A stretch of 64,000 nucleotides of DNA, from positions 1-64,000 of the forward strand of contig JABAQQ010000052.1 of NCBI GenBank assembly GCA_019187225.1, given 5' to 3'. Below, one piece after another: positions 1-64,000 of the stretch. The position numbers and the translations under genes were made by a program. The notes under the pieces are model-generated. The model was not told the origin of the DNA. It was given only the letters and a program-made list of their open reading frames with translations, and made no database searches. This stretch comes from Saprospiraceae bacterium. GTDB lineage: Bacteria; Bacteroidota; Bacteroidia; Chitinophagales; Saprospiraceae. Positions within the stretch are counted from its first letter, which is position 1. Every line of letters begins with the position of its first letter.

Positions 1-127
1 CACCCCAATTGCAATTGCTCAACTGGCTATTAGCAACAACTGCCCCTGCGTTCTTATTTTCTTTTCCGAATTGTCAAAGAACTTCAATGACGTTTTCACC
101 TGAAAAATGTGTACCCTTTCTAAAAAA

Positions 128-1129
128 TTATTTTAGATCGTTGAGGTAGGCCAAACCTACCGGGTAAAAGTTTTGCCAGCCGCGCGGGAACGAGAGCATA
201 TCGTGCCCGGAATCGTCGTCGCGGAAAAGTTGTACATTGTTATAAGGGGCCGACACAGCTTTGGCGTGTTCCTCTCCGTAAGCCTTGTTGTTTTCGCTGT
301 AAACGAAAAGAACCTTTGTGTCGAATTGGTGCAGGTTGGTAGTCCAGTCAAAGCCGTCTTCGCTGGCGATGGTAAACAAGGCATCGTTCACCACCGCGCC
401 TGAGCGCCAGTGGGGCAATGGCCCCTCGTTGCCGAGGGGGCTGTCCTCCTTTTCATCAGCCGTGGCCCAGAGTCCGTACTTGTAATCCAGAACCTCGTGT
501 TCATCCTCCCTGCCGGTTATGAACTGGTCGAGGTAAACGGCATCGTTCATGGTCTCACTGAAGGGGTCGAAATTGCGCGTGCGGCTCACGTATTCCTTCA
601 TTTGCGTGTAAGTGAAACCGCCGGGCTCGCACAGAATGGCGCCGTCAATTTCGGTCGGATGAGCGTTAACATAAGCCGTCGCCAACATAGCGCCCCAGGA
701 TTGGCCGAGCAGAAAAACCTTTTGATCGGGGGCAGTTTTATAATACCCTATGACCGCGCCCAGATCGTCGAGCATCAGATCCATGCTGTAAGAATCCTTG
801 CTGTGCCTTTTGGATAATCCCGAACCCCGCTGGTCGTAGAAAACGACCCGGAAGCCTTCGCTGGTAAATTCCTTGCAGTTCAATAAATAGCGGTAGTCGC
901 CGCCCGGCCCTCCGTGCAGTACGATGATCAGCGGATCGCCGGGGTTGCCGAAGGCTTCGGAGTGGAGGAGTGTGCCGTTCACCGCGATGGCCGGCAGCGA
1001 GGGATCCTGGTCAACGGTCAGGGGCACGAGATGGCCCGGTTGGGAAGGGTCTAATTCGCCTTTTTGGCAGGAACTGATCAGGCATCCCAATGCGAGGAGC
1101 AGCCCCAAAGAAATCATTTTTGCTTTCAT
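128..1129 (-). CDS. Alpha/beta hydrolase lipoprotein, proline iminopeptidase-like
   Basis: This 333-residue protein is a probable exported serine hydrolase of the proline iminopeptidase-like branch of the alpha/beta fold. The start at 1129 is chosen because it gives a lipoprotein signal peptide with lipobox LISSC (Cys about residue 21); the frame stays open further upstream, but that extension would bury the signal. An HGGPG oxyanion-hole motif lies at residues 72-76, DQRGSG near 99-104, the nucleophile elbow GQSWG with Ser about 144, and a C-terminal SGHD with catalytic His about 309. The catalytic acid could not be placed with confidence. It is transcribed divergently from the amylase gene that follows. 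The substrate is unknown; peptidase versus esterase activity cannot be decided from sequence. Confidence 0.85.
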   Translation of the reverse strand: MKAKMISLGLLLALGCLISSCQKGELDPSQPGHLVPLTVDQDPSLPAIAVNGTLLHSEAFGNPGDPLIIVLHGGPGGDYRYLLNCKEFTSEGFRVVFYDQRGSGLSKRHSKDSYSMDLMLDDLGAVIGYYKTAPDQKVFLLGQSWGAMLATAYVNAHPTEIDGAILCEPGGFTYTQMKEYVSRTRNFDPFSETMNDAVYLDQFITGREDEHEVLDYKYGLWATADEKEDSPLGNEGPLPHWRSGAVVNDALFTIASEDGFDWTTNLHQFDTKVLFVYSENNKAYGEEHAKAVSAPYNNVQLFRDDDSGHDMLSFPRGWQNFYPVGLAYLNDLK

Positions 1130-1341
1130 GTGAAAAGTGAATTTTTTTGGCAAAGGTGGGGGGGCTGCGGGGCGTGGGTCGCTCTTCCTTGTAAGGTGGG
1201 ACGTGGTTCTTGAGAAAAAAGTCTTGTTCGCCTGTGCAGGCATTTTCCTGCGGTGTTTTAATCGTATTGAACGGGGAATAGGACAGAAAATTTAAGAGTG
1301 CCCGGATGTGCATATCTTGTGCCTTCCAATTTTTACAACTT

Positions 1342-3012
1342 ATGAAGCAATTCTCCGTCCTCCTCTTTTTCCTCGCATTTTGCCTTTTCAACTGCAAAGC
1401 CCCTCGGTCTGCCACCGGCGACAGAAGTCCCCAAGTCCCTTTCCTTTGGGAAAACGCCAACGTCTATTTCCTGCTTACCGACCGCTTCCACAACGGCGAC
1501 CCGCGAAATGACGTGAACTTCGGACGCACCGGCAAAACCGCCACCCTGCGCGGATTCATGGGCGGCGACATCAAAGGCATCACAAAAAAGATTGAGGAAG
1601 GTTACTTTGGTCAATTGGGCATTACGGCAATTTGGTTCACACCGGTGGTGGAGCAAATTCACGGCGGCGTAGATGAAGGCACGGGGCTGACTTATGGCTT
1701 TCACGGCTACTGGACCAGGGACTGGACGCGGCTCGATCCCAATTTTGGTACGGAACAAGACCTTGCCGAATTGGTGAAAAAAGCGCATCAACGCGGCATC
1801 CGCATCATCCTCGACGTGGTCATCAACCACACGGGGCCCGTGACGGAACAAGACCCCTTGTGGCAGGGCTGGGCGCGTACCGGCCCCCAATGCGAATATA
1901 AATCCTACGAATCCACCGTCACCTGTACGCTGGTGAAAAACCTGCCCGATATCAAAACGGAAAGCAACGAGCCCGTGGATCTGCCGCCGTTCCTGGTGGA
2001 CAAATGGAAAAAAGAAGGCCGCTACGAAAAAGAAATAGCCGAACTCGAGGCCTTTTTCAAGCGCACCGGCTACCCCCGCGCGCCGCGTTACTACATCATC
2101 AAATGGCTTACCGACTACATTCGCAAATACGGCGTGGACGGCTACCGCTGCGATACGGCCAAACATACCGAGGAAAGTGTGTGGGCCGACTTGCGCAAAG
2201 AAGCCGATCTCGCTTTCGCCGAATGGAAAAAAGCCAATCCCGCCGAAGTGCTGGACAACAACGACTTCTACATGGTCGGGGAAGTGTACAACTACTACAT
2301 ATCGAGCGGCAGGATGTACGACTTCGGTGACCGCAAGGTGGATTTTTTCAACTACGGCTACAACAGCCTGATCAATTTCGACCTGAAAACGGATGCGCAA
2401 AATCCCTCTTACGAAGCCATTTTTTCCAAATACTCAACTTTGCTCCAAACCCAGCTTCGCAACAAAAGCGTATTGAATTATCTGACTTCGCATGACGACG
2501 GTGGCCCTTACGACAAAGAGCGGAAGAAAGCCATAGAAGCGGGCACGAAATTGTTGTTATGCCCCGGCGCATCGCAGGTATATTACGGCGACGAAACGGC
2601 GCGGTCGCTGGTCATTCCCGGCGCTCAAGGCGACGCCACGTTGCGTTCGTTCATGAACTGGGATGAACTCGCTGCCAATACCGAGCGCAACGGACAAAAA
2701 GTGCGGGACATATTGGACCATTGGCAGAAACTCGGCCGCTTCCGCCGCGCGCACCCCGCCGTGGGCGCCGGCATCCATAAAATGCTCTCAGAAAAACCTT
2801 ACCTCTTCCAGCGGAAATACGTTTCCGATACCTTTTCGGATATTGCGGTAGTAGGCCTCGATTGGCCCAAAGGGAAAAAAGAAGTGATGGTACAAGGCAT
2901 TTTTTCAGACGGCACGGAGTTGACCGATTATTATTCCGGCCAGAAGATCGCAGTGCGCGCCGGAAAAGTTGTGCTGGACACGCCACATACAATCGTGTTG
3001 CTGGGGAAATAA
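1342..3012 (+). CDS. GH13 alpha-amylase family lipoprotein
   Basis: A 556-residue glycoside hydrolase family 13 enzyme, expected to cleave alpha-1,4 glucans at the cell surface or in the periplasm. The start at 1342 gives a lipoprotein signal with Cys about residue 18. The four GH13 regions are visible: DVVINH (about 158-163), GYRCDT with the nucleophile Asp about 271, VGEVYN with the acid/base Glu about 314, and TSHDD with the transition-state Asp about 385. DRFHNGDPRND near the N terminus is also typical of the family. No starch-binding module or SusCD pair is nearby, so this is a stand-alone amylase rather than part of a polysaccharide utilisation locus. Exact specificity (amylase, neopullulanase, cyclodextrinase) is not determined. 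Confidence 0.9.
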   Translation: MKQFSVLLFFLAFCLFNCKAPRSATGDRSPQVPFLWENANVYFLLTDRFHNGDPRNDVNFGRTGKTATLRGFMGGDIKGITKKIEEGYFGQLGITAIWFTPVVEQIHGGVDEGTGLTYGFHGYWTRDWTRLDPNFGTEQDLAELVKKAHQRGIRIILDVVINHTGPVTEQDPLWQGWARTGPQCEYKSYESTVTCTLVKNLPDIKTESNEPVDLPPFLVDKWKKEGRYEKEIAELEAFFKRTGYPRAPRYYIIKWLTDYIRKYGVDGYRCDTAKHTEESVWADLRKEADLAFAEWKKANPAEVLDNNDFYMVGEVYNYYISSGRMYDFGDRKVDFFNYGYNSLINFDLKTDAQNPSYEAIFSKYSTLLQTQLRNKSVLNYLTSHDDGGPYDKERKKAIEAGTKLLLCPGASQVYYGDETARSLVIPGAQGDATLRSFMNWDELAANTERNGQKVRDILDHWQKLGRFRRAHPAVGAGIHKMLSEKPYLFQRKYVSDTFSDIAVVGLDWPKGKKEVMVQGIFSDGTELTDYYSGQKIAVRAGKVVLDTPHTIVLLGK

Positions 3013-3022
3013 GAACGCCTTT

Positions 3023-3376
3023 TTATTTTTTCCCCGGCTCCACGCCAAATTCTGCCATCAACTCAAGCCCGTAATTGCGGATCACTTCCACCACCGGGAT
3101 TGCCCGGAGGCCTCTCTCGGTGAGGGAATATTCGACTTTGGGTGGCACTACCGGATAAACGGTTCTATTGATGAAGCCTTCTTCTTCCAATTGACGCAAC
3201 TGGGTCGTCAGCATTTTGTGCGTGACGTGCGGGATATCTTTTTTCAATTCGTTGTAGCGCATGACCCGGTCTTTCAGGCGCCACAGAATGGGCATTTTCC
3301 ATGCGCCGCCAATGCGGTCGAGCGCGAATTCGACGGGATTGTAGTAGACCTTGCTTTTATGGATGAAATCGGGCAT
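3023..3376 (-). CDS. HxlR-family winged-helix transcriptional regulator
   Basis: A 117-residue protein covering the whole HxlR domain: DRIGGAWKMPILWRL, a recognition-helix region around HKMLTTQLRQLEEEGFI, and a wing at VPPKVEYSLTERG. HxlR proteins are dimeric DNA-binding regulators, often responding to electrophiles or redox signals, although the inducer is not known here. It is divergent from the DJ-1/PfpI-hydrolase fusion gene. The shared intergenic region carries an inverted repeat (3429-3453) that could be its operator, so local regulation of the fusion gene and of itself is the simplest reading. The gene ends 10 bp beyond, and convergent with, the amylase stop. Confidence 0.93.
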   Translation of the reverse strand: MPDFIHKSKVYYNPVEFALDRIGGAWKMPILWRLKDRVMRYNELKKDIPHVTHKMLTTQLRQLEEEGFINRTVYPVVPPKVEYSLTERGLRAIPVVEVIRNYGLELMAEFGVEPGKK

Positions 3377-3428
3377 GCCTTGATTTTCAATTTGCTTTCC
3401 TAAAAGTGTGTATCATCCAAATCAGTAA

Positions 3429-3453
3429 GTATATTGGCAAAAGTACTATATAC
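3429..3453. promoter_or_regulatory. Candidate HxlR operator (inverted repeat)
   Basis: GTATAT at 3429-3434 is mirrored by ATATAC at 3448-3453 with 13 bp between, and a smaller palindrome AGTACT lies inside (3442-3447). The dyad sits between the divergent HxlR gene (start 3376) and the DJ-1/hydrolase fusion (start about 3495), about 40-50 bp from each start. The symmetry is seen in the sequence; the binding assignment is inference from the family and position. Confidence 0.45.
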
Positions 3454-3494
3454 CTGAAACTTTGCGGCATCATTCAAAAAAAATGATGTCGCAC

Positions 3495-5009
3495 ATGAAA
3501 AAGACAGTTTCTCTCGCAGTATTTTTTCTCTTCCTCAGTGTCGCAGTACTTGCCCAGCACAATGCCGGCCACAACGGCAAAATCCTGATGATCGCTTCTA
3601 ATCCCTCCGTCAGTAAACAAACCGGCTGGCCCATTGGCGCCTGGTATGCCGAAGTAACGCACCCTTACTGGGCTTTCACGGAAGCGGGGTATGCCGTGGA
3701 CATTGCCAGTCCCGAAGGCGGCGAGGTCAGGTTCGACGGATTCAGCGACCCCGAAGACCCGAGCCGCTATGCTGCATTCGACTACGTTTCGCTGGGTTTT
3801 AAAAAAGATTCTGCCAAGATGGCATTGATGAAAAACACCCTGAAACTCAGCACTGTCAATCCCGACGATTACAAGGCTGTTTTCGTTTGCGGCGGGCAGG
3901 GGCCGATGTACACATTTTATGAAAACGCCGAACTGCACAAGTTCTTTACAGATTTCTATCTCACGGGAAAACCCACGGCGGCCATCTGCCATGGCACCTG
4001 CATCCTGTTGAAAACCAAATTGCCCAACGGAAAATACCTGGTGGAAGGCAAACGCTGGACAGGTTTTGCCTCTGCCGAAGAGCAATACGCCGACAACTAT
4101 GTGGGCATGAAAATCCAGCCTTTCCGCATCGAAGACGAGGCCCGGAAAATGCCGAACAGCAAATTCGTCGCAGGTGCGCCGTTTTCGGCTTTCGCGGTGG
4201 AAGACGGCAACCTGATCACCGGCCAACAGCAAAATTCAGGCGCGGCGGCAGCCGAACTCGTACTCAAGCAACTCGAAAAAGACCGCAAGCGCTACCCGAC
4301 TTACGTTCTCGTGCACGGAGCCTGGGCCGACGAAAGCGCGTGGGGTTTTGTACGCAATCAATTGGCTGTCAGGGCAAACGTCGAGGTCGTCAACCTGCCT
4401 GCGCATGGTATTGACCTTACGCCCGCCAACAAAGCCACCCTCGCCGATTATGTGAGAACAGTGAGCGATGTTGTCAACCAATCTGCCGGGAAAGTCATCC
4501 TGGTGGGCCATAGCATGGCAGGTATCGTCATTTCACAAGTAGCTGAAAATATTCCGCAAAAGATCGAGAAACTCATCTATGTCTCGGCCTATCTGCCTCG
4601 CAATGGCGAGGATTTGCTCTCGCTTTCGAAACAGGACATGCAGAGCAAAGTGGGTGGCGCGCTCGAATTCACCGCCGACAACAGCGCGGCCAAAATCAGG
4701 AAGGAGGTGATTGTTCCGGCCGTCTGTGCCGATTGCCCGCCGTTCATGCAGGAAATTCTGGTAAAATACCACAAGGAAGAACCCGCAGGGCCGCTCGGCG
4801 AAAAGGTCATTTTGACAAAAGAAAAATTCGGTTCGGTACCAAAATTCTATATCCACACCACACAGGATGCTGCCGTCGGGTACGAGCTGCAAAAGCAAAT
4901 GGTAAAGGCCAACGGCGGTGTCAAAAAGACTTTGGAAATGGCAACCTCGCACTTGCCCTTCGTGGTGCAGCCGCAGCGGTTTCTGGAGACTTTGGCAAAA
5001 TGTGATTAA
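3495..5009 (+). CDS. DJ-1/PfpI domain fused to an alpha/beta hydrolase, secreted
   Basis: A 504-residue two-domain protein. A signal peptide (residues about 1-20) is followed by a DJ-1/PfpI glutamine-amidotransferase-like domain (about 25-250) with ILMIASNPSV, ASPEGGEV and the nucleophile elbow AAICHGTC. The second half (about 265-504) is an alpha/beta hydrolase of the methylesterase type, with YVLVHGAWAD, nucleophile elbow GHSMAG and a C-terminal SHLPF His. Such DJ-1 domains act as chaperone, protease or glyoxalase-like proteins, and the hydrolases act on small esters or lactones. Two complete modules in one exported chain may signal sequential action on one reactive metabolite, which is inference. 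Starts at 3462 and 3483 are also in frame; 3495 gives the cleanest signal peptide. It is divergent from the HxlR gene, which may control it. Confidence 0.85.
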   Translation: MKKTVSLAVFFLFLSVAVLAQHNAGHNGKILMIASNPSVSKQTGWPIGAWYAEVTHPYWAFTEAGYAVDIASPEGGEVRFDGFSDPEDPSRYAAFDYVSLGFKKDSAKMALMKNTLKLSTVNPDDYKAVFVCGGQGPMYTFYENAELHKFFTDFYLTGKPTAAICHGTCILLKTKLPNGKYLVEGKRWTGFASAEEQYADNYVGMKIQPFRIEDEARKMPNSKFVAGAPFSAFAVEDGNLITGQQQNSGAAAAELVLKQLEKDRKRYPTYVLVHGAWADESAWGFVRNQLAVRANVEVVNLPAHGIDLTPANKATLADYVRTVSDVVNQSAGKVILVGHSMAGIVISQVAENIPQKIEKLIYVSAYLPRNGEDLLSLSKQDMQSKVGGALEFTADNSAAKIRKEVIVPAVCADCPPFMQEILVKYHKEEPAGPLGEKVILTKEKFGSVPKFYIHTTQDAAVGYELQKQMVKANGGVKKTLEMATSHLPFVVQPQRFLETLAKCD

Positions 5010-5061
5010 ACACATCATAGGCACATAGGACACATAGTTGCGTGTTTTATTCTAAGTACAT

Positions 5062-5144
5062 GGACACTGGATTTTTGACATTGGACATTTGACTAAATAA
5101 TTGGTTGTCAGGATCAAGTGTCCAATGTCAAAAACCCAGTATCC
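5062..5144. repeat. Intergenic long inverted repeat
   Basis: Arms 5062-5087 and 5119-5144 (26 bp each) are reverse complements with two mismatches, separated by 31 bp. Each arm is built from GACATTGGACA-like units. It lies between the fusion hydrolase and the DUF481-like gene. Related units occur at 61514-61590, so it belongs to a small dispersed family. Confidence 0.75.
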
Positions 5145-5189
5145 GCATGTTTAAGTGTCCTATGTGTAAAAAAAGTGAAGCAATCGAAA

Positions 5190-5969
5190 ATGCGAATCAT
5201 CTGCTGCATCATCCTTTTTTGTGGAGCCCTGAACAATCGCCTTGCTGCCCAGATCAATGAAAGCGACACCCTGTTGTTCCAGTACAATACCTCGCTTGGG
5301 GGCAACCTGCAGTCGGGCAATCTGAAAGCGGCCGCCGTGCGGCTGAAAGCGGATCTCAGCCTGGCTCCTTCGCCGCAATGGGCATTCAAAACCCAGAATT
5401 CGTATCGTTATCAGGAGTTCTTCGAACGCAAGGCCGACAACGATTTTTACAGTCGCAATTTCTTTTATTTGTGGCAACATCGGCGGGTATATCCGTTCGC
5501 TATGACCTTCGTTTCGACGAATTTCCGGCGCAAAATTGATTTCCGCTACTTCGCCGGCATCGGGGCTACCTGGCAAATCGTTCGGCGCCCTCGTCACACG
5601 GTAAAAGCGGCTTTATCCGGCGTGCACGAGTCCACCCGCTTTGCCGGAAGCGTTTACAACTATCCGGAATACGATGGCTCGGACAACGTTGATACCTGGC
5701 GTGCCACCTGGTGGCTCTTTGGTAAACATCTGCTGACAGGCAGACACTTGCGCCTTTATTACGAGACTTTTGTGCAACCTTCTGTGCAGCGCGGGAACAA
5801 TTTTCGCTGGCAAATCGAAACAGGCCTCGAATGGCCGGTCTGGAAGGGCTTGAGTTTTACGGTCAGCTATATTTTCACCCATGAAAACGTCGTGATCAGA
5901 AATATTACACCAGATGACGGGCTGCTGACATTCGGAATCGCTTTCAACAGAAAAGTAAAGGCAAACTAA
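5190..5969 (+). CDS. DUF481-like outer-membrane beta-barrel protein
   Basis: A 259-residue exported protein with a signal peptide ending near LAAQ (start 5190 chosen for it; an upstream in-frame ATG at 5118 lies inside the intergenic inverted repeat). The mature part alternates hydrophobic and polar residues, as in beta-barrel strands: FQYNTSLGGNLQSGNLK, RNFFYLWQHRRVYPFAM, FRYFAGIGATWQI, LSFTVSYIFTHENVV, LLTFGIAFN. This layout fits the DUF481 / YdiY-like family of small outer-membrane barrels, whose function is largely unknown. It stands alone, with no operon partner. The family assignment is from general sequence character, not a diagnostic motif. Confidence 0.65.
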   Translation: MRIICCIILFCGALNNRLAAQINESDTLLFQYNTSLGGNLQSGNLKAAAVRLKADLSLAPSPQWAFKTQNSYRYQEFFERKADNDFYSRNFFYLWQHRRVYPFAMTFVSTNFRRKIDFRYFAGIGATWQIVRRPRHTVKAALSGVHESTRFAGSVYNYPEYDGSDNVDTWRATWWLFGKHLLTGRHLRLYYETFVQPSVQRGNNFRWQIETGLEWPVWKGLSFTVSYIFTHENVVIRNITPDDGLLTFGIAFNRKVKAN

Positions 5970-6022
5970 GTAGGTTTGCACCCGTTAAATTCCATCGGGG
6001 AGCATAACTTTAAAAAAACAAC

Positions 6023-6071
6023 AACCAACAACCAACAACTAATAACCAACAACTAATAACCAACAACCACC
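6023..6071. repeat. Heptanucleotide tandem repeat abutting a start codon
   Basis: Seven consecutive 7-bp units of the AACCAAC / AACTAAT type run from 6023 to 6071 and end exactly one base before the ATG at 6072. They replace a normal ribosome-binding region. Similar period-7 arrays occur at 45637-45699 and inside the gene at 46447. Confidence 0.85.
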
Positions 6072-6692
6072 ATGCACATTGCTATTATTGGAACCGGCAA
6101 CGTCGGCGGCGCGTTGGCCGAGCGCTGGGCAAAAGCCGGCCATACCATTCACCTCGGCGTCCGCCTCCTCGACAATTTTAAGGGCATTGAATTGCTGCAA
6201 TATCCCAATGTGACGGCGCACCCCATCTTTGAAGCTGTCGCTTTGTCGGAAGTTGTGCTCATCGCCGCTACGCCCCCGGCCGTATTCTCCATCGTCGAAC
6301 AAATGGGACATGTGGAAGGGAAAATTATCATAGATGCTATGAATTCCGTGCGGGTGGGGCCGGATCCCTATCCCAATACTTTCGAAGCGTTGAAAGCCCT
6401 GGCCAAAGGGGCAGAAATTGTAAAGTGCTTCAATACCACCGGCTTTGAAAATATGCGCAACCCGGTTTTTGGCGACATGGCCATTGATATGTTTATGGCC
6501 GGAAGCCCGGAAAAAAGCAAAGCATTGACGCGCAGGTTGGCCCTGGATGCGGGCTTTGCCGAATGCTACGACTTCGGCGGTGACGACAAAGCGGCGCTGC
6601 TCGAACAATTTGCCCTGTGCTGGATCAACCTGGCCATCATGCAGGGGTATGGGCGCGGGATAGCGTTCAAGGTGCTGCGCAGAGAGGGATAA
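6072..6692 (+). CDS. NADPH-dependent F420 reductase-family oxidoreductase
   Basis: A 206-residue protein with an N-terminal Rossmann nucleotide-binding motif, IAIIGTGNVGGALAERW (residues about 3-19), as in the coenzyme-F420-dependent NADP reductase family (NADP_oxidoredct). Further family-like stretches are VVLIAATP, IIIDAMNSV, VKCFNTTGFENM and a C-terminal ALLEQFALCWINLA. In bacteria lacking F420, such proteins probably reduce other substrates with NADPH; the substrate is unknown here. No ordinary Shine-Dalgarno-like sequence is visible because a heptad repeat array runs up to the start codon. The start is fixed by the Rossmann motif beginning at residue 3. Confidence 0.88.
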   Translation: MHIAIIGTGNVGGALAERWAKAGHTIHLGVRLLDNFKGIELLQYPNVTAHPIFEAVALSEVVLIAATPPAVFSIVEQMGHVEGKIIIDAMNSVRVGPDPYPNTFEALKALAKGAEIVKCFNTTGFENMRNPVFGDMAIDMFMAGSPEKSKALTRRLALDAGFAECYDFGGDDKAALLEQFALCWINLAIMQGYGRGIAFKVLRREG

Positions 6693-6932
6693 TTGTTTGA
6701 AAGCGGTTCGAATTGTTTGAGTTGTTTGAAGTCGTTCAAGTTCAGTAAGGAGTAGTGAATTGGTCATTCGGGGGTAAAGATTTGTTATTCAACCCTTTAT
6801 TTTTCCCGCAATTGTAAAAAACAGGCATTTGACAAAAAACCCTCCGGCGAAGCCTGTCGGAACGAATTCTTTTTTGGACTTTTGGCAGCTCGAATTTTCA
6901 TGCTAAACTGTTAACCAAAAGGATTTCTTCCT

Positions 6933-9581
6933 ATGACAAGAACTTGCACCACCAGAAGCGTGCTCGCAGCGCTTCTTCTTACCTTCAGCCTCCAATCAGC
7001 TTTTGCCCAGGTTTTCTGGACCGAGACATTTTCGGATCAGACGACTGCCAATGCCAATTGGGCCAGCGGCGGTACCAATGGCGGCACCGAAGTCTGGACC
7101 TGGCTGAACGACCCGTCGGTAGCTACCTTCGGCACCCCCAATTTTGCAGCGCCAACTGCTACTGACGGCTTCTTCATGTTCAACTCCGACGCCAACGGCG
7201 AGTTCGACCATGATGTGACGCTGACCGGGCCGGTTATTGACTGCTCATCTTCTACCAATACCAAGATCACTTTCTGGGCCCAGTACGCCCACTTCACAGC
7301 GGGCGCCGTGGCTGAACTGAACGTCAGCACAGACGGAGGAGCCACCTGGACGTCTCATACTTTGCTGGCCGGTTTTCCTGTTAACCAAATGTATAACGAT
7401 GCCATCAGCGTCGATATCCCCGAAGCGAATGGCCAGAGCAATGTGCGTCTTCAGTTCCGCTGGGTCGGCAACTACGAATATTCGTGGAAAGTGGACGACA
7501 TCGAACTGGAAAGCGTAGCAGGCCCGGTTCCGTGCGACCAGAATCCGATGGCCATCATTTGCGACAATTTCGATTCTTACACTCTGGGCAACGTGAGCCC
7601 GCAGGCAACGTGGTGGACCCCCTGGAACCTCCAGGAAAACTCCAGCGTCGGCTCCGAAGTGTCCGCCGATTTCGCTTCTTCCGGAACCCAATCCATGAAA
7701 GTCAAGCCGGACGGCGCGCCCGCCGGCGACGACCAACTCCTGCTTTTAGGCAACAAATCCACGGGCCGCTACAGCCTGAAATGGAAGCAATACGTGCAAA
7801 CGGGCAAAAATGCGTATTTCAATTTTCAACAATCTGAAACGCCCGGCACGTACAACGGCGAATACTATTTTGATCTGGACGGAACCGGTCGCATCGTAGA
7901 GGTGATCGGCGGTTCGGCCGTTGTGGTCGGCACATTCGACTATCCGCATGACGTATGGTACACGGTTGAAACCATTTTCGACCTGGACAATAATCTGACG
8001 AAGGTGTTTGTTGACGGCAAACTGATCCGTGCTTACGGTTATGCGGGCAACATTGGAGGCGTTGACTTCTACGCTGCCGATGCCAACACGACTTATTATG
8101 TGGACGACGTAGAATATGTCGGCTTGCCCCCTGTTGTTTACAACGTGGATGAATGCGAAGGCGCCATTGACCTGACCACTTATTTGGGTCAGGGACCGGA
8201 TGTGCCGCAAACTACCGGATTGTACGACAATACGAACGCCACCGTGGGCGCAGGTGATCCTACGGCACCCGCGTGCTGGGCTGACGGCTTAACATCGGGC
8301 GGCGCTACGACTCCGAAAATTGACGGTTCCATGTGGTATACCTTCACCGGCGACGGCGAAAAATACCACATCGAAACTGTTCCCTGCAATGCCACCACTT
8401 ACAACGATGACACGCAGATGGCCATTTATACCGGCGAATGCGGCGATTTTGATCTCTTGCTCTGCAATGAAGACTTGTATCCGACCGGCGATCCGGATTA
8501 CCGCGCCGGTCTCGACATCGAGACCGAATCGGGCGTTACCTACTACATGCTCATTGACGGTTGGAGCAGTGAAGGCGGAGTCGTAACGGTAGGTGAATAT
8601 TGCATCGAAATCACACAAGTGCCCAGTATCACCTGCGCTAATGGCGCTGTCGGCACTTATGAGATCGGCAATAATAGCTACCTGTGCTGGGGATCTAATT
8701 TGAATGAAATCCTGGTACCGGATGTGCCCTCGTTCTCCATCCCGACTGTCGGCCCGGTCTTCGGCATGGTTTGGTGCATCACCTCGCAACCGGTACCGAA
8801 CAATGCATGGCCCGGAACCATCTCCGGTATTGCCAGCACGATATTCAGCCCGGTTGTGAACGTTGTCAACCTGCCCAACGATGGTACCACCGGTTTTGCT
8901 GCCGGGGATTATTACCTCACGCCCGTAGTGCTGGGTGGAGGTACTATCATCAATGCTGCCAACCCTGCCCGCATCTTCAACGTAGATCCCACTGGAGGTT
9001 GCTATTTCGTGGGCGAGTCAGTCAAGTTTACGCTCATGCCCGAACTGAACCCATTGGATGCTACGGTTGATGTTACCCAACCCACCAATCCTCCGGGCAA
9101 CAACGGTTCCATTGACCTGACCATTGCAGGCGGATTTTTCGATATCATCCAGGATCCGTCGGCTTATACCGTCGAATGGACCGGCCCGAATAGCTTCACG
9201 TCCACCGATGAAGATATTACCGGTATCGTAGCAGGTGATTACACCGCCATTATCACGGATATCACCGGTTGCACCGATCCTTTGGAGGTCAATATTTCTC
9301 TTACTACATCGGTGAAAGACCCGGCTTCGGTGAAATCGCTCACGCTGAGCCCGAATCCGACGTCGAACCTGACCACGCTCAACCTCACGCTGGCCAATAC
9401 CGCCGACGTGCGTGTGGAAGTGTTGAACACCCTCGGACAAACGCTGTACACGACCGATGCAGGTAAAGTGAATACGCTCAGCCAACAAATAGACCTGTCG
9501 CGTTTCACCGACGGCACCTATTTCCTGCGCGTCACTGTGGATGGAGAAGCTGCCATCCGCCGCGTCGTGTTGAACCGCTAA
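6933..9581 (+). CDS. Large secreted protein with T9SS type A sorting domain
   Basis: An 882-residue exported protein. A signal peptide ends near AFAQ (about 25). Residues about 25-195 resemble a MAM/jelly-roll module (FWTETFSDQ ... YSWKVDDIELE). Residues about 205-400 look like a LamG/concanavalin-like module (CDNFDSYTLGNV ... TTYYVDDVEYVG). A further secreted region with YTFTGDGEKYHIET and AIYTGECG (about 410-560) resembles bacterial pre-peptidase C-terminal-like modules. The C-terminal 75 residues (LSPNPTSNLTTLNL ... GTYFLRVTVDG ... RRVVLNR) form a type A T9SS sorting domain. It should therefore be exported by the Sec and T9SS machineries and anchored or released at the surface. The ligand is unknown; carbohydrate or adhesin binding is inference. 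A hairpin follows the stop. Confidence 0.88.
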   Translation: MTRTCTTRSVLAALLLTFSLQSAFAQVFWTETFSDQTTANANWASGGTNGGTEVWTWLNDPSVATFGTPNFAAPTATDGFFMFNSDANGEFDHDVTLTGPVIDCSSSTNTKITFWAQYAHFTAGAVAELNVSTDGGATWTSHTLLAGFPVNQMYNDAISVDIPEANGQSNVRLQFRWVGNYEYSWKVDDIELESVAGPVPCDQNPMAIICDNFDSYTLGNVSPQATWWTPWNLQENSSVGSEVSADFASSGTQSMKVKPDGAPAGDDQLLLLGNKSTGRYSLKWKQYVQTGKNAYFNFQQSETPGTYNGEYYFDLDGTGRIVEVIGGSAVVVGTFDYPHDVWYTVETIFDLDNNLTKVFVDGKLIRAYGYAGNIGGVDFYAADANTTYYVDDVEYVGLPPVVYNVDECEGAIDLTTYLGQGPDVPQTTGLYDNTNATVGAGDPTAPACWADGLTSGGATTPKIDGSMWYTFTGDGEKYHIETVPCNATTYNDDTQMAIYTGECGDFDLLLCNEDLYPTGDPDYRAGLDIETESGVTYYMLIDGWSSEGGVVTVGEYCIEITQVPSITCANGAVGTYEIGNNSYLCWGSNLNEILVPDVPSFSIPTVGPVFGMVWCITSQPVPNNAWPGTISGIASTIFSPVVNVVNLPNDGTTGFAAGDYYLTPVVLGGGTIINAANPARIFNVDPTGGCYFVGESVKFTLMPELNPLDATVDVTQPTNPPGNNGSIDLTIAGGFFDIIQDPSAYTVEWTGPNSFTSTDEDITGIVAGDYTAIITDITGCTDPLEVNISLTTSVKDPASVKSLTLSPNPTSNLTTLNLTLANTADVRVEVLNTLGQTLYTTDAGKVNTLSQQIDLSRFTDGTYFLRVTVDGEAAIRRVVLNR

Positions 9582-9621
9582 ACGACGACGCCCTCTTGAC
9601 AGAGGAGTAATTTTGATTGAT

Positions 9622-9659
9622 ACATGAGTCTCCTGTGATGATTTGCAGGGGACTCATGT
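9622..9659 (+). terminator. Hairpin after the T9SS cargo gene
   Basis: A 14-bp stem (arms 9622-9635 and 9646-9659, one mismatch) with a 10-nt loop lies 40 bp after the stop at 9581. No U-tract follows directly, so termination or mRNA 3'-end stabilisation is likely but not certain. Confidence 0.6.
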
Positions 9660-9681
9660 CGTTTATGGCCGTTTGAAAATG

Positions 9682-9793
9682 GTTTGAGTTGTTTGAGGCG
9701 TTTGAAATTGCTGGCTATTCATAACACGTTACGCTGACTATCAGATATTCGCAAAAATCTTTTCAAACTCACCAACCTTCAAACAACTCAAAC
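9682..9793. repeat. Intergenic inverted repeat with period-9 units
   Basis: A 15-bp perfect inverted repeat has arms at 9682-9696 and 9779-9793. The left side consists of GTTTGA-type units spaced about 9 bp apart; a similar string occurs at about 6698-6745. The repeat ends 14 bp before the AlkC-like start. Confidence 0.7.
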
Positions 9794-9807
9794 AACTATT
9801 AAAATTT

Positions 9808-10914
9808 ATGCCCGAACCGTTAAAAAATATGTTTTCCCGGCGGCTCATCGAGTCTTTCGCCGCCGAAGTGCAGGCCGCCTGGAAAAATTTCCCCTTGCAA
9901 CAATTCCTGGATCAGGTCTTTTATCCCGAATGGGAGGGCCTCGAACTCAAACAAAGGGTGCGCCGCATCAGCCATGCGCTCCGGCAAAACCTCCCTCCGG
10001 AATACCCTGACGCACTCGATATTGTGATGAAAACGACCCGACGCTATCTTGACCGGCATGGCGACAAACTTACTTTCGAATACACTTTCCTGCCCGATTT
10101 TGTGGAAGCGCACGGCGTCAAATATCCCGACGCATCTATCCCCGCACTCGAGACCCTTACCCGGTGGAGCAGCGCCGAATTTGCTGTGCGCCCCTTCCTG
10201 TTGCGCTATCCCGATCGTATGCACGCTCAAATGCTCGCCTGGTCGTTCCATAAAAGCGCGATGGTGCGCCGACTCAGCAGCGAAGGCATCCGTCCCCGCC
10301 TTCCGTGGGGCATGGGCGTACCTTCCCTCAAACGCGATCCTTCACCCATCCTGCCCATTCTCGAAAACCTGAAAACCGATCCTGCAGAGACCGTCCGCCG
10401 TTCAGTAGCCAACAATCTCAACGACATCGCCAAGGATCATCCGGATCTCGTTCTCGATATCGCGGCGCGCTGGCTGGGACACACAGCGGAGACCGACTGG
10501 ATTGTGCGGCACGCGTGCCGGGGATTGTTGAAAAAAGGCAACGCCGCTGCGCTGGCACACTTCGGCTTCCGGCAGGGAGTAGAAGGTATCGATCTTGCCG
10601 GTCTCAGATTTTCAACCGAAGTGCCCGTGGGCGGAAGGCTGGAATTTTCATTTTCCGTGAAAAATACTTCCGGCGCCGAGGCACCCGTCCGCCTGGAATA
10701 CGGTATTGACTATCAGACCCTTTCGGGGAAAATATCTTCCAAAGTTTTTAAGATCAGGGAATTCGGCCTGACGCCCGGACGATCGGAGTACATCGTCCGC
10801 TCTCAAAGTTTTCAGGATTTCACTACGCGCAAACACTATCCCGGCCCACACCGCTTGCGGATTCTGGTGAATGGCAAAGCGGTGGCGGAAGGGGAATTTG
10901 AGGTAACGAAGTAA
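9808..10914 (+). CDS. AlkC-like DNA alkylation repair protein
   Basis: A 368-residue protein with an N-terminal helical HEAT-like repeat domain (about 1-255) of the DNA alkylation repair (AlkC/AlkD) type. It shows LIESFAAEVQAAWKNFPLQQFL, WEGLELKQRVRRI, MLAWSFHKSAMVRRLSSEGIRPRLPW, VRRSVANNLNDIAKDHPDLVLDIAARWLG and DWIVRHACRGLLKKGN. The C-terminal 100 residues (SFSVKNTSGAEAPVRLEYGIDYQTL ... HRLRILVNGKAVAEGEFEV) look like an Ig-like beta domain, the combination that characterises AlkC as opposed to AlkD. AlkC glycosylases remove cationic alkyl adducts such as 3-methyladenine without base flipping. The family is clear; AlkC rather than AlkD-like activity rests on the C-terminal domain. Confidence 0.85.
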   Translation: MPEPLKNMFSRRLIESFAAEVQAAWKNFPLQQFLDQVFYPEWEGLELKQRVRRISHALRQNLPPEYPDALDIVMKTTRRYLDRHGDKLTFEYTFLPDFVEAHGVKYPDASIPALETLTRWSSAEFAVRPFLLRYPDRMHAQMLAWSFHKSAMVRRLSSEGIRPRLPWGMGVPSLKRDPSPILPILENLKTDPAETVRRSVANNLNDIAKDHPDLVLDIAARWLGHTAETDWIVRHACRGLLKKGNAAALAHFGFRQGVEGIDLAGLRFSTEVPVGGRLEFSFSVKNTSGAEAPVRLEYGIDYQTLSGKISSKVFKIREFGLTPGRSEYIVRSQSFQDFTTRKHYPGPHRLRILVNGKAVAEGEFEVTK

Positions 10915-10917
10915 TCG

Positions 10918-10939
10918 GGGACTGAGAACTTTGTCCCCA
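10918..10939. terminator. Hairpin between convergent genes
   Basis: GGGGAC (10918-10923) pairs with GTCCCC (10934-10939) around a 10-nt loop, 4 bp after the AlkC-like stop and 37 bp from the stop of the convergent gene. It may serve as a bidirectional terminator; no strong T-run is present. Confidence 0.4.
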
Positions 10940-10975
10940 GGCATTGTATGATCGTACATTATAAGGGGGATGCCT

Positions 10976-11641
10976 TTACTCCTTTTTCATTTTCCCTTCG
11001 AGGATCATATCGCACGGCACCTGGCCCCAGTTCGGGTGCAAAGCTGATGCGGGCTTGAAAGTGGCGAACAGCGCCTTCGCTTTTTCTAAGTGCGGGCGCG
11101 CTTTTTCCATTCCGCCGCCCCACATCTCGGGGGTGAAGTAGATATTTTGCCCCAACAGGTAAGGCGGGCGGGGATTGGAAGGATTGAGCAAGGCGGCACG
11201 CTGGAGCGTCATGCCGCTTTTCGGGCCGTAAACGGCGCCGTTCGCCATGGGATTGATCATGATCATGGCCTGGTAGAGATAGCCTTCGAGGGCGATCATC
11301 TCACTGCTGTCAGGGGTAAGTGCCATACCGGTCTGGATGGAAGTTTCGGCAGATTTCAGGATGGTCTCGCGTTCTTTAGCGTCAGCCGACCAGCTGTACT
11401 GGATCAGACAGAGCGCATGGTAATAGCGCGGCAACCATTCCGTTTTTTTGTAGTTGGCGAGGCGCTCGAATTGGTTGGCTGTCTCGCGCATCCGGGGTGG
11501 ATTAGCCCAGGATGAGTCGAGGTTGAGCAGTGCTTTTTTAAAGGCGGCGGTGTATTTTTCATCGGCAGCGGCCGGTGTTTGAGCGTTGGTAGCGTAAATC
11601 GCGCCGGAGAGGGCAAGACAGAGCAAAATCAGTTTTTTCAT
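10976..11641 (-). CDS. Exported TPR-like protein of unknown function
   Basis: A 221-residue protein with a signal peptide ending near TNAQ (start 11641 chosen for it). The mature part is helical and repeat-like (AAFKKALLNLDS, ANQFERLANYKKTEWLPRYYHALCLIQYSW, ETSIQTGMALTPDSSEMIALEGYLYQAMI, LEKAKALFATFKP), consistent with TPR-type repeats ending in NPRPPYLLGQNIYFTPEMWGGG. I do not recognise a named family. It lies downstream of and in line with nothing obvious; the TonB receptor gene (stop 11725, start 13884) is upstream on the same strand with an 83-bp gap, so the two may be co-transcribed. Function cannot be assigned. Confidence 0.7.
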   Translation of the reverse strand: MKKLILLCLALSGAIYATNAQTPAAADEKYTAAFKKALLNLDSSWANPPRMRETANQFERLANYKKTEWLPRYYHALCLIQYSWSADAKERETILKSAETSIQTGMALTPDSSEMIALEGYLYQAMIMINPMANGAVYGPKSGMTLQRAALLNPSNPRPPYLLGQNIYFTPEMWGGGMEKARPHLEKAKALFATFKPASALHPNWGQVPCDMILEGKMKKE

Positions 11642-11724
11642 ATAGAATATATTGAAGATGTTGTTTCTTAACATTTAGTTGATTGGTTCGGTCGGAGGGC
11701 GCGCGCCTTGACCGGAGAACCGAT

Positions 11725-13884
11725 TTACTCCAGCGCTTCTTCCTTCGTCACCCGCGTCCGCTTGTCGCCGATGCTCACGAAGCAGCCGAGAAAAATAAAA
11801 CCCCGTGCGGGCGGGATGATCTCCTGACGGTAATAGTCCGCCGGATTGGTTCCCGGTATTTCCGTAAAGCGGTAGGTGTACACCTGTTTGAGCCATAGCA
11901 CGTTGGAAACGGAAGCCACCAACACGGTGAAATTGCCGAAAATATTGGTCAGTTTGGCGACCTGTACGCTCAGGTTATGGTACGTCGGTGTGCGGTCGGC
12001 GAGAAACACCGGATTTTCGGGGTTGTAATACGGTCGGCCCGCCTGTACCGTGTAAGACAGGTTGGCGCTGATCTGTTTTTTGGAGAAAAAATATTTAAAA
12101 ACGAAAGAAGCGTTGTGGCGTGCCGCAAACTCGGGCATGGCTTTTTCGGGGTATGTGCGGTGCAGGCGGCGCGTGTCGAGGTACGAATACGAAATCCAGT
12201 AGTCGCCCCACGAAAGCGTTTTGCGGTCGCGGAAAAACAGCTCGATGCCCTGGGCGTAGCCGTTGCCCGAATTGTCGTACACATCCGACGTGCGCACCAG
12301 GCCGTCGTATTTTTTGTAAAACGTCTCGATGCGGAAGATACGGCTATCGCGCATAAACTGGTAGTTCAGGATGTAGTGCTCCGCTTTTTCAAAATCAAGG
12401 CTGGCAGTACGGAACAGAATGGAATCTTCTGGCGATTGATAGAAAATCCCCCACGAAGCGGAAATCTGTGATTCTTTTCCCGTTTTATACGCGGCACTCA
12501 GGCGGGGCGCAGTGTTTGATCTTTCCAGTAAAAAGTCCCGCTCGGTGCGCAGACCCGCGCGCGCCACCACGCGATTGCCGATGTAGGTTTCCACTTCCGA
12601 AAAAAGCGCCGCCACGGAGTGGTTTAGTGGGTCGGAGTAGTAGGAAGGGCTGGTTTTTATCCAATTAAATTCCCCGCCGTTGCGCCAGCGCAGGCGGGCG
12701 CCCGGCGCGTAGGAGGCGTTGAAGCGTCCGCTGACGGCTGTATTTTCAACCTTGAATTTGTCGAAGGTATTGGGCGTATATTCGTCGCGGTTGGCCTCCG
12801 CCTGCACTGCCGAATAGAGCGTCCAGCGTTCGCCGGCAGGTTGCCGCCAGGCGGCATATGCGCGGGCGTTTTTGTTAACGATGCCCATCGAAAATGCCTC
12901 GGTCTCGAAGGGCGCGCGCGGGTAGCCGATGCGTACGCGGTTGAACGAACCCTGAGCGCCATATTTGACAATGCCCTGGCCGGCCGTTTTCACCCGGCCT
13001 TCGATGTTGGCGTTGCCGCCTTCCGGCGCTTCGAAGAAGTCGAGGTCCTGCGGTATCAGATTCATATATGGGCGCAGGTTGACGTAGCCGGCAGCGATGG
13101 AGAGCGCCGATTGGGGTTTTATGATCGTATGGCCGAGGTTAAGGCCGACGCTTGAAATGCCGACATTGCTCCCGCCCTGCGCCGGCATATCGGGCGTATT
13201 CAGGATAAGCGTTGAAGACAGCGCCTGGCCATATTCTGCCGAATAGCCGCCGGAAGCGAAGGTGGTACCCTTGAACTGGAAGGGACTAAAACGGCTGCGG
13301 GCGGGCACGTCGGGCAAGGCGGAGGTGTAGTAATTGCGCACTGCCAGGCCATCAATATACACGCGCGTTTCACTGGCTGCGCCGCCGCGCACGATGAGTT
13401 GGCCTGTTTCGCCGTTGACAGTCGTGCCGGGCAGGGTATTGATGGCGCCGGTGATGTCGCCGTTGGCGCCAGGGATGGTCACAATGTCGAGGGGGAGCAG
13501 CACAACGCCTTTCTTTTCATCGCTGGCCTCGAAGGCACCGGCGCTGATGACCACCTCGCGGATGTCGGTCGGTATTTCTTCCAGAATGATCTTCAGGCCG
13601 GTGGCCGCTTTGGTCAGGTCGAGCGGGACCTCGAGCGTTTTATAACCGAGGTATGAAGCGGTGAGGAGGTGTGCGCCGGTTTCGTCGGTCTCAAACCGGA
13701 AACGCCCCAGGGTGTCGGTACTTGCGCCGTCAATGCCGTCCTTGATGCCCACACTCGCACCGATAAGCGGTTGGCGGGAGTGTTTGTCGAGCACTACGCC
13801 GGAGACGATGGTTTGGCCGAATAAGCCGGACGTGGGCACGCATAAGATCAGAAAAAGGAACAGGGAAAAAAGCCGGGTTTTCAT
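11725..13884 (-). CDS. TonB-dependent receptor with carboxypeptidase-like N-terminal domain
   Basis: A 719-residue outer-membrane receptor. After a signal peptide (cleavage near GLFGQ) comes a carboxypeptidase-D regulatory-like domain (about 25-115: VSGVVLDKHSRQPLIGASVGIKD ... GRFRFETDETGAHLLTASYLGYKTLEVPL). A plug follows (about 115-230: AINTLPGTTVNGETGQLIVRGGAASETRVYIDGL), then a barrel to residue 719. The protein is shorter than typical SusC-type receptors (about 1000 residues) and lacks a SusD partner, so it resembles the smaller siderophore/cofactor-type receptors. The substrate is unknown. The last residues (GDKRTRVTKEEALE) do not end in the usual aromatic barrel terminus, an oddity. 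The start at 13884 gives the best signal peptide; 13893 is 3 codons upstream. Confidence 0.88.
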   Translation of the reverse strand: MKTRLFSLFLFLILCVPTSGLFGQTIVSGVVLDKHSRQPLIGASVGIKDGIDGASTDTLGRFRFETDETGAHLLTASYLGYKTLEVPLDLTKAATGLKIILEEIPTDIREVVISAGAFEASDEKKGVVLLPLDIVTIPGANGDITGAINTLPGTTVNGETGQLIVRGGAASETRVYIDGLAVRNYYTSALPDVPARSRFSPFQFKGTTFASGGYSAEYGQALSSTLILNTPDMPAQGGSNVGISSVGLNLGHTIIKPQSALSIAAGYVNLRPYMNLIPQDLDFFEAPEGGNANIEGRVKTAGQGIVKYGAQGSFNRVRIGYPRAPFETEAFSMGIVNKNARAYAAWRQPAGERWTLYSAVQAEANRDEYTPNTFDKFKVENTAVSGRFNASYAPGARLRWRNGGEFNWIKTSPSYYSDPLNHSVAALFSEVETYIGNRVVARAGLRTERDFLLERSNTAPRLSAAYKTGKESQISASWGIFYQSPEDSILFRTASLDFEKAEHYILNYQFMRDSRIFRIETFYKKYDGLVRTSDVYDNSGNGYAQGIELFFRDRKTLSWGDYWISYSYLDTRRLHRTYPEKAMPEFAARHNASFVFKYFFSKKQISANLSYTVQAGRPYYNPENPVFLADRTPTYHNLSVQVAKLTNIFGNFTVLVASVSNVLWLKQVYTYRFTEIPGTNPADYYRQEIIPPARGFIFLGCFVSIGDKRTRVTKEEALE

Positions 13885-14008
13885 CGCTTGCATTTGTGCA
13901 AAGAAAGCGATCGTTCATTTTTCGACACAAAACCATCCGCCGAAGATGCAGGAGGATTCGACAGAAGAGGCGAAAAGGCGGTAACACTGCGCCGAGGTAA
14001 GCATTATT

Positions 14009-15358
14009 TCATATCACTCCTGCCATCACCTCCAGCGGCACATACCCTGCCGACAAAAAGCGCGTGTGGAATTTTTTCAGATCGAATTGCACACCTTCCC
14101 GCCGCTCCACCTCATCGCGCAGATCGAATATCTTTTTCGCACCGATTTTATACGTCAGCACTTGCGCAGGCCAGTTGGTGCAGCGGGATATTTCGCGTTC
14201 GGCGATGTCGTCCTGATTGGGCACATTGGCTTTCCAGAAAGCCAGGGCTTCGGCTTTGGTCCAGCCCCGGTCGTGGATGCCGACGCTCAGTACGATGCGC
14301 ACAGAACGCACCAAATCCCATTCCCATTTGCCGAGCCATGCCATGTCGTCGCGGTAAAGCCCCATTGCTTCGCCGAAATACTCCACGTAGGTCGCCCAGC
14401 CTTCCACCGTGCCGCCGGCAAACCAAAGACCGTTGAGGGCACTCTGCGGAGCGCCTTCGCGGACGGAGCGATGAAAGTGATGCCCCGGTATTGCCTCGTG
14501 CAGGAACAGCCAGTCCATCGCCCGGCGGTTGTGGCGATCGCCGTAGAAATTGAACTGAAACACCGCCTTCCCATAGGCGTTGTCGTCCTCCGATAGATAA
14601 ATGCCCGGTGGCGTATAAGGGCCTGCATCCGGCCAGGTCATAAACTCAATATCGGGCACTTCGGCAGGCGTTTGGCCGAACATCGTTCCAAGATGGGCAA
14701 GTACGCGGTTTTTTATTTTTTCGTAGCCTGCCACCACACTATCGCGCTCGGTCAGAAAAAAATCGCTGTTGTTCAGGTAGTTAATCCAACCCGCGCTGTC
14801 ATTTTGAAAACCTGTCCGGATTCGGATGGCATTGATCTCGCGGTGAATTTTTCTGATTTCCGTCATGCCGAAGTCGAAAATTTCGTCCGGTGCAATATCT
14901 ACGCCGGTTGCATACCGGATAAAAAAACCGTAGAGTGACTTGCCGTGCGGCGCCTTGTTCAGACCTTCGTTGGGGATAACGAACTGGCCTTCGGATCGGA
15001 TCTGTTTTTCCAATGCGCAGCGTTCGAGGTGGAGGTCGAGTTGATATCGGAGGTGTGCAAGCGTCGCTTGTTCCTCTTCCGCCAGTTGTTTGTTGTCCAT
15101 ATTGTGAAGCGCCTGCCGGTATTTCCCAAAAAACGCCTCCCTTTTTTCAATTTCTGTCACGGAAGGAATTTCCCTGAGGTAATTCCGATAGTCGAAATCC
15201 ACCCGGGGAATATCGAGCGCCCGGTATTCGGCAGCGAAGTTTTGAACGAGATCGCTGAATGACGCAGCCTGGTTTTGACAGTACAATGTATTGGCAACCA
15301 GAGTAAAAAAAAGAAAAGGGCCTTTGTAAAACAGCGAGCGGATATTTGAAAATTTCAT
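14009..15358 (-). CDS. DUF885 family metallopeptidase-like protein
   Basis: A 449-residue exported protein of the DUF885 family. The zinc-binding motif HEAIPGHH is followed by a downstream Glu in EGWATYVEYFGE, a metal site seen across this family (related to M32/M3-like gluzincins). Other family features are YTPPGIYLSEDDN, FNFYGDRHNRRAMDWLFLHEA and a helical C terminus QVLTYKIGAKKIFDLRDE. The start at 15358 yields the N-terminal signal segment; the in-frame ATG at 15424 would add a non-signal leader. It is probably a periplasmic or surface peptidase of unknown substrate. Single gene, 116 bp from the next minus-strand gene. Confidence 0.88.
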   Translation of the reverse strand: MKFSNIRSLFYKGPFLFFTLVANTLYCQNQAASFSDLVQNFAAEYRALDIPRVDFDYRNYLREIPSVTEIEKREAFFGKYRQALHNMDNKQLAEEEQATLAHLRYQLDLHLERCALEKQIRSEGQFVIPNEGLNKAPHGKSLYGFFIRYATGVDIAPDEIFDFGMTEIRKIHREINAIRIRTGFQNDSAGWINYLNNSDFFLTERDSVVAGYEKIKNRVLAHLGTMFGQTPAEVPDIEFMTWPDAGPYTPPGIYLSEDDNAYGKAVFQFNFYGDRHNRRAMDWLFLHEAIPGHHFHRSVREGAPQSALNGLWFAGGTVEGWATYVEYFGEAMGLYRDDMAWLGKWEWDLVRSVRIVLSVGIHDRGWTKAEALAFWKANVPNQDDIAEREISRCTNWPAQVLTYKIGAKKIFDLRDEVERREGVQFDLKKFHTRFLSAGYVPLEVMAGVI

Positions 15359-15474
15359 ACAATATATTGATTGGATGCGGAAGATCGCGAGGTGGGTTAT
15401 GCGCACAAAATAATTCGGGCGCACTGGGAGAAAGTGCGCCCGAATGACCGATTGAAAAGGATGGAAGCAGGGAT

Positions 15475-17772
15475 TTACCGATTGAATTGTTGTTGCCGTT
15501 TGGTGATTTTCCCCCTCAGATCTTCATATTTGGAACGCAGGTCTATGTCGTCAGGTCCGAGAAGGTTCAGGGCTCTGTTGATGGCATCCAAAGCCATATT
15601 GAGTTTGAACAGAATATTGCCTTCCGGGACAAAGGATTCGTGATATTCCAGGTAACTTTCCGTATGGAGGTATTCAGGGAATCTTTTATAATTATCGGGG
15701 TCGGGTTCTCTGAGTTTGAGCAGGAAATCCCGTGCTGATGCCAGATGTTCTGGTTTATTTTCTTCCACGAATAATTCGGTATACAAAAAGCACAAGCTGT
15801 TGAGGAGGGTATATTGCAGCTTATCCCTGATCTCAAGCATAGTGGAATTCAATTGTTCATAGAGTTTTTTGGCCGATTTACAATCTTCTATGGAAGTCGT
15901 TAAAAGCGATTTTCGATATGCGGGTTCCATGCCTTCTTTTTGGGTATCATAGAGGCAATAGTTGGCCAGGAACCGCCCGTGATAAAAACGACCGAGTTTT
16001 GCATCCCGATTGTTTTCTTTTTCCAGGCGATCAATCTCCTGTTGGGCGAACAATAGAGAATCATCATATCGTTTGGCCCGGCGCGCTGCCCAAACAGCGA
16101 GGTATTTGAATTCCCCCCGGAGATCGGGATTCAAGCTGTCTCTTTCCCTTTGCAATATGCTGTTGACCCAATCGAGGGAAACTTTATTATTGTCGTCGTT
16201 CGGGCTTGTCCGGGGAAGTATCAGGTAAATGTAAGCCTTGATGAGCTTTTCTTCGTGGGTGTATGCCCGTTCTTTGTTGAGCGTGCTGATGGTTGTTTTT
16301 AGTGTTTCGGACAATTCATTTTCTGTATTTCGACCGAGAACAAAATCGGCGATGGATTTGATTTGATGTTGGTGATTGTTGCTTAACCAAAACACTGTTG
16401 GCAGGTGGTGGTAGCTCCCCTCCACCGGGTCATTTCCTTTTGCCAGGTTGAATTTGCCGTGCCTTTTTTCCAGATCGCTGACTCCCCGCGTAAATGCTAC
16501 ATTGAACCGGTGTTCTTCGGCCAGATATCGCATTTGTTCTTCAAACCCGCTGAGCCGTTTAATGATCTCAGGCAAGTCGTTCTGTATCCGTTCTATGAGC
16601 GCTCTTGCTTCGTCTGCATTTTTTTGTTCAGCGATGGCGCGCGCTTCGTTCAGCGTTTTTTCATAATGCCGCACCAGGTTTTCATTTTCAAACTGGTTGC
16701 GGAGTTTGGTATACCGCTCCAGAATGCCGCGGGCAGCCGTGCTGAAAAATATCTTTTCGCTGTACCCGCTTTTATCGAGTTCCGCCCGAAATTCCTTTGT
16801 CGTATGTTGAAGCGTTTTCAGGTTTTTCAATACGCCTTCGGAAGTCTCGGAAGCGCCTTTACACAACAGTTGGGCAAAGAGATGGCGCCGCTTGCGAAAG
16901 AATGGAAATGCCTGAACATTACCAAAAGTCGGATAGTCGGGCAGATCTTTCTTGTCGAACAGATCGCGCAGCAACGCTACTGAAATTTCTGCATCCGTAA
17001 AGCAAAAAAACAAACGCCTTTGGTTGGTCTTAACGAAGTACTGATTGGCAGTGATGAGGCGTCCGATCACGCGCACATCGCGCCGTTTGCTGAACTTTTT
17101 CTGTAGTTTTTTATTTTGGGCGAGGTTGTCGAGCCGGATGAGCAGCTCGTTTTCTTCGAGTCGCGGGTCTTCTATATCGGCCGCGAGGGCATCGAGCAGG
17201 TCTTCATCACCTTCGATGTTGTTTTCACTGATGATCAGGCCTTTTTGCAATAGTTTCGCCAGTTCTTCCGTACCGTTCCTGAGCATCAGGGCGCTGGCCA
17301 GCACTTCCGAAAAATGGCTCTGTACAAATTCGGTGCCTTGTTGTTCGGGGTTTTCATTGTATTCACCCAAGTCTCTGCCTCCGTCTGAGTTTATATTGAA
17401 AAAGAAGTCCTGAAATACTTTTTCGCCCTGCATGGGCAGGTCGTTGGCTTGTTGTATGCTATATCGGATCAATCCGTTGACCTCTTCAAAATAATCTTTT
17501 AATAGAACGACATGCCGTGTCCGGTCCCGGTCCGGGCGGCCCAGAAGGTCTAAGAGCAACAGATGTTCGTCGGCGATAAAAGATTTTGACTTTCTCTCTG
17601 TGATTGCCCTGAATTCTTCCCGGTCGAATCCGAAGGGGAAGCAATAATCCCGTATTTCGGCAGGATCTATGGCATAATAAACCTCCCACCCCTGAGCGCG
17701 GAGTTCTTCTTCCCAAATGAGATACTCTATCTCTTCCGGTTTGAGATCGAACAAGAGCGATTCATATTGCAT
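15475..17772 (-). CDS. Unrecognised 765-residue protein, last gene of a three-gene operon
   Basis: I do not recognise a named family. The N terminus (about 1-275) has a pattern that could be a diverged PIN-like nuclease fold: strand-Asp at WEVYYAID (D36), acidic LLKDYFEEVNGLI (E96/E97), RRDVRVIGRLITANQ (D232), and a hydrophobic strand ending in FFCFTD (D260). This order of acidic residues is suggestive only. The remaining about 500 residues are mostly helical and charged, with TPR-like stretches (EERLIKAYIYL-type and FKYLAVWAARRAKRYDDSLLFAQQEIDRLEK). It has no signal peptide or membrane segments, so it is cytoplasmic. The start at 17772 lies 8 bp after the stop of the upstream gene; translational coupling is likely. 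Conflict-system or stress role is a guess. Confidence 0.8.
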   Translation of the reverse strand: MQYESLLFDLKPEEIEYLIWEEELRAQGWEVYYAIDPAEIRDYCFPFGFDREEFRAITERKSKSFIADEHLLLLDLLGRPDRDRTRHVVLLKDYFEEVNGLIRYSIQQANDLPMQGEKVFQDFFFNINSDGGRDLGEYNENPEQQGTEFVQSHFSEVLASALMLRNGTEELAKLLQKGLIISENNIEGDEDLLDALAADIEDPRLEENELLIRLDNLAQNKKLQKKFSKRRDVRVIGRLITANQYFVKTNQRRLFFCFTDAEISVALLRDLFDKKDLPDYPTFGNVQAFPFFRKRRHLFAQLLCKGASETSEGVLKNLKTLQHTTKEFRAELDKSGYSEKIFFSTAARGILERYTKLRNQFENENLVRHYEKTLNEARAIAEQKNADEARALIERIQNDLPEIIKRLSGFEEQMRYLAEEHRFNVAFTRGVSDLEKRHGKFNLAKGNDPVEGSYHHLPTVFWLSNNHQHQIKSIADFVLGRNTENELSETLKTTISTLNKERAYTHEEKLIKAYIYLILPRTSPNDDNNKVSLDWVNSILQRERDSLNPDLRGEFKYLAVWAARRAKRYDDSLLFAQQEIDRLEKENNRDAKLGRFYHGRFLANYCLYDTQKEGMEPAYRKSLLTTSIEDCKSAKKLYEQLNSTMLEIRDKLQYTLLNSLCFLYTELFVEENKPEHLASARDFLLKLREPDPDNYKRFPEYLHTESYLEYHESFVPEGNILFKLNMALDAINRALNLLGPDDIDLRSKYEDLRGKITKRQQQFNR

Positions 17773-17779
17773 AATACAA

Positions 17780-18961
17780 TCAGGCTGCACGTGCGCCGGC
17801 ACGGACGTTCCATTGATCCTTTTTCATCAGGGTTTCCTGCGGGCTGGTATTGGCTTCCAGGTCACAGAAAAATTCTCCAAGCGTTTCGTCGTATATTTTA
17901 ACGCTCTGTTTCCCATTACCGATAAAAATAAAATCGTCGGTTATGGATGACGTATACCAAAAGATATCATATTCACTTGTCTGCGTGGAATAGAGGCCTT
18001 CCTGCCAGCCAATTCTGTTTTTTTTCATTTGGTTGCTCTGGATCAGGAATTCCATTACCTCGGCAGGCGCCTGCACGATGATATTTTCCCCTTCTCCGTA
18101 CGATTTTTTCCGGGGCAACAGCGATTTGGCTAAGAGCAGGAACAGCAATGCATTCGTGTATTCATTAGCTTGCCAGCGTTCCGGTTTTTCTTCCAGCCAT
18201 TGGCACAGTCCCGATAAAACGTACAAATAGGCGATGTTGCGGCTCAACATTTCGTCATTTGCCTTAAACCAATGATAAAACGCGGGGAAAAAGTCCCCCT
18301 TCCGGCTTACTGCTGCGCTGAGCACTTCCATACGAATGGCTTTGGGACACAGATGAGCAGGATCTGCGCCGGGATTTTTTTCGAGTACCTGAAACATCAG
18401 GGTCATCCAATCGAAAAAACCGGCAAGCGGATGATTGAGGTCGTCCTGATTGCGGGCGAAATACAAACTTTGTGCATAGATATCTGCACGCGGTTGCATT
18501 TCAAGCAACAACGCCCGGGTTGAAGCCAGCACTTTGCTGCGCTCGGCATCGGTCAGGTTCATTTTTGTCAGGGCCTGCAAGGTCAGGGCGTGCAGGGAAA
18601 ACCCTTTATTCTCCAAAGGAGCAAGCAGCCTGCTGTCAAACAAACGGAGCACGTACGTCTTACAAATGAACGACCCGGAGGACATGACGGCTGATAGCAG
18701 CGCATGCAGTTTGGGCGCATTGAACTGTTCCTTGTGGTATTTATGGAGCAGTTCATTGATCGCCTCTTCATAAGGACGGGTGCTGATGTCGTTTTCCTGC
18801 AAATGGGCGATCATTTTCGACAGCACATCGGCGGGTTCGTCGTCCGGCGAAAAATAACTGATGGGATATGCCGTGTTTAAATGGAGGATGTCCTCCGTCC
18901 AATGCTGCCATTGGGCTGTCGAGAATTCGCGCAAAACCGGTGTTGTTGAAGTATTTTCCAT
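17780..18961 (-). CDS. Unrecognised 393-residue helical protein, middle gene of the operon
   Basis: I do not recognise this protein. It is soluble, rich in Leu, Ala and Met, and mostly alpha-helical (ALLSAVMSSGSFICKTYVLRLFDSRLLAPL, ALTLQALTKMNLTDAERSKVLASTRALLLEM, NALLFLLLAKSLLPRKK), reminiscent of HEAT- or armadillo-type scaffolds. The C terminus is different: EYDIFWYTSSITDDFIFIGNGKQSVKIYDE is beta-rich, like a small appended domain. There is no signal peptide. The gene is 24 bp downstream of the 327-residue gene and 7 bp upstream of the 765-residue gene, so all three are probably one transcript. The partner relationship is inferred only from this spacing. Confidence 0.8.
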   Translation of the reverse strand: MENTSTTPVLREFSTAQWQHWTEDILHLNTAYPISYFSPDDEPADVLSKMIAHLQENDISTRPYEEAINELLHKYHKEQFNAPKLHALLSAVMSSGSFICKTYVLRLFDSRLLAPLENKGFSLHALTLQALTKMNLTDAERSKVLASTRALLLEMQPRADIYAQSLYFARNQDDLNHPLAGFFDWMTLMFQVLEKNPGADPAHLCPKAIRMEVLSAAVSRKGDFFPAFYHWFKANDEMLSRNIAYLYVLSGLCQWLEEKPERWQANEYTNALLFLLLAKSLLPRKKSYGEGENIIVQAPAEVMEFLIQSNQMKKNRIGWQEGLYSTQTSEYDIFWYTSSITDDFIFIGNGKQSVKIYDETLGEFFCDLEANTSPQETLMKKDQWNVRAGARAA

Positions 18962-18985
18962 TTGCCGCGGTAATTTACGGGTTTT

Positions 18986-19969
18986 TCAGCAAGATAAAAA
19001 GCGCCCGTAACCCTCCTTCCGGATCGGGTCGGAAGATACTTCGGGTATAGGGTTTTGTATGGGTTCGAGCAATTCCGCTTGCATGAGATAACCTTTGTCA
19101 AGCCCTGCAAAAGACCGGTGTACCCTTTCGCGCATGGGCATAATCGCGCTGCTGATGCTAAAAGTACGGCCATACTCGTCGAGCTTGTAATATGACAGGT
19201 AACATGGATTGCACATGTTTTCGCGGAGGGCATCGCCTTCCACCATCACATTCCCCCAATAGGCGTTCAGGCAACAAGGTTGGTAGCAATCCCGGTCAAA
19301 ATCTCCGGGGTAATGCACCACCACCAATTCTGTGCCCGGTTTGACATCCCAGGGTGATAAGCCCAAACCGTCGGCAAGGTGGGCCGCCCGGTCTTTCAGA
19401 CCTGCCGTTGCGGCCAGCGATTCCTCATGGGTGACGTATACCAGCCCATTGGGAGGGCCCAAACTGGCTACTGCCAACTCGGCAAATTCTACCGAAAAAA
19501 TTTCACGGATTTCCATCTTCCTTGCTTCATCGTATTCACCAAAGTCTTTGTGCGGGGTAAGATATTTCATAAATGCCCGCAAAGCACAGATATGAATGTA
19601 GGGATCGGGAGTAGTTGCCTGGAAAACGGAGGTCTCGGCGGGATCTCTTTCCAGCATCTCTCTCAATACCCGTCCGAATGCTGCGAGTGTGGGAATTTTG
19701 GCGCCTACAGGCAAAGAACGCAACTGCTTGCGCAAAAATTCCTTTTTTACCGGTACCTGCAGGATAGCTTCCCGGATAACCGGCGGTTGAAGCGCGCCGC
19801 TTTTCAGGTCAATGGCCATGCTGTATAAAAGCCGATGGCCATGAAAGTGGCCTTCCGCGCCCATTTCATGGATAAAATCCTGCAGGATCACTTTATTGTC
19901 CGGAGAAGCGACACCGGTCGTGAGCTGCCGGATTAAATAGGCTGTTACATCCGGTTCGATCGAGTTCAT
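18986..19969 (-). CDS. Unrecognised 327-residue protein with a Cys cluster, first gene of the operon
   Basis: I do not recognise this protein. The N-terminal 130 residues are helical (VTAYLIRQLTTGVASPDNKVILQDFIHEMG ... FLRKQLRSLPVGAKIPTLAAFGRVLREML). The C-terminal part has a beta-rich segment, TELVVVHYPGDFDRDC, followed by a five-Cys cluster: C228, C232, C233 (CYQPCC) and C253, C256 (CNPC). This could bind zinc or an iron-sulfur cluster. The start at 19969 is preferred; an in-frame ATG at 20017 would add 16 residues. As the first gene of the operon it may carry the promoter, but none is evident in 19970-20183. Function unknown. Confidence 0.78.
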   Translation of the reverse strand: MNSIEPDVTAYLIRQLTTGVASPDNKVILQDFIHEMGAEGHFHGHRLLYSMAIDLKSGALQPPVIREAILQVPVKKEFLRKQLRSLPVGAKIPTLAAFGRVLREMLERDPAETSVFQATTPDPYIHICALRAFMKYLTPHKDFGEYDEARKMEIREIFSVEFAELAVASLGPPNGLVYVTHEESLAATAGLKDRAAHLADGLGLSPWDVKPGTELVVVHYPGDFDRDCYQPCCLNAYWGNVMVEGDALRENMCNPCYLSYYKLDEYGRTFSISSAIMPMRERVHRSFAGLDKGYLMQAELLEPIQNPIPEVSSDPIRKEGYGRFLSC

Positions 19970-20183
19970 TCGAAGACGTTTATGCTTACTGGCTTTAAAA
20001 AGCGGATTAAAATGCATTTTGCCAGCAAAAATAATGTTATTTTATCGAAATAAAAAACATTTTTTTATCATATTTGTCTTCGGTGAAACCCCTTGCCTCA
20101 CCGGGTGCAATGGCATCGTCAACGGGACGGAGCGAGGTCGCTCGCTGTGCAATGGATATATACCGCTGAGAATGGTAATTCCG

Positions 20184-22619
20184 TCACTCCGACCGCAACG
20201 ACTCCACCGGGTTCGCCAACGCCGCCCTTACCGCCTGAAATCCGATCGCTGCCAATGCCACCACAATTGCCAGCGCCCCTGTGATGGCAAACAGATACCA
20301 ACCGATATTGACCCGGTAGACAAAGTCCTCCAGCCAACGGTTCATACCCCACCAGGCCAAAGGCGCGGCCAGGGCGAAAGCGATCAGGACGAGTATCAGA
20401 AAATCGCGGCTCAGCAGCCCGACCACTGAGCCGACGGAAGCGCCCAGCACCTTGCGAATGCCGATTTCCTTCGTTTTCTGGACGGCGATCAGCGATGCCA
20501 GCCCGAACAGGCCGAGGCAGGAAATAAAAATGGCCAATACAGCGAAGCCTTTGCAAGTGAGAGAGAAGCGGTTTTCGTCGCGGTAAAATTCGGCGATGGA
20601 CTCGTCGAAGTACTGACCGTCGAATACCTGTTCGGGGAAAGTCCGGTCGAATAATTTCTGAATGGAGGTCGTCGTGGCATTCATGTTTTCGGGGTGGATT
20701 TTGATGCCTGCCACGTAGTAAAGTTCTTTCCGGGTGGTCATGGTGATGGGCTCCAGTTCCTGGTGCAGCGAGTGCGAATTAAAATCTTCCACCACACCCA
20801 CGATGGTCATCCACCGTCGGCCGCCGAGGCGCAGTTCTTTGCCCAATACTTCGTTCAAGTCTTGTATACCCAGTTTGCGCAACAGGGTCCGGTTGACCAC
20901 CGCTTCGCGCATGGTGTCGCTGGGTGCGGGGATGCGTCCGGCAGCCATTTTCAACCCGTAGGTTTTGAAATAATCCGGTTCGCAATATTTGATCGAGGTG
21001 TTGAACAAGGCATCCTGCGCACCCCGACCCAATGCAAAATTGCTCGACCAGGTGTTGCCGGACGAAGGCACATCGCTGCCATAGCCGACCGATTCCACAC
21101 CTGCGAGTTGCAACAGTTGTTGTTTGAACGTCTCGAAACGTGGGGCGCTGCTGCTGTCGTAACTGACATTCACCGTATACACCAGATCCGGCTGAAAACC
21201 CAGGTCCATTTTGCGGATGAAATCCAGTTGACTGACAGTGATCAGTGTGCCGACGATCAAACCCTGCGCTATCACAAACTGCAACACCACCAAAGATTTG
21301 CGCAGTGTGCCGCCACCGGCACTATTGGGTGAAGTATTGCTTTTTAATGCTTTGATGGGGTTGAAGCCCGCCAATACCATTGCCGGATAAAAGCCCGACA
21401 AAAGGCTTACCACCAGTGTCAATGCCAACAAAAATGCCCAGATCGCCGGATTGGAAAAGAAAGGAAGCGCATCCGGCACTTCGGATATGTGTTTCAGGAG
21501 TGGCGCCAGCGCAGCGGCCAGCGCGGCAGCCAATGCAACGGAGAACAATACGAGCAATGTCGTTTCCCCCATGAACTGGCGCATCAATTGGCCGCGGCTG
21601 CCTCCCAGGCTTTTGCGCACACCCACTTCCTTTGAGCGCCGGGCTGCCAGCGCGGTGGCCAGATTGATAAAATTGAAACAGGCCATGACGACGATCAAAA
21701 CGCCCACCAGCGACAACACCCACAAACGGCTCTTACTGACAGTGTGGCTCCCATTGTTGCCAAAACGGTCGTCATAATGTTTATCGGCCAGCGGCTGCAA
21801 TTCGTGTTTTTTGCTGAAGTGCGGGCTTTCGCTTTTGTATTCCTTCTGGCCGACGGTAGCGAGCGTAGTATTGGCGGCAGCCAATTGTCCTGCGTCGCGA
21901 AGCAGGCCGAAAACCTGATCGTTGCTGCTCGTGCTACCCCAGTCTTCATGGTATGAATACAATTCCTTGTTTTTTTTCAGGGTTTCGTACGATACCATCA
22001 GGTGGAAAGGAAAATCGCTATTGTCCGGCGCATCGGCCACTACGCCGCGCACCGCCAGAAGCAGGGCATTGTCCATCAACACCGTTTTGCCCAGGGCCTC
22101 CTGCCAGGAGTCAAAGCATTTTTCGGCCATTTTTTGGGTCAGGACGATCGAATTGGGCTCTTTCAATGCCGTTTCAGGGTCGCCCGCCAGCCATTGCCAG
22201 TCGAATATTTTGAAAAATGAAGGCTCCGTAAAAATGCCGAGTTCGTGCTCATTATCGGTATTGAATTTCCGGCTTGCCCCGCCGCCTGTGGCGTCGGGGA
22301 CGGAAATTGTAGGCCAGGTCTCTTTGATGCGCGCGTATTGCTCGAATTGGGTAACCGTATTTTGGATGGCATCCATCGCCGGGATGGGGATACCTGGTGT
22401 ATGCCCTTCTCCTTCTTCCGGACTTTTTGTCACCGTGACGACGCGCACGATGCGGTCGTAGTTCTTGAAATGTTTGTTGAAGCTCAGTTCATAATGAACC
22501 AGGCGGAAAATCAGCAGGCTGGCGGCTATGCCGACAGCCAAACCGAGGATATTGATAGTGGAATAAAGCCGGTTGTTCGAGAGATTGCGAAGGGCGAGTT
22601 TGAGATAGGTAGCGAGCAT
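20184..22619 (-). CDS. FtsX/MacB-like ABC transporter permease
   Basis: An 811-residue permease with the duplicated architecture common in Bacteroidota: an N-terminal transmembrane helix (TINILGLAVGIAASLLIFRLVHYEL, about 20-45), a MacB-type periplasmic core domain (about 50-260), an FtsX three-helix block (about 285-430), a second periplasmic domain (about 440-660) and a final FtsX block (about 680-805). Such proteins convert cytoplasmic ATP hydrolysis into extracytoplasmic work (export of peptides, lipids or toxins). It probably works with the two ATPases and HlyD adaptor encoded at 24982-28036. A double dyad and a -24/-12-like element upstream (22708-22814) suggest sigma-54 control by the regulator at 28441. 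The in-frame ATG at 22619 starts the conserved N terminus. Confidence 0.88.
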   Translation of the reverse strand: MLATYLKLALRNLSNNRLYSTINILGLAVGIAASLLIFRLVHYELSFNKHFKNYDRIVRVVTVTKSPEEGEGHTPGIPIPAMDAIQNTVTQFEQYARIKETWPTISVPDATGGGASRKFNTDNEHELGIFTEPSFFKIFDWQWLAGDPETALKEPNSIVLTQKMAEKCFDSWQEALGKTVLMDNALLLAVRGVVADAPDNSDFPFHLMVSYETLKKNKELYSYHEDWGSTSSNDQVFGLLRDAGQLAAANTTLATVGQKEYKSESPHFSKKHELQPLADKHYDDRFGNNGSHTVSKSRLWVLSLVGVLIVVMACFNFINLATALAARRSKEVGVRKSLGGSRGQLMRQFMGETTLLVLFSVALAAALAAALAPLLKHISEVPDALPFFSNPAIWAFLLALTLVVSLLSGFYPAMVLAGFNPIKALKSNTSPNSAGGGTLRKSLVVLQFVIAQGLIVGTLITVSQLDFIRKMDLGFQPDLVYTVNVSYDSSSAPRFETFKQQLLQLAGVESVGYGSDVPSSGNTWSSNFALGRGAQDALFNTSIKYCEPDYFKTYGLKMAAGRIPAPSDTMREAVVNRTLLRKLGIQDLNEVLGKELRLGGRRWMTIVGVVEDFNSHSLHQELEPITMTTRKELYYVAGIKIHPENMNATTTSIQKLFDRTFPEQVFDGQYFDESIAEFYRDENRFSLTCKGFAVLAIFISCLGLFGLASLIAVQKTKEIGIRKVLGASVGSVVGLLSRDFLILVLIAFALAAPLAWWGMNRWLEDFVYRVNIGWYLFAITGALAIVVALAAIGFQAVRAALANPVESLRSE

Positions 22620-22707
22620 GGACGAGTTGTTAGCGTAAGATGGCTGAGGGTATATTGGTCATTGAAGTCATTGAAGGGTAGTCAGGGAATGCGGTTGGCG
22701 TTAAAAA

Positions 22708-22722
22708 TTCAATCGGCATGCC
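22708..22722 (-). promoter_or_regulatory. Candidate sigma-54 -24/-12 promoter of the permease gene
   Basis: On the minus strand GG (22722-22721), ten bases, then GA (22710-22709) give CGGCATG...TTGAA. This agrees with the sigma-54 consensus TGGCAC-N5-TTGC at the -24 GGCA and the TTG of -12, with A instead of C at the last -12 position. It lies 89 bp upstream of the permease start. The nearest end of the double dyad is 57 bp further upstream. Confidence 0.5.
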
Positions 22723-22778
22723 GCTATTGTAAAATATTGATAATCAGTTAGTAAATTGATTATTATTTAAAATAAAAA

Positions 22779-22814
22779 TGCCCGAAACCGAACGAAAATG
22801 TTCGATTTCGGACA
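22779..22814 (-). promoter_or_regulatory. Double dyad, candidate enhancer of the permease gene
   Basis: On the minus strand two 16-bp dyads lie 4 bp apart: TGTCCG-N4-CGAACA (22814-22799) and CGTTCG-N4-CGGGCA (22794-22779). The same two-dyad layout, in the same orientation relative to transcription, recurs at 28270-28305 beside the sigma-54 response regulator. This is the expected form of a binding site for two regulator dimers. Assignment to the regulator at 28441 is inference. Confidence 0.6.
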
Positions 22815-22830
22815 CTTGTGCCAACATGAA

Positions 22831-22966
22831 TCATGCGAATCAGGAGCAAAACACTCATGCGCATTGGACTTCAATTACTCAGATAGCACGTTTACGAAAC
22901 TTTCAAAGTTTCGTAAATGTAAACACCTGGAAATCAGCGACGAATTTTTAACCCTGATTCGCATGA
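22831..22966. repeat. Nested fold-back repeat
   Basis: A perfect 14-bp inverted repeat (22831-22844 and 22953-22966) encloses a second perfect hairpin, 13+1+13 bp, at 22891-22917 with core ACGAAACTTTCAAAGTTTCGT. A similar inner core, CTAAACTTTCAGAAGTTTGG, occurs at 46336-46355 inside another fold-back. This points to a shared repeat family. Confidence 0.8.
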
Positions 22967-23035
22967 GCCGCCCCTGATTTTGCAACATGACAAATACAAT
23001 CCGTTTTTCACAATGTTCCTTGAAAAGGGTATTCT

Positions 23036-23155
23036 GTGCCGTCGTTGTGCGTCCGCGCCAACGACAATTCATCACATCAGCCAGGCGTTTTTGTTCTCTT
23101 TTCCTCCTGGCTATGGTGAAAATCTGCTGTTGGCGTGGACGCACAACAGCGGCAC
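23036..23155. repeat. Imperfect long fold-back repeat
   Basis: Arms 23036-23062 and 23129-23155 (27 bp) are reverse complements with three mismatches; the outer ends are GTGCC / GGCAC. An inner imperfect pairing (AGCCAGG ... CCTGGCT) makes a nested stem. It lies directly downstream of the OmpA-family gene and could also act on its 3' end. Confidence 0.65.
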
Positions 23156-23205
23156 AAGGCTCTCGTGCATTGTTTTTACATTGTTATAAATTTCAGGGTG
23201 GCGTT

Positions 23206-24762
23206 TTATTCTCGCGTAAACCGCACCTCTACCCGCCTCCGGAGTTGTTGGTTGAGCAGCGGGTCGTCCGACAACAATTTTTCACTGACCGGCTGGCTGG
23301 AACCTTTTCCGGTGAATTGCAGGCGTGATGGCGGGATGCCCTGCGATACCAGAAAATCGTATACTTTTTTGGCGCGGTTACCGGAAAGGTTGGCCGTGGC
23401 GGTTTCGGCAGCGTCGTCGGTATGACCGGAGATAATGGCTTTCAGGCTGTTGTCGTTTTTAAGAATTCCCACTACCTCGTCGAGCGTTTCATCGGAGGTT
23501 CTGTACCAGTTGTCCTGCGCAGCCCTGAAATAGATGGCTTTATCGGGCGGCGGCAGGGCAGGGCAGCCTTTTTGATCGGCGATTCCGGCTACATCGGGGC
23601 ATTTGTCGTCCTTATCGGCAATGCCGTCGCCATCGGAGTCGGGGCAGCCGTTCAACTCAACCGGCCCCGCCGCATCGGGGCAAAGGTCGTCTTTATCGGC
23701 GATCCCGTCTTCGTCCTGGTCAGAAGGCATACACCCGCGATATGCAGCTTGTCCGGGTACGTCGGGGCATTTGTCGTCCTTGTCGGCGATGCCGTCGTCG
23801 TCGGAGTCGGGGCAGCCGTTCAACTCAACCGGGCCGGGCTGTTCGGAGCACAGATCGTACTTGTCCGCAACGCCGTCGCCGTCTTTGTCGGGGCAACCTT
23901 TCAGGCTTTTCAGCCCGGGTGTAATGGGGCAATCATCATCGAAATCGGCGATGCCATCTTTGTCTGTGTCGACAAACAGGTCTTTCTGCCGGGGTTTTTC
24001 TTTCGTTTTTTCTTTGAGTTCTTCCGTTTTGGCGATGGGTTTATTGCGTTTATTTTTACCGAAGGGGTAACTGAATCCAATCTGTGCGGTAAAATACCAG
24101 TCGTTTTCATTGGGGTTCCCGGCCTGACTCACCCCGTCGAGGTAGTCCGAGTAGGTAGGGCGCAACGCGGCCTCCAGACCGAATGTACTGTGGTCTTTCA
24201 ACAAAAAGCGGAGACCGAGGCCGAGCGGTGTGACGATGTTGACTTTATTTGTTTTGGCCTCCTTGTCGCGCTGAGCGGCTTCAGGGTCAATGTATTCGTT
24301 TCCGTTGGTATCGTTCCAGAATACAGTGGGATTGGAATAAGCTCCACCCACGCCTATAAAAAGATAGGGCGCCACGGCGCGGCGTGCTTTGATTGACTTG
24401 CCGCGCTTTGGATACATTCCGAGCGGGTAGTATTCGGCAATTGCCGTCACTTCTGCAAACGGACTTTCAAAGTAAATGCCCCGGAGCACGCGCCATTCCG
24501 GTTCGGCAAAATTGGCGTCATCGCCCGCTAATTTGCCCGCTACCAGGCCGATCCTGGTAGCAAAATTGTTGCTCAGGTTGCGGCGCAAATAAGCTGCAAC
24601 CGAAAAATGTATTTCCCTGAATCCGGTGTTGACTTTGAGTGCGTCGAGGTCGCCCTGATAGGAGGTGATGCCGAGCCCGCCGCCAAAATCCCATTTGAAG
24701 GGAGTTTGTCCAAACGATATAAACGGCAAAAAGAGGAAGATCAGAGGTAAAAGTTTTTTCAT
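23206..24762 (-). CDS. OmpA-family protein with beta-barrel and thrombospondin type 3 repeats
   Basis: A 518-residue outer-membrane protein. After a signal peptide (cleavage near ISFGQ) comes an 8-stranded-type barrel (about 20-230, WDFGGGLGITSYQGDL ... FTAQIGFSYPFG). A charged linker and five calcium-binding thrombospondin type 3-like repeats follow (DTDKDGIADFDDDCP, DKDGDGVADKYDLC, DSDDDGIADKDDKCP, DQDEDGIADKDDLCP, DSDGDGIADKDDKCP; about 265-405). A C-terminal OmpA domain (about 415-518: LKAIISGHTDD ... NRAKKVYDFLVSQGI ... RRRVEVRF) should bind peptidoglycan. It tethers the outer membrane to the wall. It sits between the permease and ATPase genes on the same strand, with 219 bp separating it from the ATPase gene, so functional linkage is possible but unproven. 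Confidence 0.92.
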   Translation of the reverse strand: MKKLLPLIFLFLPFISFGQTPFKWDFGGGLGITSYQGDLDALKVNTGFREIHFSVAAYLRRNLSNNFATRIGLVAGKLAGDDANFAEPEWRVLRGIYFESPFAEVTAIAEYYPLGMYPKRGKSIKARRAVAPYLFIGVGGAYSNPTVFWNDTNGNEYIDPEAAQRDKEAKTNKVNIVTPLGLGLRFLLKDHSTFGLEAALRPTYSDYLDGVSQAGNPNENDWYFTAQIGFSYPFGKNKRNKPIAKTEELKEKTKEKPRQKDLFVDTDKDGIADFDDDCPITPGLKSLKGCPDKDGDGVADKYDLCSEQPGPVELNGCPDSDDDGIADKDDKCPDVPGQAAYRGCMPSDQDEDGIADKDDLCPDAAGPVELNGCPDSDGDGIADKDDKCPDVAGIADQKGCPALPPPDKAIYFRAAQDNWYRTSDETLDEVVGILKNDNSLKAIISGHTDDAAETATANLSGNRAKKVYDFLVSQGIPPSRLQFTGKGSSQPVSEKLLSDDPLLNQQLRRRVEVRFTRE

Positions 24763-24981
24763 GGCAGCTCTGTATTAAAAAATACGCCGAACTTCTGCGG
24801 GTGACAAAGTTGCGGGAAGTGAAGCGGTTTTTACAAAAAGCTACAGAGTCAAAAATTTTGCCATGTTGCGTAAAAACAAAGCGGCCATTCGAGTTTTTAG
24901 GCCACTGCTTTCCGCTTTTGCCGAAAAGAAGTAATTCTAATACCCGAATGGCTGCTTGCGTTTGTCCAAATATTCTGAAAA

Positions 24982-25671
24982 TCAGGCTCTTTTTACCAAT
25001 TCTTCGCTTTCCACCCTTCCGTCCATCAAATGCAGTATCCGCTTGCCGTATTGCGCATTCGTTTCAGAATGCGTTACCTGAATGATGGTGACTCCGTCTT
25101 CTTCGTTGAGTTTTTTGAAAATCTCCATGATCTCTTTGGCCTGCTGGCTTTGCAGGTTGCCCGTAGGTTCGTCGGCCAGAATGAGTTTGGGATTGCCGAT
25201 CAGCGCGCGCGCGACGCCGACCAGTTGCTGCTGACCGCCGGATAACTGATTGGGAAACAAGTCTTTTTTCGCCACGATATTGAACCGGTCGAGCACGTCG
25301 GCGATGCGGCTTTTCCGTTCGGACGAAGGGACTTTCTTGTAGAGCAGCGGCGTTTCTAAGTTTTCATATACCGTCAGGTCGTCAATCAGGTGATAGGCCT
25401 GGAATACGAACCCGATGTATTGCTGGTAGAGTTCGGTGCGGCGGCGCTCATTGAATTTGTGCACGGCTTCGCCCAAAAACCAGTATTCTCCCGCTGTGGG
25501 TTCGTCCAGCATGCCCAATATATGGAGCAGGGTGCTTTTACCCGAACCGCTGGGGCCCATAATGCTGACAAATTCACCTTCGGCAACGTGGGCGTTCACA
25601 TAGCGCAGGATGTATGATTTGAGCGCACCGTTTTGATAATAACGTTCAATGTCTTTTAGTTCGAGCATCAT
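24982..25671 (-). CDS. ABC transporter ATP-binding protein (MacB/LolD type), second of pair
   Basis: A 229-residue ATPase of the MacB/LolD subfamily. Walker A is GPSGSGKST, the signature is LSGGQQQLVGVARAL (the usual R after QQQ is L here), and Walker B is [11 protein letters not shown] followed by an H-loop in QVTHSE. It powers an FtsX-type permease. The start at 25671 is chosen from the conserved beginning MMLELKDIERYYQNG; the longer frame to 25734 runs through intergenic hairpins. It is the last gene of the HlyD-ATPase-ATPase series, separated from the upstream ATPase by about 330 bp filled with palindromes, which may reduce its expression relative to the first two genes. Confidence 0.93.
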   Translation of the reverse strand: MMLELKDIERYYQNGALKSYILRYVNAHVAEGEFVSIMGPSGSGKSTLLHILGMLDEPTAGEYWFLGEAVHKFNERRRTELYQQYIGFVFQAYHLIDDLTVYENLETPLLYKKVPSSERKSRIADVLDRFNIVAKKDLFPNQLSGGQQQLVGVARALIGNPKLILADEPTGNLQSQQAKEIMEIFKKLNEEDGVTIIQVTHSETNAQYGKRILHLMDGRVESEELVKRA

Positions 25672-25683
25672 CTTGTGTTGGCT

Positions 25684-25775
25684 CCCACCGATAGGCCGGT
25701 GGGTTGAGTTGAAAAAGTCCTGCGGACCTGGCATTCAGCCCACCGATTTATCGGTGGGGTTACCGATTCATCGGT
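25684..25775. repeat. Cluster of three CCACCGAT/ATCGGTGG palindromes
   Basis: Three small hairpins occur in 92 bp: 25684-25703 (CCCACCG/CGGTGGG), 25739-25758 (CCCACCGAT/ATCGGTGGG, 9-bp stem, 2-nt loop) and 25762-25775 (ACCGAT/ATCGGT). They lie between the two ATPase genes. Confidence 0.75.
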
Positions 25776-25800
25776 GGGGCAATTCAGCAATAAATGACGT

Positions 25801-25906
25801 CAAAACGCAGCCGTCGCGATCCGCCGGCTTTTGTTTGGATAAAGACGGCTGACTAACTAACAGGTGGTTAGACAGTGCGACCAGCGAACCGGCCGGCTGC
25901 GTTTTG
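25801..25906. repeat. 106-bp fold-back element
   Basis: Terminal arms CAAAACGCAGCC (25801-25812) and GGCTGCGTTTTG (25895-25906) are perfect 12-bp reverse complements. Inner pairings (GCCGTC with GACGGC) give additional stems. MITE-like shape; no coding capacity. Confidence 0.65.
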
Positions 25907-25947
25907 CGCTTTCAGTAGTTTTTGTTTTTAGTTGTTGCACCGTTTAC

Positions 25948-25990
25948 CGGAACGCTGTTCCGATAGAGAAAAGCCGGAACTCCGTTCCGG
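25948..25990. repeat. REP-like CCGGAAC/GTTCCGG palindrome pair
   Basis: Two palindromes: 25948-25962 (CGGAAC-N3-GTTCCG) and 25974-25990 (CCGGAAC-N3-GTTCCGG). The stem sequence recurs at 28375-28422 in this window, so this is a dispersed family. They end 10 bp from the stop of the first ATPase gene and may act as its 3' structure. Confidence 0.75.
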
Positions 25991-25999
25991 TATATAGCC

Positions 26000-26677
<678 letters not shown>

Positions 26678-26785
26678 TGTTGAATCGTTGAATTGTTGAT
26701 TTGTTTATTTGGTGATTTGAAAGTTTTGCTTGAGGGATAGGGTGAAATGAGATTCGACTGACCATATCCCCGAATAACCAAATTC

Positions 26786-28036
26786 TCATTGAAGGTTCAA
26801 GATGTCTTTATCCCCGAAGTTCTCATAACTACTTGTGATCACTTGTTCTCCGGGCTCCAGGCCGCTCAGTACTTCGAAGTATTGAGGGTTTTTCCGGCCT
26901 AAGGAGATGTTGCGTTTTTCGGCTTTAGAGCCGCTTTCATTGAGCACGTAGACCCAGTTGCCGCCCGTGTCGCTGAAAAAGCCGCCGGTCGGGAGCAAGG
27001 TGGCTTCGGCAGGTTTGCCGAGTTGCAGCCGTACGGGCACCGACTGGCCACGCCGTATGCCTTCGGGGATTTTCTTTTCAAAGGTCATGTCCACTTCGAA
27101 GCGTCCATTGCGCACTTCGGGGTATACTTTCGCGACGACCAGTTTGGTGGTTGCGCCGCTGAACTCGAAAGACCCTTCGAGTCCCGGAAAGATGCGCGAA
27201 ATATAGTGTTCGTCTACTTCCACGCGCATTTTGAAGCCGTTGAGATCGTCAATCTGGCCGATGTTCTGTCCGGCGGTGATGCCCGCGCCGATTTCCACGT
27301 CTACCCGCGACAAGAGGCCGGAAACAGGAGCTTTGACCGAGAGGTTTTCGAGGTTCTGTTTCATCATACTCAGGTTGGTACGGGTACGATCCAGCGTGCC
27401 CTCCAACTGCTTGATTTGCACAAGGCTGTTCTCTTCCTGAAATTTTTGGTTCTCGATCTCGATCTCGCGCTGCTGTGTGAGGCGCTCGAAGGCTATTTTG
27501 GTGCGGGTGAATTCCTGCGAGCTGATGACTCCATCGGCGAACAGTTTGATGTTGCGCTCGTGGTCGTCCTTGGCTTGTTGTATTTGGTAGTCCAATTCCG
27601 AGAGGGTGCGGCGCAGCGCGAACTTGTCCTGTTTGAGGCTGAGTTTGGTGTTTTCCAACTCGTTGATCAGGCGGTACATTTCCGTTTCCCGGTTGACAAA
27701 ATCCATGGTGAGGCGCTGGTTCTCCAGTTTCAGGATCAGGTCGCCCTGTTTCACCGTTGCGCCGCCGTCCAATAGTTTTTGCGACACATAGCCGCCTTCG
27801 ATGGCATCGAGTTGGTAGGTTTTTAAGGGCTGTACTACGCCCGTGACCACGATAAATTCGTCAAATACGCCGCGTTCCACTTTCGACACCGTGATCTTTT
27901 CGCGGTTGACATTGAGGCTGCTGTGCCGCCCTGCAAGCGCGATGCTGTAAACGGAAAATGCCACGAACGCCAGCGCCGCAATACCGAGACCTATGCGCTG
28001 GGGCGTCCATTTTTTCTTTTTGATTGCTCTGTCCAC
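26786..28036 (-). CDS. HlyD/MacA-family periplasmic adaptor of the exporter
   Basis: A 416-residue membrane fusion protein. I choose a GTG start at 28036 (VDRAIKKKKWTPQRIG...). The longer frame to 28171 would put a repeat-derived, non-conserved stretch in front of the single N-terminal membrane anchor (IGLGIAALAFVAFSVYSIAL). Then come a lipoyl-like half (VTGVVQPLKTYQLDAIEGGYV), a long coiled-coil hairpin (about 100-210, LENQRLTMDFVNRETEMYRLINEL...), the second lipoyl half (LSVKAPVSGLLSRVDVEIGAGI) and a beta-barrel/membrane-proximal region (VRLQLGKP ... VYVLNESGSKAEKRNISLG). It links the inner-membrane ABC permease to an outer-membrane channel that is not in the window. Upstream sites (28200-28305) suggest sigma-54 control. 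Confidence in the function is high, in the start moderate. Confidence 0.88.
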   Translation of the reverse strand: MDRAIKKKKWTPQRIGLGIAALAFVAFSVYSIALAGRHSSLNVNREKITVSKVERGVFDEFIVVTGVVQPLKTYQLDAIEGGYVSQKLLDGGATVKQGDLILKLENQRLTMDFVNRETEMYRLINELENTKLSLKQDKFALRRTLSELDYQIQQAKDDHERNIKLFADGVISSQEFTRTKIAFERLTQQREIEIENQKFQEENSLVQIKQLEGTLDRTRTNLSMMKQNLENLSVKAPVSGLLSRVDVEIGAGITAGQNIGQIDDLNGFKMRVEVDEHYISRIFPGLEGSFEFSGATTKLVVAKVYPEVRNGRFEVDMTFEKKIPEGIRRGQSVPVRLQLGKPAEATLLPTGGFFSDTGGNWVYVLNESGSKAEKRNISLGRKNPQYFEVLSGLEPGEQVITSSYENFGDKDILNLQ

Positions 28037-28121
28037 GTTCTGTTGATAAAAGGTTGATCCCGCACAGGGGTGGGAAATGCGTTTGAAAAAAGAGAATGAA
28101 GCAATTTGCGTCAACCTTACT

Positions 28122-28153
28122 CCCGATCCCTCTCTCCATAGGGAGGAATCGGG
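28122..28153. repeat. Inverted repeat in the leader of the HlyD operon
   Basis: Arms 28122-28132 and 28143-28153 (11 bp, one mismatch) with stem CCCGATCCCTC-type pairing. The hairpin is in the untranslated leader if the GTG start is used, and inside the frame if 28171 is used. Confidence 0.5.
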
Positions 28154-28199
28154 GCTCAGGTTGTACAGCAAACCAAATCAAACTTTCACAGTATGCAAA

Positions 28200-28214
28200 T
28201 TCAACCCTGTGCCA
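28200..28214 (-). promoter_or_regulatory. Candidate sigma-54 promoter of the HlyD operon (imperfect)
   Basis: On the minus strand a perfect -24 half TGGCAC (28214-28209) is followed by TTGAA (28204-28200). The gap is one base short of the standard GG-N10-GC rule, so the -12 part is weak. The -24 GG is 57 bp from the nearest end of the double dyad, exactly the distance found at the permease gene. Confidence 0.4.
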
Positions 28215-28269
28215 AAATCTTAAACATCTGAAAATCAAACTTTTTATCATTCCTGTCGCCCCATGTATC

Positions 28270-28305
28270 CGTTCGCTGGCGAACGCCGGTGTCCGAAAAC
28301 GAACA
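28270..28305. promoter_or_regulatory. Double dyad between HlyD operon and sigma-54 regulator, candidate enhancer
   Basis: On the plus strand CGTTCG-N4-CGAACG (28270-28285), a 4-bp spacer, then TGTCCG-N4-CGAACA (28290-28305). The second dyad matches the distal dyad upstream of the permease gene (22814-22799) at 15 of 16 positions. Placed between divergent transcripts, it could serve both directions. Confidence 0.6.
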
Positions 28306-28348
28306 CTATTTCAAAAAATTTCCGTTGATTTGCACACCCTTAGCGGCG

Positions 28349-28362
28349 GGCATTGTCTTTGC
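28349..28362 (+). promoter_or_regulatory. Candidate sigma-54 promoter of the response regulator
   Basis: On the plus strand GG (28349-28350), ten bases (CATTGTCTTT), then GC (28361-28362): GGCA at -24 and TTTGC at -12, with standard spacing. It is 44 bp from the double dyad, and a start site about 12 nt downstream (about 28374) would put the REP-like hairpin 28375-28422 at the very 5' end of the mRNA. This suggests autoregulation. Confidence 0.5.
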
Positions 28363-28374
28363 GGCTTGTACGTA

Positions 28375-28422
28375 CGCCGGAAGTCCGTTCCGGCGTGAAA
28401 GGGCCGGAACGGACTTCCGGCG
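28375..28422. repeat. REP-like perfect 20-bp palindrome before the regulator start
   Basis: Arms 28375-28394 and 28403-28422 are perfect reverse complements (stem CGCCGGAAGTCCGTTCCGGC) with an 8-nt loop. Flanking GTACGCCGG (28372-28380) pairs again with CCGGCGTAC (28429-28437), 3 bp before the ATG. The CCGGAAC core matches the pair at 25948-25990. Confidence 0.85.
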
Positions 28423-28440
28423 CACAAACCGGCGTACACC

Positions 28441-29820
28441 ATGGAAATGAACGAAGCCAATATCCTCATTGTAGACGACAACCCGGGTGTGTTGAGCGCG
28501 GGCAAATTGTTCCTCAAGCGCCATTTCGCAGAAGTGGATACCACACGGGAGCCGGAGGAAATACCCGGCTTTATGAAGGAAAAACGGTACGACATCATTC
28601 TGCTCGACATGAATTTTGGCCGCAGTGCCAAAAATACCGGGCAGGAAGGTTTCCAATGGCTGGGAAAGATCCTCGAACTCGATCCTTCGGCGGTGGTTGT
28701 ACTCATCACCGCTTATGGTGACGTGGAACTGGCCGTGCGCGCCATCAAGAACGGCGCAACCGATTTTGTGCTCAAGCCCTGGGACAACGACAAACTGCTC
28801 GCTACCCTGCACTCCGCACTGAAGCTAAAATCCAGCCAGGACGAAAATACCCAACTGAAATCCAAACAGGCAGGTCGCAACCTCGCCGAAGCCCGCGACC
28901 TGCCGGAAATGATCTTCCAGAGCCGTGCGATGCAGCAAATCTATGAAACGGTGCAACGTATAGCGGAGACGGACGCCAACGTCCTTTTACTCGGCGAAAA
29001 CGGCACCGGCAAGGATTTGATCGCACAGGCGATCCACTCACACAGCCGACGCGCACAGGAGAATTTTGTGAAAGTGGACCTCGGCGCCATTACAGAAACG
29101 CTTTTTGAAAGTGAACTTTTCGGCCACGTCAAAGGTGCTTTCACCGACGCCCGCGAAGACCGCCCGGGCCGGTTCGAAGCGGCTGACGGTGGCACCATAT
29201 TTTTGGACGAGATCGGCAATTTGACACTGGGGCTCCAGGCCAAACTACTCACTGTACTGCAAAACCGTACCGTTACCCGCGTCGGCTCCAACCGGGTGCG
29301 CCCGGTCAACGTGCGGGTCATCGCCGCCACCAATCAAAACCTGTATGAAGCGGTGAAAAACCGCACCTTCCGCCAGGACTTGTTGTACAGGATCAATACG
29401 ATAGAAATTCAACTTCCGCCGCTGCGCGAGCGTACGGACGATATCGAACCGCTGGCACAGCATTTCCTGAAAGAATTCGCGCGCAAATACAACCGCCCCG
29501 TCACGGGCCTCAGTGCAGCCTTGCTGAAAGAAATGCTCCGTTATCCCTGGCCCGGTAACGTCCGCGAACTTCAGCACGCCGTAGAACGCGCCGTTATCAT
29601 GGCGCAGGGTGAAAAACTCCAGCCGGAAGACTTCTTTTTCCGCCAGAACGGCGTCGAAGAACACGGCGCTGAATTGCCTACCATGAACCTCGACGACATG
29701 GAAAAACAACTGATCATGAAGGCCCTGCAGAAATACCACGGCAACATCACGGAAGCGGCTGCGGAATTGGGTCTGACGCGGGCATCCCTGTACCGGCGCT
29801 TGGAAAAGTATCATTTGTAA
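28441..29820 (+). CDS. NtrC-family sigma-54-dependent response regulator
   Basis: A 459-residue regulator with three domains. The receiver (about 5-125) has the phospho-acceptor D56 in ILLDMNF and Lys in LKPWD. The AAA+ sigma-54 activator (about 160-390) has Walker A GENGTGKD, Walker B TIFLDEIGN and GAFTDA at 232-237 in place of the canonical GAFTGA; GAFTDA is a frequent family variant and does not by itself imply loss of function. The Fis-type helix-turn-helix (ITEAAAELGLTRASLYRRLEKY) is at the C terminus. No sensor kinase is in the window. It is divergent from the HlyD operon, and the two-dyad sites at 22779-22814 and 28270-28305 are the best candidates for its targets. The palindrome just upstream of the start may limit translation. 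Confidence 0.93.
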   Translation: MEMNEANILIVDDNPGVLSAGKLFLKRHFAEVDTTREPEEIPGFMKEKRYDIILLDMNFGRSAKNTGQEGFQWLGKILELDPSAVVVLITAYGDVELAVRAIKNGATDFVLKPWDNDKLLATLHSALKLKSSQDENTQLKSKQAGRNLAEARDLPEMIFQSRAMQQIYETVQRIAETDANVLLLGENGTGKDLIAQAIHSHSRRAQENFVKVDLGAITETLFESELFGHVKGAFTDAREDRPGRFEAADGGTIFLDEIGNLTLGLQAKLLTVLQNRTVTRVGSNRVRPVNVRVIAATNQNLYEAVKNRTFRQDLLYRINTIEIQLPPLRERTDDIEPLAQHFLKEFARKYNRPVTGLSAALLKEMLRYPWPGNVRELQHAVERAVIMAQGEKLQPEDFFFRQNGVEEHGAELPTMNLDDMEKQLIMKALQKYHGNITEAAAELGLTRASLYRRLEKYHL

Positions 29821-29884
29821 ACTCAAAAACCAAGCGCTCCCCTTCTCTTCCCAAAGGTTTTCTCAGTAAAATTCCGGTATTTAC

Positions 29885-29915
29885 TTGCTCATTCGGGCGG
29901 GAGTTGCTACTTTTG
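29885..29915 (+). promoter_or_regulatory. Bacteroidota-type promoter for rpsF-rpsR-rplI
   Basis: A -33 element TTG at 29885-29887, 20 bp, then TACTTTTG (TAnnTTTG) at 29908-29915. The start site would be about 29922, leaving about 40 nt before the rpsF ATG. Confidence 0.7.
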
Positions 29916-29962
29916 CAGCCGTTTTTTAAAAAAATCATTAATTTTTTCACAACTGACTCATA

Positions 29963-30388
29963 ATGAGACATTACGAAGTCACCTTCATCGTAGATCCGGT
30001 GCTGTCGGGCGATGAAGTCAAAGCGACAGCAGAACACGTCCAGAAGGAACTGAAAGGTTTCGGCGCCACCATCGTGGCAGTGGACGAAATGGGCCTCCGC
30101 CAGTTGGCCTACCCCATCAACAAGCGCTCTTCGGGCGTTTATTATTGCATCGAGTTTGGTTGCGACGTGGCCGACTGGTTGGCAAAATTCGAGTTGAACA
30201 TGAAGCGCAATGAGCGCCTGCTCCGCTTCCTGACCGTCAAACTCGACAAATACGGCATCAAATACAACGACGACAAACGCAACGGTCGCATCGGCTCCAA
30301 AAAGAAAAAAGAGTCCGCTCCTGCTCCCGCCGAAGTTGCGGAGGAAGTGGTGGCCGCACCGGAAGTCGTTGACCTCGACGCCGATTAA
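29963..30388 (+). CDS. rpsF: 30S ribosomal protein S6
   Basis: A 141-residue S6 protein: MRHYEVTFIVDPVLS at the N terminus, the second strand ATIVAVDEMGLRQLAYPINK and the third with RNERLLRFLTVKLDKY cover the ferredoxin-like fold. A charged tail (KKKKESAPAPAEVAEEVVAAPEVVDLDAD) follows. S6 binds the central domain of 16S rRNA with S18. It is the first gene of the rpsF-rpsR-rplI operon and has a good Bacteroidota promoter upstream. Confidence 0.97.
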   Translation: MRHYEVTFIVDPVLSGDEVKATAEHVQKELKGFGATIVAVDEMGLRQLAYPINKRSSGVYYCIEFGCDVADWLAKFELNMKRNERLLRFLTVKLDKYGIKYNDDKRNGRIGSKKKKESAPAPAEVAEEVVAAPEVVDLDAD

Positions 30389-30424
30389 ACCAACTCATTC
30401 ACTTTCAAATCATTTACTCGATAT

Positions 30425-30694
30425 ATGGCTGCTTCAAGAGAAGACGTAAAATTTCTCAGCAATCCGAAAATTGGACTGCGCCGCAAAAAATACTGCCGTT
30501 TCCGCAAGTTCGGCATCAAACACATTGACTACAAAGACAGCGACTTTTTGCTGCAATTCATCAACGAACAGGGCAAACTGCTCCCGCGCCGTATCACCGG
30601 CAACAGCCTGAAATACCAGCGCCGCGTGTCCACCGCCGTCAAACGCGCCCGTCACCTGGCAATGCTGCCGTTCGTGGCCGACCTGATGAAATAA
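30425..30694 (+). CDS. rpsR: 30S ribosomal protein S18
   Basis: An 89-residue S18 protein with the diagnostic central stretch [20 protein letters not shown] and the C-terminal [33 protein letters not shown], which pairs with S6 in the 30S platform. The Cys in KKYC is single, so no four-Cys zinc form. It lies 36 bp after rpsF and 117 bp before rplI, where an inverted repeat fills part of the gap. Confidence 0.97.
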
Positions 30695-30713
30695 CGAGGT
30701 TGTCGGGTTAGCA

Positions 30714-30770
30714 GGTTTGCGGGTCAACGGGTTACATTAGTCTTCCCGTTAACCCGTTAACCCGCAAACC
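30714..30770. repeat. Inverted repeat within the ribosomal operon
   Basis: Arms 30714-30731 and 30753-30770 (18 bp, one mismatch; GGTTTGCGGGTCAACGGG type) lie between rpsR and rplI. It could attenuate or process the transcript, or be an inert repeat insertion. Confidence 0.7.
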
Positions 30771-30811
30771 GGTAAACCAGTAAACCTTTTTAACATTCAA
30801 ATTCAACAGCA

Positions 30812-31282
30812 ATGAATATCATTCTGCTCGAACATATCGAAAAGGTGGGCGCCAAACACGATGTCGTCAAAGTGAAAGACGGCTACGGACGCAACTACCT
30901 GCTGCCGAAGGGCCTGGCCATCGTCGCCAACAAGGTAAACCTGGCCAAATTGGAAGGCATGAAAAAACAAGCCTCTAAAAAAGAGGCAGTTGTCATAGCG
31001 GCCTTCAAAGAAACGGCCGCCAAATTGGCCGGCACCAGACTGAAGATCACCGCCAAAGCCGGTGAATCGGGTCGTCTGTTCGGTTCGGTGACCGCGCAAC
31101 ACATTTCCAACGCTCTGAAAGATATGGGCATAGAAGCCGACAAGCGCATCATCGAAATGCCCGACGAAGTGAAAGAACTCGGCACCTACACTGCAACTGT
31201 GAAATTCCACCCGGAAGTTGAGCAGGAAGTGAAATTCGAGGTCGTATCCGAAAAAGAAGAAGTGGACGAAATGGCCGATTAA
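30812..31282 (+). CDS. rplI: 50S ribosomal protein L9
   Basis: A 156-residue L9 protein. The N-terminal rRNA-binding domain (MNIILLEHIEKVGAKHDVVKVKDGYGRNYLLPKGLAIVA) is connected by a long helix (NLAKLEGMKKQASKKEAVVIAAF) to the C-terminal domain (LFGSVTAQHISNALKDMGIEADKRIIEMPD). The C terminus carries a short acidic tail (EKEEVDEMAD). A strong intrinsic terminator follows 24 bp after the stop, ending the operon. Confidence 0.97.
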   Translation: MNIILLEHIEKVGAKHDVVKVKDGYGRNYLLPKGLAIVANKVNLAKLEGMKKQASKKEAVVIAAFKETAAKLAGTRLKITAKAGESGRLFGSVTAQHISNALKDMGIEADKRIIEMPDEVKELGTYTATVKFHPEVEQEVKFEVVSEKEEVDEMAD

Positions 31283-31305
31283 GGCCGATTTGGTCTCCAA
31301 AAGCG

Positions 31306-31341
31306 GGGGCAAAGCCGGGATGACCGGCTTTGCCCCTTTTT
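31306..31341 (+). terminator. Intrinsic terminator of the rpsF-rpsR-rplI operon
   Basis: A 13-bp perfect stem (31306-31318 with 31324-31336; GGGGCAAAGCCGG type), 5-nt loop and a run of T from 31337. Classical rho-independent form. Confidence 0.9.
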
Positions 31342-31421
31342 GTTTTTCTGAAAAAAATGAAATTTTGATAAAAATTGTTTTAAAAGATGGACTTTTGGTG
31401 TTGAAAAAACATTTCCTTGAA

Positions 31422-31469
31422 ATGGCAAAACCGCGCACCATCTACTGCTCCAACTGCAGAGTCTTTTGA
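31422..31469 (+). pseudogene. Duplicated 5' fragment of radA
   Basis: A 15-codon frame (MAKPRTIYCSNCRVF, stop TGA at 31467-31469). It repeats the first codons of the real radA at 32542 (MAKPRTIFFCSNC). At DNA level 31422-31459 matches 32542-32582 with very few substitutions and one 3-nt indel. It lies where radA would be expected to begin after the rplI terminator, so it looks like the original radA 5' end, separated from the rest by the DUF1016 gene. A short leader peptide is an alternative. Confidence 0.8.
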
Positions 31470-31495
31470 AACATTCAATATTTCAAACCCAAACC

Positions 31496-32533
31496 ATGAA
31501 AATCATGTCAATCGAATTTGAACAACTGTATGCCCGCATCCGTTCGGCTTTGCTTGAAGGCCGCCGGCAAGCTTATCAAGCGGTCAACTTTGCTCTCGTC
31601 GAAACCTATTGGAACATTGGCAGAATGATCGTCGAAGAAGAACAGGGCGGGAAATCCCGTGCCGATTATGGCAAGCAGATACTTGCGTTTTTGTCCACTC
31701 GGCTTACGGAAGAGTTTGGGGTAGGGTTCGACGCAAGCAACCTGCGTTATATGCGGCTCTTCTACGCTGCTTTTCCAATTCGTGACGCGCTGCGTCACGA
31801 ATTAACTTGGACGCAATACCGTTTGCTTTCAAAAGTCGAAAATGAACGCGGGCGCCTGTTTTACCGCGATGAAGCCATCGCCAGCCAATGGAGCATCCGG
31901 CAGTTGGAGCGTCAAATCCATTCATTTTTCTATGAGCGATTGTTGAGCAGCCAACAAAAGAAAGAAATGATGACTGAATCCAACGCTTCGGCTGCCCCTT
32001 TCCGACCAGAGGATTTTATCAAAGACCCTTATGTGCCAGAATTTCTTGACATTCCTCATTCTGCCAAAATTTCAGAGAAAGAACTTGAAACTGTGCTGAT
32101 TGATCGTTTGCAAGCCTTTTTGCTCGAACTGGGAAAAGGATTTGCTTTTGTCGCCCGCCAAAAACGTATTCCGACTGAGAACAAAAACTTCTACGTTGAC
32201 CTCGTTTTTTACAACATTCTGCTGAAATGCTATGTGCTGATTGACCTCAAAATCGGCGAACTCGAACACGCGGATATTGGGCAAATGGATATGTACGTCC
32301 GCTACTACGAAGACAGAATCCGGGTTAACGACGACAATCCGACAATCGGCATCGTTTTGTGCAGCGAAAAAGACGCGGCAGTTGTCAGATATTCCATTTT
32401 GGAGGAAAGCCGCCAACTTTTCGCTTCCAAGTACAAACTTTACCTGCCGACTGAGGAAGAACTTGCCCGTGAACTGAAACGTGAAATGGACGAAATTTGG
32501 GTAGAAAAAAAGTTGTTTGAAAATCAAGTTTGA
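31496..32533 (+). CDS. DUF1016 (YhcG-like) PD-(D/E)XK nuclease protein inserted ahead of radA
   Basis: A 345-residue protein. The N-terminal DUF1016_N helical domain (about 10-165: ALVETYWNIGRMIVEEEQGGKSRADYGKQIL ... NLRYMRLFYAAFP ... LTWTQYRLL ... IRQLERQIHSFFYERL) is followed by a PD-(D/E)XK-like nuclease domain (about 190-320: FLELGKGFAFVARQKRI ... FYVDLVFYNILLKCYVLIDLKIG), where D of VDLVFYN and the D-x-K of LIDLKIG are the expected active-site residues. YhcG-like proteins are linked to defence and mobile DNA in other genomes. It sits between two copies of the radA 5' end and 8 bp before the real radA start, so it was inserted into the radA region and now shares its transcript. In-frame starts at 31466 and 31505 are also possible. 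Confidence 0.88.
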   Translation: MKIMSIEFEQLYARIRSALLEGRRQAYQAVNFALVETYWNIGRMIVEEEQGGKSRADYGKQILAFLSTRLTEEFGVGFDASNLRYMRLFYAAFPIRDALRHELTWTQYRLLSKVENERGRLFYRDEAIASQWSIRQLERQIHSFFYERLLSSQQKKEMMTESNASAAPFRPEDFIKDPYVPEFLDIPHSAKISEKELETVLIDRLQAFLLELGKGFAFVARQKRIPTENKNFYVDLVFYNILLKCYVLIDLKIGELEHADIGQMDMYVRYYEDRIRVNDDNPTIGIVLCSEKDAAVVRYSILEESRQLFASKYKLYLPTEEELARELKREMDEIWVEKKLFENQV

Positions 32534-32541
32534 CCTCTATC

Positions 32542-33939
32542 ATGGCAAAACCACGCACCATCTTCTTCTGCTCCAACTGCGGCGCATCCTCCCCCAAGTG
32601 GCTGGGCAAATGCCCCCATTGCGGTGAATGGAACACGTACCAGGAAGAGGTCATCCAAAAAGAAACGACGGCCGAAGAAAAGCGGCGCTCGTGGTTCCCC
32701 GCCGAAGCCGGAGGCGAAGGAGGGGGCAGAACTTCTTCCTCTAAAGCCGTCGCCCTCCGCCAAATCCAGACCGGCCGCACCGTCCGTCTCGCCACCCCCG
32801 ATCAGGAACTCAACCGGGTGCTCGGCGGCGGCATCGTGCCGGGCTCACTGGTGCTCATGGGCGGCCAGCCCGGCATCGGCAAAAGCACACTGTTGCTGCA
32901 AGTGGCGATGCACCTGCCCGCTAAAATCCTGTACGTCAGTGGGGAAGAAAGCGAGGAGCAGATCAAGATGCGCGCCGACCGCATCGGCATTCCCAAATCC
33001 GACTGTTTCATTCTGACCGAAACGAACACCACCAAAATCCTCCAGCAGGCGCAGGAACTCCAGCCCCAACTCATGGTCGTGGACTCCATCCAGACCATGA
33101 GCACGCCGCACCTCGATTCGGCACCGGGCGGCATCGCGCAGGTGCGTGAATGCGCGGGCGAACTGCTCCGCTTCGCCAAAGAGACCAACATCCCCGTTTT
33201 CCTCATCGGCCACATCAACAAGGAGGGCGACATCGCCGGGCCGAAACTGCTGGAACACATCGTGGACTGCGTGCTGCAATTCGAAGGCGACCGCCACAAC
33301 ACCTACCGCATTTTGCGCACGCTGAAAAATCGCTTCGGCAGCACCGACGAAATGGGCATTTACGAGATGCAGGCCGCCGGTTTGCGGGAGGTAAGCAATC
33401 CCTCGGAACTGCTGCTGAGCCAGAAAGATGAAGAACTTAGTGGCTGCGCTGTTGCCGCTACGATGGAAGGAATGCGCCCGATGTTGATTGAAACTCAGGC
33501 CCTTGTCTCGAAAGCCGTATTCGGCACGCCCCAGCGTTCGGCCACAGGTTTCGATATGCGCCGCCTTTCGATGCTGCTGGCAGTGCTTGAAAAACGCTGC
33601 GGCTATTTTTTCAGCATCAACGACGTGTTCCTCAACCTCGCCGGCGGCATTCGTGTGGAAGACCCCGGTATTGACCTTGCGATTGTTGCCTCGCTGATCT
33701 CTTCCCTGCAGGATGTGAGCATTCCGTCCAACATCTGTTTCGCGGGAGAGGTCGGCCTTTCGGGCGAAATACGGGCCGTGCAGCGTGTCGAACAGCGCAT
33801 CGCCGAAGCAGACCGGCTGGGTTTCAAGGAAATTTATGTCTCGAAATATGGCATGAAGGGGATTGACCCGAAGCGGTATGGGATACGGATCCAGACATTG
33901 GGGAAAGTGGAGGAGTTGAAAGGGGCGTTGTTCATTTGA
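32542..33939 (+). CDS. radA: DNA repair protein RadA
   Basis: A 465-residue RadA (Sms). The N-terminal four-Cys zinc finger reads CSNCGASSPKWLGKCPHCGEW (trimmed view: two CxxC pairs). The RecA-like core has Walker A GGQPGIGKST, the GxE/AEESEEQ region and the RadA-specific KNRFG. The C terminus is a Lon-protease-like domain (IRVEDPGIDLAIVASLISS ... FAGEVGLSGEIRAV). RadA promotes branch migration during recombination. The start at 32542 (MAKPRT) is fixed by homology; 32530 is also in frame. Only 8 bp separate it from the DUF1016 stop, so its ancestral promoter is now on the far side of that gene. Confidence 0.95.
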   Translation: MAKPRTIFFCSNCGASSPKWLGKCPHCGEWNTYQEEVIQKETTAEEKRRSWFPAEAGGEGGGRTSSSKAVALRQIQTGRTVRLATPDQELNRVLGGGIVPGSLVLMGGQPGIGKSTLLLQVAMHLPAKILYVSGEESEEQIKMRADRIGIPKSDCFILTETNTTKILQQAQELQPQLMVVDSIQTMSTPHLDSAPGGIAQVRECAGELLRFAKETNIPVFLIGHINKEGDIAGPKLLEHIVDCVLQFEGDRHNTYRILRTLKNRFGSTDEMGIYEMQAAGLREVSNPSELLLSQKDEELSGCAVAATMEGMRPMLIETQALVSKAVFGTPQRSATGFDMRRLSMLLAVLEKRCGYFFSINDVFLNLAGGIRVEDPGIDLAIVASLISSLQDVSIPSNICFAGEVGLSGEIRAVQRVEQRIAEADRLGFKEIYVSKYGMKGIDPKRYGIRIQTLGKVEELKGALFI

Positions 33940-33942
33940 TAA

Positions 33943-34260
33943 AATGTTAAATTTTGTGTAAAATTAAAACCTGACTTATTTTTTTGCACAAAAATTAATC
34001 AGTCTGATTTTTATTTCTGGAAGGACAGCCATCATGTTGAAGTAGATTTGGTATCTCTGGAAGGAATAGAGGTGTATTTGTTTGAGATGAAATACAATTT
34101 TACGCCAAAGGCAGAATTTTTCAAAGGTATTGATTCATCCAGAAAAAACGCTCCCGGGCATCGTCGGGCAGGCGCCAATTTCATTTTATATGCAGGCGAC
34201 GAAAGCCAGAAACGCAGCTTCGCAAGTATTGAATCCTGGCGCAACCTGGGTAAGCTCTGA
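33943..34260 (+). pseudogene. 5'-truncated DUF4143-type ATPase C terminus
   Basis: An open frame from 33943 to the stop at 34258-34260 has no proper start, but its product (…FFCTKINQSDFYFWKD, then EVDLV...EVYLFEMKYN...FFKG...) reads like the C-terminal DUF4143 nuclease-like domain of bacterial AAA-DUF4143 ATPases: the E-x-D and E-x-K signatures and the FFKG stretch fit. The ATPase half is missing, and the frame begins directly after radA. It is probably a remnant of a gene lost by deletion. A low-probability alternative is expression of a 70-residue fragment from 34048. Confidence 0.6.
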
Positions 34261-34343
34261 CCCGATCCGGCATTTTTTCACAACCATGCAGGCGCTGGAA
34301 GTGACAGAAAAATTGAAATGATAGATGGGTGCCCGCTGTTTTT

Positions 34344-36749
34344 TCATCGCACCACCGTCACATCCCCCCTCACCACCGCCACCTGTCCCGGCAAAATTTC
34401 CACTTCCGCTACAAAGGCATATACTCCCGGCAGGGCTTGTCTGCCTCCTATGCTGCCGTCCCAACCTTCCGATGCCTCGTTGGTAAAAATACCGCGCCGC
34501 TCAAAAACCATCTCGCCCCAGCGGTCGAAAATCGCCAGGCGGAGGATCGGTATCTGTTCCCGTGTGAAAAGGGTAAAGCGGTCGTTGGTTTCCAGGGATG
34601 CGGGGCGGATCACGTTGGGCGCGTACACGTTGGGCACCACCTGGATCAGCAGACTGTCAAAAGCCGGACAACCCTCTCCGTCGTACACCGTGACCGTGAC
34701 CCAGGTGTTGGCTTCCGGGTGAAAGGTGTAGGTCAGGCAGTCGGTGCAGCCGGTACTGTCAACCGGAGACCATTCAACGCCCACGACCGGGCGGCCGGGC
34801 ACGGCTTCCAGTTCCACCCGGCCGCCGGGTTTGAGCGATTGGGGCAACAACCTTGGCACCAGATCCACCAAAAAACTGTCGGGCTGACCCATGTTTGCTG
34901 CAAGCGGACGGTTGTAACAACCCGTGACGTCGCGTGCCACGAGCCGGTAATGGCCCGCGGCAAGGTCGTCGAAAGTGTTTTCCGGAAAAAACGTTTGTCC
35001 GTTGTCAATGGAAAACTGATAAGGCGGAAGCCCGCCGGAGGGCATGCCGAACCCGATGTAGCCATCGGAAAAACCAAAGCAGGAGGGTTCGGCCAAGGTG
35101 TATTCGAATGCGGGAGAATTGAAAGCGGCATCTATCGTGTCTGCGGCAAAATCGGTCCGGCGGCATACGCCTAAGTAGCCGGTAGCGATGTATCGCCCTG
35201 GCGTATAGGCGACGAAAAAAGTATCCGGCCCGTATTGCAGTACCGAATCTTCGAGCATCCATTGTACGCCGTCAAATCTGCCGTCGGCGACGAGCGTATC
35301 GGGACAAACGCCGTCGCCCGTCATGCTGAGTTTCAGGCTGGGCTTGATCGTTTTGCTGAACCCCGAATAGAATGCGGCAAAACTCGCGGGATCGTTCCGC
35401 CCGAACATAGCCACTTGCACAGCTCCTTCCGCCACCACGCTCAATACGTTTGGCGAACTGCTTTCGGTGAAGAGATTGAGCCGCCGGTAGGTCACGAATT
35501 CGGGATATCCCTGCACGGAAGCGGGTGCGCCCATCGTCACCTGGTTGCCGTCAATCTTCACTGTGAGCGCGGAGTCCTTCATAGCGACGATCATCAGTCC
35601 GCCCTCGAATTTCATGGTGCCGACGCGGTTGGGTTGGTAGATGTTGTCCACTGTGTTGGGAATACCGCAACTGATGGGTGGCACAAAGATCAGCCCCGCC
35701 GTGCGCATTTCATCGTCGCCTTCGGCGGTGCCGCCGATCATTTGATACACAAAAACGGGATCGGAACTGCGGATGTAGAGATTTCCCGCCGTGGTATAAG
35801 TGGCAGTAGGTACGATGTAATATTCACCCGCGTCGAGGGTGGCGGCGGGTGCCGGGTTACCATTCAGCCAGACCCGGGTATTGTTCCAGTGCGCTATCAC
35901 GATCGGATGTTCGAGCACCGAAGAGCCGTTGCCTTTGCATAAAATATACTCTTCGCCTACTTGCTCCAACGGCGCGATCTGGTCAATACCGATGTCGTGC
36001 GCCATAAAATTGACCGGCGCGCCGACCCAGGAGCCACAATTGACCGCTACCGGTTTGGTGGCGGTCAGCAAGGCGCCCATGAGGCCATTGGGCGGTTGTA
36101 CGGATGCATTGGCGGTGATGTATTCGGAAAAAACCACCGATTCGCCTTTTTGGAGCAGCACAAGGGCGGGTCCGCTCGAAGGCGTATTGACGCCTGCTAT
36201 CACAAAATCCGTCGCCGGATCAAACTCAGCAAGTGTGACCAGGGTTGAATCTTCGGTAGCCATCACCCCGACAAAGTTGGAGCGCCGGTTCTGATCGTCT
36301 ACCTGTTGTATCAGGTGGCCGATACGGAAAGTGGTGCCCAATGCCGCCCGTCCCTTGCAGGTCAGGTCTCCCGCGTGAAAACCCGAAGAAGCGTGCACCC
36401 GGAAATAAGCATAAAACTTTTTCGGGCCATCCATGACCAATCCTTTGCCTTGCAACGCCTGTTGCAACTGGCTTTGCGTTACCAGTACGGGAGTGCCCGA
36501 CGTCGAGCCCAGATCGTGGCGGTACGGCTGGGTATTGCTGATGGTCACCGCAGCGATCAGGCTGCCGGCGCCGTCGCGGATGTTCACCTGGAATGAATCC
36601 GTTTCCGGCGTGGACAAATAGAGGTACTGCGGCCCCCATTCGTTGCGGGCGTGCATGGGCGGCAACCAATGGATGGTATCCAGTTGCCCCGAAAGCGATG
36701 TAGCGGAGGCCAGCAGCAATACCGGGAAAATAAATCGGGCTGTATTCAT
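34344..36749 (-). CDS. Surface protein with IgGFc-binding-like domain and T9SS type B sorting domain
   Basis: An 801-residue exported protein. After a signal peptide (about 1-21), residues about 22-480 resemble the IgGFc-binding protein N-terminal module found in many bacterial surface proteins (STPETDSFQVNIRDGAG, YRHDLGSTSG, ANASVQPPNGLMGALLTATKPVAVNCGSWVGAPVNFMAHDIGIDQI, GEEYILCKGNGS). A SprB-like repeat (PSCFGFSDGYIGFGMPSGGLPPYQFSIDNG ... YRLVARDVTGC) is at about 560-630. The C-terminal 90 residues (YAPNVIRPASLETNDRFTLF ... LAIFDRWGEMVFERRG ... WDGSIGGRQALPGVYAFVAEVE) are the gliding-motility-associated type B T9SS sorting domain. It should be a cell-surface or secreted adhesin-like protein. 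The exact ligand is unknown. Confidence 0.9.
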   Translation of the reverse strand: MNTARFIFPVLLLASATSLSGQLDTIHWLPPMHARNEWGPQYLYLSTPETDSFQVNIRDGAGSLIAAVTISNTQPYRHDLGSTSGTPVLVTQSQLQQALQGKGLVMDGPKKFYAYFRVHASSGFHAGDLTCKGRAALGTTFRIGHLIQQVDDQNRRSNFVGVMATEDSTLVTLAEFDPATDFVIAGVNTPSSGPALVLLQKGESVVFSEYITANASVQPPNGLMGALLTATKPVAVNCGSWVGAPVNFMAHDIGIDQIAPLEQVGEEYILCKGNGSSVLEHPIVIAHWNNTRVWLNGNPAPAATLDAGEYYIVPTATYTTAGNLYIRSSDPVFVYQMIGGTAEGDDEMRTAGLIFVPPISCGIPNTVDNIYQPNRVGTMKFEGGLMIVAMKDSALTVKIDGNQVTMGAPASVQGYPEFVTYRRLNLFTESSSPNVLSVVAEGAVQVAMFGRNDPASFAAFYSGFSKTIKPSLKLSMTGDGVCPDTLVADGRFDGVQWMLEDSVLQYGPDTFFVAYTPGRYIATGYLGVCRRTDFAADTIDAAFNSPAFEYTLAEPSCFGFSDGYIGFGMPSGGLPPYQFSIDNGQTFFPENTFDDLAAGHYRLVARDVTGCYNRPLAANMGQPDSFLVDLVPRLLPQSLKPGGRVELEAVPGRPVVGVEWSPVDSTGCTDCLTYTFHPEANTWVTVTVYDGEGCPAFDSLLIQVVPNVYAPNVIRPASLETNDRFTLFTREQIPILRLAIFDRWGEMVFERRGIFTNEASEGWDGSIGGRQALPGVYAFVAEVEILPGQVAVVRGDVTVVR

Positions 36750-37023
36750 CTCCGGAAGATTTTTGCGGCTTAAATCTACCGCCCGTCTATTGGTTTTCCG
36801 GGTTTTATAAAGAAAAAACAGGTTTTTGCCCGAAATGGCTTTTCATATTTGCCGTCGTCAGGTGATTGATATTCCTCCCATTGTCCCAATGCCGCCTACG
36901 GCAGATGGATCGTTACGGAGAAATAAAATCAAATTCTTCCCGGTCAATTCGTCTGACGATTTTTTCATTCGTCCGGCAAATGCATAAGTTTTAAGCCCAA
37001 ATCCACGAGGCCGCAAACAAGTT

Positions 37024-38217
37024 TTAATTCTTTTCCACACCGGCAGCCCGGGCTATTGCGGTCACGGTGGTGCCTTGTATCAGCATGGATACCACGACAA
37101 TGATGAAAGCGATATTGAATATTTTGTGCGAATCCGGTACATTGCTGACTACCGGGATCAAGGCGAATACGAGCGGTGTTGCTCCCCGCAGCCCTACCCA
37201 GGAGAAAAATACCCTGGCCCGTAACCCGACGTTCCTGAAAAACATCAGAGATGCGAAGGTGCCGATTGGCCGCGCCAGAAAGATCAGGATTGCCGACAGC
37301 AGCAAGCCCTCCCAAAGCACGCCGGGCAACTCGCGCGGGTACACCTGCAAACCCAGCATCAGGAAAAGAGCCGTTTCCATCAGCCAGGACATGCTTTCAA
37401 AAAAATGTAAATTGATGTCGCGTTGGACCCAGGGAGAGTTGCCCAGAATAATCCCTGTCACATAGACGGATAGAAATGCACTGCCGCCCAAAATGGAGTT
37501 GACGGCGTACAGGATCAGCACCCACCCCAGCAATACGATCGGGAATTGCCCTCCCTTCAATGGGACGCGCCGTACGATGATGTGAATAAACTTACCCGCA
37601 AGCAGGCCGGTACCCAGACCGACCATCATGGTTCGTAAAAAGTCGCCGGTGAGTGAAAAAAAGTTGGCATCCGGGGCGTTGGGAAGCAACATTGCCGTCA
37701 GGCTCAGGCTCAGAAAAAAAGCCATCGGGTCGTTGGCCCCCGATTCCAGTTCGAGCACTTCCCGCACGCCTGTTTTGAGTTTGAGATTGCTGTTTTGCAA
37801 AATTGAAAAAACCGCCGCCGCATCCGTTGCCGACACCACCGCCCCCAGCAACAGGCTTTGCAACCAGGGCCAGCCGAAAACCCAGTGCGCCAATGCTCCC
37901 GTTACGAACATCGTGACGACCACGCCCAGCGTTGCCAGCGATACGCCTTGCCCCAGTATCGGGCGAAATTTTTTCCAGTTGGATTCGAAGCCGCCCGCAA
38001 AAATGATGACGCACAAGGCTATCTCGCTGAGGTGCAGGGTGGGCCCAGGGTAGTTGTAGTCGAAATCGTGAATTCCGCCGTTGCCGAATGCCATCCCGAT
38101 GGCCAGCGTCGCCAGCAAGGAGGGCGCTCCGAAGCGGGTGGCAAAACGGCCTGCTATCAGGTTTGCAATAATAAGAATGCCCGCTGCGAGCAGGATGTAA
38201 GGGTAGGTAAATTGCAT
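37024..38217 (-). CDS. Cation:proton antiporter, CPA1 (NhaP-like)
   Basis: A 397-residue membrane protein of the sodium/hydrogen exchanger fold with about 12 hydrophobic segments (ILLAAGILIIANLIAGRFATRFGAP, LLATLAIGMAFGNGG, WLQSLLLGAVVSATDAAAVFSILQNSNL, ESGANDPMAFFLSLSLTAMLLP, LLGWVLILYAVNSILGGSAFLSVYVTGIILGNS). The ATDAAAVF and ESGANDP stretches carry the conserved ion-coordinating acidic residues. It lacks the C-terminal TrkA-C domains of NhaP2/CvrA, so it is a short form. The start at 38217 is chosen because the ATG lies immediately before the first helix; 38292 would add non-conserved residues. It is divergent from hemN. Confidence 0.9.
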   Translation of the reverse strand: MQFTYPYILLAAGILIIANLIAGRFATRFGAPSLLATLAIGMAFGNGGIHDFDYNYPGPTLHLSEIALCVIIFAGGFESNWKKFRPILGQGVSLATLGVVVTMFVTGALAHWVFGWPWLQSLLLGAVVSATDAAAVFSILQNSNLKLKTGVREVLELESGANDPMAFFLSLSLTAMLLPNAPDANFFSLTGDFLRTMMVGLGTGLLAGKFIHIIVRRVPLKGGQFPIVLLGWVLILYAVNSILGGSAFLSVYVTGIILGNSPWVQRDINLHFFESMSWLMETALFLMLGLQVYPRELPGVLWEGLLLSAILIFLARPIGTFASLMFFRNVGLRARVFFSWVGLRGATPLVFALIPVVSNVPDSHKIFNIAFIIVVVSMLIQGTTVTAIARAAGVEKN

Positions 38218-38367
38218 AGTTTGCGCAAATTTAGAAAAAAGAAAGGAAGGTCTTCCAACACAGGATGCCCGGAGCAGGTTGACATCCATCATCCGTCCGG
38301 TTGTCCGGAGTCATTCGCAGGAAACACGGCATACCGTTTTTTTGCAGCCAGAACAAAAACTGCCGTT

Positions 38368-39720
38368 ATGAACGCCGACCTTTATGCAAAATACGACATC
38401 GCTGCTCCGCGTTACACCAGTTATCCGACCGTTCCCTACTGGTCGGATGCCGAATTTCCGGCTAAAAAATGGTTGACACATGTGAAACGCGCCTTCACAG
38501 CCGATCCTTATATCAGTCTTTACATCCATCTGCCGTTTTGCGAAAGCCTGTGCACTTACTGTGGTTGCAACAAACACATCACGAAAAACCACGCGGTAGA
38601 GCACCCTTATATCGAAGCCGTTTTGAAAGAATGGAAAATGTATGCCGCGGCACTGCCAGGTAAACCCATTTTAAGAGAATTGCACCTCGGCGGCGGCACT
38701 CCCACCTTTTTTCATCCGGAAAACCTCCGTTTTTTGCTGGAAAATATCCTGCAGGATGTGGACGTGCCGGAGCACCGCGATTTCGGCTTCGAAGCGCACC
38801 CCTGGAGCACGACGGAAGCGCACCTGCAAACGCTGTACGACCTCGGCTTCCGGCGCATCAGCATCGGGGTGCAGGATTTCGATGAAGATTTGATGAAACT
38901 TGTCAATCGCAGCCAGACGATAGAATCGGTGGAGCAGTGCACCCGGCAGGCGCGCGCCACCGGCTTTGAATCCGTCAATTACGACCTGATCTTCGGCCTT
39001 CCCAAACAAACGCTGGCGCACATCCGCACTGATGCACACTACATTTCCCAATTGCGCCCCGACCGCATCGCTTTTTACAGTTACGCACATGTGCCCTGGC
39101 TCAAACGCAGCCAATGCGCTTATTCGGAGGCCGATTTGCCAACTGGGGCGGCCAAACGCCAACTTTACGAAGCCGGGCGTTCGTGGTTTGAAGCCGACGG
39201 GTACGCGGAAATCGGCATGGACCATTTCGCGCTGCCGCACGATGCGCTGTTCAAAGCCATGCGGGATGGCACCCTGCACCGCAATTTTATGGGATATACG
39301 CCCTACAAAACGCGCCTGATGATCGGTTTGGGCGCTTCCGCCATCGGCGATACCTGGGATGCATTCGCTCAAAATGAAAAAACGATCGCTGATTACCAGC
39401 GCATCGTCAACGAAGGCAGGCTGCCCATCTTCCGGGGGCACTGCCTCGACGCAGAAGACCAGCGGGTGCGCTTGCATATTCTGCACCTGATGACGCGCTA
39501 CGAAACAGGTTGGACGGCGGAAGAAAGAGAAGATGAAACACTGACCGCCGCGCTCGCACGGTTAGAGCCGTTAATGGCAGACGGATTGGTTCAAATCGAG
39601 CCTTTCAGAGTGCGCGTGACACCTGAGGGACGCAATTTTCTGCGCAACATTTGTATGGCATTCGATGCGCATTACTGGCGGAAACAGCCGGAAGGAAAAT
39701 TGTTCAGCCAGGCGGTTTAA
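38368..39720 (+). CDS. hemN: Oxygen-independent coproporphyrinogen III oxidase
   Basis: A 450-residue radical SAM enzyme that decarboxylates coproporphyrinogen III to protoporphyrinogen IX anaerobically in heme synthesis. The N terminus MNADLYAKYDIAAPRYTSYPTVPYW and the radical-SAM cluster CESLCTYCGC (CxxxCxxC; binds the 4Fe-4S cluster) with the following Cys are as in HemN, as are GGGTPTF, SIGVQDFD, DLIFGLPKQT and FYSYAHVPW. The long upstream open frame that begins at 37858 on this strand overlaps the antiporter gene and is not coding. The start at 38368 is fixed by the HemN N terminus. Confidence 0.95.
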   Translation: MNADLYAKYDIAAPRYTSYPTVPYWSDAEFPAKKWLTHVKRAFTADPYISLYIHLPFCESLCTYCGCNKHITKNHAVEHPYIEAVLKEWKMYAAALPGKPILRELHLGGGTPTFFHPENLRFLLENILQDVDVPEHRDFGFEAHPWSTTEAHLQTLYDLGFRRISIGVQDFDEDLMKLVNRSQTIESVEQCTRQARATGFESVNYDLIFGLPKQTLAHIRTDAHYISQLRPDRIAFYSYAHVPWLKRSQCAYSEADLPTGAAKRQLYEAGRSWFEADGYAEIGMDHFALPHDALFKAMRDGTLHRNFMGYTPYKTRLMIGLGASAIGDTWDAFAQNEKTIADYQRIVNEGRLPIFRGHCLDAEDQRVRLHILHLMTRYETGWTAEEREDETLTAALARLEPLMADGLVQIEPFRVRVTPEGRNFLRNICMAFDAHYWRKQPEGKLFSQAV

Positions 39721-39780
39721 GCATTTACTGCGCGCGTCACCGGTCTTTTTTTCACCTTTGCGCGAAAAAATCCATTTTCA

Positions 39781-41049
39781 GTGCACTACGAAAACACCCT
39801 CGACTTCGCCCGCCAACAGGATGCGCAGGATATGCTCCGTTCTTTTCGCGGGCAGTTTATCTTTCCAAAACACAACGCCCACGACGTCCTCTATTTTTGC
39901 GGGAATTCGCTCGGCCTCCAGCCCAAAACCGTCCGCCAGGCGCTGCTGAACGAACTTGATCATTGGGCAACGCACGGTGTGGAAGGTCACTTCCGCGGTG
40001 AGTTGCCGTGGATGTATTATCACAAGTTCCTGACGCCCCAAACCGCCCGGCTCGTCGGCGCGCTGCCCCACGAGGTGGTGGTGATGAATACCCTGACCGT
40101 GAACCTGCACCTGGCGATGGTTTCCTTTTACCGACCCACGCCGCAGCGTTTCAAGATCATCATGGAAGCCGGCGCCTTTCCCAGCGACCAATACGCCGTG
40201 GAAAGCCAGGTGCGCTGGCACGGCTTCGATCCGGAACAAGCAATTGTCGAAATCGCTCCTGCTCCCGGCAGCGACACCCTGCGCACAGAAGATATTGTGC
40301 AAATAATTGAAAACGAGGGCTCCACAACCGCTCTAGTAATGTTTGGCGGCGTGAACTATTACACCGGCCAGTTTTACGACCTGGAAAAAATAGCGGCTGC
40401 GGCGCACCGCGTTGGCGCGCATGTGGGTTTCGATCTGGCGCACGCCGCCGGCAATGTCCCCCTGCGGCTCCATGACTGGAACGCCGACTTTGCCGTGTGG
40501 TGCAGCTACAAATACCTGAATTCCGGCCCGGGAGGCCCGGCAGGTTTGTTCGTCCACGAAAAACACGGCAACAATCCCGCGCTCCCGCGTTTCGCCGGCT
40601 GGTGGGGGCACGACGAGGACGAGCGTTTTAAGATGCAAAAGGGCTTCAAGCCCATGCGCGGCGCCGAAGGCTGGCAACTCAGCAACGCGCAGATTTTTTC
40701 TTTTGCAGCCCACAAAGCTAGTCTTGATCTTTTCGACGCGGCAGGCATGGACAATTTAAGGGAAAAAAGCCTGCGCCTGACGGGTTTCCTCGAATGGGTA
40801 CTGTGCGAAGCCAACCGCGATAAAAATCTGTTCCGCATCATCACGCCCACCTCGCCCGACGATCGCGGATGCCAACTCTCCCTGCTTACCGACGGACGCG
40901 GCAAAGCGCTGTTCAACTACCTGAGCGACAATGGTGCGGTGGCCGACTGGCGCGAGCCGAACGTCATCCGCTTCGCCCCGGCGCCGTTGTACAATTCGTT
41001 CGAGGACGTGTGGAGACTGGGGAGGCTGATCGGTGGATTTAAGGGTTGA
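39781..41049 (+). CDS. kynU: Kynureninase
   Basis: A 422-residue PLP-dependent enzyme that hydrolyses L-kynurenine (or 3-hydroxykynurenine) to anthranilate (or 3-hydroxyanthranilate) and alanine. Conserved parts are FCGNSLGLQPK, VVMNTLTVNLHL, EAGAFPSDQYAV, FDLAHAAGNVPLRLHDWNADFAVWCSYKYLNSGPG (with the PLP-binding Lys in SYKYLN) and FAGWWGHD. It starts with GTG (39781); no ATG fits the N terminus VHYENTLDFARQQDAQD, which aligns with the family start. No other tryptophan catabolism gene is nearby, so it may be a stand-alone salvage or NAD-route enzyme. Confidence 0.95.
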   Translation: MHYENTLDFARQQDAQDMLRSFRGQFIFPKHNAHDVLYFCGNSLGLQPKTVRQALLNELDHWATHGVEGHFRGELPWMYYHKFLTPQTARLVGALPHEVVVMNTLTVNLHLAMVSFYRPTPQRFKIIMEAGAFPSDQYAVESQVRWHGFDPEQAIVEIAPAPGSDTLRTEDIVQIIENEGSTTALVMFGGVNYYTGQFYDLEKIAAAAHRVGAHVGFDLAHAAGNVPLRLHDWNADFAVWCSYKYLNSGPGGPAGLFVHEKHGNNPALPRFAGWWGHDEDERFKMQKGFKPMRGAEGWQLSNAQIFSFAAHKASLDLFDAAGMDNLREKSLRLTGFLEWVLCEANRDKNLFRIITPTSPDDRGCQLSLLTDGRGKALFNYLSDNGAVADWREPNVIRFAPAPLYNSFEDVWRLGRLIGGFKG

Positions 41050-41059
41050 GCATACAGTT

Positions 41060-43981
41060 TTATTTCCAGATGATTTTGCCTGACTGTATTTGTCCGTTTT
41101 CGCCTCGCAGGGTTACAAAATACACGCCGGAAGGCAATCCGTTGCGTTGAATTTCTGTAACCGGATCAATGGGCGATATTTCACGAATCGCTCGTCCATC
41201 AGAATCATGGAGCCTTAACAATCCCTTGCGCCAGTGTTTGCTTTCCAGCAATACCCATACGGACGTTTCGGCGGGATTCGGAGTAATGGCCAATGCTTTA
41301 GCAAGTTGTGGATTGGAAAGACTAACCGTGGGCACGAAATTACGCATGACTGTATGAAAAACGGTGTTGGTAATAACCGGCTCGTTGAAGTCGAAATAAA
41401 TCCCCGCCCTGTTTTCAATCATCGTCCCATCGGGCAAATCGGGTTTTTGCTGCACCTTAAATTGCACGAATCCCCGTGATGAAGGTTCATTCACGTTGCT
41501 GTCGGGCAACTGGATGTTTTGGAATATGAAAGTGAGAATGCCAGCGCCGGAAAGATTCCAGGTGTAAGGATGCGAAGATGCACCGGGCTTTACGGTAGCC
41601 GGGTCGAGTTGGGGCGACAGGCTATCGCGCAGGATGACGGTGAAAGCCGTATCCGTACCCGTGTTTTGAAACTGGATCAGGTAATCAACAGGTGCATTCG
41701 GATAAATAAAGTGCTCGTCGTCAACGCCTTGCGGAGCGGCCTGTTTGTCGTTGGGATCGAAGGCGCCTACCAGTTCGTGGCATTCACGGTCGGTAAAAGG
41801 CGAGCCGTTCTCGTTGGGCCATTGTACGACAAACCCGGAAGTAAAGGGTGTACCGGGACCCGGGACGCAGCCTTCGACGGCAACGGAGGGATTCGCTGTG
41901 CCGGGAGCGTTCGGTTCCTGGTCGGCGAGCAACCGGTAGGTGCTGCCATCAGCCGGAAGTGTTTCTTCCCATTGGCCACCCGGGCCGAGGTTGAAATTGC
42001 CTTCCCTCGTCATCACGTGATCGTCGATGATGATGAAATCGAGTGCTTCGTTCATAGGTGCCGCACCCGTGTTTTGGATGAGAAATCGTACACTGTCGCC
42101 GTTGCAGGCGGCAGATACCTCCACCAGGGCTCCTGACCATCCGGGCGGTGTTGCGCATATTGTGTCCGGATAAATACGGGCGCTCAGACACATCGCCTGC
42201 CCTAACTCGGTGGAGTCGCAATGAGGTCTTACAATCAACTGAATATCAGCGCATTCAAATGGCTCCATATCTCCCAATTGGAAAGTGAGTTTGTTGCCGC
42301 TTTGTGTAAAAGGGTGTGAAGCGCCTTGCAACAACAGGTATTGCGGCAGAAAAACTTGCACAAAAGCGCCTGTAGCGGTTTGGTTGCCTTCGTTGCAGCA
42401 TTGCAACGCATAAGTGTTGTCGAAGCAGCGTCGGAGGAAAGGCACGGCAAGGTCTACCGTCATCACCGGACAATCGGCGACGGCGCGCACCGGCATATCG
42501 AGCAAAAGAGTGAAATCGGAGGAGTCAGGTGGAATAACGGCATTTATCGCCGGAAGGCAGCCTTCCCAGAGGTAGTTATAATGGTAAAGGAAAAGTTCCT
42601 GTGTGCCGGTATCCACGTCGGCGAAGTAAAAATTTCCTTCGGCATCGGTCGAACCGTACTGGGTAAAACCGCTGCTTTTCAGTTTAAGCAACCAACCCGG
42701 CAAACCTGCTTCGTTGGCCTGCACGACACAATCGTTCGACGCGTCGTATGCGACTCTTCCGGCGAGGTGATTGGTAAAAATGACGCCGGTGGAATCCATG
42801 CGGATAAGCAGGGGTTTTGTGACACCGATTTCCCGGAATGCTCCGGCCCAAAGCAGATCACCGTCGGGCAATTGCATCCCTTCCTTGAAAAATACATCCC
42901 TGTCCGATTCATCGAGGTGTAACAGTGTGTTGTATAATTTCGACCAGACCAAGGTCCCGTCTGCACTGATTTTCACGGAAAACACCCGCCATCCAACGGG
43001 CAGGTCAACGCCTTGAACCTTTCGTTGTTTCCCCAAAATGAACATACTTCCGTCGGCGGCCGGGACAACCGCTTCACATACAACATACGTATATGGGTAA
43101 TCATACAACCAGTTTTCCAGATCCGCCGACCACAGGATATCTCCATTTGAATCTATCTTCAAAACCTGCTGATTGCGCCCCAACACGATAAAACTGCTGT
43201 CATTCGTTGTGCGAAAATCATTGATGTTTTGGATTTGGGTGTCCATTGACCAGAGGAGAGAGCCGTTAGCATCGAGTTTTACCAAAAGGCTCTTGTGAAT
43301 GCCGCGGTGCAACACCATGAGGCAACCGCCATCATCTGCGTGCTGAATTTTGGTGGTAACATCGGTAACATATAATCCGATGGGGGTGGGCTGGTGTTCC
43401 ACCTGCCAGACCACTTCACCGGTCGGGGAGAATTTGACGATTATGATGCGGGTTTCAATATCAGTCGGCAAGTTGGTGATCCAGATACACAGCGCAAAAA
43501 TTTCCCCGTCCTCATTGACATCGGCCGACGCCCATTCGACATATTCGAAGCCGGGTGGCACGGTCACATTTTGCGACCACAAAGTGTCGTTTTGGGCGTC
43601 GCTCCTTACAAAGGTAAATACACTGTCGCCGGCACTCCAATCTTCCTGTACCCGCAGAAAAGTGTTGTCGTTCAGCCACCAGGCAAAAGCGGGGATAAAA
43701 GAATATTCGGTCTCTTGTTCGGATTCTCCCGAAGGCGTTATCTCTGACAAATAATGCCGTGTAGCACGGTTCGACAATAAATAGGCCGTGTTGTAACTGG
43801 AAGCGAAGCGGTAATTGCCCGAAGGCGTCAAGGCTATATCGCTGCCAAAATAGTGACTGGGCGCGTCGTCAAGTATCTTTACCAAGCCTTGTGACCAACC
43901 GCCAGTGACAACAGAAACAGACACCCATACAGTAGCAAGCAGATGGAGCAAAATGTTCCGGGAAATCAGATTACTTTTCAT
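41060..43981 (-). CDS. Large secreted T9SS type A protein with DUF7619-like and repeat domains
   Basis: A 973-residue exported protein. The signal peptide is followed by a beta-propeller-like region of repeated LVKLDANGSLLWSMDTQ-type strands (about 100-450), typical of quinoprotein or WD40-like blades. Then come IntR/Calx-like beta modules (about 500-700) and a DUF7619/conserved repeat domain (about 765-890: YLIQFQNTGTDTAFTVILRDSLSPQLDPATVKPGASSH ... IYFDFNEPVITNTVFHTV). The last 75 residues (LAITPNPAETSVWVLLESK ... LPSGVYFVTLRG ... SGKIIWK) form the type A sorting domain. It shares the same overall order with the protein at 50002, so the two are paralogs. Function is unknown. Confidence 0.9.
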   Translation of the reverse strand: MKSNLISRNILLHLLATVWVSVSVVTGGWSQGLVKILDDAPSHYFGSDIALTPSGNYRFASSYNTAYLLSNRATRHYLSEITPSGESEQETEYSFIPAFAWWLNDNTFLRVQEDWSAGDSVFTFVRSDAQNDTLWSQNVTVPPGFEYVEWASADVNEDGEIFALCIWITNLPTDIETRIIIVKFSPTGEVVWQVEHQPTPIGLYVTDVTTKIQHADDGGCLMVLHRGIHKSLLVKLDANGSLLWSMDTQIQNINDFRTTNDSSFIVLGRNQQVLKIDSNGDILWSADLENWLYDYPYTYVVCEAVVPAADGSMFILGKQRKVQGVDLPVGWRVFSVKISADGTLVWSKLYNTLLHLDESDRDVFFKEGMQLPDGDLLWAGAFREIGVTKPLLIRMDSTGVIFTNHLAGRVAYDASNDCVVQANEAGLPGWLLKLKSSGFTQYGSTDAEGNFYFADVDTGTQELFLYHYNYLWEGCLPAINAVIPPDSSDFTLLLDMPVRAVADCPVMTVDLAVPFLRRCFDNTYALQCCNEGNQTATGAFVQVFLPQYLLLQGASHPFTQSGNKLTFQLGDMEPFECADIQLIVRPHCDSTELGQAMCLSARIYPDTICATPPGWSGALVEVSAACNGDSVRFLIQNTGAAPMNEALDFIIIDDHVMTREGNFNLGPGGQWEETLPADGSTYRLLADQEPNAPGTANPSVAVEGCVPGPGTPFTSGFVVQWPNENGSPFTDRECHELVGAFDPNDKQAAPQGVDDEHFIYPNAPVDYLIQFQNTGTDTAFTVILRDSLSPQLDPATVKPGASSHPYTWNLSGAGILTFIFQNIQLPDSNVNEPSSRGFVQFKVQQKPDLPDGTMIENRAGIYFDFNEPVITNTVFHTVMRNFVPTVSLSNPQLAKALAITPNPAETSVWVLLESKHWRKGLLRLHDSDGRAIREISPIDPVTEIQRNGLPSGVYFVTLRGENGQIQSGKIIWK

Positions 43982-44182
43982 GTATTGGATTTTTCCACAA
44001 AATTAGGGTGACTTGCCGTCGCTTTTCAGGTACAAAAAACAGCGATTACCGGAATTTTAAAAATCCACTATTTCGAACAACTTACCGACACCATTTCGAA
44101 TAAATCGAAGAATTGGAAATTTTTAATGAAAAATTAATTCTTCAGGGTGGCTTTCTGAGAAATTCCAATGCTCTGAGTTGCG

Positions 44183-44190
44183 TAATTTTG
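44183..44190 (+). promoter_or_regulatory. Possible -7 element for the 472-residue protein gene
   Basis: TAATTTTG fits the TAnnTTTG consensus and sits 29 bp upstream of the start at 44219. No convincing -33 TTG is visible at the right distance. Confidence 0.35.
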
Positions 44191-44218
44191 AAGTCTGAAA
44201 TTCAAAATTACCGTCAAA

Positions 44219-45637
44219 ATGCAATCTTCCTTCCTGCTTCAACTGTTGCGTACACTCGCTTCCAATGAGTTGCCCCGGCTGCGAAAATTCCTGCAATCGC
44301 CTTATTTCAACCGCCGCCCGGAGGTGTTGCGACTTTACGAGAGCCTGTTGAAATACCGCAGGAATGATTTCGCCGGCTTAGAAAAACAGGCGCTTTTTGC
44401 CCAATTATTTCCCGGCGAACGCTACGACAACCGCCGCCTCAACCACCTCTTGTCCGATCTGACAGCGCTGACCGAGCGTTTTTTCGCGCTCGAAGAAATC
44501 CTCTCCGAAGAAGCGTTTGTGCGGCTGCGTCAGTGTCGTGCGTTGCGCAAACGCGGCGCGGGACAACTCTTCGAGCGCGATCTCAGTCTGCAAGAACGCC
44601 GTCACCGGGAAAGCCCTTACCGTAATGCAGCATTTTTCCTATACGAATACGAACTGCTTGGCGAACGATATGCCTGGGAGGCATTTCAAACACGCGAAGC
44701 GCACATGCTGGCGCCTGCGGCAGCTACCGCTTTGGCCAATTTTTTTATGCTGGAAAACCTGCGTTGGGCATGCACCGCTCAATCGGCCAAGGCGGTTGGC
44801 GCGGCAGGGCTCGAATACGCCGTGCCGCTGGCCGAAATGGTGCTGGCCGAAAGCGCCAACATAGCGGAACCCGAAAATCCGGCACTGGCCTTGCATCGCC
44901 AGGCGTTGCTAACGTTGAGCGACAACGAAAATGAGTCGCATTTCGAGCAATTAAAGGCGTTGCTTTACCGCCACATCCATCTGCTGCCGCCACCCGAAGC
45001 CCGCGATGTTTTTATAGCCGCCATCAATTTTGCCATCCGCCGGCACAACCGGGGCGAAGCCACTTATACCCGTGCCGCCCTCGACCTTTATCGCGAAGCG
45101 CTCGAACGCAACATCCTGACAGAGAATGGCTTGTTGCCCAAATATACTTTTATCAACATTTTCAACCTTGCCCAACTTGCCGGGGAACGCGAATGGGCCC
45201 GGACTTTCCCTGACCGTTACCTTCACCTGCTACCTACCGCCGACCGCGACAACATTCATCGCTACTGCCTCGCAGGTTTTCATTTCCGGCAGGGCGATTA
45301 CCCGCAGGTGCTCGAACTGTTGAAATCGGTGGAATTTACGGAGGTTTTCATCAACCTCGATGTTCGCAAGATGTTGTTGCGCAGCTACTTCGAGTTGGGC
45401 GAATGGCCGGCATTGGCTTCGCTGCTCGATAGCTTTAGCGCCTATCTGCGGCGACAAAAAAACATCGGCTACCACCGCGAGGGTTACCTGAACCTGATCC
45501 GTTTCACAAAAAAGTTAGCGCGGGCAGGGAATTTGTCACAAACCCGCGCTAAAGCGATGGCCGCCCGAATCCGGCAAACGAAATTCGTAACGGAAAGAGA
45601 ATGGTTGTTGGAAAAAACCACGAGAAAAGAACGGTAA
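44219..45637 (+). CDS. Unrecognised helical-repeat protein, paralog 1
   Basis: A 472-residue soluble protein with mostly amphipathic helices. It aligns along most of its length with the protein at 48340-49752 on the other strand: FLQSPYFNRRPEVLRLYESLLK against WLQSPAHNQRQDVIRLFDYLGK near residue 25, YREALERNILTENGLLPKYTFINI against YKRGVETNILMENETLSRYTFLNT in the middle, and MLLRSYFELGEW / EREWLLEK against MLLRIYYEQDEY / EREWLLKQ at the end. I do not know a named family; the repeats suggest a TPR-like scaffold. No signal peptide. The function is unknown. A heptad repeat array runs from its stop into the next gene. Confidence 0.75.
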   Translation: MQSSFLLQLLRTLASNELPRLRKFLQSPYFNRRPEVLRLYESLLKYRRNDFAGLEKQALFAQLFPGERYDNRRLNHLLSDLTALTERFFALEEILSEEAFVRLRQCRALRKRGAGQLFERDLSLQERRHRESPYRNAAFFLYEYELLGERYAWEAFQTREAHMLAPAAATALANFFMLENLRWACTAQSAKAVGAAGLEYAVPLAEMVLAESANIAEPENPALALHRQALLTLSDNENESHFEQLKALLYRHIHLLPPPEARDVFIAAINFAIRRHNRGEATYTRAALDLYREALERNILTENGLLPKYTFINIFNLAQLAGEREWARTFPDRYLHLLPTADRDNIHRYCLAGFHFRQGDYPQVLELLKSVEFTEVFINLDVRKMLLRSYFELGEWPALASLLDSFSAYLRRQKNIGYHREGYLNLIRFTKKLARAGNLSQTRAKAMAARIRQTKFVTEREWLLEKTTRKER

Positions 45638-45699
45638 ATCCACAATCCGCAATCCGCAATCCGCAATCCACAATCCACAATCCACAATCCGCAATCCTC
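45637..45699. repeat. Heptanucleotide tandem repeat between convergent genes
   Basis: Nine 7-bp units of AATCC(A/G/T)C from 45637 to 45699 join the stop of the 472-residue gene to the stop of the lipoprotein gene on the other strand. Same period as the arrays at 6023-6071 and in the gene at 46447. Confidence 0.9.
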
Positions 45700-46183
45700 A
45701 GATCCCCAGCGCCTTCCCCACCAATCCCGTTAATCCGCCGGCAATTTTACTCGTCAGTTTGACGATGAAAGCGTATTGGTTGTACTTCTTTTTGAATTTG
45801 GGAGCGAGGTCAACAAAGTCTTTCAGGTAAGGTTTTTGGGTGGTGCGCAGGCCCACCTCGACTTTTTCAGCGACATTCAGTTTGCCCTGCCACTTTTGCG
45901 TGTCGCTGAGTATCTTGTCAATGTATCGGTCGTTCTGGTCGTGGTATTTTTTCACGAACTTGTAGCTGTTGGCGGGGTTGATGAAGTTCAGGCCCTGATC
46001 CATGAATTTGACATAATCCTGCACCAGTCCGTCGAGTTTTTGCTCGGCGGGAATGTTGCTTTCGGCCAGGCGTTTCAGCGTTTTGTTGTGCTCGGCCAGC
46101 CAGCGGTTTTGTTTCCACACGGCGCAGCCGGTATGGGAGAAGGTCAGTCCGGCGAGAAGAAGGAAAAAAGCGATTTTTTGCAT
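45698..46183 (-). CDS. Small lipoprotein of unknown function
   Basis: A 161-residue protein with a lipoprotein signal (lipobox FSHTGC, Cys about residue 20). The mature part is basic and helical, rich in Lys and Asp (LKRLAESNIPAEQKLDGLVQDYVKFMDQGLNF ... KWQGKLNVAEKVEVGLRTTQKPYLKDFVDL) and ends in a hydrophobic Gly-rich tail (IAGGLTGLVGKALGI) that could insert in or touch a membrane. I recognise no family. It is divergent from the methyltransferase gene. Its 3' end meets the heptad repeat array. Confidence 0.75.
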   Translation of the reverse strand: MQKIAFFLLLAGLTFSHTGCAVWKQNRWLAEHNKTLKRLAESNIPAEQKLDGLVQDYVKFMDQGLNFINPANSYKFVKKYHDQNDRYIDKILSDTQKWQGKLNVAEKVEVGLRTTQKPYLKDFVDLAPKFKKKYNQYAFIVKLTSKIAGGLTGLVGKALGI

Positions 46184-46283
46184 AAATTGAAAAGTGGTTG
46201 TTCGACAGGATAGACAAGATTTACAGGATGTACACGATTGACCTTTGTTTTAAGTAACGGCCAATCTTGTGAGACCTCTTCTT

Positions 46284-46406
46284 TTATACCTCGCGCCGCC
46301 AAGTTTTCAGCATGGCAAGAAGCGGGAAAATACGTTTACTAAACTTTCAGAAGTTTGGTTAACGTCGTACGAGATAATGCTGAAAACTTGGCGGCGCGAG
46401 GTATAA
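46284..46406. repeat. Perfect 30-bp inverted repeat, nested fold-back (MITE-like)
   Basis: Arms 46284-46313 and 46377-46406 are perfect 30-bp reverse complements (containing CTCGCGCCGCCAAGTTTTC). The 63-bp interior holds another palindrome-like sequence around 46333-46357 (GTTTACTAAACTTTCAGAAG...GTTAAC). It lies between the lipoprotein and methyltransferase genes, which diverge from it. Small mobile element or strong structured RNA/DNA site. Confidence 0.9.
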
Positions 46407-46446
46407 CTGTCTTCAATCCAAAAATATTTTCCCGAAACTTGCCCGC

Positions 46447-47370
46447 ATGGAACCGCAATACCCGGACGTACACACCTATTATAATCATACCCGTTTCGAC
46501 TACCGCACCATGTGGAATCGCCGGCGCCGGGATGTGGCGGTGCATTTCGGTTATTACGACGAGCAGGCCGGCCGCCACGCGGAGGCGCTCGACAACATGA
46601 ACCGAGTAATGGCCGACCTGGCCGGTATTCAGCCCGGCGAGCGGGTACTCGATGCGGGCTGCGGACTGGGCAACGCTTCTTTCTGGCTGGCCGAACATCG
46701 CCGGGCGCAGGTGACAGGCATCAATATTGTGGCAAGCCAGATCACCGATTGCTTGAAAAAATCTGCAAAAGTCACCGTCCACCGTCCACCCGCCTTCGCC
46801 AAGGCTTTGCCGGGTAAACCGTCTACCGTCAACCGTCCTCCGTCTACCGTCAACCGCCCCGAGTTCCTGCAGGCTGATTTTTGCCATATGCCTTTTCCCG
46901 ACAACACCTTCGACGTGGTATGGGCTTGCGAAAGCGTGTGTCATGCGGCTGAAAAAGCGGCGTTTTACCGGGAGGCATTCCGGGTACTGAAACCCGGCGG
47001 CAGGCTGGTGATGGCCGAGTATATGCGCGAGAACCGGCACTTGTCGCCGGAAGCGGAACGATTGCTGGCAGCCTGGCTTCGCCCTTGGGCCATTCCGGAC
47101 ATCGAAACGGCGGACGAGCACCGGTCGCATGCTTCGGCTGCCGGATTCCGGCAGGTGGATATCCGCGATGTGACGCCCCATGTGCGCGTTTCGTTGCGCA
47201 ACCTGCACGAGGTGTCCGTGCGCTGGTTACCGTTCGGAAAACTCCTGAATCTGTTGGGGATGGTCAGCAACGTCCGTCTCGGCAATGCGGTGGCTTCCGT
47301 GCGGCAGTACGAAGCATTGCAGGCGGGAGCGTGGGGGTATGGGATGCTGCGGGCGGAGAAGTCGGGATGA
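46447..47370 (+). CDS. Class I SAM-dependent methyltransferase with an in-frame repeat insertion
   Basis: A 307-residue methyltransferase. Motif I VLDAGCGLGNAS (about 74-85) binds S-adenosylmethionine, followed by VTGINIVASQI; motif-like DVVWACESVCHA and VLKPGGRLVMAEY follow, as in tocopherol/sterol-type and CFA-related C-methyltransferases. Between the SAM-binding strands a stretch of about 30 residues (109-138: VTVHRPPAFAKALPGKPSTVNRPPSTVNRP, about) has no place in the family; it is encoded by heptanucleotide repeats at 46774-46787 and 46818-46859 around GCCTTCGCCAAGGC. The frame is kept, so the enzyme may still fold with a loop there. The substrate is unknown. N-terminal MEPQYPDVHTYYNHTRFDYRTMWNRRRRDVAVHFGYYD is normal for the family. 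Confidence 0.85.
   Translation: MEPQYPDVHTYYNHTRFDYRTMWNRRRRDVAVHFGYYDEQAGRHAEALDNMNRVMADLAGIQPGERVLDAGCGLGNASFWLAEHRRAQVTGINIVASQITDCLKKSAKVTVHRPPAFAKALPGKPSTVNRPPSTVNRPEFLQADFCHMPFPDNTFDVVWACESVCHAAEKAAFYREAFRVLKPGGRLVMAEYMRENRHLSPEAERLLAAWLRPWAIPDIETADEHRSHASAAGFRQVDIRDVTPHVRVSLRNLHEVSVRWLPFGKLLNLLGMVSNVRLGNAVASVRQYEALQAGAWGYGMLRAEKSG
46774..46859. repeat. Heptad repeat block inside the methyltransferase gene
   Basis: Units of ACCGTC(A/C/T) occur at 46774-46787 (two units) and 46818-46859 (six units), separated by GCCTTCGCCAAGGCTTTGCC. The block as a whole adds about 30 codons in frame. Confidence 0.85.
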
Positions 47371-47447
47371 AATTTTTGATTTACGTATGACGATTACATG
47401 CTTGCCGATTTATAATGCATTGCGCGACATCGTAAATCAACATATCT

Positions 47448-48350
47448 TTACGCTTCATCCTTTTTGCCTTCGGCAGGCTGGTCTGCGACCACATCGCTGC
47501 TACCGTTGTCGCGACGCTGCTCATCGGCTTCCGGCTCCGTGAAATCAGCGTCTTCATCCACCTTATTCACCGGATTTTCTACCACCTCTTCGGGCTGCTG
47601 CGCTTCCGTTGTAGTTTCATGCCCCATAGCAGCAGGCGCCGTCTTTTGTTCTTCCACAAAGCCGTCGCGGAAAAAACGGCGCTGGAACAGCAGAATTGAG
47701 AGTACACCTGTCGTGATGGCCGCGTCCGCCACGTTGAAGATCGGGCTGAAAAACAGGAAACTGCCGCCGCCCAGCCATTCGGGCAGGTTGATGGTGGTGA
47801 TGGGGAAATAAAACATATCCACTACGCGCCCGTGCAGAAAACCGTTCATGGGCAGGCCTTCCGTGAGGCCGTAGCCTTGACCGAAAGGAGTCAGCCGCGC
47901 TACGTCGTGGTATTCTCCGCTGAAAATCAGCGCATAAAACATACTGTCAATGATATTGCCTAAGGCGCCGGCGGTGATAAGACCGACACAGTACACAAAA
48001 CCCATCGGTACTTTGGCGCGCAGCAGCACCCGCATGTACCAGATAAGCCCGGTGACCATGAGGATGCGGAACAGGCTCAGGAGCAGTTTGCCGTAGTCGA
48101 AGCCGCCGTGATCCACGTTGAATTTGATGCCGAAGGCCATGCCTTCGTTCTCGACGAACAGGAGCCGCGCCCACTCGAGGCCGAAAATATGTACCTGCTC
48201 GTTCATTTGAAAATTCGTCTTGATGTAAAACTTGGAAGCCTGGTCAATCAACAGTACCAGCAGCACCAGCAACACGACTTTATATCCCTGTTTCAAATCA
48301 GTAGGTTTTTGTGAAAACGTGCGCAAAGAAACGACGAATTTATTTTCCAT
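47448..48350 (-). CDS. lspA: Lipoprotein signal peptidase II with long acidic C-terminal tail
   Basis: A 300-residue LspA. Four membrane segments (about 24-40, 85-107, 115-136, 200-222) surround the aspartate protease motifs: catalytic D135 in GNIIDS and D209 in FNVADAA. It cleaves prolipoproteins after diacylglyceryl transfer in the inner membrane. Standard LspA is about 160-200 residues; here the extra length consists of a larger loop (about 140-200) and an acidic tail (about 230-300, EEVVENPVNKVDEDADFTEPEADEQRR) without catalytic motifs, in the cytoplasm if topology is standard. The start overlaps the stop of the upstream 470-residue gene by 11 bp, so the two are co-translated. Confidence 0.93.
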   Translation of the reverse strand: MENKFVVSLRTFSQKPTDLKQGYKVVLLVLLVLLIDQASKFYIKTNFQMNEQVHIFGLEWARLLFVENEGMAFGIKFNVDHGGFDYGKLLLSLFRILMVTGLIWYMRVLLRAKVPMGFVYCVGLITAGALGNIIDSMFYALIFSGEYHDVARLTPFGQGYGLTEGLPMNGFLHGRVVDMFYFPITTINLPEWLGGGSFLFFSPIFNVADAAITTGVLSILLFQRRFFRDGFVEEQKTAPAAMGHETTTEAQQPEEVVENPVNKVDEDADFTEPEADEQRRDNGSSDVVADQPAEGKKDEA

Positions 48351-49752
48351 CCACCTGTTTCAACAGCCACTCCCGTTCTGCCAGCGGATTGGTTTGCAGC
48401 ACCAGTTCGCGGTATTTTTCCTTTTGCGCTTTTGAGTAGATGTTCAGGTGCAGCAGCTTTTTCATCAGACTGATCATGTTCTTATACGCGGTTTTGCGGG
48501 TGGGATCGAGGGCTTCCTTGCGCTGAAGGTAGATGCGCAGGCTTTCGAGCAGGGATTCGAAGGCGTCGTATTCGTCCTGTTCGTAGTAAATCCTCAAAAG
48601 CATATTTTTGGCAACGATGTTTTGCAACATATCATCGTACTCGAATTCCACCAGATAACGTTGGGCCTTGTCATAATCACCTTTTTCAAAGTATAGCCTA
48701 GAAAGGCTAAAGTTGACTGTCCCTTTTCGTTGTTTTTCTTCCAGCAAAGGTTGATAGCGCTCGATAAAATGCTCTGCCCAGTCAAATTCTCCAACTTTTA
48801 ATGCACTGCTGACGGTATTTAAAAATGTATATCGGGAGAGCGTTTCGTTTTCCATCAATATATTGGTTTCTACTCCTCGTTTATAGAGTTTAAAAGCACG
48901 ACGGGCAAAATCTAAACTACCCTGATTGATTTTCGGTACACAATAATTCAACGCTGCAAGGTACAATGTACGCACTTCCAAACGGTTGAAGTATTCCATT
49001 TGAGTATGGATCCGGTGTTCCAATTCATCAAAATAACTTTCCTCGTTTGGGTTGGTAAAGGCCATGTAAGCATAATAATACACTGCAATTGCGGGTTCTT
49101 GAAGCATATCTTTTTTATCTACATATGACAATACTGTATCCAGCAAACCGTGATTGTAGTGTATTTTTTGGTAAATACTTTGATGTGCCAACATGTCCTT
49201 ACTGATGCGCAATCGCTCTTCCAGAAACCACTTTTCAAGCGCATCGGCCGTTTCCTGCAGATTGACCGGTCCGTTTTGGGAAATATTCATTTGGTGCTCA
49301 TATTCGATCTGCTCCAGGAAAAACTTATTCAGCAGGTAAAAGTCATTGCGCAATGGCTGCTGGTGCAGTTTGTCCATTCCCAACCGATGAGCTTGTTTAT
49401 AGGCCTTGTCTAATTTCCTGCGCCGGTAGATGCGTGAAAGCGCCAACTGGTACCGGATACCGTCGCTGGTATAATAAGTGAACACGAGGTACTCTTCGAT
49501 GGCTTTCAACAAAAAATACATCACCTGCCGCATAAAGGCGTCGTCGTAGGCTTGTCCCGAAAAAATGGCCTTCCATGCCTGTTCCTTTTCAAGGCTTTCC
49601 TCTCCGTCGGACAAATGTTTGCCGAGGTAATCAAACAATCGGATTACGTCCTGGCGCTGGTTGTGGGCGGGCGATTGCAGCCATTTGTGGATTCCGCGCA
49701 TCTCTTTCCGGTCGAGCGAGCGGAGTATCTCCACCAACACACTTTTTTGCAT
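48340..49752 (-). CDS. Unrecognised helical-repeat protein, paralog 2
   Basis: A 470-residue protein with the same repeat architecture as the gene at 44219 (aligned stretches FDYLGK / YESLLK, NILMENETLSRYTFLN / NILTENGLLPKYTFIN, EREWLLK). Helical repeats are clearer here: YFNRLEVRTLYLAALNYCVPKINQGSLDFARRAFKLYKRG, HFIERYQPLLEEKQRKGTVNFSLSRLYFEKGDYDKAQRYLVEFEYD. No signal peptide or motif for catalysis. It is upstream of lspA and overlaps it by 11 bp. The family is unknown to me; both copies in 4 kb suggest duplication. The start at 49752 is chosen from the conserved MQKSVLVEIL. Confidence 0.75.
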   Translation of the reverse strand: MQKSVLVEILRSLDRKEMRGIHKWLQSPAHNQRQDVIRLFDYLGKHLSDGEESLEKEQAWKAIFSGQAYDDAFMRQVMYFLLKAIEEYLVFTYYTSDGIRYQLALSRIYRRRKLDKAYKQAHRLGMDKLHQQPLRNDFYLLNKFFLEQIEYEHQMNISQNGPVNLQETADALEKWFLEERLRISKDMLAHQSIYQKIHYNHGLLDTVLSYVDKKDMLQEPAIAVYYYAYMAFTNPNEESYFDELEHRIHTQMEYFNRLEVRTLYLAALNYCVPKINQGSLDFARRAFKLYKRGVETNILMENETLSRYTFLNTVSSALKVGEFDWAEHFIERYQPLLEEKQRKGTVNFSLSRLYFEKGDYDKAQRYLVEFEYDDMLQNIVAKNMLLRIYYEQDEYDAFESLLESLRIYLQRKEALDPTRKTAYKNMISLMKKLLHLNIYSKAQKEKYRELVLQTNPLAEREWLLKQVDGK

Positions 49753-50001
49753 GATACTTTTAAAATATTTATTCAACAAAATTCAGGAAGGCACTTACCT
49801 GCGATAACAAATTTTCGGCAATAATTTTGCGATTTCTGGACAAAATTTGAGCCGAAGTGAAATTTGTGCCCCAATTTTCAAAAAAAACATCCATTAAAAA
49901 CGTCTCAACAAATGCAATTTTTTGTCTTTTACACGTCGAAACAGCGCCCGCACTTTTGTACTGTCAAACAAAGGCTCTTGCAAAGCCTAATCCGCAATCT
50001 C

Positions 50002-52917
50002 ATGATGAAGCATTTTCTGACCATCCTTTTTCTGACGTTCGCAACGCTCGTTGCCGGGCAGGGATGGGAACGTGTATATGGCGGCGGCGGATTGGACCAA
50101 CTGAACGCTGTCGCGCAAACTCCCGACGGGGGTTTCGTGATGACCGGCTTTTACAGCCTCGGTCAGGTTTACCTGATTAAGACGGACGCCGACGGCGATT
50201 TGCAATGGAGCAAAAACTTTACCGCAGGAACTTTTGCCGAAGGTAAGGCAATTGTGGCTACACGCGACAGCGGCTATGCAGTAGCTGGTAATATAGAGGG
50301 CATGGGCGCCGGCGGTCGCGATATTTATCTTTTCAAAACCGATGCTTACGGCAATGTATTGTGGTCCAAAACATTTGGCGGCGGACAAAACGACGAAGCC
50401 AAAGGATTGGTCGAGATGCCCGACGGCAGCCTGGTGATAGCCGGGTTCACCACCAACCATCTGATCCAGGTAACAGGAGAATGGACGGAAGACGTTTTTG
50501 TGATAAAAACGGATGAAGACGGCGCGGTTTTGTGGCAAAAAACGGTCGGAGAACCGACTTTTAAAGAGCAGGGAAGCGCTATCACGCTGGCTTCCAATGG
50601 CGATCTGCTGGTAGCAGGCAGTTTCCGCGAACAGCAGGCAGCCCCCGGCGATTACGAATTCTACGCCGTCCGGCTCGACAGCGAAGGCAATGAAATCTGG
50701 AGCAACACTTATGGCTTTTCCGGTTTGGACGACAATGCCAATGCAGTAGCACCTTCTGCAGACGGACACTTTGTCCTGGCCGGTCGTACCACCCTGGGAC
50801 AAGGCGCTGCCGGATTGCTGATAAAAATTGACGGCAACGGAAGTCCTTTCTTCCTGTGGTCCAAGACATATCCTAAAACCGATTTCTTTGGCATTGCCGC
50901 CGATACGCACGAAGGGTTTTTCGTCTCGGGTGGCAAAGACGTCACCGATGCGCAAGGCGACGTGTACCTGGCGAGAGTGGATGCCGAAGGCGAAAAACTG
51001 TGCGATGCCACGGTAGGCAAAGCGGGGCCCGACAAAGGTTTGGGCGTGGTCGCTACTCCGGATGGCGGAGCGGCAACCGTAGGATTCAGTTATCCTTTCC
51101 TCAACGGCTCCGAATCGAATGCCTACATGGTGAAAGCCGATCTCAACTGTTTGGTTTTCACAAGTTATATCAAAGGCAATATTTTCCGCGACCTGAATGC
51201 CAACTGCGTGAAAGACGGCGGCGAAGCAGGAATGGAAGACTGGATCGTCAGCATCGTCAGCCCGAACTTCTCGCGGTATGCGGTGGCAGGGCAGGACGGC
51301 AATTTCCGCCTTGCGGTGGATACCGGTCACTACGACGTGAAATTGTTCGCGCCGAACGACAACTGGAAATCCTGCAATGATGTGACGAAAGTTGTGGTGC
51401 CGAATTTCTATGACACGGTGGAAGCGGAAGTGCCTGTGCGCGCTCAGTTCACCTGTCCGCGCAATGAAGTGGACATTGCAACGCCGGTTTTGCGCCGCTG
51501 CGCCGACAACGTGTACACGGTCCGGTACTGCAACAACGGCTCTTCGCCTTCGACGGATACGCGTGTGGAAGTAGCATTGGACCCGGCACTGTCTTATACG
51601 ACCAGTTCGATCCCAGGCATCGAGACGCCTCCCGGCAGCAATAACTACGTGTTCAATGTGGGTACTTTGCCGGAAGGAGAGTGTGGCAGTTTCACCATCA
51701 CCGCTTTTCTCGATTGTGAGACTATTACAGGTCAAACACACTGTGCGACGGCGCACATTTACCCCGATACCTTTTGCGTGCCGGGAACCAACTGGGACGG
51801 TTCCGTTGTAGGCGCCAGGGCAAAATGCGACGGCGATACCGTGCGGATGTCCCTTTACAACAAGGCAAGCCTCCCCGTTAATACCACGATAGAATACGTG
51901 ATCGCGGAAGATTTGATCATGCTTACCGCTCCCGGCGACCCTGATTATTCACTCCCCGCCGGCACTTTAGGCCCATCGGGGAGCGCCTCCGAAGAAGTTG
52001 AAGTGTGGAACCACGAAGCCAACAACAAAACCTACCGCATCATCGCGACCCAAAGCCCCGGCTATCCGGGCGCGGGTTATCCGACGGCGGCGGTAGAAGG
52101 ATGCAAAACCGATACTACCTCGAATCCGCTTTCGCTCGGATTCTATACGATGTTCCCGGAGGACGACGCCGACACTTTCGTCGAGACGGACTGCCAGGAA
52201 AGCAACGAGACCGATTACAATCCGACATATCTCAAAAGAGGTCATCCCAAAGGTTACGACGCAGCCCATTACGTCAGTCCGGAAACCGATTTGGACTTTT
52301 TAATCCAGTTCCGCAACACCGGAACATCCACCGTGCAGCAGGTCATCATCCGCGACACTTTGTCGCCGGCACTCGACCCGACGACGGTTTATCCAGGCGC
52401 TGCCAGCCACGCATATGACTTTGAAGTCTATGGCAACGGCATCGTGCAGTTCACACTCCCCAACGTTAATCTTGCGCCGGGTAGCAGCGCGAGCGAAGGC
52501 TTTGTCAAGTTCCGCGTATCCCAAAAACCGAATTTGGAAGACTGCGGAACCGTGATCTTCAACAGCGCTGCTATCTATTTTGATTTTAATGCCCCCGTAA
52601 TCACGAACGAGACGTTCCACACGGTCTGCAAAGACTACCTGATCGTCAAGACGAAAGAGATCCACTTCCCAGGAGCCGATCTCAAAATTTATCCCAACCC
52701 GATGGACGAAGTCACCACTTTCGAGGTGACGGGCGTACAGGCGGATGTCTTCGGACTCCAGTTGTACGATGCTCAAGGCCGATTACTCAATTCATCTTTC
52801 TTTAATCTTCCCACATTCCGATTGTTCCGACATCAACCAATCCCGGCTGGAGTAATCTTCTACCGGCTTACTGCAGATGGTAAGCCGGTAGCCTCCGGGA
52901 AACTGATGGTGCGATGA
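50002..52917 (+). CDS. Large secreted T9SS type A protein, paralog of 41060
   Basis: A 971-residue exported protein. The start at 50002 gives a signal peptide ending near LVAGQ; the longer frame from 49864 has no signal. The N-terminal 400 residues contain propeller-like blades (GWERVYGGGGLDQLNAVAQTPDGGFVMTGF, LVEMPDGSLVIAGF, FVIKTDEDGAVLWQKTVG, GDLLVAGSFREQQ). A carboxypeptidase-like/SdrD-like module (about 430-520, IKGNIFRDLNANCVKDGGEAGMEDWIV ... GHYDVKLFAPND) follows, then beta modules. The DUF7619-like domain (about 800-900, DFLIQFRNTGTSTVQQVIIRDTLSPALDPTTVYPGAASH ... IYFDFNAPVITNETFH) and a type A sorting domain (LKIYPNPMDEVTTFEVTG ... IPAGVIFYRLTADGKPVASGKLMVR) end it. A paralog of the protein at 41060. 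A strong terminator follows. Confidence 0.9.
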   Translation: MMKHFLTILFLTFATLVAGQGWERVYGGGGLDQLNAVAQTPDGGFVMTGFYSLGQVYLIKTDADGDLQWSKNFTAGTFAEGKAIVATRDSGYAVAGNIEGMGAGGRDIYLFKTDAYGNVLWSKTFGGGQNDEAKGLVEMPDGSLVIAGFTTNHLIQVTGEWTEDVFVIKTDEDGAVLWQKTVGEPTFKEQGSAITLASNGDLLVAGSFREQQAAPGDYEFYAVRLDSEGNEIWSNTYGFSGLDDNANAVAPSADGHFVLAGRTTLGQGAAGLLIKIDGNGSPFFLWSKTYPKTDFFGIAADTHEGFFVSGGKDVTDAQGDVYLARVDAEGEKLCDATVGKAGPDKGLGVVATPDGGAATVGFSYPFLNGSESNAYMVKADLNCLVFTSYIKGNIFRDLNANCVKDGGEAGMEDWIVSIVSPNFSRYAVAGQDGNFRLAVDTGHYDVKLFAPNDNWKSCNDVTKVVVPNFYDTVEAEVPVRAQFTCPRNEVDIATPVLRRCADNVYTVRYCNNGSSPSTDTRVEVALDPALSYTTSSIPGIETPPGSNNYVFNVGTLPEGECGSFTITAFLDCETITGQTHCATAHIYPDTFCVPGTNWDGSVVGARAKCDGDTVRMSLYNKASLPVNTTIEYVIAEDLIMLTAPGDPDYSLPAGTLGPSGSASEEVEVWNHEANNKTYRIIATQSPGYPGAGYPTAAVEGCKTDTTSNPLSLGFYTMFPEDDADTFVETDCQESNETDYNPTYLKRGHPKGYDAAHYVSPETDLDFLIQFRNTGTSTVQQVIIRDTLSPALDPTTVYPGAASHAYDFEVYGNGIVQFTLPNVNLAPGSSASEGFVKFRVSQKPNLEDCGTVIFNSAAIYFDFNAPVITNETFHTVCKDYLIVKTKEIHFPGADLKIYPNPMDEVTTFEVTGVQADVFGLQLYDAQGRLLNSSFFNLPTFRLFRHQPIPAGVIFYRLTADGKPVASGKLMVR

Positions 52918-53225
52918 TGAAGGTGATTTAGTAAGAGGCCATCCCGACCAGGATTACATTCATGAAACATACCGAAGCCCGCGCTGCGAATGAGCAGTGC
53001 GGGCTTTTTTTCAACCCTCAAGAACCATCAACAGGCTTGCGCGAAACTCTCCTCTCCTTCAGGCAACCCGCCCGCACTTTTCCGCGTCAACTTCTCGCTT
53101 TTTTTATCCAAAAGGCGACATGAGTGAGCACTAATGACAAACGATTGATTTTCATAGGAAAACCTATTGTTCGTTTTAAAGCGTTCATTCTGCGCTCACC
53201 AACAAATCCACCTGCTTTTTTGAAC
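52918..53225. other. 308-bp intergenic region before sprA
   Basis: It holds the terminator of the T9SS cargo gene (52975-53011) followed by a featureless stretch up to the sprA start. A long in-frame extension from 53124 (34 residues) lies here but lacks homology to SprA or a signal-like sequence. No strong promoter is recognised. Confidence 0.6.
52975..53011 (+). terminator. Intrinsic terminator after the T9SS cargo gene
   Basis: A 13-bp stem (52975-52987 with 52994-53006, one G-T pair, AAGCCCGCGCTGC type), 6-nt loop and a run of T's to 53011. Confidence 0.88.
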
Positions 53226-56200
53226 ATGACGAAGAAGAACGCCCTTCTCGCGCTGACCGGACTGCTTTGCCTTGCCACTTTGTACGCTTTTTCCCACCCC
53301 GACAGCGTGCGCGAAAGTGTGCTCACTATATTTTTTCCCGACAGAACGCCTTCGGTCGCAATAGAACACCCGGAGACAGGAGCGAGCAACAACAGCGGGG
53401 ACGGTTCGCTTATCGCTCATAGCCCATCGTTCATCGCACCCCAGGACACCAATCCTCCCCTGCAGGAGCGTTTCGACGATTTTCTCAACAGCGGCAATCC
53501 GAACCTGATTGACCTGAAAGATCCGAAAGCCATCGAGCAGCAGGTGGACTACGACCCCGAAACGAATATGTACATCGTCACGGAAAAGATCGGCGACGAA
53601 TTCTACCGGGCCCCCACGTACATGACTTTCGAGGAATACGTGGAATGGCGCGACCGCAAACAACAACAGGAATATTTCGACCGCCTGCAGGGGGTGGCTT
53701 CCACGGGCGACCGCAGCCGCAGCGGTATCACCGATCCGATCGCCAAATTTGACGTCAAGACCTCGCTCGTGGATCGCCTCTTCGGCGGTACCGAAGTGGA
53801 TATCCGCCCGCAAGGGAACATCAACCTGACCTTCGGATTCGATTATCAGAAAATTCAGAATCCCATCCTGACACTCCGCCAACAACGCACCGGCAACTTC
53901 GACTTCGACATGGACATCAACATGAGCGCGTCGGGCAAGATAGGCGAGAAACTTGACCTCAATTTCAATTACAATACGCAGGCGACGTTCGACTTCGACA
54001 ACCAGATGAAGTTGAAATACGACACCAAAACGTTCGGCGAGGATGAAATTTTGCAAAACATCGAAGCCGGCAACGTCTCCATGCCCCTGCGCTCCAACCT
54101 CATCAAAGGTGCGCAAAACCTCTTCGGCATCAAGACGGAAATGAAATTCGGGCACCTGCGCTGGACCTTTTTGCTGGCGCAGCAGCGCTCCCGGCAGCAA
54201 AGCCTCAACCTCCAGGGCGGCTCGCAGGTGCAGACTTTTGAAAAACCCATTGACGAATACGACGAAAACCGCCACTTTTTCCTCAGCCACTGGAACAGGA
54301 ACGAATTCGAACCGGCCATGAGATGCCTGCCGGTGCCGATGTCGCTGTTCAACATCACCCGGATGGAAGTGTGGATCACCAACGACAAGTTGGTGACAGA
54401 GAACGTGCGCGACGTGGTGGCGCTCATGGATTTGGGCGAACCCAAACCTTACTTAGATGGAAAACTTGACCCCCTCGGCAATCCCCTTCCCGATTATTCA
54501 CTCCTCGTGCCGCCGGCGCAGGACATTAAAGGGCAAGGTCTGCCCGACAACAGAAACAACAGACTTTATCCGCAGATCGCGACAGACATCATGACGGACG
54601 ACGGCTTCCGCTTTTCGGACAAGATCGTCGGACGCCTCAGTGGTAGCGATTACAACCTGAAGCAAATCCGCGACTTTGAAAAAGTGCGCGCCCGCCTGCT
54701 GTCCACCTCGGAGTACACTTACAACGAGCAACTCGGATTCATCAGTGTCAATCTCAACGTGCAGCCCGACCAGGTAGTGGCCGTCGCTATGGAATACACC
54801 TACAACGGCATTCCGTACAAAATCGGCGAATTCACAAGCGACGTGCCCAATGGCGACTCCCTGAACCAGAACGTGCTGTTCCTCAAGATGTTGAAAAGTA
54901 CGACGCCCAACGTGAAATTCCCGATTTGGGACCTCATGATGAAAAACGTGTACGCCATCGGCTCGGCCAATGTAGACCCCAACGAATTCCGTTTCGATAT
55001 TTTCTATGAAGACCCGGGCAAAGGGCAAAAACGTTTTCTTACGGATCCGGCCCTCGTACCGGCTGAACTGCGCAGCAAACCCCTGCTCCAGGTTTTTCGC
55101 CTCGATACCCTTAATCTTCAGGGCGACCCCGGCCCCGACGGTATCTTCGACTTCGTCCCGGGCCTGACCATCAATCTGCGGAGCGGGCGCGTCATGTTCC
55201 CCGTGCTGGAACCCTTCGGCAGTTACCTCTACAACAAGATCAAAGAAGCCGACCCCTCCGCTGACTCGGTAGTACTGGCGCAAAAGCTGATCTATACGCA
55301 ACTCTACGACTCCACGCTTTTCCGGGCGCGCGAATTCCAGCAACTCAACCGCTTCACCCTCAGGGGTTCATACAAGTCCAGTACCTCCTCGGAAATTTCG
55401 CTTGGCACGTTCAACCTGCCGCAGGGCTCGGTGCGCGTGAGCGCGGGAGGGCGGACACTCATCGAGGGCCAGGACTATACGGTGGATTACAACATCGGTA
55501 AAGTTAAAATATTGAACGATGCCATTTTGCAATCGGGACAAAACGTCAGCGTGAGTTTCGAGGACAACACATTATTCGGTTTCCAGAGCCGGACGATGAT
55601 CGGCTCGCGCTTCGATTACGAGCTGAGCAAAGACATCAACATTGGGGGGACGTTCATGAACCTGTTCGAACGGCCGCTGACGCAAAAAGTGAACATCGGC
55701 GACGATCCCATCAACAACAAGATGTACGGGTTGGACTTCAATATCTCGAAAGAAGCGCCCTGGCTCACCAAATTTGTGGACAAGCTGCCGTTTATCTCTA
55801 CCAAAGAACCTTCGACTATCACCGCCCAGGCCGAATTTGCCGCCCTTCAACCGGGTCACAACCGCGCCATCAACCAGGGCGGCGACAAAGGCGGCATCGT
55901 TTACATAGACGACTTCGAAGGCTCCACCGCCAACCTGCCACTGGCCAACCCTGCCAATGCCTGGGTGATCGCTTCCACACCGCAGGGCGATGACGATCTG
56001 TTCCCCGAAGCCAGCGCCACACTCGACAGCGCCCTGTCCCTGGCGCGCGGCGCCAACCGCGCCGGCATCACCTGGTATGTCCCTGACCCCAGCGCCCGCG
56101 ACGCCGTTGACGCTACCAATCCCTATTCCCGCGTCATGGAATACCAGGACATTTTCCCCAACCGCCAACTGACACCGCTCGAACAGTCCAACCTGCGCTC

Positions 56201-59200
56201 GTTCGATGTGACCATCTATCCCCGTGAACGCGGCCCCTACAATTTCGACCTGCCCGAACCCGGCTATGAAAACGGATTGCTTTCGCACGGTATTCTCAGC
56301 AACGGCAAACTGAACAAGCCCGAAACCCGCTGGGCAGGGATCATGCGCGGCCTGAATACCAACGACTTCGAGGCCGCCAACATCGAGTTTGTGGAGTTCT
56401 GGATGCTGAATCCATATATGGAAAAACTCGATCCCGACGGTGGCGATGTCTCCGATGGCGGCGACATGTACATTGACCTCGGCACTCTTTCGGAGGACAT
56501 CATGCGCGACTCGCGGCAATTCTTTGAAAACGCGCTTCCGACCGGTCAGGGCACCGGTACTACCGTGAACACTCCCTGGGGGCGTGTGCCCGTGTTGCCG
56601 CCTGTGGTGAACGCCTTCGACAACGACCCGGATAAACGCGGACTCCAGGATCTCGGTCTCGACGGGTTAAACGATGAAGGCGAACGCTCCGGTTTTGCCG
56701 ACTGGTACAATATTATCACTGCCGCTTTCCCCGAAAGCACCAACTTCGGCAAGGAGGTACGGGAAGACCCTGCGAACGACAACTTCACCTATTATCTCGA
56801 TACAAAATTTGAAGGCACCAACCCCGGCTTGCTGGCGCGTTACCGCAAATTCAACAACCAACAGGGGAACTCGCCGGTGAATGCCACCCAAAACCTCAAC
56901 CCTTCCGCAACCACCCTGCCCGATGCCGAAGACCTCAACCGCGACAACTCGCTTAACGAGAGCGAAGCTTACTTCCGCTACAGGATCCCGCTGAAGAAAG
57001 GCAACATCCAGGTTCGGGAACCCAACGGCAACATCCTGACCATAGACGGTATCAACGCCGACGATCCTGATCTCAACGCCATCATTACCGATACGGTCGT
57101 GTTCCAGAAAGAGGCGAACGGCCCCTACTACGTTTGGTACCGCTTCAAGGTGCCGCTCGATCTGCAATCGCGCGATGAAATCGGCGGTATCCAGGATTTC
57201 CGTTCCATCCGCTTTATCCGGATGTTCTGGAAAGGATTCACCGAACGTACCACCTTCCGCTTCGCCACTCTCGAACTCGGACGCAACCAATGGCGGCGCT
57301 TCACGCAGGATATTCTTTCTTGCAAACCCACCGACCAGCTCTGGAATGCCACCGCATTCGACGTGAACGCGGTCAGTATCGAGGAAAACTCCGCGCGTAC
57401 GCCGTTCAACTACACCATTCCCTACGGCATTTCGAGGGAACAATCGGTGGGTGCGTTCCCCGATGTCCTGCAAAACGAGCAATCGCTTTCCATGACCATC
57501 TGCAGCCTTCAATACTGCGATGCCCGCGCTGTATTCAAAAGCCTCAACATGGACCTGCGGCAGTTCAAACGCCTCAAAATGTTTGTCCACGCCGAAGAAC
57601 TCGACCCCATCAACGACCCGCTGGACTCTACCGACCTGACGGTGTTCATCCGCCTCGGATCCGACTATGTGCGCAACTATTACGAATACGAACTTCCCCT
57701 CACGCCATCCGTTGTGGACAACCTGAACGGAAACCCGGATAGCAGGGCTTACAAAGACGAAGTGTGGAGACCGGAAAACAGTTTCGATTTCCCGCTCGAC
57801 CTGCTGACCGAAGTGAAAAAACTGCGCAATGCTGCCAATGGTGGCAACTGGCCGTTGGACACCGCTTTTGAAAGCACCGACCCCGGCAACCCCCGCGCGA
57901 AGGTGCGCATCGTGGGTAACCCCAACCTCGGTTACGTGAAAGGCGCTATGGTTGGTGTGCGCAATGTGGATGCAGGCAACAACTTCACCAACCGCCACTG
58001 CGTGGAGGTATGGCTCAACGAAATGCGGCTCAACGGCTTCAACGAACAGGCGGGTTGGGCTGGTCAGGCACGGGTGGACATGAAGCTCGCCGATTTCGGA
58101 AACATCTCTCTTGCCGGCATTTATACCAGCATCGGCTGGGGTAGTATCGAACAGAAACTCATCCAGCGCCAACGCGAGGAGGTGATCCAGTACGATCTAT
58201 CCACCAACCTCGAACTGGGAAAATTTTTGCCGGAAAAAACAGGCATCAAAATCCCGTTTTACGCGCAATACTCCAACATCACGCGCAACCCGGAATACGA
58301 TCCCTATGACCTCGACATCAAACTCAAGGACAAACTGCGCGAGGAAACAGATCCGGTGAAGCGCGACAGCATCAGGACCGTAGCCCAGGATGTGACCACT
58401 ATCAGCGGTTTCAACTTCACCAACGTGCGCAAAGAACGCCGCGGCAACAAAAAGCCCTGGCCCTGGGACATCTCTAATTTCAGTTTCACTTATGCTTTCA
58501 ACCAGATCCAGCGCCGCACGCCGTTTATCATCAGCGACCATTACAAGCAATACAAAGGGGGATTCGATTACCAGTATGCCACCGGCCTGAAACCCATCGA
58601 GCCGTTCAAAAAGATCGTTAAAAGCGACAAGTGGCTGAAATTCATCAAAGAATTCAACTTCAACCCCATCCCGAATACTTACGGCTTCGGCACCAATCTG
58701 GAACGCATCACGCAGTCTACTACCTGGCGTTTTGCCGGTGAGGACCCGGCGTTGAACACCTACTACAACCGCCGTTTTACCTGGGATCGCGACTACGACC
58801 TTGGGTGGGATATCTCGCGTTCGCTGCGCTTCAATTTCGATGCCGTCGCGCGCAGCATCATTGACGAGCCGCTCCAATACAAGCCCGACGGCGTCGAATA
58901 TTCCACCAAAGAGCGCCGCGACTCCATCTGGACGAATATCAAAAACTTTGGCCGTCCGAAAAATTACATGCACAATGCCAGCCTTACCTGGAACGTGCCG
59001 CTCCGGTTTTTCCCCTATATGGATTGGGTATCGGTCAAAGCGTCCTATACCGCCGGGTTCAACTGGACGGCACAATCGCTCAAGCTGCAAAATCTGGATG
59101 CAGGCTCTTATCAGGGTATCGTCAATTCGCGCAGCCTCGGCAACGTCATCCAGAACAACAACGTCCGGCAGATCAACGGCGACTTCGACCTGACGAAACT

Positions 59201-60956
59201 TTACGACAAGAGCAAATACCTGTCAAAGATCAATAAACCAGGCAAACCGGGTGGAAGCAAAAGCAGGAACAGCGATAAAAACGCACCCGGTAGCGACGAC
59301 GCACCCGGTAGCGGCGGCCCTGGCGGGAAAGACAAATCGGCCAATCCCCGCGACGCCCGGCGTAACTCCGATAACCGCCCCGGTGGAGCTCCTGGAGCGC
59401 CCGGCGCGGCCGATCCATCCGGCAAAGACGACGACGCGAAAGGCAAAGGCAAGAAAGACAAAAAGGACAAAAAGGACAAGAACAAAGACCGTCAACCCTC
59501 CATGGCAGAGTGCGCTGCCTTGCGTCCGCTTATGCTCGTCCGGAAAGTGCGCTTTTCTTACAGCGAAACGTACGGAACCATTATTCCCGGTTTTACACCC
59601 GAGCCGGAATTCATGGGGCTGAGCAAAGGTTTTGTCGCACCGGGTTGGGAATTTGTGGCTGGCATTCAACCCTCCAGCCAATGGCTCGACGAAGCCGGCG
59701 CCAACGGTTGGATCACCCATCGCCCCGAACTCAACCAGCAGGTAATGCGCAACTATACCGAAAACATAGACGGCGGCGTTACGCTGGAGCCTTTTCAGGA
59801 TTTCCGCATTGAACTGACCGCCAACCGGCAGTACGTGCGCAACAATACCGAATTGTACAAGGATCAGAATTTCAACCTCAGCCCCGATTCGGTGAATTTC
59901 CAACACCGCGCCCAACGCGACCTTGGAAGCTTCACAGTGTCGTATTTTTCCATTAAAACGCTGTTCAACAACGACATCAACGGTCTTTTCGCGCGCTATC
60001 AGTCGTACCGGCCCATCATTTCCAGTCGCCTGGCCGCCATAGCGGGCGATAATAACCCGCACGACAACCCGGATGACGCCAACTACTTTAAAAAAGGTTA
60101 TGGACGCACCCAGCAGGAAGTGCTGTTGCCAGCCTTCATTGCGGCCTATACCGAAGCCGATCCGAATACTGTCAGCCTGAATGTGTTTAAAACGCGACCT
60201 GCGCCCAACTGGAGGCTGACGTACAACGGACTTTCTAAAATAGGCAACCTGAACAAATATTTTTCCAGCGTCCAGATCTCGCATGGTTATAAGAGTACGC
60301 TCACGGTGAACTCCTACAACACCGATATCTTTTACGAGCCTGCGAACCCTTATAACCTGGATTCTTTGAATTTTAACTACATCGCCCGGTATGAAATACC
60401 ACAGGTGCTCATCAATGAACAAATGGCGCCCCTGTTCGGGATGGACGTGAAGTTGAAAAACGACATGACTTTCAAGTTCGACTTCAAAAAAAGCCGCACA
60501 CTGGCTATGTCGTTCATTGACTACCAGTTAGCGGAAACCCGCTCCTCCGGATATGCGGCAGGTTTCGGTTATCGCATGAAAAACGTCAACATCGGCTTCC
60601 TGACCGGCAAAAAATCCAAAAAAAGCAAGTCGAAGAAAAATGCGCCCAAACCGGGTTCTCCCAAACCGCCCGCTCCCGGCGGCTCGGGTCAACAGGCCAA
60701 CGACATGAATTTCAAATTTGATTTTGAAATTCGCGACGACATCACTGTGAACCACCGCCTCGACCAACTTGAAGAAGCGGTACCCACCCGCGGCGCGCGC
60801 ACCATCAGCATCAACCCCTCGGTGGAGTATGCGCTCAACCGGCGCCTGTCGTTGCGTGTGTTCACCGATTACCGCAAAACCGTTCCCAAAACCTCCCAGT
60901 CGTTCCCGATCACCACGGTAAACGCAGGGGTGACGGTACAGTTTAAGTTGAACTAA
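53226..60956 (+). CDS. sprA: Cell surface protein SprA, type IX secretion translocon
   Basis: A 2576-residue SprA, the 36-stranded outer-membrane barrel through which T9SS cargo crosses the outer membrane; also required for gliding. It starts at 53226 (MTKKNALLALTGLL, signal); family proteins such as F. johnsoniae SprA are about 2400 residues. Motor-like conserved stretches include TEVDIRPQGNINLTFGFDYQ, GKIGEKLDLNFNYNTQATFDFDNQMKLKYD, VSAGGRTLIEGQDYTVDYNIGKV, GGIVYIDDFEGSTANLPLANPANAWVIASTPQG, VEFWMLNPYME, and the end FTDYRKTVPKTSQSFPITTVNAGVTVQFKLN. Two unusual polar insertions occur: a Gly-Pro-Lys-Asp-rich stretch at about 2003-2090 and a Lys/Ser/Pro-rich stretch at about 2459-2491, probably loops. 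It is the only T9SS component in the window, but four cargo proteins are encoded here. Confidence 0.97.
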   Translation: MTKKNALLALTGLLCLATLYAFSHPDSVRESVLTIFFPDRTPSVAIEHPETGASNNSGDGSLIAHSPSFIAPQDTNPPLQERFDDFLNSGNPNLIDLKDPKAIEQQVDYDPETNMYIVTEKIGDEFYRAPTYMTFEEYVEWRDRKQQQEYFDRLQGVASTGDRSRSGITDPIAKFDVKTSLVDRLFGGTEVDIRPQGNINLTFGFDYQKIQNPILTLRQQRTGNFDFDMDINMSASGKIGEKLDLNFNYNTQATFDFDNQMKLKYDTKTFGEDEILQNIEAGNVSMPLRSNLIKGAQNLFGIKTEMKFGHLRWTFLLAQQRSRQQSLNLQGGSQVQTFEKPIDEYDENRHFFLSHWNRNEFEPAMRCLPVPMSLFNITRMEVWITNDKLVTENVRDVVALMDLGEPKPYLDGKLDPLGNPLPDYSLLVPPAQDIKGQGLPDNRNNRLYPQIATDIMTDDGFRFSDKIVGRLSGSDYNLKQIRDFEKVRARLLSTSEYTYNEQLGFISVNLNVQPDQVVAVAMEYTYNGIPYKIGEFTSDVPNGDSLNQNVLFLKMLKSTTPNVKFPIWDLMMKNVYAIGSANVDPNEFRFDIFYEDPGKGQKRFLTDPALVPAELRSKPLLQVFRLDTLNLQGDPGPDGIFDFVPGLTINLRSGRVMFPVLEPFGSYLYNKIKEADPSADSVVLAQKLIYTQLYDSTLFRAREFQQLNRFTLRGSYKSSTSSEISLGTFNLPQGSVRVSAGGRTLIEGQDYTVDYNIGKVKILNDAILQSGQNVSVSFEDNTLFGFQSRTMIGSRFDYELSKDINIGGTFMNLFERPLTQKVNIGDDPINNKMYGLDFNISKEAPWLTKFVDKLPFISTKEPSTITAQAEFAALQPGHNRAINQGGDKGGIVYIDDFEGSTANLPLANPANAWVIASTPQGDDDLFPEASATLDSALSLARGANRAGITWYVPDPSARDAVDATNPYSRVMEYQDIFPNRQLTPLEQSNLRSFDVTIYPRERGPYNFDLPEPGYENGLLSHGILSNGKLNKPETRWAGIMRGLNTNDFEAANIEFVEFWMLNPYMEKLDPDGGDVSDGGDMYIDLGTLSEDIMRDSRQFFENALPTGQGTGTTVNTPWGRVPVLPPVVNAFDNDPDKRGLQDLGLDGLNDEGERSGFADWYNIITAAFPESTNFGKEVREDPANDNFTYYLDTKFEGTNPGLLARYRKFNNQQGNSPVNATQNLNPSATTLPDAEDLNRDNSLNESEAYFRYRIPLKKGNIQVREPNGNILTIDGINADDPDLNAIITDTVVFQKEANGPYYVWYRFKVPLDLQSRDEIGGIQDFRSIRFIRMFWKGFTERTTFRFATLELGRNQWRRFTQDILSCKPTDQLWNATAFDVNAVSIEENSARTPFNYTIPYGISREQSVGAFPDVLQNEQSLSMTICSLQYCDARAVFKSLNMDLRQFKRLKMFVHAEELDPINDPLDSTDLTVFIRLGSDYVRNYYEYELPLTPSVVDNLNGNPDSRAYKDEVWRPENSFDFPLDLLTEVKKLRNAANGGNWPLDTAFESTDPGNPRAKVRIVGNPNLGYVKGAMVGVRNVDAGNNFTNRHCVEVWLNEMRLNGFNEQAGWAGQARVDMKLADFGNISLAGIYTSIGWGSIEQKLIQRQREEVIQYDLSTNLELGKFLPEKTGIKIPFYAQYSNITRNPEYDPYDLDIKLKDKLREETDPVKRDSIRTVAQDVTTISGFNFTNVRKERRGNKKPWPWDISNFSFTYAFNQIQRRTPFIISDHYKQYKGGFDYQYATGLKPIEPFKKIVKSDKWLKFIKEFNFNPIPNTYGFGTNLERITQSTTWRFAGEDPALNTYYNRRFTWDRDYDLGWDISRSLRFNFDAVARSIIDEPLQYKPDGVEYSTKERRDSIWTNIKNFGRPKNYMHNASLTWNVPLRFFPYMDWVSVKASYTAGFNWTAQSLKLQNLDAGSYQGIVNSRSLGNVIQNNNVRQINGDFDLTKLYDKSKYLSKINKPGKPGGSKSRNSDKNAPGSDDAPGSGGPGGKDKSANPRDARRNSDNRPGGAPGAPGAADPSGKDDDAKGKGKKDKKDKKDKNKDRQPSMAECAALRPLMLVRKVRFSYSETYGTIIPGFTPEPEFMGLSKGFVAPGWEFVAGIQPSSQWLDEAGANGWITHRPELNQQVMRNYTENIDGGVTLEPFQDFRIELTANRQYVRNNTELYKDQNFNLSPDSVNFQHRAQRDLGSFTVSYFSIKTLFNNDINGLFARYQSYRPIISSRLAAIAGDNNPHDNPDDANYFKKGYGRTQQEVLLPAFIAAYTEADPNTVSLNVFKTRPAPNWRLTYNGLSKIGNLNKYFSSVQISHGYKSTLTVNSYNTDIFYEPANPYNLDSLNFNYIARYEIPQVLINEQMAPLFGMDVKLKNDMTFKFDFKKSRTLAMSFIDYQLAETRSSGYAAGFGYRMKNVNIGFLTGKKSKKSKSKKNAPKPGSPKPPAPGGSGQQANDMNFKFDFEIRDDITVNHRLDQLEEAVPTRGARTISINPSVEYALNRRLSLRVFTDYRKTVPKTSQSFPITTVNAGVTVQFKLN

Positions 60957-60999
60957 GCTGGGGTTTCGATCAGAGATTCGACATATTCGCAGTTACCAT

Positions 61000-61036
61000 A
61001 AGAGATAGGGTCGCCATTCGCACGACTCTATCTCTT
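61000..61036 (+). terminator. Hairpin downstream of sprA
   Basis: A 14-bp stem with one wobble (61000-61013 and 61023-61036, AAGAGATAGGGTCG type), 9-nt loop. The following TGATTTT is only a weak T-tract. Likely sprA terminator. Confidence 0.65.
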
Positions 61037-61095
61037 TGATTTTAAGAAAGTTAGAATTTATAACGTAAAAATACGTCAAAAAACTTAAAAAATAG

Positions 61096-61126
61096 TTGCT
61101 TAAATAAAAAAACCGTTGCACCTTTG
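61096..61126 (+). promoter_or_regulatory. Bacteroidota-type promoter for the BlaI-like gene
   Basis: TTG at 61096-61098, 20 bp, then CACCTTTG at 61119-61126 (TAnnTTTG-like with C in place of T). The start site (about 61133) is close to the first in-frame ATG at 61137, so the mRNA leader is very short. BlaI-type operators often overlap such promoters, but no dyad of that kind is clear here. Confidence 0.55.
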
Positions 61127-61136
61127 TCGCATCCTA

Positions 61137-61499
61137 ATGATGAATATGCAAAAACTGACCAAAGCGGAAGAAGAGGTGATGCACCTCATTTGGGAGATCG
61201 GACGCGGCACGGTGAGCGATCTGCTTGAAAAATTTGAAGGCGAGAAGCCTCCCCACAGCACTGTTTCGAGCGTAGTGCGCATTTTAGAGAAAAAAGGTTT
61301 CGTTGGCCACAAGGCTTATGGCAAGACCCACGAATATTTTCCGCTCATCGCCAAAGAGGACTACGGCCGCCGTTCATTAGGCGATGTTTTGCGGAACTAT
61401 TTTGATGGATCGGTGTCGCGCCTGGTATCGCACCTGGCAGAAGATGAAAAACTGAGCAGGGAAGAACTGGACGAACTGTTGCGATTGCTTGAAAAATGA
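61137..61499 (+). CDS. BlaI/MecI/CopY-family transcriptional repressor
   Basis: A 120-residue winged-helix repressor (MQKLTKAEEEVMHLIWEIGRGTVSDLLEKF ... PPHSTVSSVVRILEKKGFVGHKAYGKTHEYFPLI), followed by a helical dimerisation region. BlaI-type repressors are inactivated by a BlaR1/M56 metalloprotease; a matching M56 protein is encoded at 62510. The start could be 61137, 61140 or 61146; the conserved MQKLTKAEEEV begins at 61146. Genes controlled are probably those immediately downstream. Confidence 0.93.
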   Translation: MMNMQKLTKAEEEVMHLIWEIGRGTVSDLLEKFEGEKPPHSTVSSVVRILEKKGFVGHKAYGKTHEYFPLIAKEDYGRRSLGDVLRNYFDGSVSRLVSHLAEDEKLSREELDELLRLLEK

Positions 61500-61513
61500 A
61501 TCGTTAAGTAGCC

Positions 61514-61590
61514 GGACATTGGATTTTAGACATTGGACATCAGGCTAAATGATTGTTTTCCACGGCCTAATAGTCCAACGTCCAATATCA
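61514..61590. repeat. GACATTGGAC-type imperfect inverted repeat
   Basis: Units GGACATTGGA (61514-61523) and GACATTGGAC (61529-61538) are echoed in inverted, imperfect form at about 61572-61590 (GTCCAACGTCCAATATC). Similar units build the repeat at 5062-5144. It lies between the BlaI-like and DUF4350-like genes. Confidence 0.5.
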
Positions 61591-61616
61591 ATTTATTTTG
61601 TCCACATTCTTAGTTT

Positions 61617-62507
61617 ATGAAAATCAAAAACACATTGCCGCTTATCGTTCTGCTGGCGTTGGGAAGGGTGGTTTTCGGGCAACAAGCACCTGACACGGCT
61701 TATAATTTTGCCATCGCGCAACCTCGTTATCCGTTGGGTAAGGGCAGTGCCGTGACGGTAGACGCAGCCCATAACAATTTCCATACGCTCGACAACCGCT
61801 ATGCACCTTTTGGCAAGGTGTTGGCCAACGACGGCTATCGCCTCGTTTCCAATAATAAGACAATTACGCCGGAAGTATTGCGCGAATGCCGGATCTACGT
61901 GATCTCCAATCCGCTGGACAGTTCCAATACCGGAAGTTGGCAATTGCCGACCCCATCGGCTTTCAGTGCAGCAGAGATCACGGCGATCCATGACTGGGTG
62001 AAAAACGGGGGAAGTTTGTTGCTGATCGCCGACCATATGCCTTTTGCCGGAGCGGCGCAGGCTCTGGCGCAGTCCTTTGGCTTCAAGTTCCTGAATTGTT
62101 TTGCGATGGACAACCGAAGGCGCAGCCTCGAGCGGTTCTACCGCGACAACCAGTCACTGGCCGATAGCGAGATCACGCGCGGTGTGGACACCGTTGTCAC
62201 TTTCACCGGCAGCGCGTTCAAAATACCGAAGGGCGCTCAACCGATACTTGCCCTGAAAAATTATACGCTTTCCCTGCCCGTTGTAGCGTGGCAATTTGAA
62301 GAAAATACGCCGACGTTGCCCGGCGAAGGATTTCATCAGGGAGCATACCTGGTCTATGGAAAGGGTAGGATTGTTGTGATGGGCGAAGCAGCCATGTTCT
62401 CGGCGCAGCTGGCAGGACCGAACCGGAATCCCGTCGGGTTGAACCGCCCGGAGGCGAAGGCCAACAACCAATTGTTGATCAATATCATACACTGGCTCGA
62501 CCAATAG
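61617..62507 (+). CDS. DUF4350-like exported protein between the BlaI and M56 genes
   Basis: A 296-residue protein with a signal peptide (cleavage near VVFGQ). The mature part resembles the DUF4350 / glutamine-amidotransferase-like fold: YPLGKGSAVTVDAAHNNFHTLDNRYAPFGKVLANDGYRLVSNN, IYVISNPLDSSN, AIHDWVKNGGSLLLIADHMPF, GAYLVYGKGRIVVMGEAAMFSAQ. Such domains usually bind a ligand or lack catalysis. Its position between a BlaI-like repressor and the M56 gene, 2 bp before the latter, suggests involvement in the same signal pathway, for instance as a periplasmic sensor or the protected target. The family call is moderately sure. Confidence 0.75.
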   Translation: MKIKNTLPLIVLLALGRVVFGQQAPDTAYNFAIAQPRYPLGKGSAVTVDAAHNNFHTLDNRYAPFGKVLANDGYRLVSNNKTITPEVLRECRIYVISNPLDSSNTGSWQLPTPSAFSAAEITAIHDWVKNGGSLLLIADHMPFAGAAQALAQSFGFKFLNCFAMDNRRRSLERFYRDNQSLADSEITRGVDTVVTFTGSAFKIPKGAQPILALKNYTLSLPVVAWQFEENTPTLPGEGFHQGAYLVYGKGRIVVMGEAAMFSAQLAGPNRNPVGLNRPEAKANNQLLINIIHWLDQ

Positions 62508-62509
62508 AT

Positions 62510-63769
62510 ATGCTTCCTTTTCTGCTTAAACTGACCATTTGCTGGGGCTTTTTTGCACTGTTGTATGGGCTGGTACTTCGGAGGGAAACCTTTTTCCGGG
62601 CCAATCGCGCCTATCTAATCGGTACAGTGGCTCTGGGTATTTTGCTGGCATTACCTGTTGACTGGCCGGCGGTTTGGCGGGTAGAGTATGTATTACCGGC
62701 AAGCGTATTGCCGGCAGTGACGATCGGTATGGAACAGGCGGCAAATTCGGCGGAACACCGGGGATGGCTGATTTGCTTTTGGATGGTATACGGGATCGGC
62801 ACGGGATTGGCCTTGTTGCGCATGATGTGGGGGCTTTTCAGGATCATACGCATGGTTTCTAAAGGCAAGGTGGAGCGATTGGCCGACGGCTGTATTCTGA
62901 TAGAAACGGATGAAGCACAAGTGCCGTTTTCGTTTTTTAAATGGCTTTTCGTTCCACAGAAGTACATCGCATCGGACGAAGAGCACGTCCTTCACGCTAT
63001 GCTCGCACACGAACGTGCCCATGCGCACGATTGGCACAGCATAGATGTGTTATTGGTTGAAATGATGTGCGTCGTATTCTGGTTTCATCCCCTGGCGCAT
63101 TGGTACCGCAGGGCAATAAGGACAGTACACGAATACCTGGCGGATGCCGAAGCGTCGCGCCTGACCGACAAAAAACAATATGGCCTGTTGTTGATAAGGC
63201 AAGCGCAATCCGGAGTGTCGCTTGCTTTTGTGAACCATTTTTTCCAATCACCACTCAAACAGCGACTTATCATGTTGACACGCAATGCGTCGCCTGCGCT
63301 CCGGGCCTGGAAATATGGATTGTTTTTGCCCGTTTTTGTTTTTCTTTTCCTGCTTGCATGTCAAAAAACAGATCAGGAACTGGCAGACAATAAAATCACT
63401 GATCAGGCAGTACCCTCCCGACCGGAAACGGGCACAGATGTGCATGATTTGTTCGATTTGGAGCAGGCGCCGCAATTTCCGGGGGGGAAGGACGCACTGG
63501 TACATTTTTTATCCGAAAACATCAGGTACCCGGAAACCGCCCGGCGGGATTCGGCACAGGGAACTATAATTGTTGGCTTCGTCATTGATGAGAATGGCAA
63601 AATTACGGATGTGGGAAAAACGGAAGGCGCACACCCGGCATGGCGGCAGGATTTTATGAACGAAGCCATTCGTGCGATAGAGCGAATGCCCGATTGGACG
63701 CCTGGCCGGAAGAATGGCAAACCGGTGAAAGTGACATTTTCCCTGCCCATCCATTTTAAACTCAGGTAG
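62510..63769 (+). CDS. M56 (BlaR1-like) metallopeptidase fused to a TonB C-terminal domain
   Basis: A 419-residue membrane protein. Transmembrane helices are at about 5-22, 35-52, 80-105 and 255-285 (SPALRAWKYGLFLPVFVFLFLLAC). The M56 metallopeptidase motif HERAH in AMLAHERAHAHDWHSIDVLLVEMM (about 163-167) and the downstream E in EYLADAEA are as in BlaR1. The C-terminal periplasmic part is not a penicillin-binding sensor but a TonB C-terminal domain (about 320-419: QAPQFPGGKDALVHFLSENIRYPETARRDSAQGTIIVGFVIDENGKITDV). This fusion occurs in Bacteroidota. The likely role is to cleave the BlaI-like repressor at 61137 in response to a cell-envelope signal; the exact signal is unknown. Confidence 0.92.
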   Translation: MLPFLLKLTICWGFFALLYGLVLRRETFFRANRAYLIGTVALGILLALPVDWPAVWRVEYVLPASVLPAVTIGMEQAANSAEHRGWLICFWMVYGIGTGLALLRMMWGLFRIIRMVSKGKVERLADGCILIETDEAQVPFSFFKWLFVPQKYIASDEEHVLHAMLAHERAHAHDWHSIDVLLVEMMCVVFWFHPLAHWYRRAIRTVHEYLADAEASRLTDKKQYGLLLIRQAQSGVSLAFVNHFFQSPLKQRLIMLTRNASPALRAWKYGLFLPVFVFLFLLACQKTDQELADNKITDQAVPSRPETGTDVHDLFDLEQAPQFPGGKDALVHFLSENIRYPETARRDSAQGTIIVGFVIDENGKITDVGKTEGAHPAWRQDFMNEAIRAIERMPDWTPGRKNGKPVKVTFSLPIHFKLR

Positions 63770-63881
63770 CTTCCGCTCTACAGGTTTTGTTCCCCAAAAT
63801 TCTCATTGTTCCGGCGGCTTTTGCCGGGGAGCCTCTCTTTTGCCTGTTCATTTGATTTTTTCACATTCAAACATTTACGCT

Positions 63882-64000
63882 ATGAAAATCAATCTGTTCT
63901 CCTGGCTGCTTGGTACGGCCTTCACTTTAATGACAGTTTTGCCGCTTACCGCTCAAAAGGTGGTTGCAAAGCCGGAACAAATGCCGCAATATCCCGGCGG
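63882..64000 (+). CDS. Exported TonB-like protein, partial at the right edge
   Basis: An ATG at 63882 opens a frame that runs off the window (39 codons). It encodes a signal peptide (MKINLFSWLLGTAFTLMTVLPLTAQ) followed by KPEQMPQYPGG, the hallmark beginning of Bacteroidota TonB C-terminal domains (compare QAPQFPGG in the preceding gene). It is probably another TonB-domain partner in the cluster. Confidence 0.75.
   Translation, partial: MKINLFSWLLGTAFTLMTVLPLTAQKVVAKPEQMPQYPG

What the first reader, a model, noticed from the sequence alone, without database searches (positions are those of the whole stretch)
22708..28362. Shared two-dyad enhancer linking a sigma-54 regulator to the permease, the adaptor operon and itself
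The regions upstream of the permease gene (22779-22814) and between the HlyD operon and the response regulator (28270-28305) each contain two 16-bp dyads of the TGTyCG-N4-CGrACA type with a 4-bp spacer, in the same orientation relative to the minus-strand transcripts. The near end of both is 57 bp from a GGCA -24-like element, and a GG-N10-GC element also faces the regulator. The repeated layout at two sites 5.5 kb apart fits one regulator acting on a split exporter regulon. Weak points: the -12 elements are imperfect, and at the HlyD promoter the spacing is one base short.
Basis: partly seen in the sequence, partly recalled or inferred. Interest (0 to 1): 0.75.

Follow-up and report, generated by a model that had tools for sequence, protein, structure and literature searches.

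The report
Shared on-switch for scattered export genes
A very regular DNA control element (two matching regulator sites, a DNA-bending site and a sigma-54-type promoter) sits in front of an adaptor/ATPase operon and over a dozen scattered membrane-permease genes, suggesting that one two-component regulator switches on a whole family of exporters that until now looked like orphans.

Summary
In the window's own 7.18-Mb genome (Saprospiraceae-like) the full element occurs at 15 places: ahead of the HlyD/ABC operon and of 14 FtsX/MacB-type permease loci, three of them with a small gene between. Layout: dyad, 3-6 bp, dyad, usually 53-56 nt, GGCAYR (-24), N4, TTG (-12-like), with an IHF-consensus site at a fixed place between. 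Of 45 related genomes, the element is in 30 of 30 with the HlyD gene and 1 of 15 without; the window's regulator in 29 of 30 and 0 of 15; permeases in 9 of 9 tested and 0 of 15. Class-wide, 73 of 395 genomes (own included) have it; 26 of 29 loci inspected elsewhere lead into an exporter gene. Best reading: the regulator, with a kinase encoded beside permeases on C19, drives sigma-54 transcription of an exporter with one adaptor and many permeases. Binding, transcription starts and transport are untested; the -12 departs from GC in most sites. A 2025 survey already linked sigma-54 to FtsX permeases.

The parts
22799..22814 (-). distal dyad of the permease enhancer (perfect)
22779..22794 (-). 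proximal dyad of the permease enhancer (two departures)
22730..22742 (-). IHF-consensus-like site TATCAATATTTTA, 9 of 9 positions
22708..22722 (-). sigma-54-like promoter of the permease, GGCATG-CCGA-TTGAA (GG-N10-GA)
20184..22619 (-). FtsX/MacB_PCD duplicated permease (ADOP-like, 811 aa)
24982..25734 (-). ABC ATPase 1 (nearest NCBIfam DarD, below cut-off)
26000..26677 (-). ABC ATPase 2 (nearest NCBIfam DarD, below cut-off)
26786..28171 (-). HlyD/MacA-type adaptor (nearest NCBIfam DarC, below cut-off); the true start is probably near codon 44, where most relatives' matches begin
28200..28213 (-). sigma-54-like promoter of the HlyD operon, GGCACAGGGTTGAA (TTG one base early)
28221..28233 (-). 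IHF-consensus-like site TTTCAGATGTTTA, 8 of 9 positions
28270..28285 (.). dyad proximal to HlyD (two departures)
28290..28305 (.). dyad distal to HlyD, proximal to the regulator (perfect)
28349..28362 (+). GGCATTGTCTTTGC, GG-N10-GC element facing the regulator
28441..29820 (+). sigma-54 response regulator (receiver, AAA+ with GAFTDA, HTH_8; 459 aa)

Best explanation
The dyad pairs are binding sites (enhancers) of the NtrC-type response regulator encoded at 28441-29820. Phosphorylated, probably by the NtrY-like kinase that accompanies it in several relatives and is encoded on contig C19 beside permease genes in this genome, it binds the two dyads. An IHF-like protein bends the DNA at the conserved site between enhancer and promoter, and the AAA+ domain opens RpoN-RNA polymerase at the GGCAYR-N4-TTG promoter. 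Targets are the HlyD-ABC2-ABC1 genes, 14 permease loci and the regulator gene itself, so that one signal makes a DarBCD/MacAB-like export system with one adaptor, one or two ATPases and many alternative permeases. Shown by sequence: the elements, their geometry, gene context and co-occurrence with regulator, adaptor and permeases. Inferred: binding by this regulator, sigma-54 transcription, IHF bending, kinase pairing, operon structure, and sharing of ATPase and adaptor by the permeases.
For: 15 full elements in the genome, next match E 8e-4 and partial (the 15 trained the profile). Fixed geometry: over 54 sites a strict GGCAYR within 100 nt is found 51 times, 44 at 53-56 and 5 at 64-66, one helical turn further; IHF consensus 8-9 of 9 in 13 of 15 own sites against 0.3% in shuffles. 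Element in 30 of 30 HlyD-positive and 1 of 15 HlyD-negative genomes; regulator 29 of 30 and 0 of 15; permeases 9 of 9 and 0 of 15. 35 of 39 relative sites lead into exporter genes. In G125 regulator and HlyD are 1.68 Mb apart, yet HlyD keeps the element. Regulator homologue divergent from the site in 8 of 29 class-wide loci. One RpoN in the genome. Kinase orthologue 76% at C19:71415-72752.
Against: The -12 is GC in only 12 of 53 sites and imperfect at both window promoters. GAFTGA is GAFTDA. The 45 genomes were chosen by me, five of the 30 positives already known to carry the pattern, and they are not independent by descent. 2 of 22 full-length permeases lack the element, alone or in tandem. 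Some class-wide regulators are paralogues, so several regulators may read similar dyads. G006 has two weak hits without the regulator. In L187 and a few others the strict -24 lies at 64-73 nt.
Confidence: 0.85

Rival explanations
1. Another NtrC-family protein binds the dyads; the regulator next to HlyD is a co-inherited bystander.
For: Paralogous regulators with a similar end of the HTH (TR.SLYRR) exist, and similar dyads precede operons with paralogues.
Against: Presence of this regulator tracks the element, and its own upstream region carries the pair after relocation.
Confidence: 0.1
2. The permeases are not exporters sharing one ATPase: each uses another ATPase, or they are FtsX-like signal relays; only the regulation is shared.
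For: FtsX-like proteins can relay signals instead of transporting (abstracts in the listing). No partner was tested.
Against: Adaptor, OEP/TolC-type protein and two ATPases share the element or the neighbourhood; the permease aligns with DarB and ADOP along nearly its whole length; no match to these ATPases was found in the 24 own permease loci with 1.5-kb flanks.
Confidence: 0.3
3. The promoters belong to the housekeeping sigma factor and the dyads are an operator for repression.
For: The -12 is relaxed; the regulator-facing element resembles a Bacteroidota -7 box (TAnnTTTG, recalled) in part.
Against: GGC at a fixed distance with an IHF-like site and a sigma-54 activator; the GG facing the regulator is kept while neighbouring bases vary.
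Confidence: 0.05
4. The element was merely copied along with duplicating permeases and has no shared function.
For: Many carriers are paralogues in tandem arrays.
Against: Non-homologous genes carry it (HlyD, ABC ATPase, outer-membrane efflux protein, BlaI/MecI-type, Lumazine_bd_2), and the spacing is kept while the rest diverges.
Confidence: 0.03

Closest known systems
Sigma-54 promoters with NtrC-family activators and IHF (NtrC, NifA with TGT-N10-ACA sites, PspF; recalled)
   Same: Paired dyads of the TGT-N10-ACA length, -24 GG, IHF-like site between enhancer and promoter, receiver-AAA+-Fis-type activator, one RpoN.
   Different: The C of the -12 GC is mostly lost; the distance between enhancer and promoter is nearly fixed in whole helical turns; one regulator serves many scattered permease loci.
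Sigma-54 survey of PMC12316311 (2025; passages read)
   Same: Predicted sigma-54 promoters enriched at COG0577/FtsX-like permeases in Bacteroidia.
   Different: In the passages seen: no regulator, dyad enhancer, IHF site, adaptor/ATPase operon or orphan-permease set; Saprospir-, Chitinophag-, Lewinella, orphan and IHF do not occur in its text.
ADOP duplicated orphan permeases (TIGR03434)
   Same: Full-length match, E 4.9e-107; many copies, no match to these ATPases adjacent in the own genome.
   Different: 359 bits against a cut-off of 622.3; here tied by regulation to an adaptor/ATPase operon.
Darobactin exporter DarBCD
   Same: Best NCBIfam hits of HlyD and both ATPases are DarC and DarD; the permease also matches DarB.
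   Different: All scores below the equivalog cut-offs; one adaptor and many permeases instead of one of each.

Membership tests
Sigma-54-dependent promoter | GG at -24 (GGCAY) | tested here: met
   15 of 15 own sites have a GGC core at 54-56 nt, 13 of 15 a strict GGCAYR
Sigma-54-dependent promoter | GC at -12, ten bases after GG | tested here: not met
   GC in 12 of 53 sites; first G in 50 of 53; GA and AA at the two window exporter promoters. Met only by the element facing the regulator
Sigma-54-dependent promoter | rpoN in the genome | tested here: met
   one PF04552 match, E 2.5e-50
Sigma-54-dependent promoter | transcription start 12 nt after the -12, RpoN dependence | not testable with these tools
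   needs 5'-end mapping and a mutant
NtrC-family enhancer-binding protein | receiver, sigma-54 AAA+ and Fis-type HTH domains | tested here: met
   PF00072, PF00158, PF02954
NtrC-family enhancer-binding protein | GAFTGA loop | tested here: not met
   GAFTDA in the window; GAFTDA or GAYTDA in the 11 closer relatives read; GAFTDA is counted as active in PMC4641369 (passage)
NtrC-family enhancer-binding protein | binds the dyads upstream | not testable with these tools
   inferred from co-occurrence and adjacency
IHF-assisted enhancer | WATCARNNNNTTR between enhancer and promoter | tested here: met
   8-9 of 9 positions in 13 of 15 own sites; shuffles 0.3%
IHF-assisted enhancer | IHF/HU gene present and bending | not tested
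   PF00216 was not searched
ADOP (TIGR03434) | score over the curated cut-off | tested here: not met
   359 against 622.3 bits
Darobactin exporter DarBCD | scores over the equivalog cut-offs | tested here: not met
   DarB 135.5/700, DarC 218.8/450, DarD 273/375 (ABC2) and 238.6/375 (ABC1)

The most novel reading that the evidence does not exclude
Across Bacteroidota one kinase/sigma-54 regulator pair commands a combinatorial exporter: a single adaptor and one or two ATPases are shared by 10-40 interchangeable duplicated permeases that look like orphans, all expressed through one stereotyped enhancer-IHF-promoter unit with helical phasing and a relaxed -12 read together with a GAFTDA activator. 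This would name the missing ATPase of ADOP-like permeases.
Probability: 0.45. Interest if true: 0.82.

Novelty: new variant of a known kind. Interest (0 to 1): 0.68.

Why it matters
Duplicated FtsX-type permeases occur in dozens of copies in Bacteroidota, annotated as of unknown function (28 and 33 copies in two Dyadobacter species, PMC11573002, passage). A shared promoter unit ties them to one adaptor/ATPase operon, one regulator and one kinase, so partners, inducing signal and substrates become directly testable. It also gives a predictive promoter grammar for sigma-54 in a phylum where the searches made here found no such enhancer rule in print.

Tried and rejected
Single dyads as a marker: rejected, 131 against 63 reversed at up to 1 mismatch; exact single dyads on C2, C18 and C25 have no exporter neighbour among the query genes, C9 only a weak ABC hit. 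The first scan of permease upstream regions assumed the wrong locus orientation and was discarded; one search replaces it. The idea that a PadR-type gene explains the long gaps at three own sites was not borne out: the ORFs between are a 162-aa lipoprotein-like protein, a Lumazine_bd_2 protein and a 99-aa ORF without Pfam match; one PadR-like gene (by eye) was seen in L163. Copying along with permeases as the whole cause: rejected because non-homologous genes carry the element. A housekeeping promoter for the regulator-facing element cannot be excluded. In one search the GG was sought only 40-65 nt away with ties drawn to 54; one search repeats it strictly over 0-100 nt, and the report uses that. 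Literature: (open-licence PubMed Central only; no preprint collection is held).

Dropped before counts: L162, L174, L176, L178 and L185 are among the 54 sites but were left out of profile R2. L188 was not used. In the class-wide search only nine candidates a genome were scored, so its counts per genome are capped (own genome 9 instead of 15).
Full report
WHAT WAS CHECKED. The 36-bp pattern with up to 3 mismatches occurs 5 times in the window's own genome (G000, 7,183,558 bases, 73 contigs) and never in the reversed control. In 150 genomes of the family, own included, 11 have a hit; the reversed control hits 2. Single dyads are not informative.

THE SITES IN THE OWN GENOME. A search with the window permease gives 25 matches: 22 full-length paralogues, two pieces of a broken relative on C4 and one weak partial match on C1. 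Scanning 1.5 kb upstream of each for dyad pairs with any spacer from 0 to 23 gave pairs with spacers of 4, 5 or 6 at 13 of the 22 full-length genes and at the C4 relative. Seven of the other nine lie 78-281 nt behind such a gene, or behind the next one in the same tandem, on the same strand; two (C21:112925, C15:84094) lack the element. At three sites (C19:81416, C32:2081, C15:33926) a small ORF lies between element and permease. Downstream of the 14 pairs and of the HlyD pair stands a GGC core, 54-56 nt after the proximal dyad, then N4 and TTG, TATG or TGTG, with an AT-rich stretch containing TGATAATCA-like sequence in between. None of this entered the choice of the 13 new sites. In 2000 shuffles at most 4 of 15 showed such a core at that place (mean 0.52); observed 15 of 15 (threshold chosen after seeing the data).

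GENOME-WIDE SPECIFICITY. A sequence-only profile of the 15 sites finds these 15 at E 1.2e-22 to 9.6e-13; the next match is E 7.8e-4 and partial, namely the window's dyads read towards the regulator. The 15 match by construction; the information is that no other full-length site exists.

RELATIVES. With the HlyD protein, 120 of 398 family genomes (own included) have a match at E 1e-60. I searched 45 of the 398 with the profile: 30 with HlyD (all 30 have at least one element, up to 20) and 15 without (one, G006, has two weak hits, best E 2.7e-6). Nine of the 15 are of the window's own genus. The choice was mine, and five of the 30 (G062, G023, G055, G125, G107) were known to carry the dyad pattern. 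The regulator at E 1e-110 or better is in 29 of the 30, missing in G396 (650 contigs), and in 0 of 15. Permeases at E 1e-40: 9 of 9 regulator-positive genomes tested have 1 to 42 (42 is the scoring cap); 0 of 15 negatives. So regulator, adaptor, permeases and element come and go together, within one genus too; relatedness was not corrected for.

GENE CONTEXT. I fetched 39 element sites from six relatives (10 of 11 in G340, 7 of 16 in G018, 3 of 6 in G361, 12 of 20 in G023, 4 of 19 in G125, 3 of 9 in G055). 35 of 39 have a same-strand permease, HlyD or ABC match downstream, 32 within 300 nt; in L163 a PadR-like gene comes first, and in L173 and L186 a HlyD-like and an efflux-protein-like ORF (by eye) precede the ABC match. 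The other four are L156 (162-aa protein resembling the one at own C19:81416), L162 (BlaI/MecI type, Pfam PF03965), L179 (Lumazine_bd_2, as at own C15:33926) and L185. Many first ORFs begin 20-70 nt after the element, as a sigma-54 start with a short leader would give.

GEOMETRY. Over 54 sites (15 own, 39 relatives) the spacer is 3-6 bp. A strict GGCAYR within 100 nt of the proximal dyad is found 51 times, in 49 of the 54 sites: 44 at 53-56 nt, 5 at 64-66, one each at 69 and 73, none elsewhere; five sites have no strict match. The regulator-facing GG-N10-GC lies at 43-44 nt in 10 of 30 regulator loci. The three classes differ by 10-11 bp, one turn of the helix. At -20 to -8 from GG the IHF consensus WATCARNNNNTTR (recalled) is met at 8 or 9 of 9 positions in 13 of 15 own and 21 of 39 relative sites, against 0.3% in shuffles. 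Relative sites were found with a profile that includes these positions, so their agreement is partly built in; the own sites are the cleaner test. Another promoter-blind set, the 11 relative sites found by the dyad pattern alone, has a strict GGCAYR at 53-56 nt in 8 of 11, always in one orientation only; two more have a GGCAT at 53 and 56, one has none.

THE -12. Where GC is expected, 53 sites read GG 21, GA 14, GC 12, GT 3, AA 2, AC 1. The first G is nearly fixed, the C is not. In the window the permease has GA and HlyD AA; the HlyD form, one base short, recurs in G340. By the strict rule these are not sigma-54 promoters; by -24, distance, enhancer, bend site and activator type they work like them. 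The window regulator and the 11 closer relatives read carry GAFTDA or GAYTDA in place of GAFTGA, a variant that PMC4641369 counts as active (passage read). Whether the loop and the relaxed -12 belong together is open.

THE REGULATOR. It has receiver, sigma-54 AAA+ and HTH_8 domains. A kinase-like gene follows it directly in G125, G204, G190, G023, G328 and G391 and as the second gene in G254; HATPase_c was found in the three scanned (G125, G254, G391). The window has none; the orthologue (76% to that of G254) is at C19:71415-72752, 2.1 kb from the enhancer at C19:74826 that opens a stretch of five permeases. In G125 regulator and HlyD are 1.68 Mb apart, yet HlyD keeps the element and the regulator a dyad pair. 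In G311, G340, G391 and G328, where the regulator lies 3 kb or more from HlyD or on another contig, it has its own pair with the GG-N10-GC element.

BEYOND THE FAMILY. A second profile from 49 sites hits 73 of 395 genomes of the class (own included; Bacteroidia by inference from the named relatives) at E 1e-4. Of the 29 loci returned outside the own genome, 26 lead into an exporter gene (8 permease, 13 HlyD, 4 ABC, 1 outer-membrane efflux protein) and 3 into a small secreted-like protein; one of the 13 HlyD loci (L298) has a small ORF first, and L320 is called HlyD and L323 from Pfam. 8 of 29 have a regulator homologue divergent from the site. Some of these regulators are paralogues, so this is a regulator clade and not one orthologue. 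In G087, G123, G049 and G086 similar dyads precede compact HlyD-ABC-permease-regulator operons, a possible ancestral state of the scattered system (inference).

FUNCTION. Adaptor and ATPases are nearest to DarC and DarD, the permease to ADOP and DarB, all below the curated cut-offs. None of the 24 own permease loci or pieces with their 1.5-kb flanks, nor the 20-kb stretches L016 and L017, contains a match to the window's ATPases or adaptor at E 1e-10. The simplest reading is one adaptor and one or two ATPases serving many permeases; this is inference, and separate ATPases or a signalling role remain possible.

LITERATURE. PMC12316311 (2025; passages read) reports enrichment of predicted sigma-54 promoters at COG0577 in Bacteroidia and regulation of FtsX-like permeases, and calls this the first evidence. 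So the sigma-54 to permease link is not new. Regulator, enhancer, IHF grammar and hub were not found in those passages or in searches. PMC11573002 (passage) reports 28 and 33 orphan permeases of unknown function in two Dyadobacter species. PMC3162934 (passages) has no occurrence of FtsX, HlyD, efflux or Bacteroid-.

VERDICT. Observation confirmed, interpretation supported and widened; mechanism at 0.85, shared-hub exporter at about 0.45.

Noticed in passing
window 28377-28420 and 25974-25991: The leader of the regulator gene holds a perfect inverted repeat (CCGGAAGTCCGTTCCGGC and its complement); a third copy with two mismatches lies between the two ATPase genes. Possibly a dispersed repeat or a leader hairpin.
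   Followed up: partly
window 22889-22921: Inverted repeat (TTTACGAAACTTTCAAAGTTTCGTAAA) between the OmpA-type gene and the permease enhancer, perhaps a terminator (by eye).
   Followed up: no
window 23206-24762: An OmpA/TSP_3/DUF6089 outer-membrane protein gene lies between the permease and ATPase 1; no two-dyad element was found upstream of it.
   Followed up: no
G000:C4:101692-103119 (L056, L057): A permease relative broken by a stop still has the full element upstream.
   Followed up: no
L298, L307, L309, L310: Small secreted-like proteins of 109-133 aa without strong Pfam match stand first behind the element in other Bacteroidia; possible cargo or signal.
   Followed up: partly
L019, L024, L025, L028, L173, L186: Compact exporter operons with HlyD- and ABC-type genes behind similar dyads; the first four end in a paralogous regulator.
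   Followed up: partly
G000:C18 (L075-L077, L082, L087): The AT-rich IHF-like middle part of the profile alone recurs several times on contig C18.
   Followed up: no
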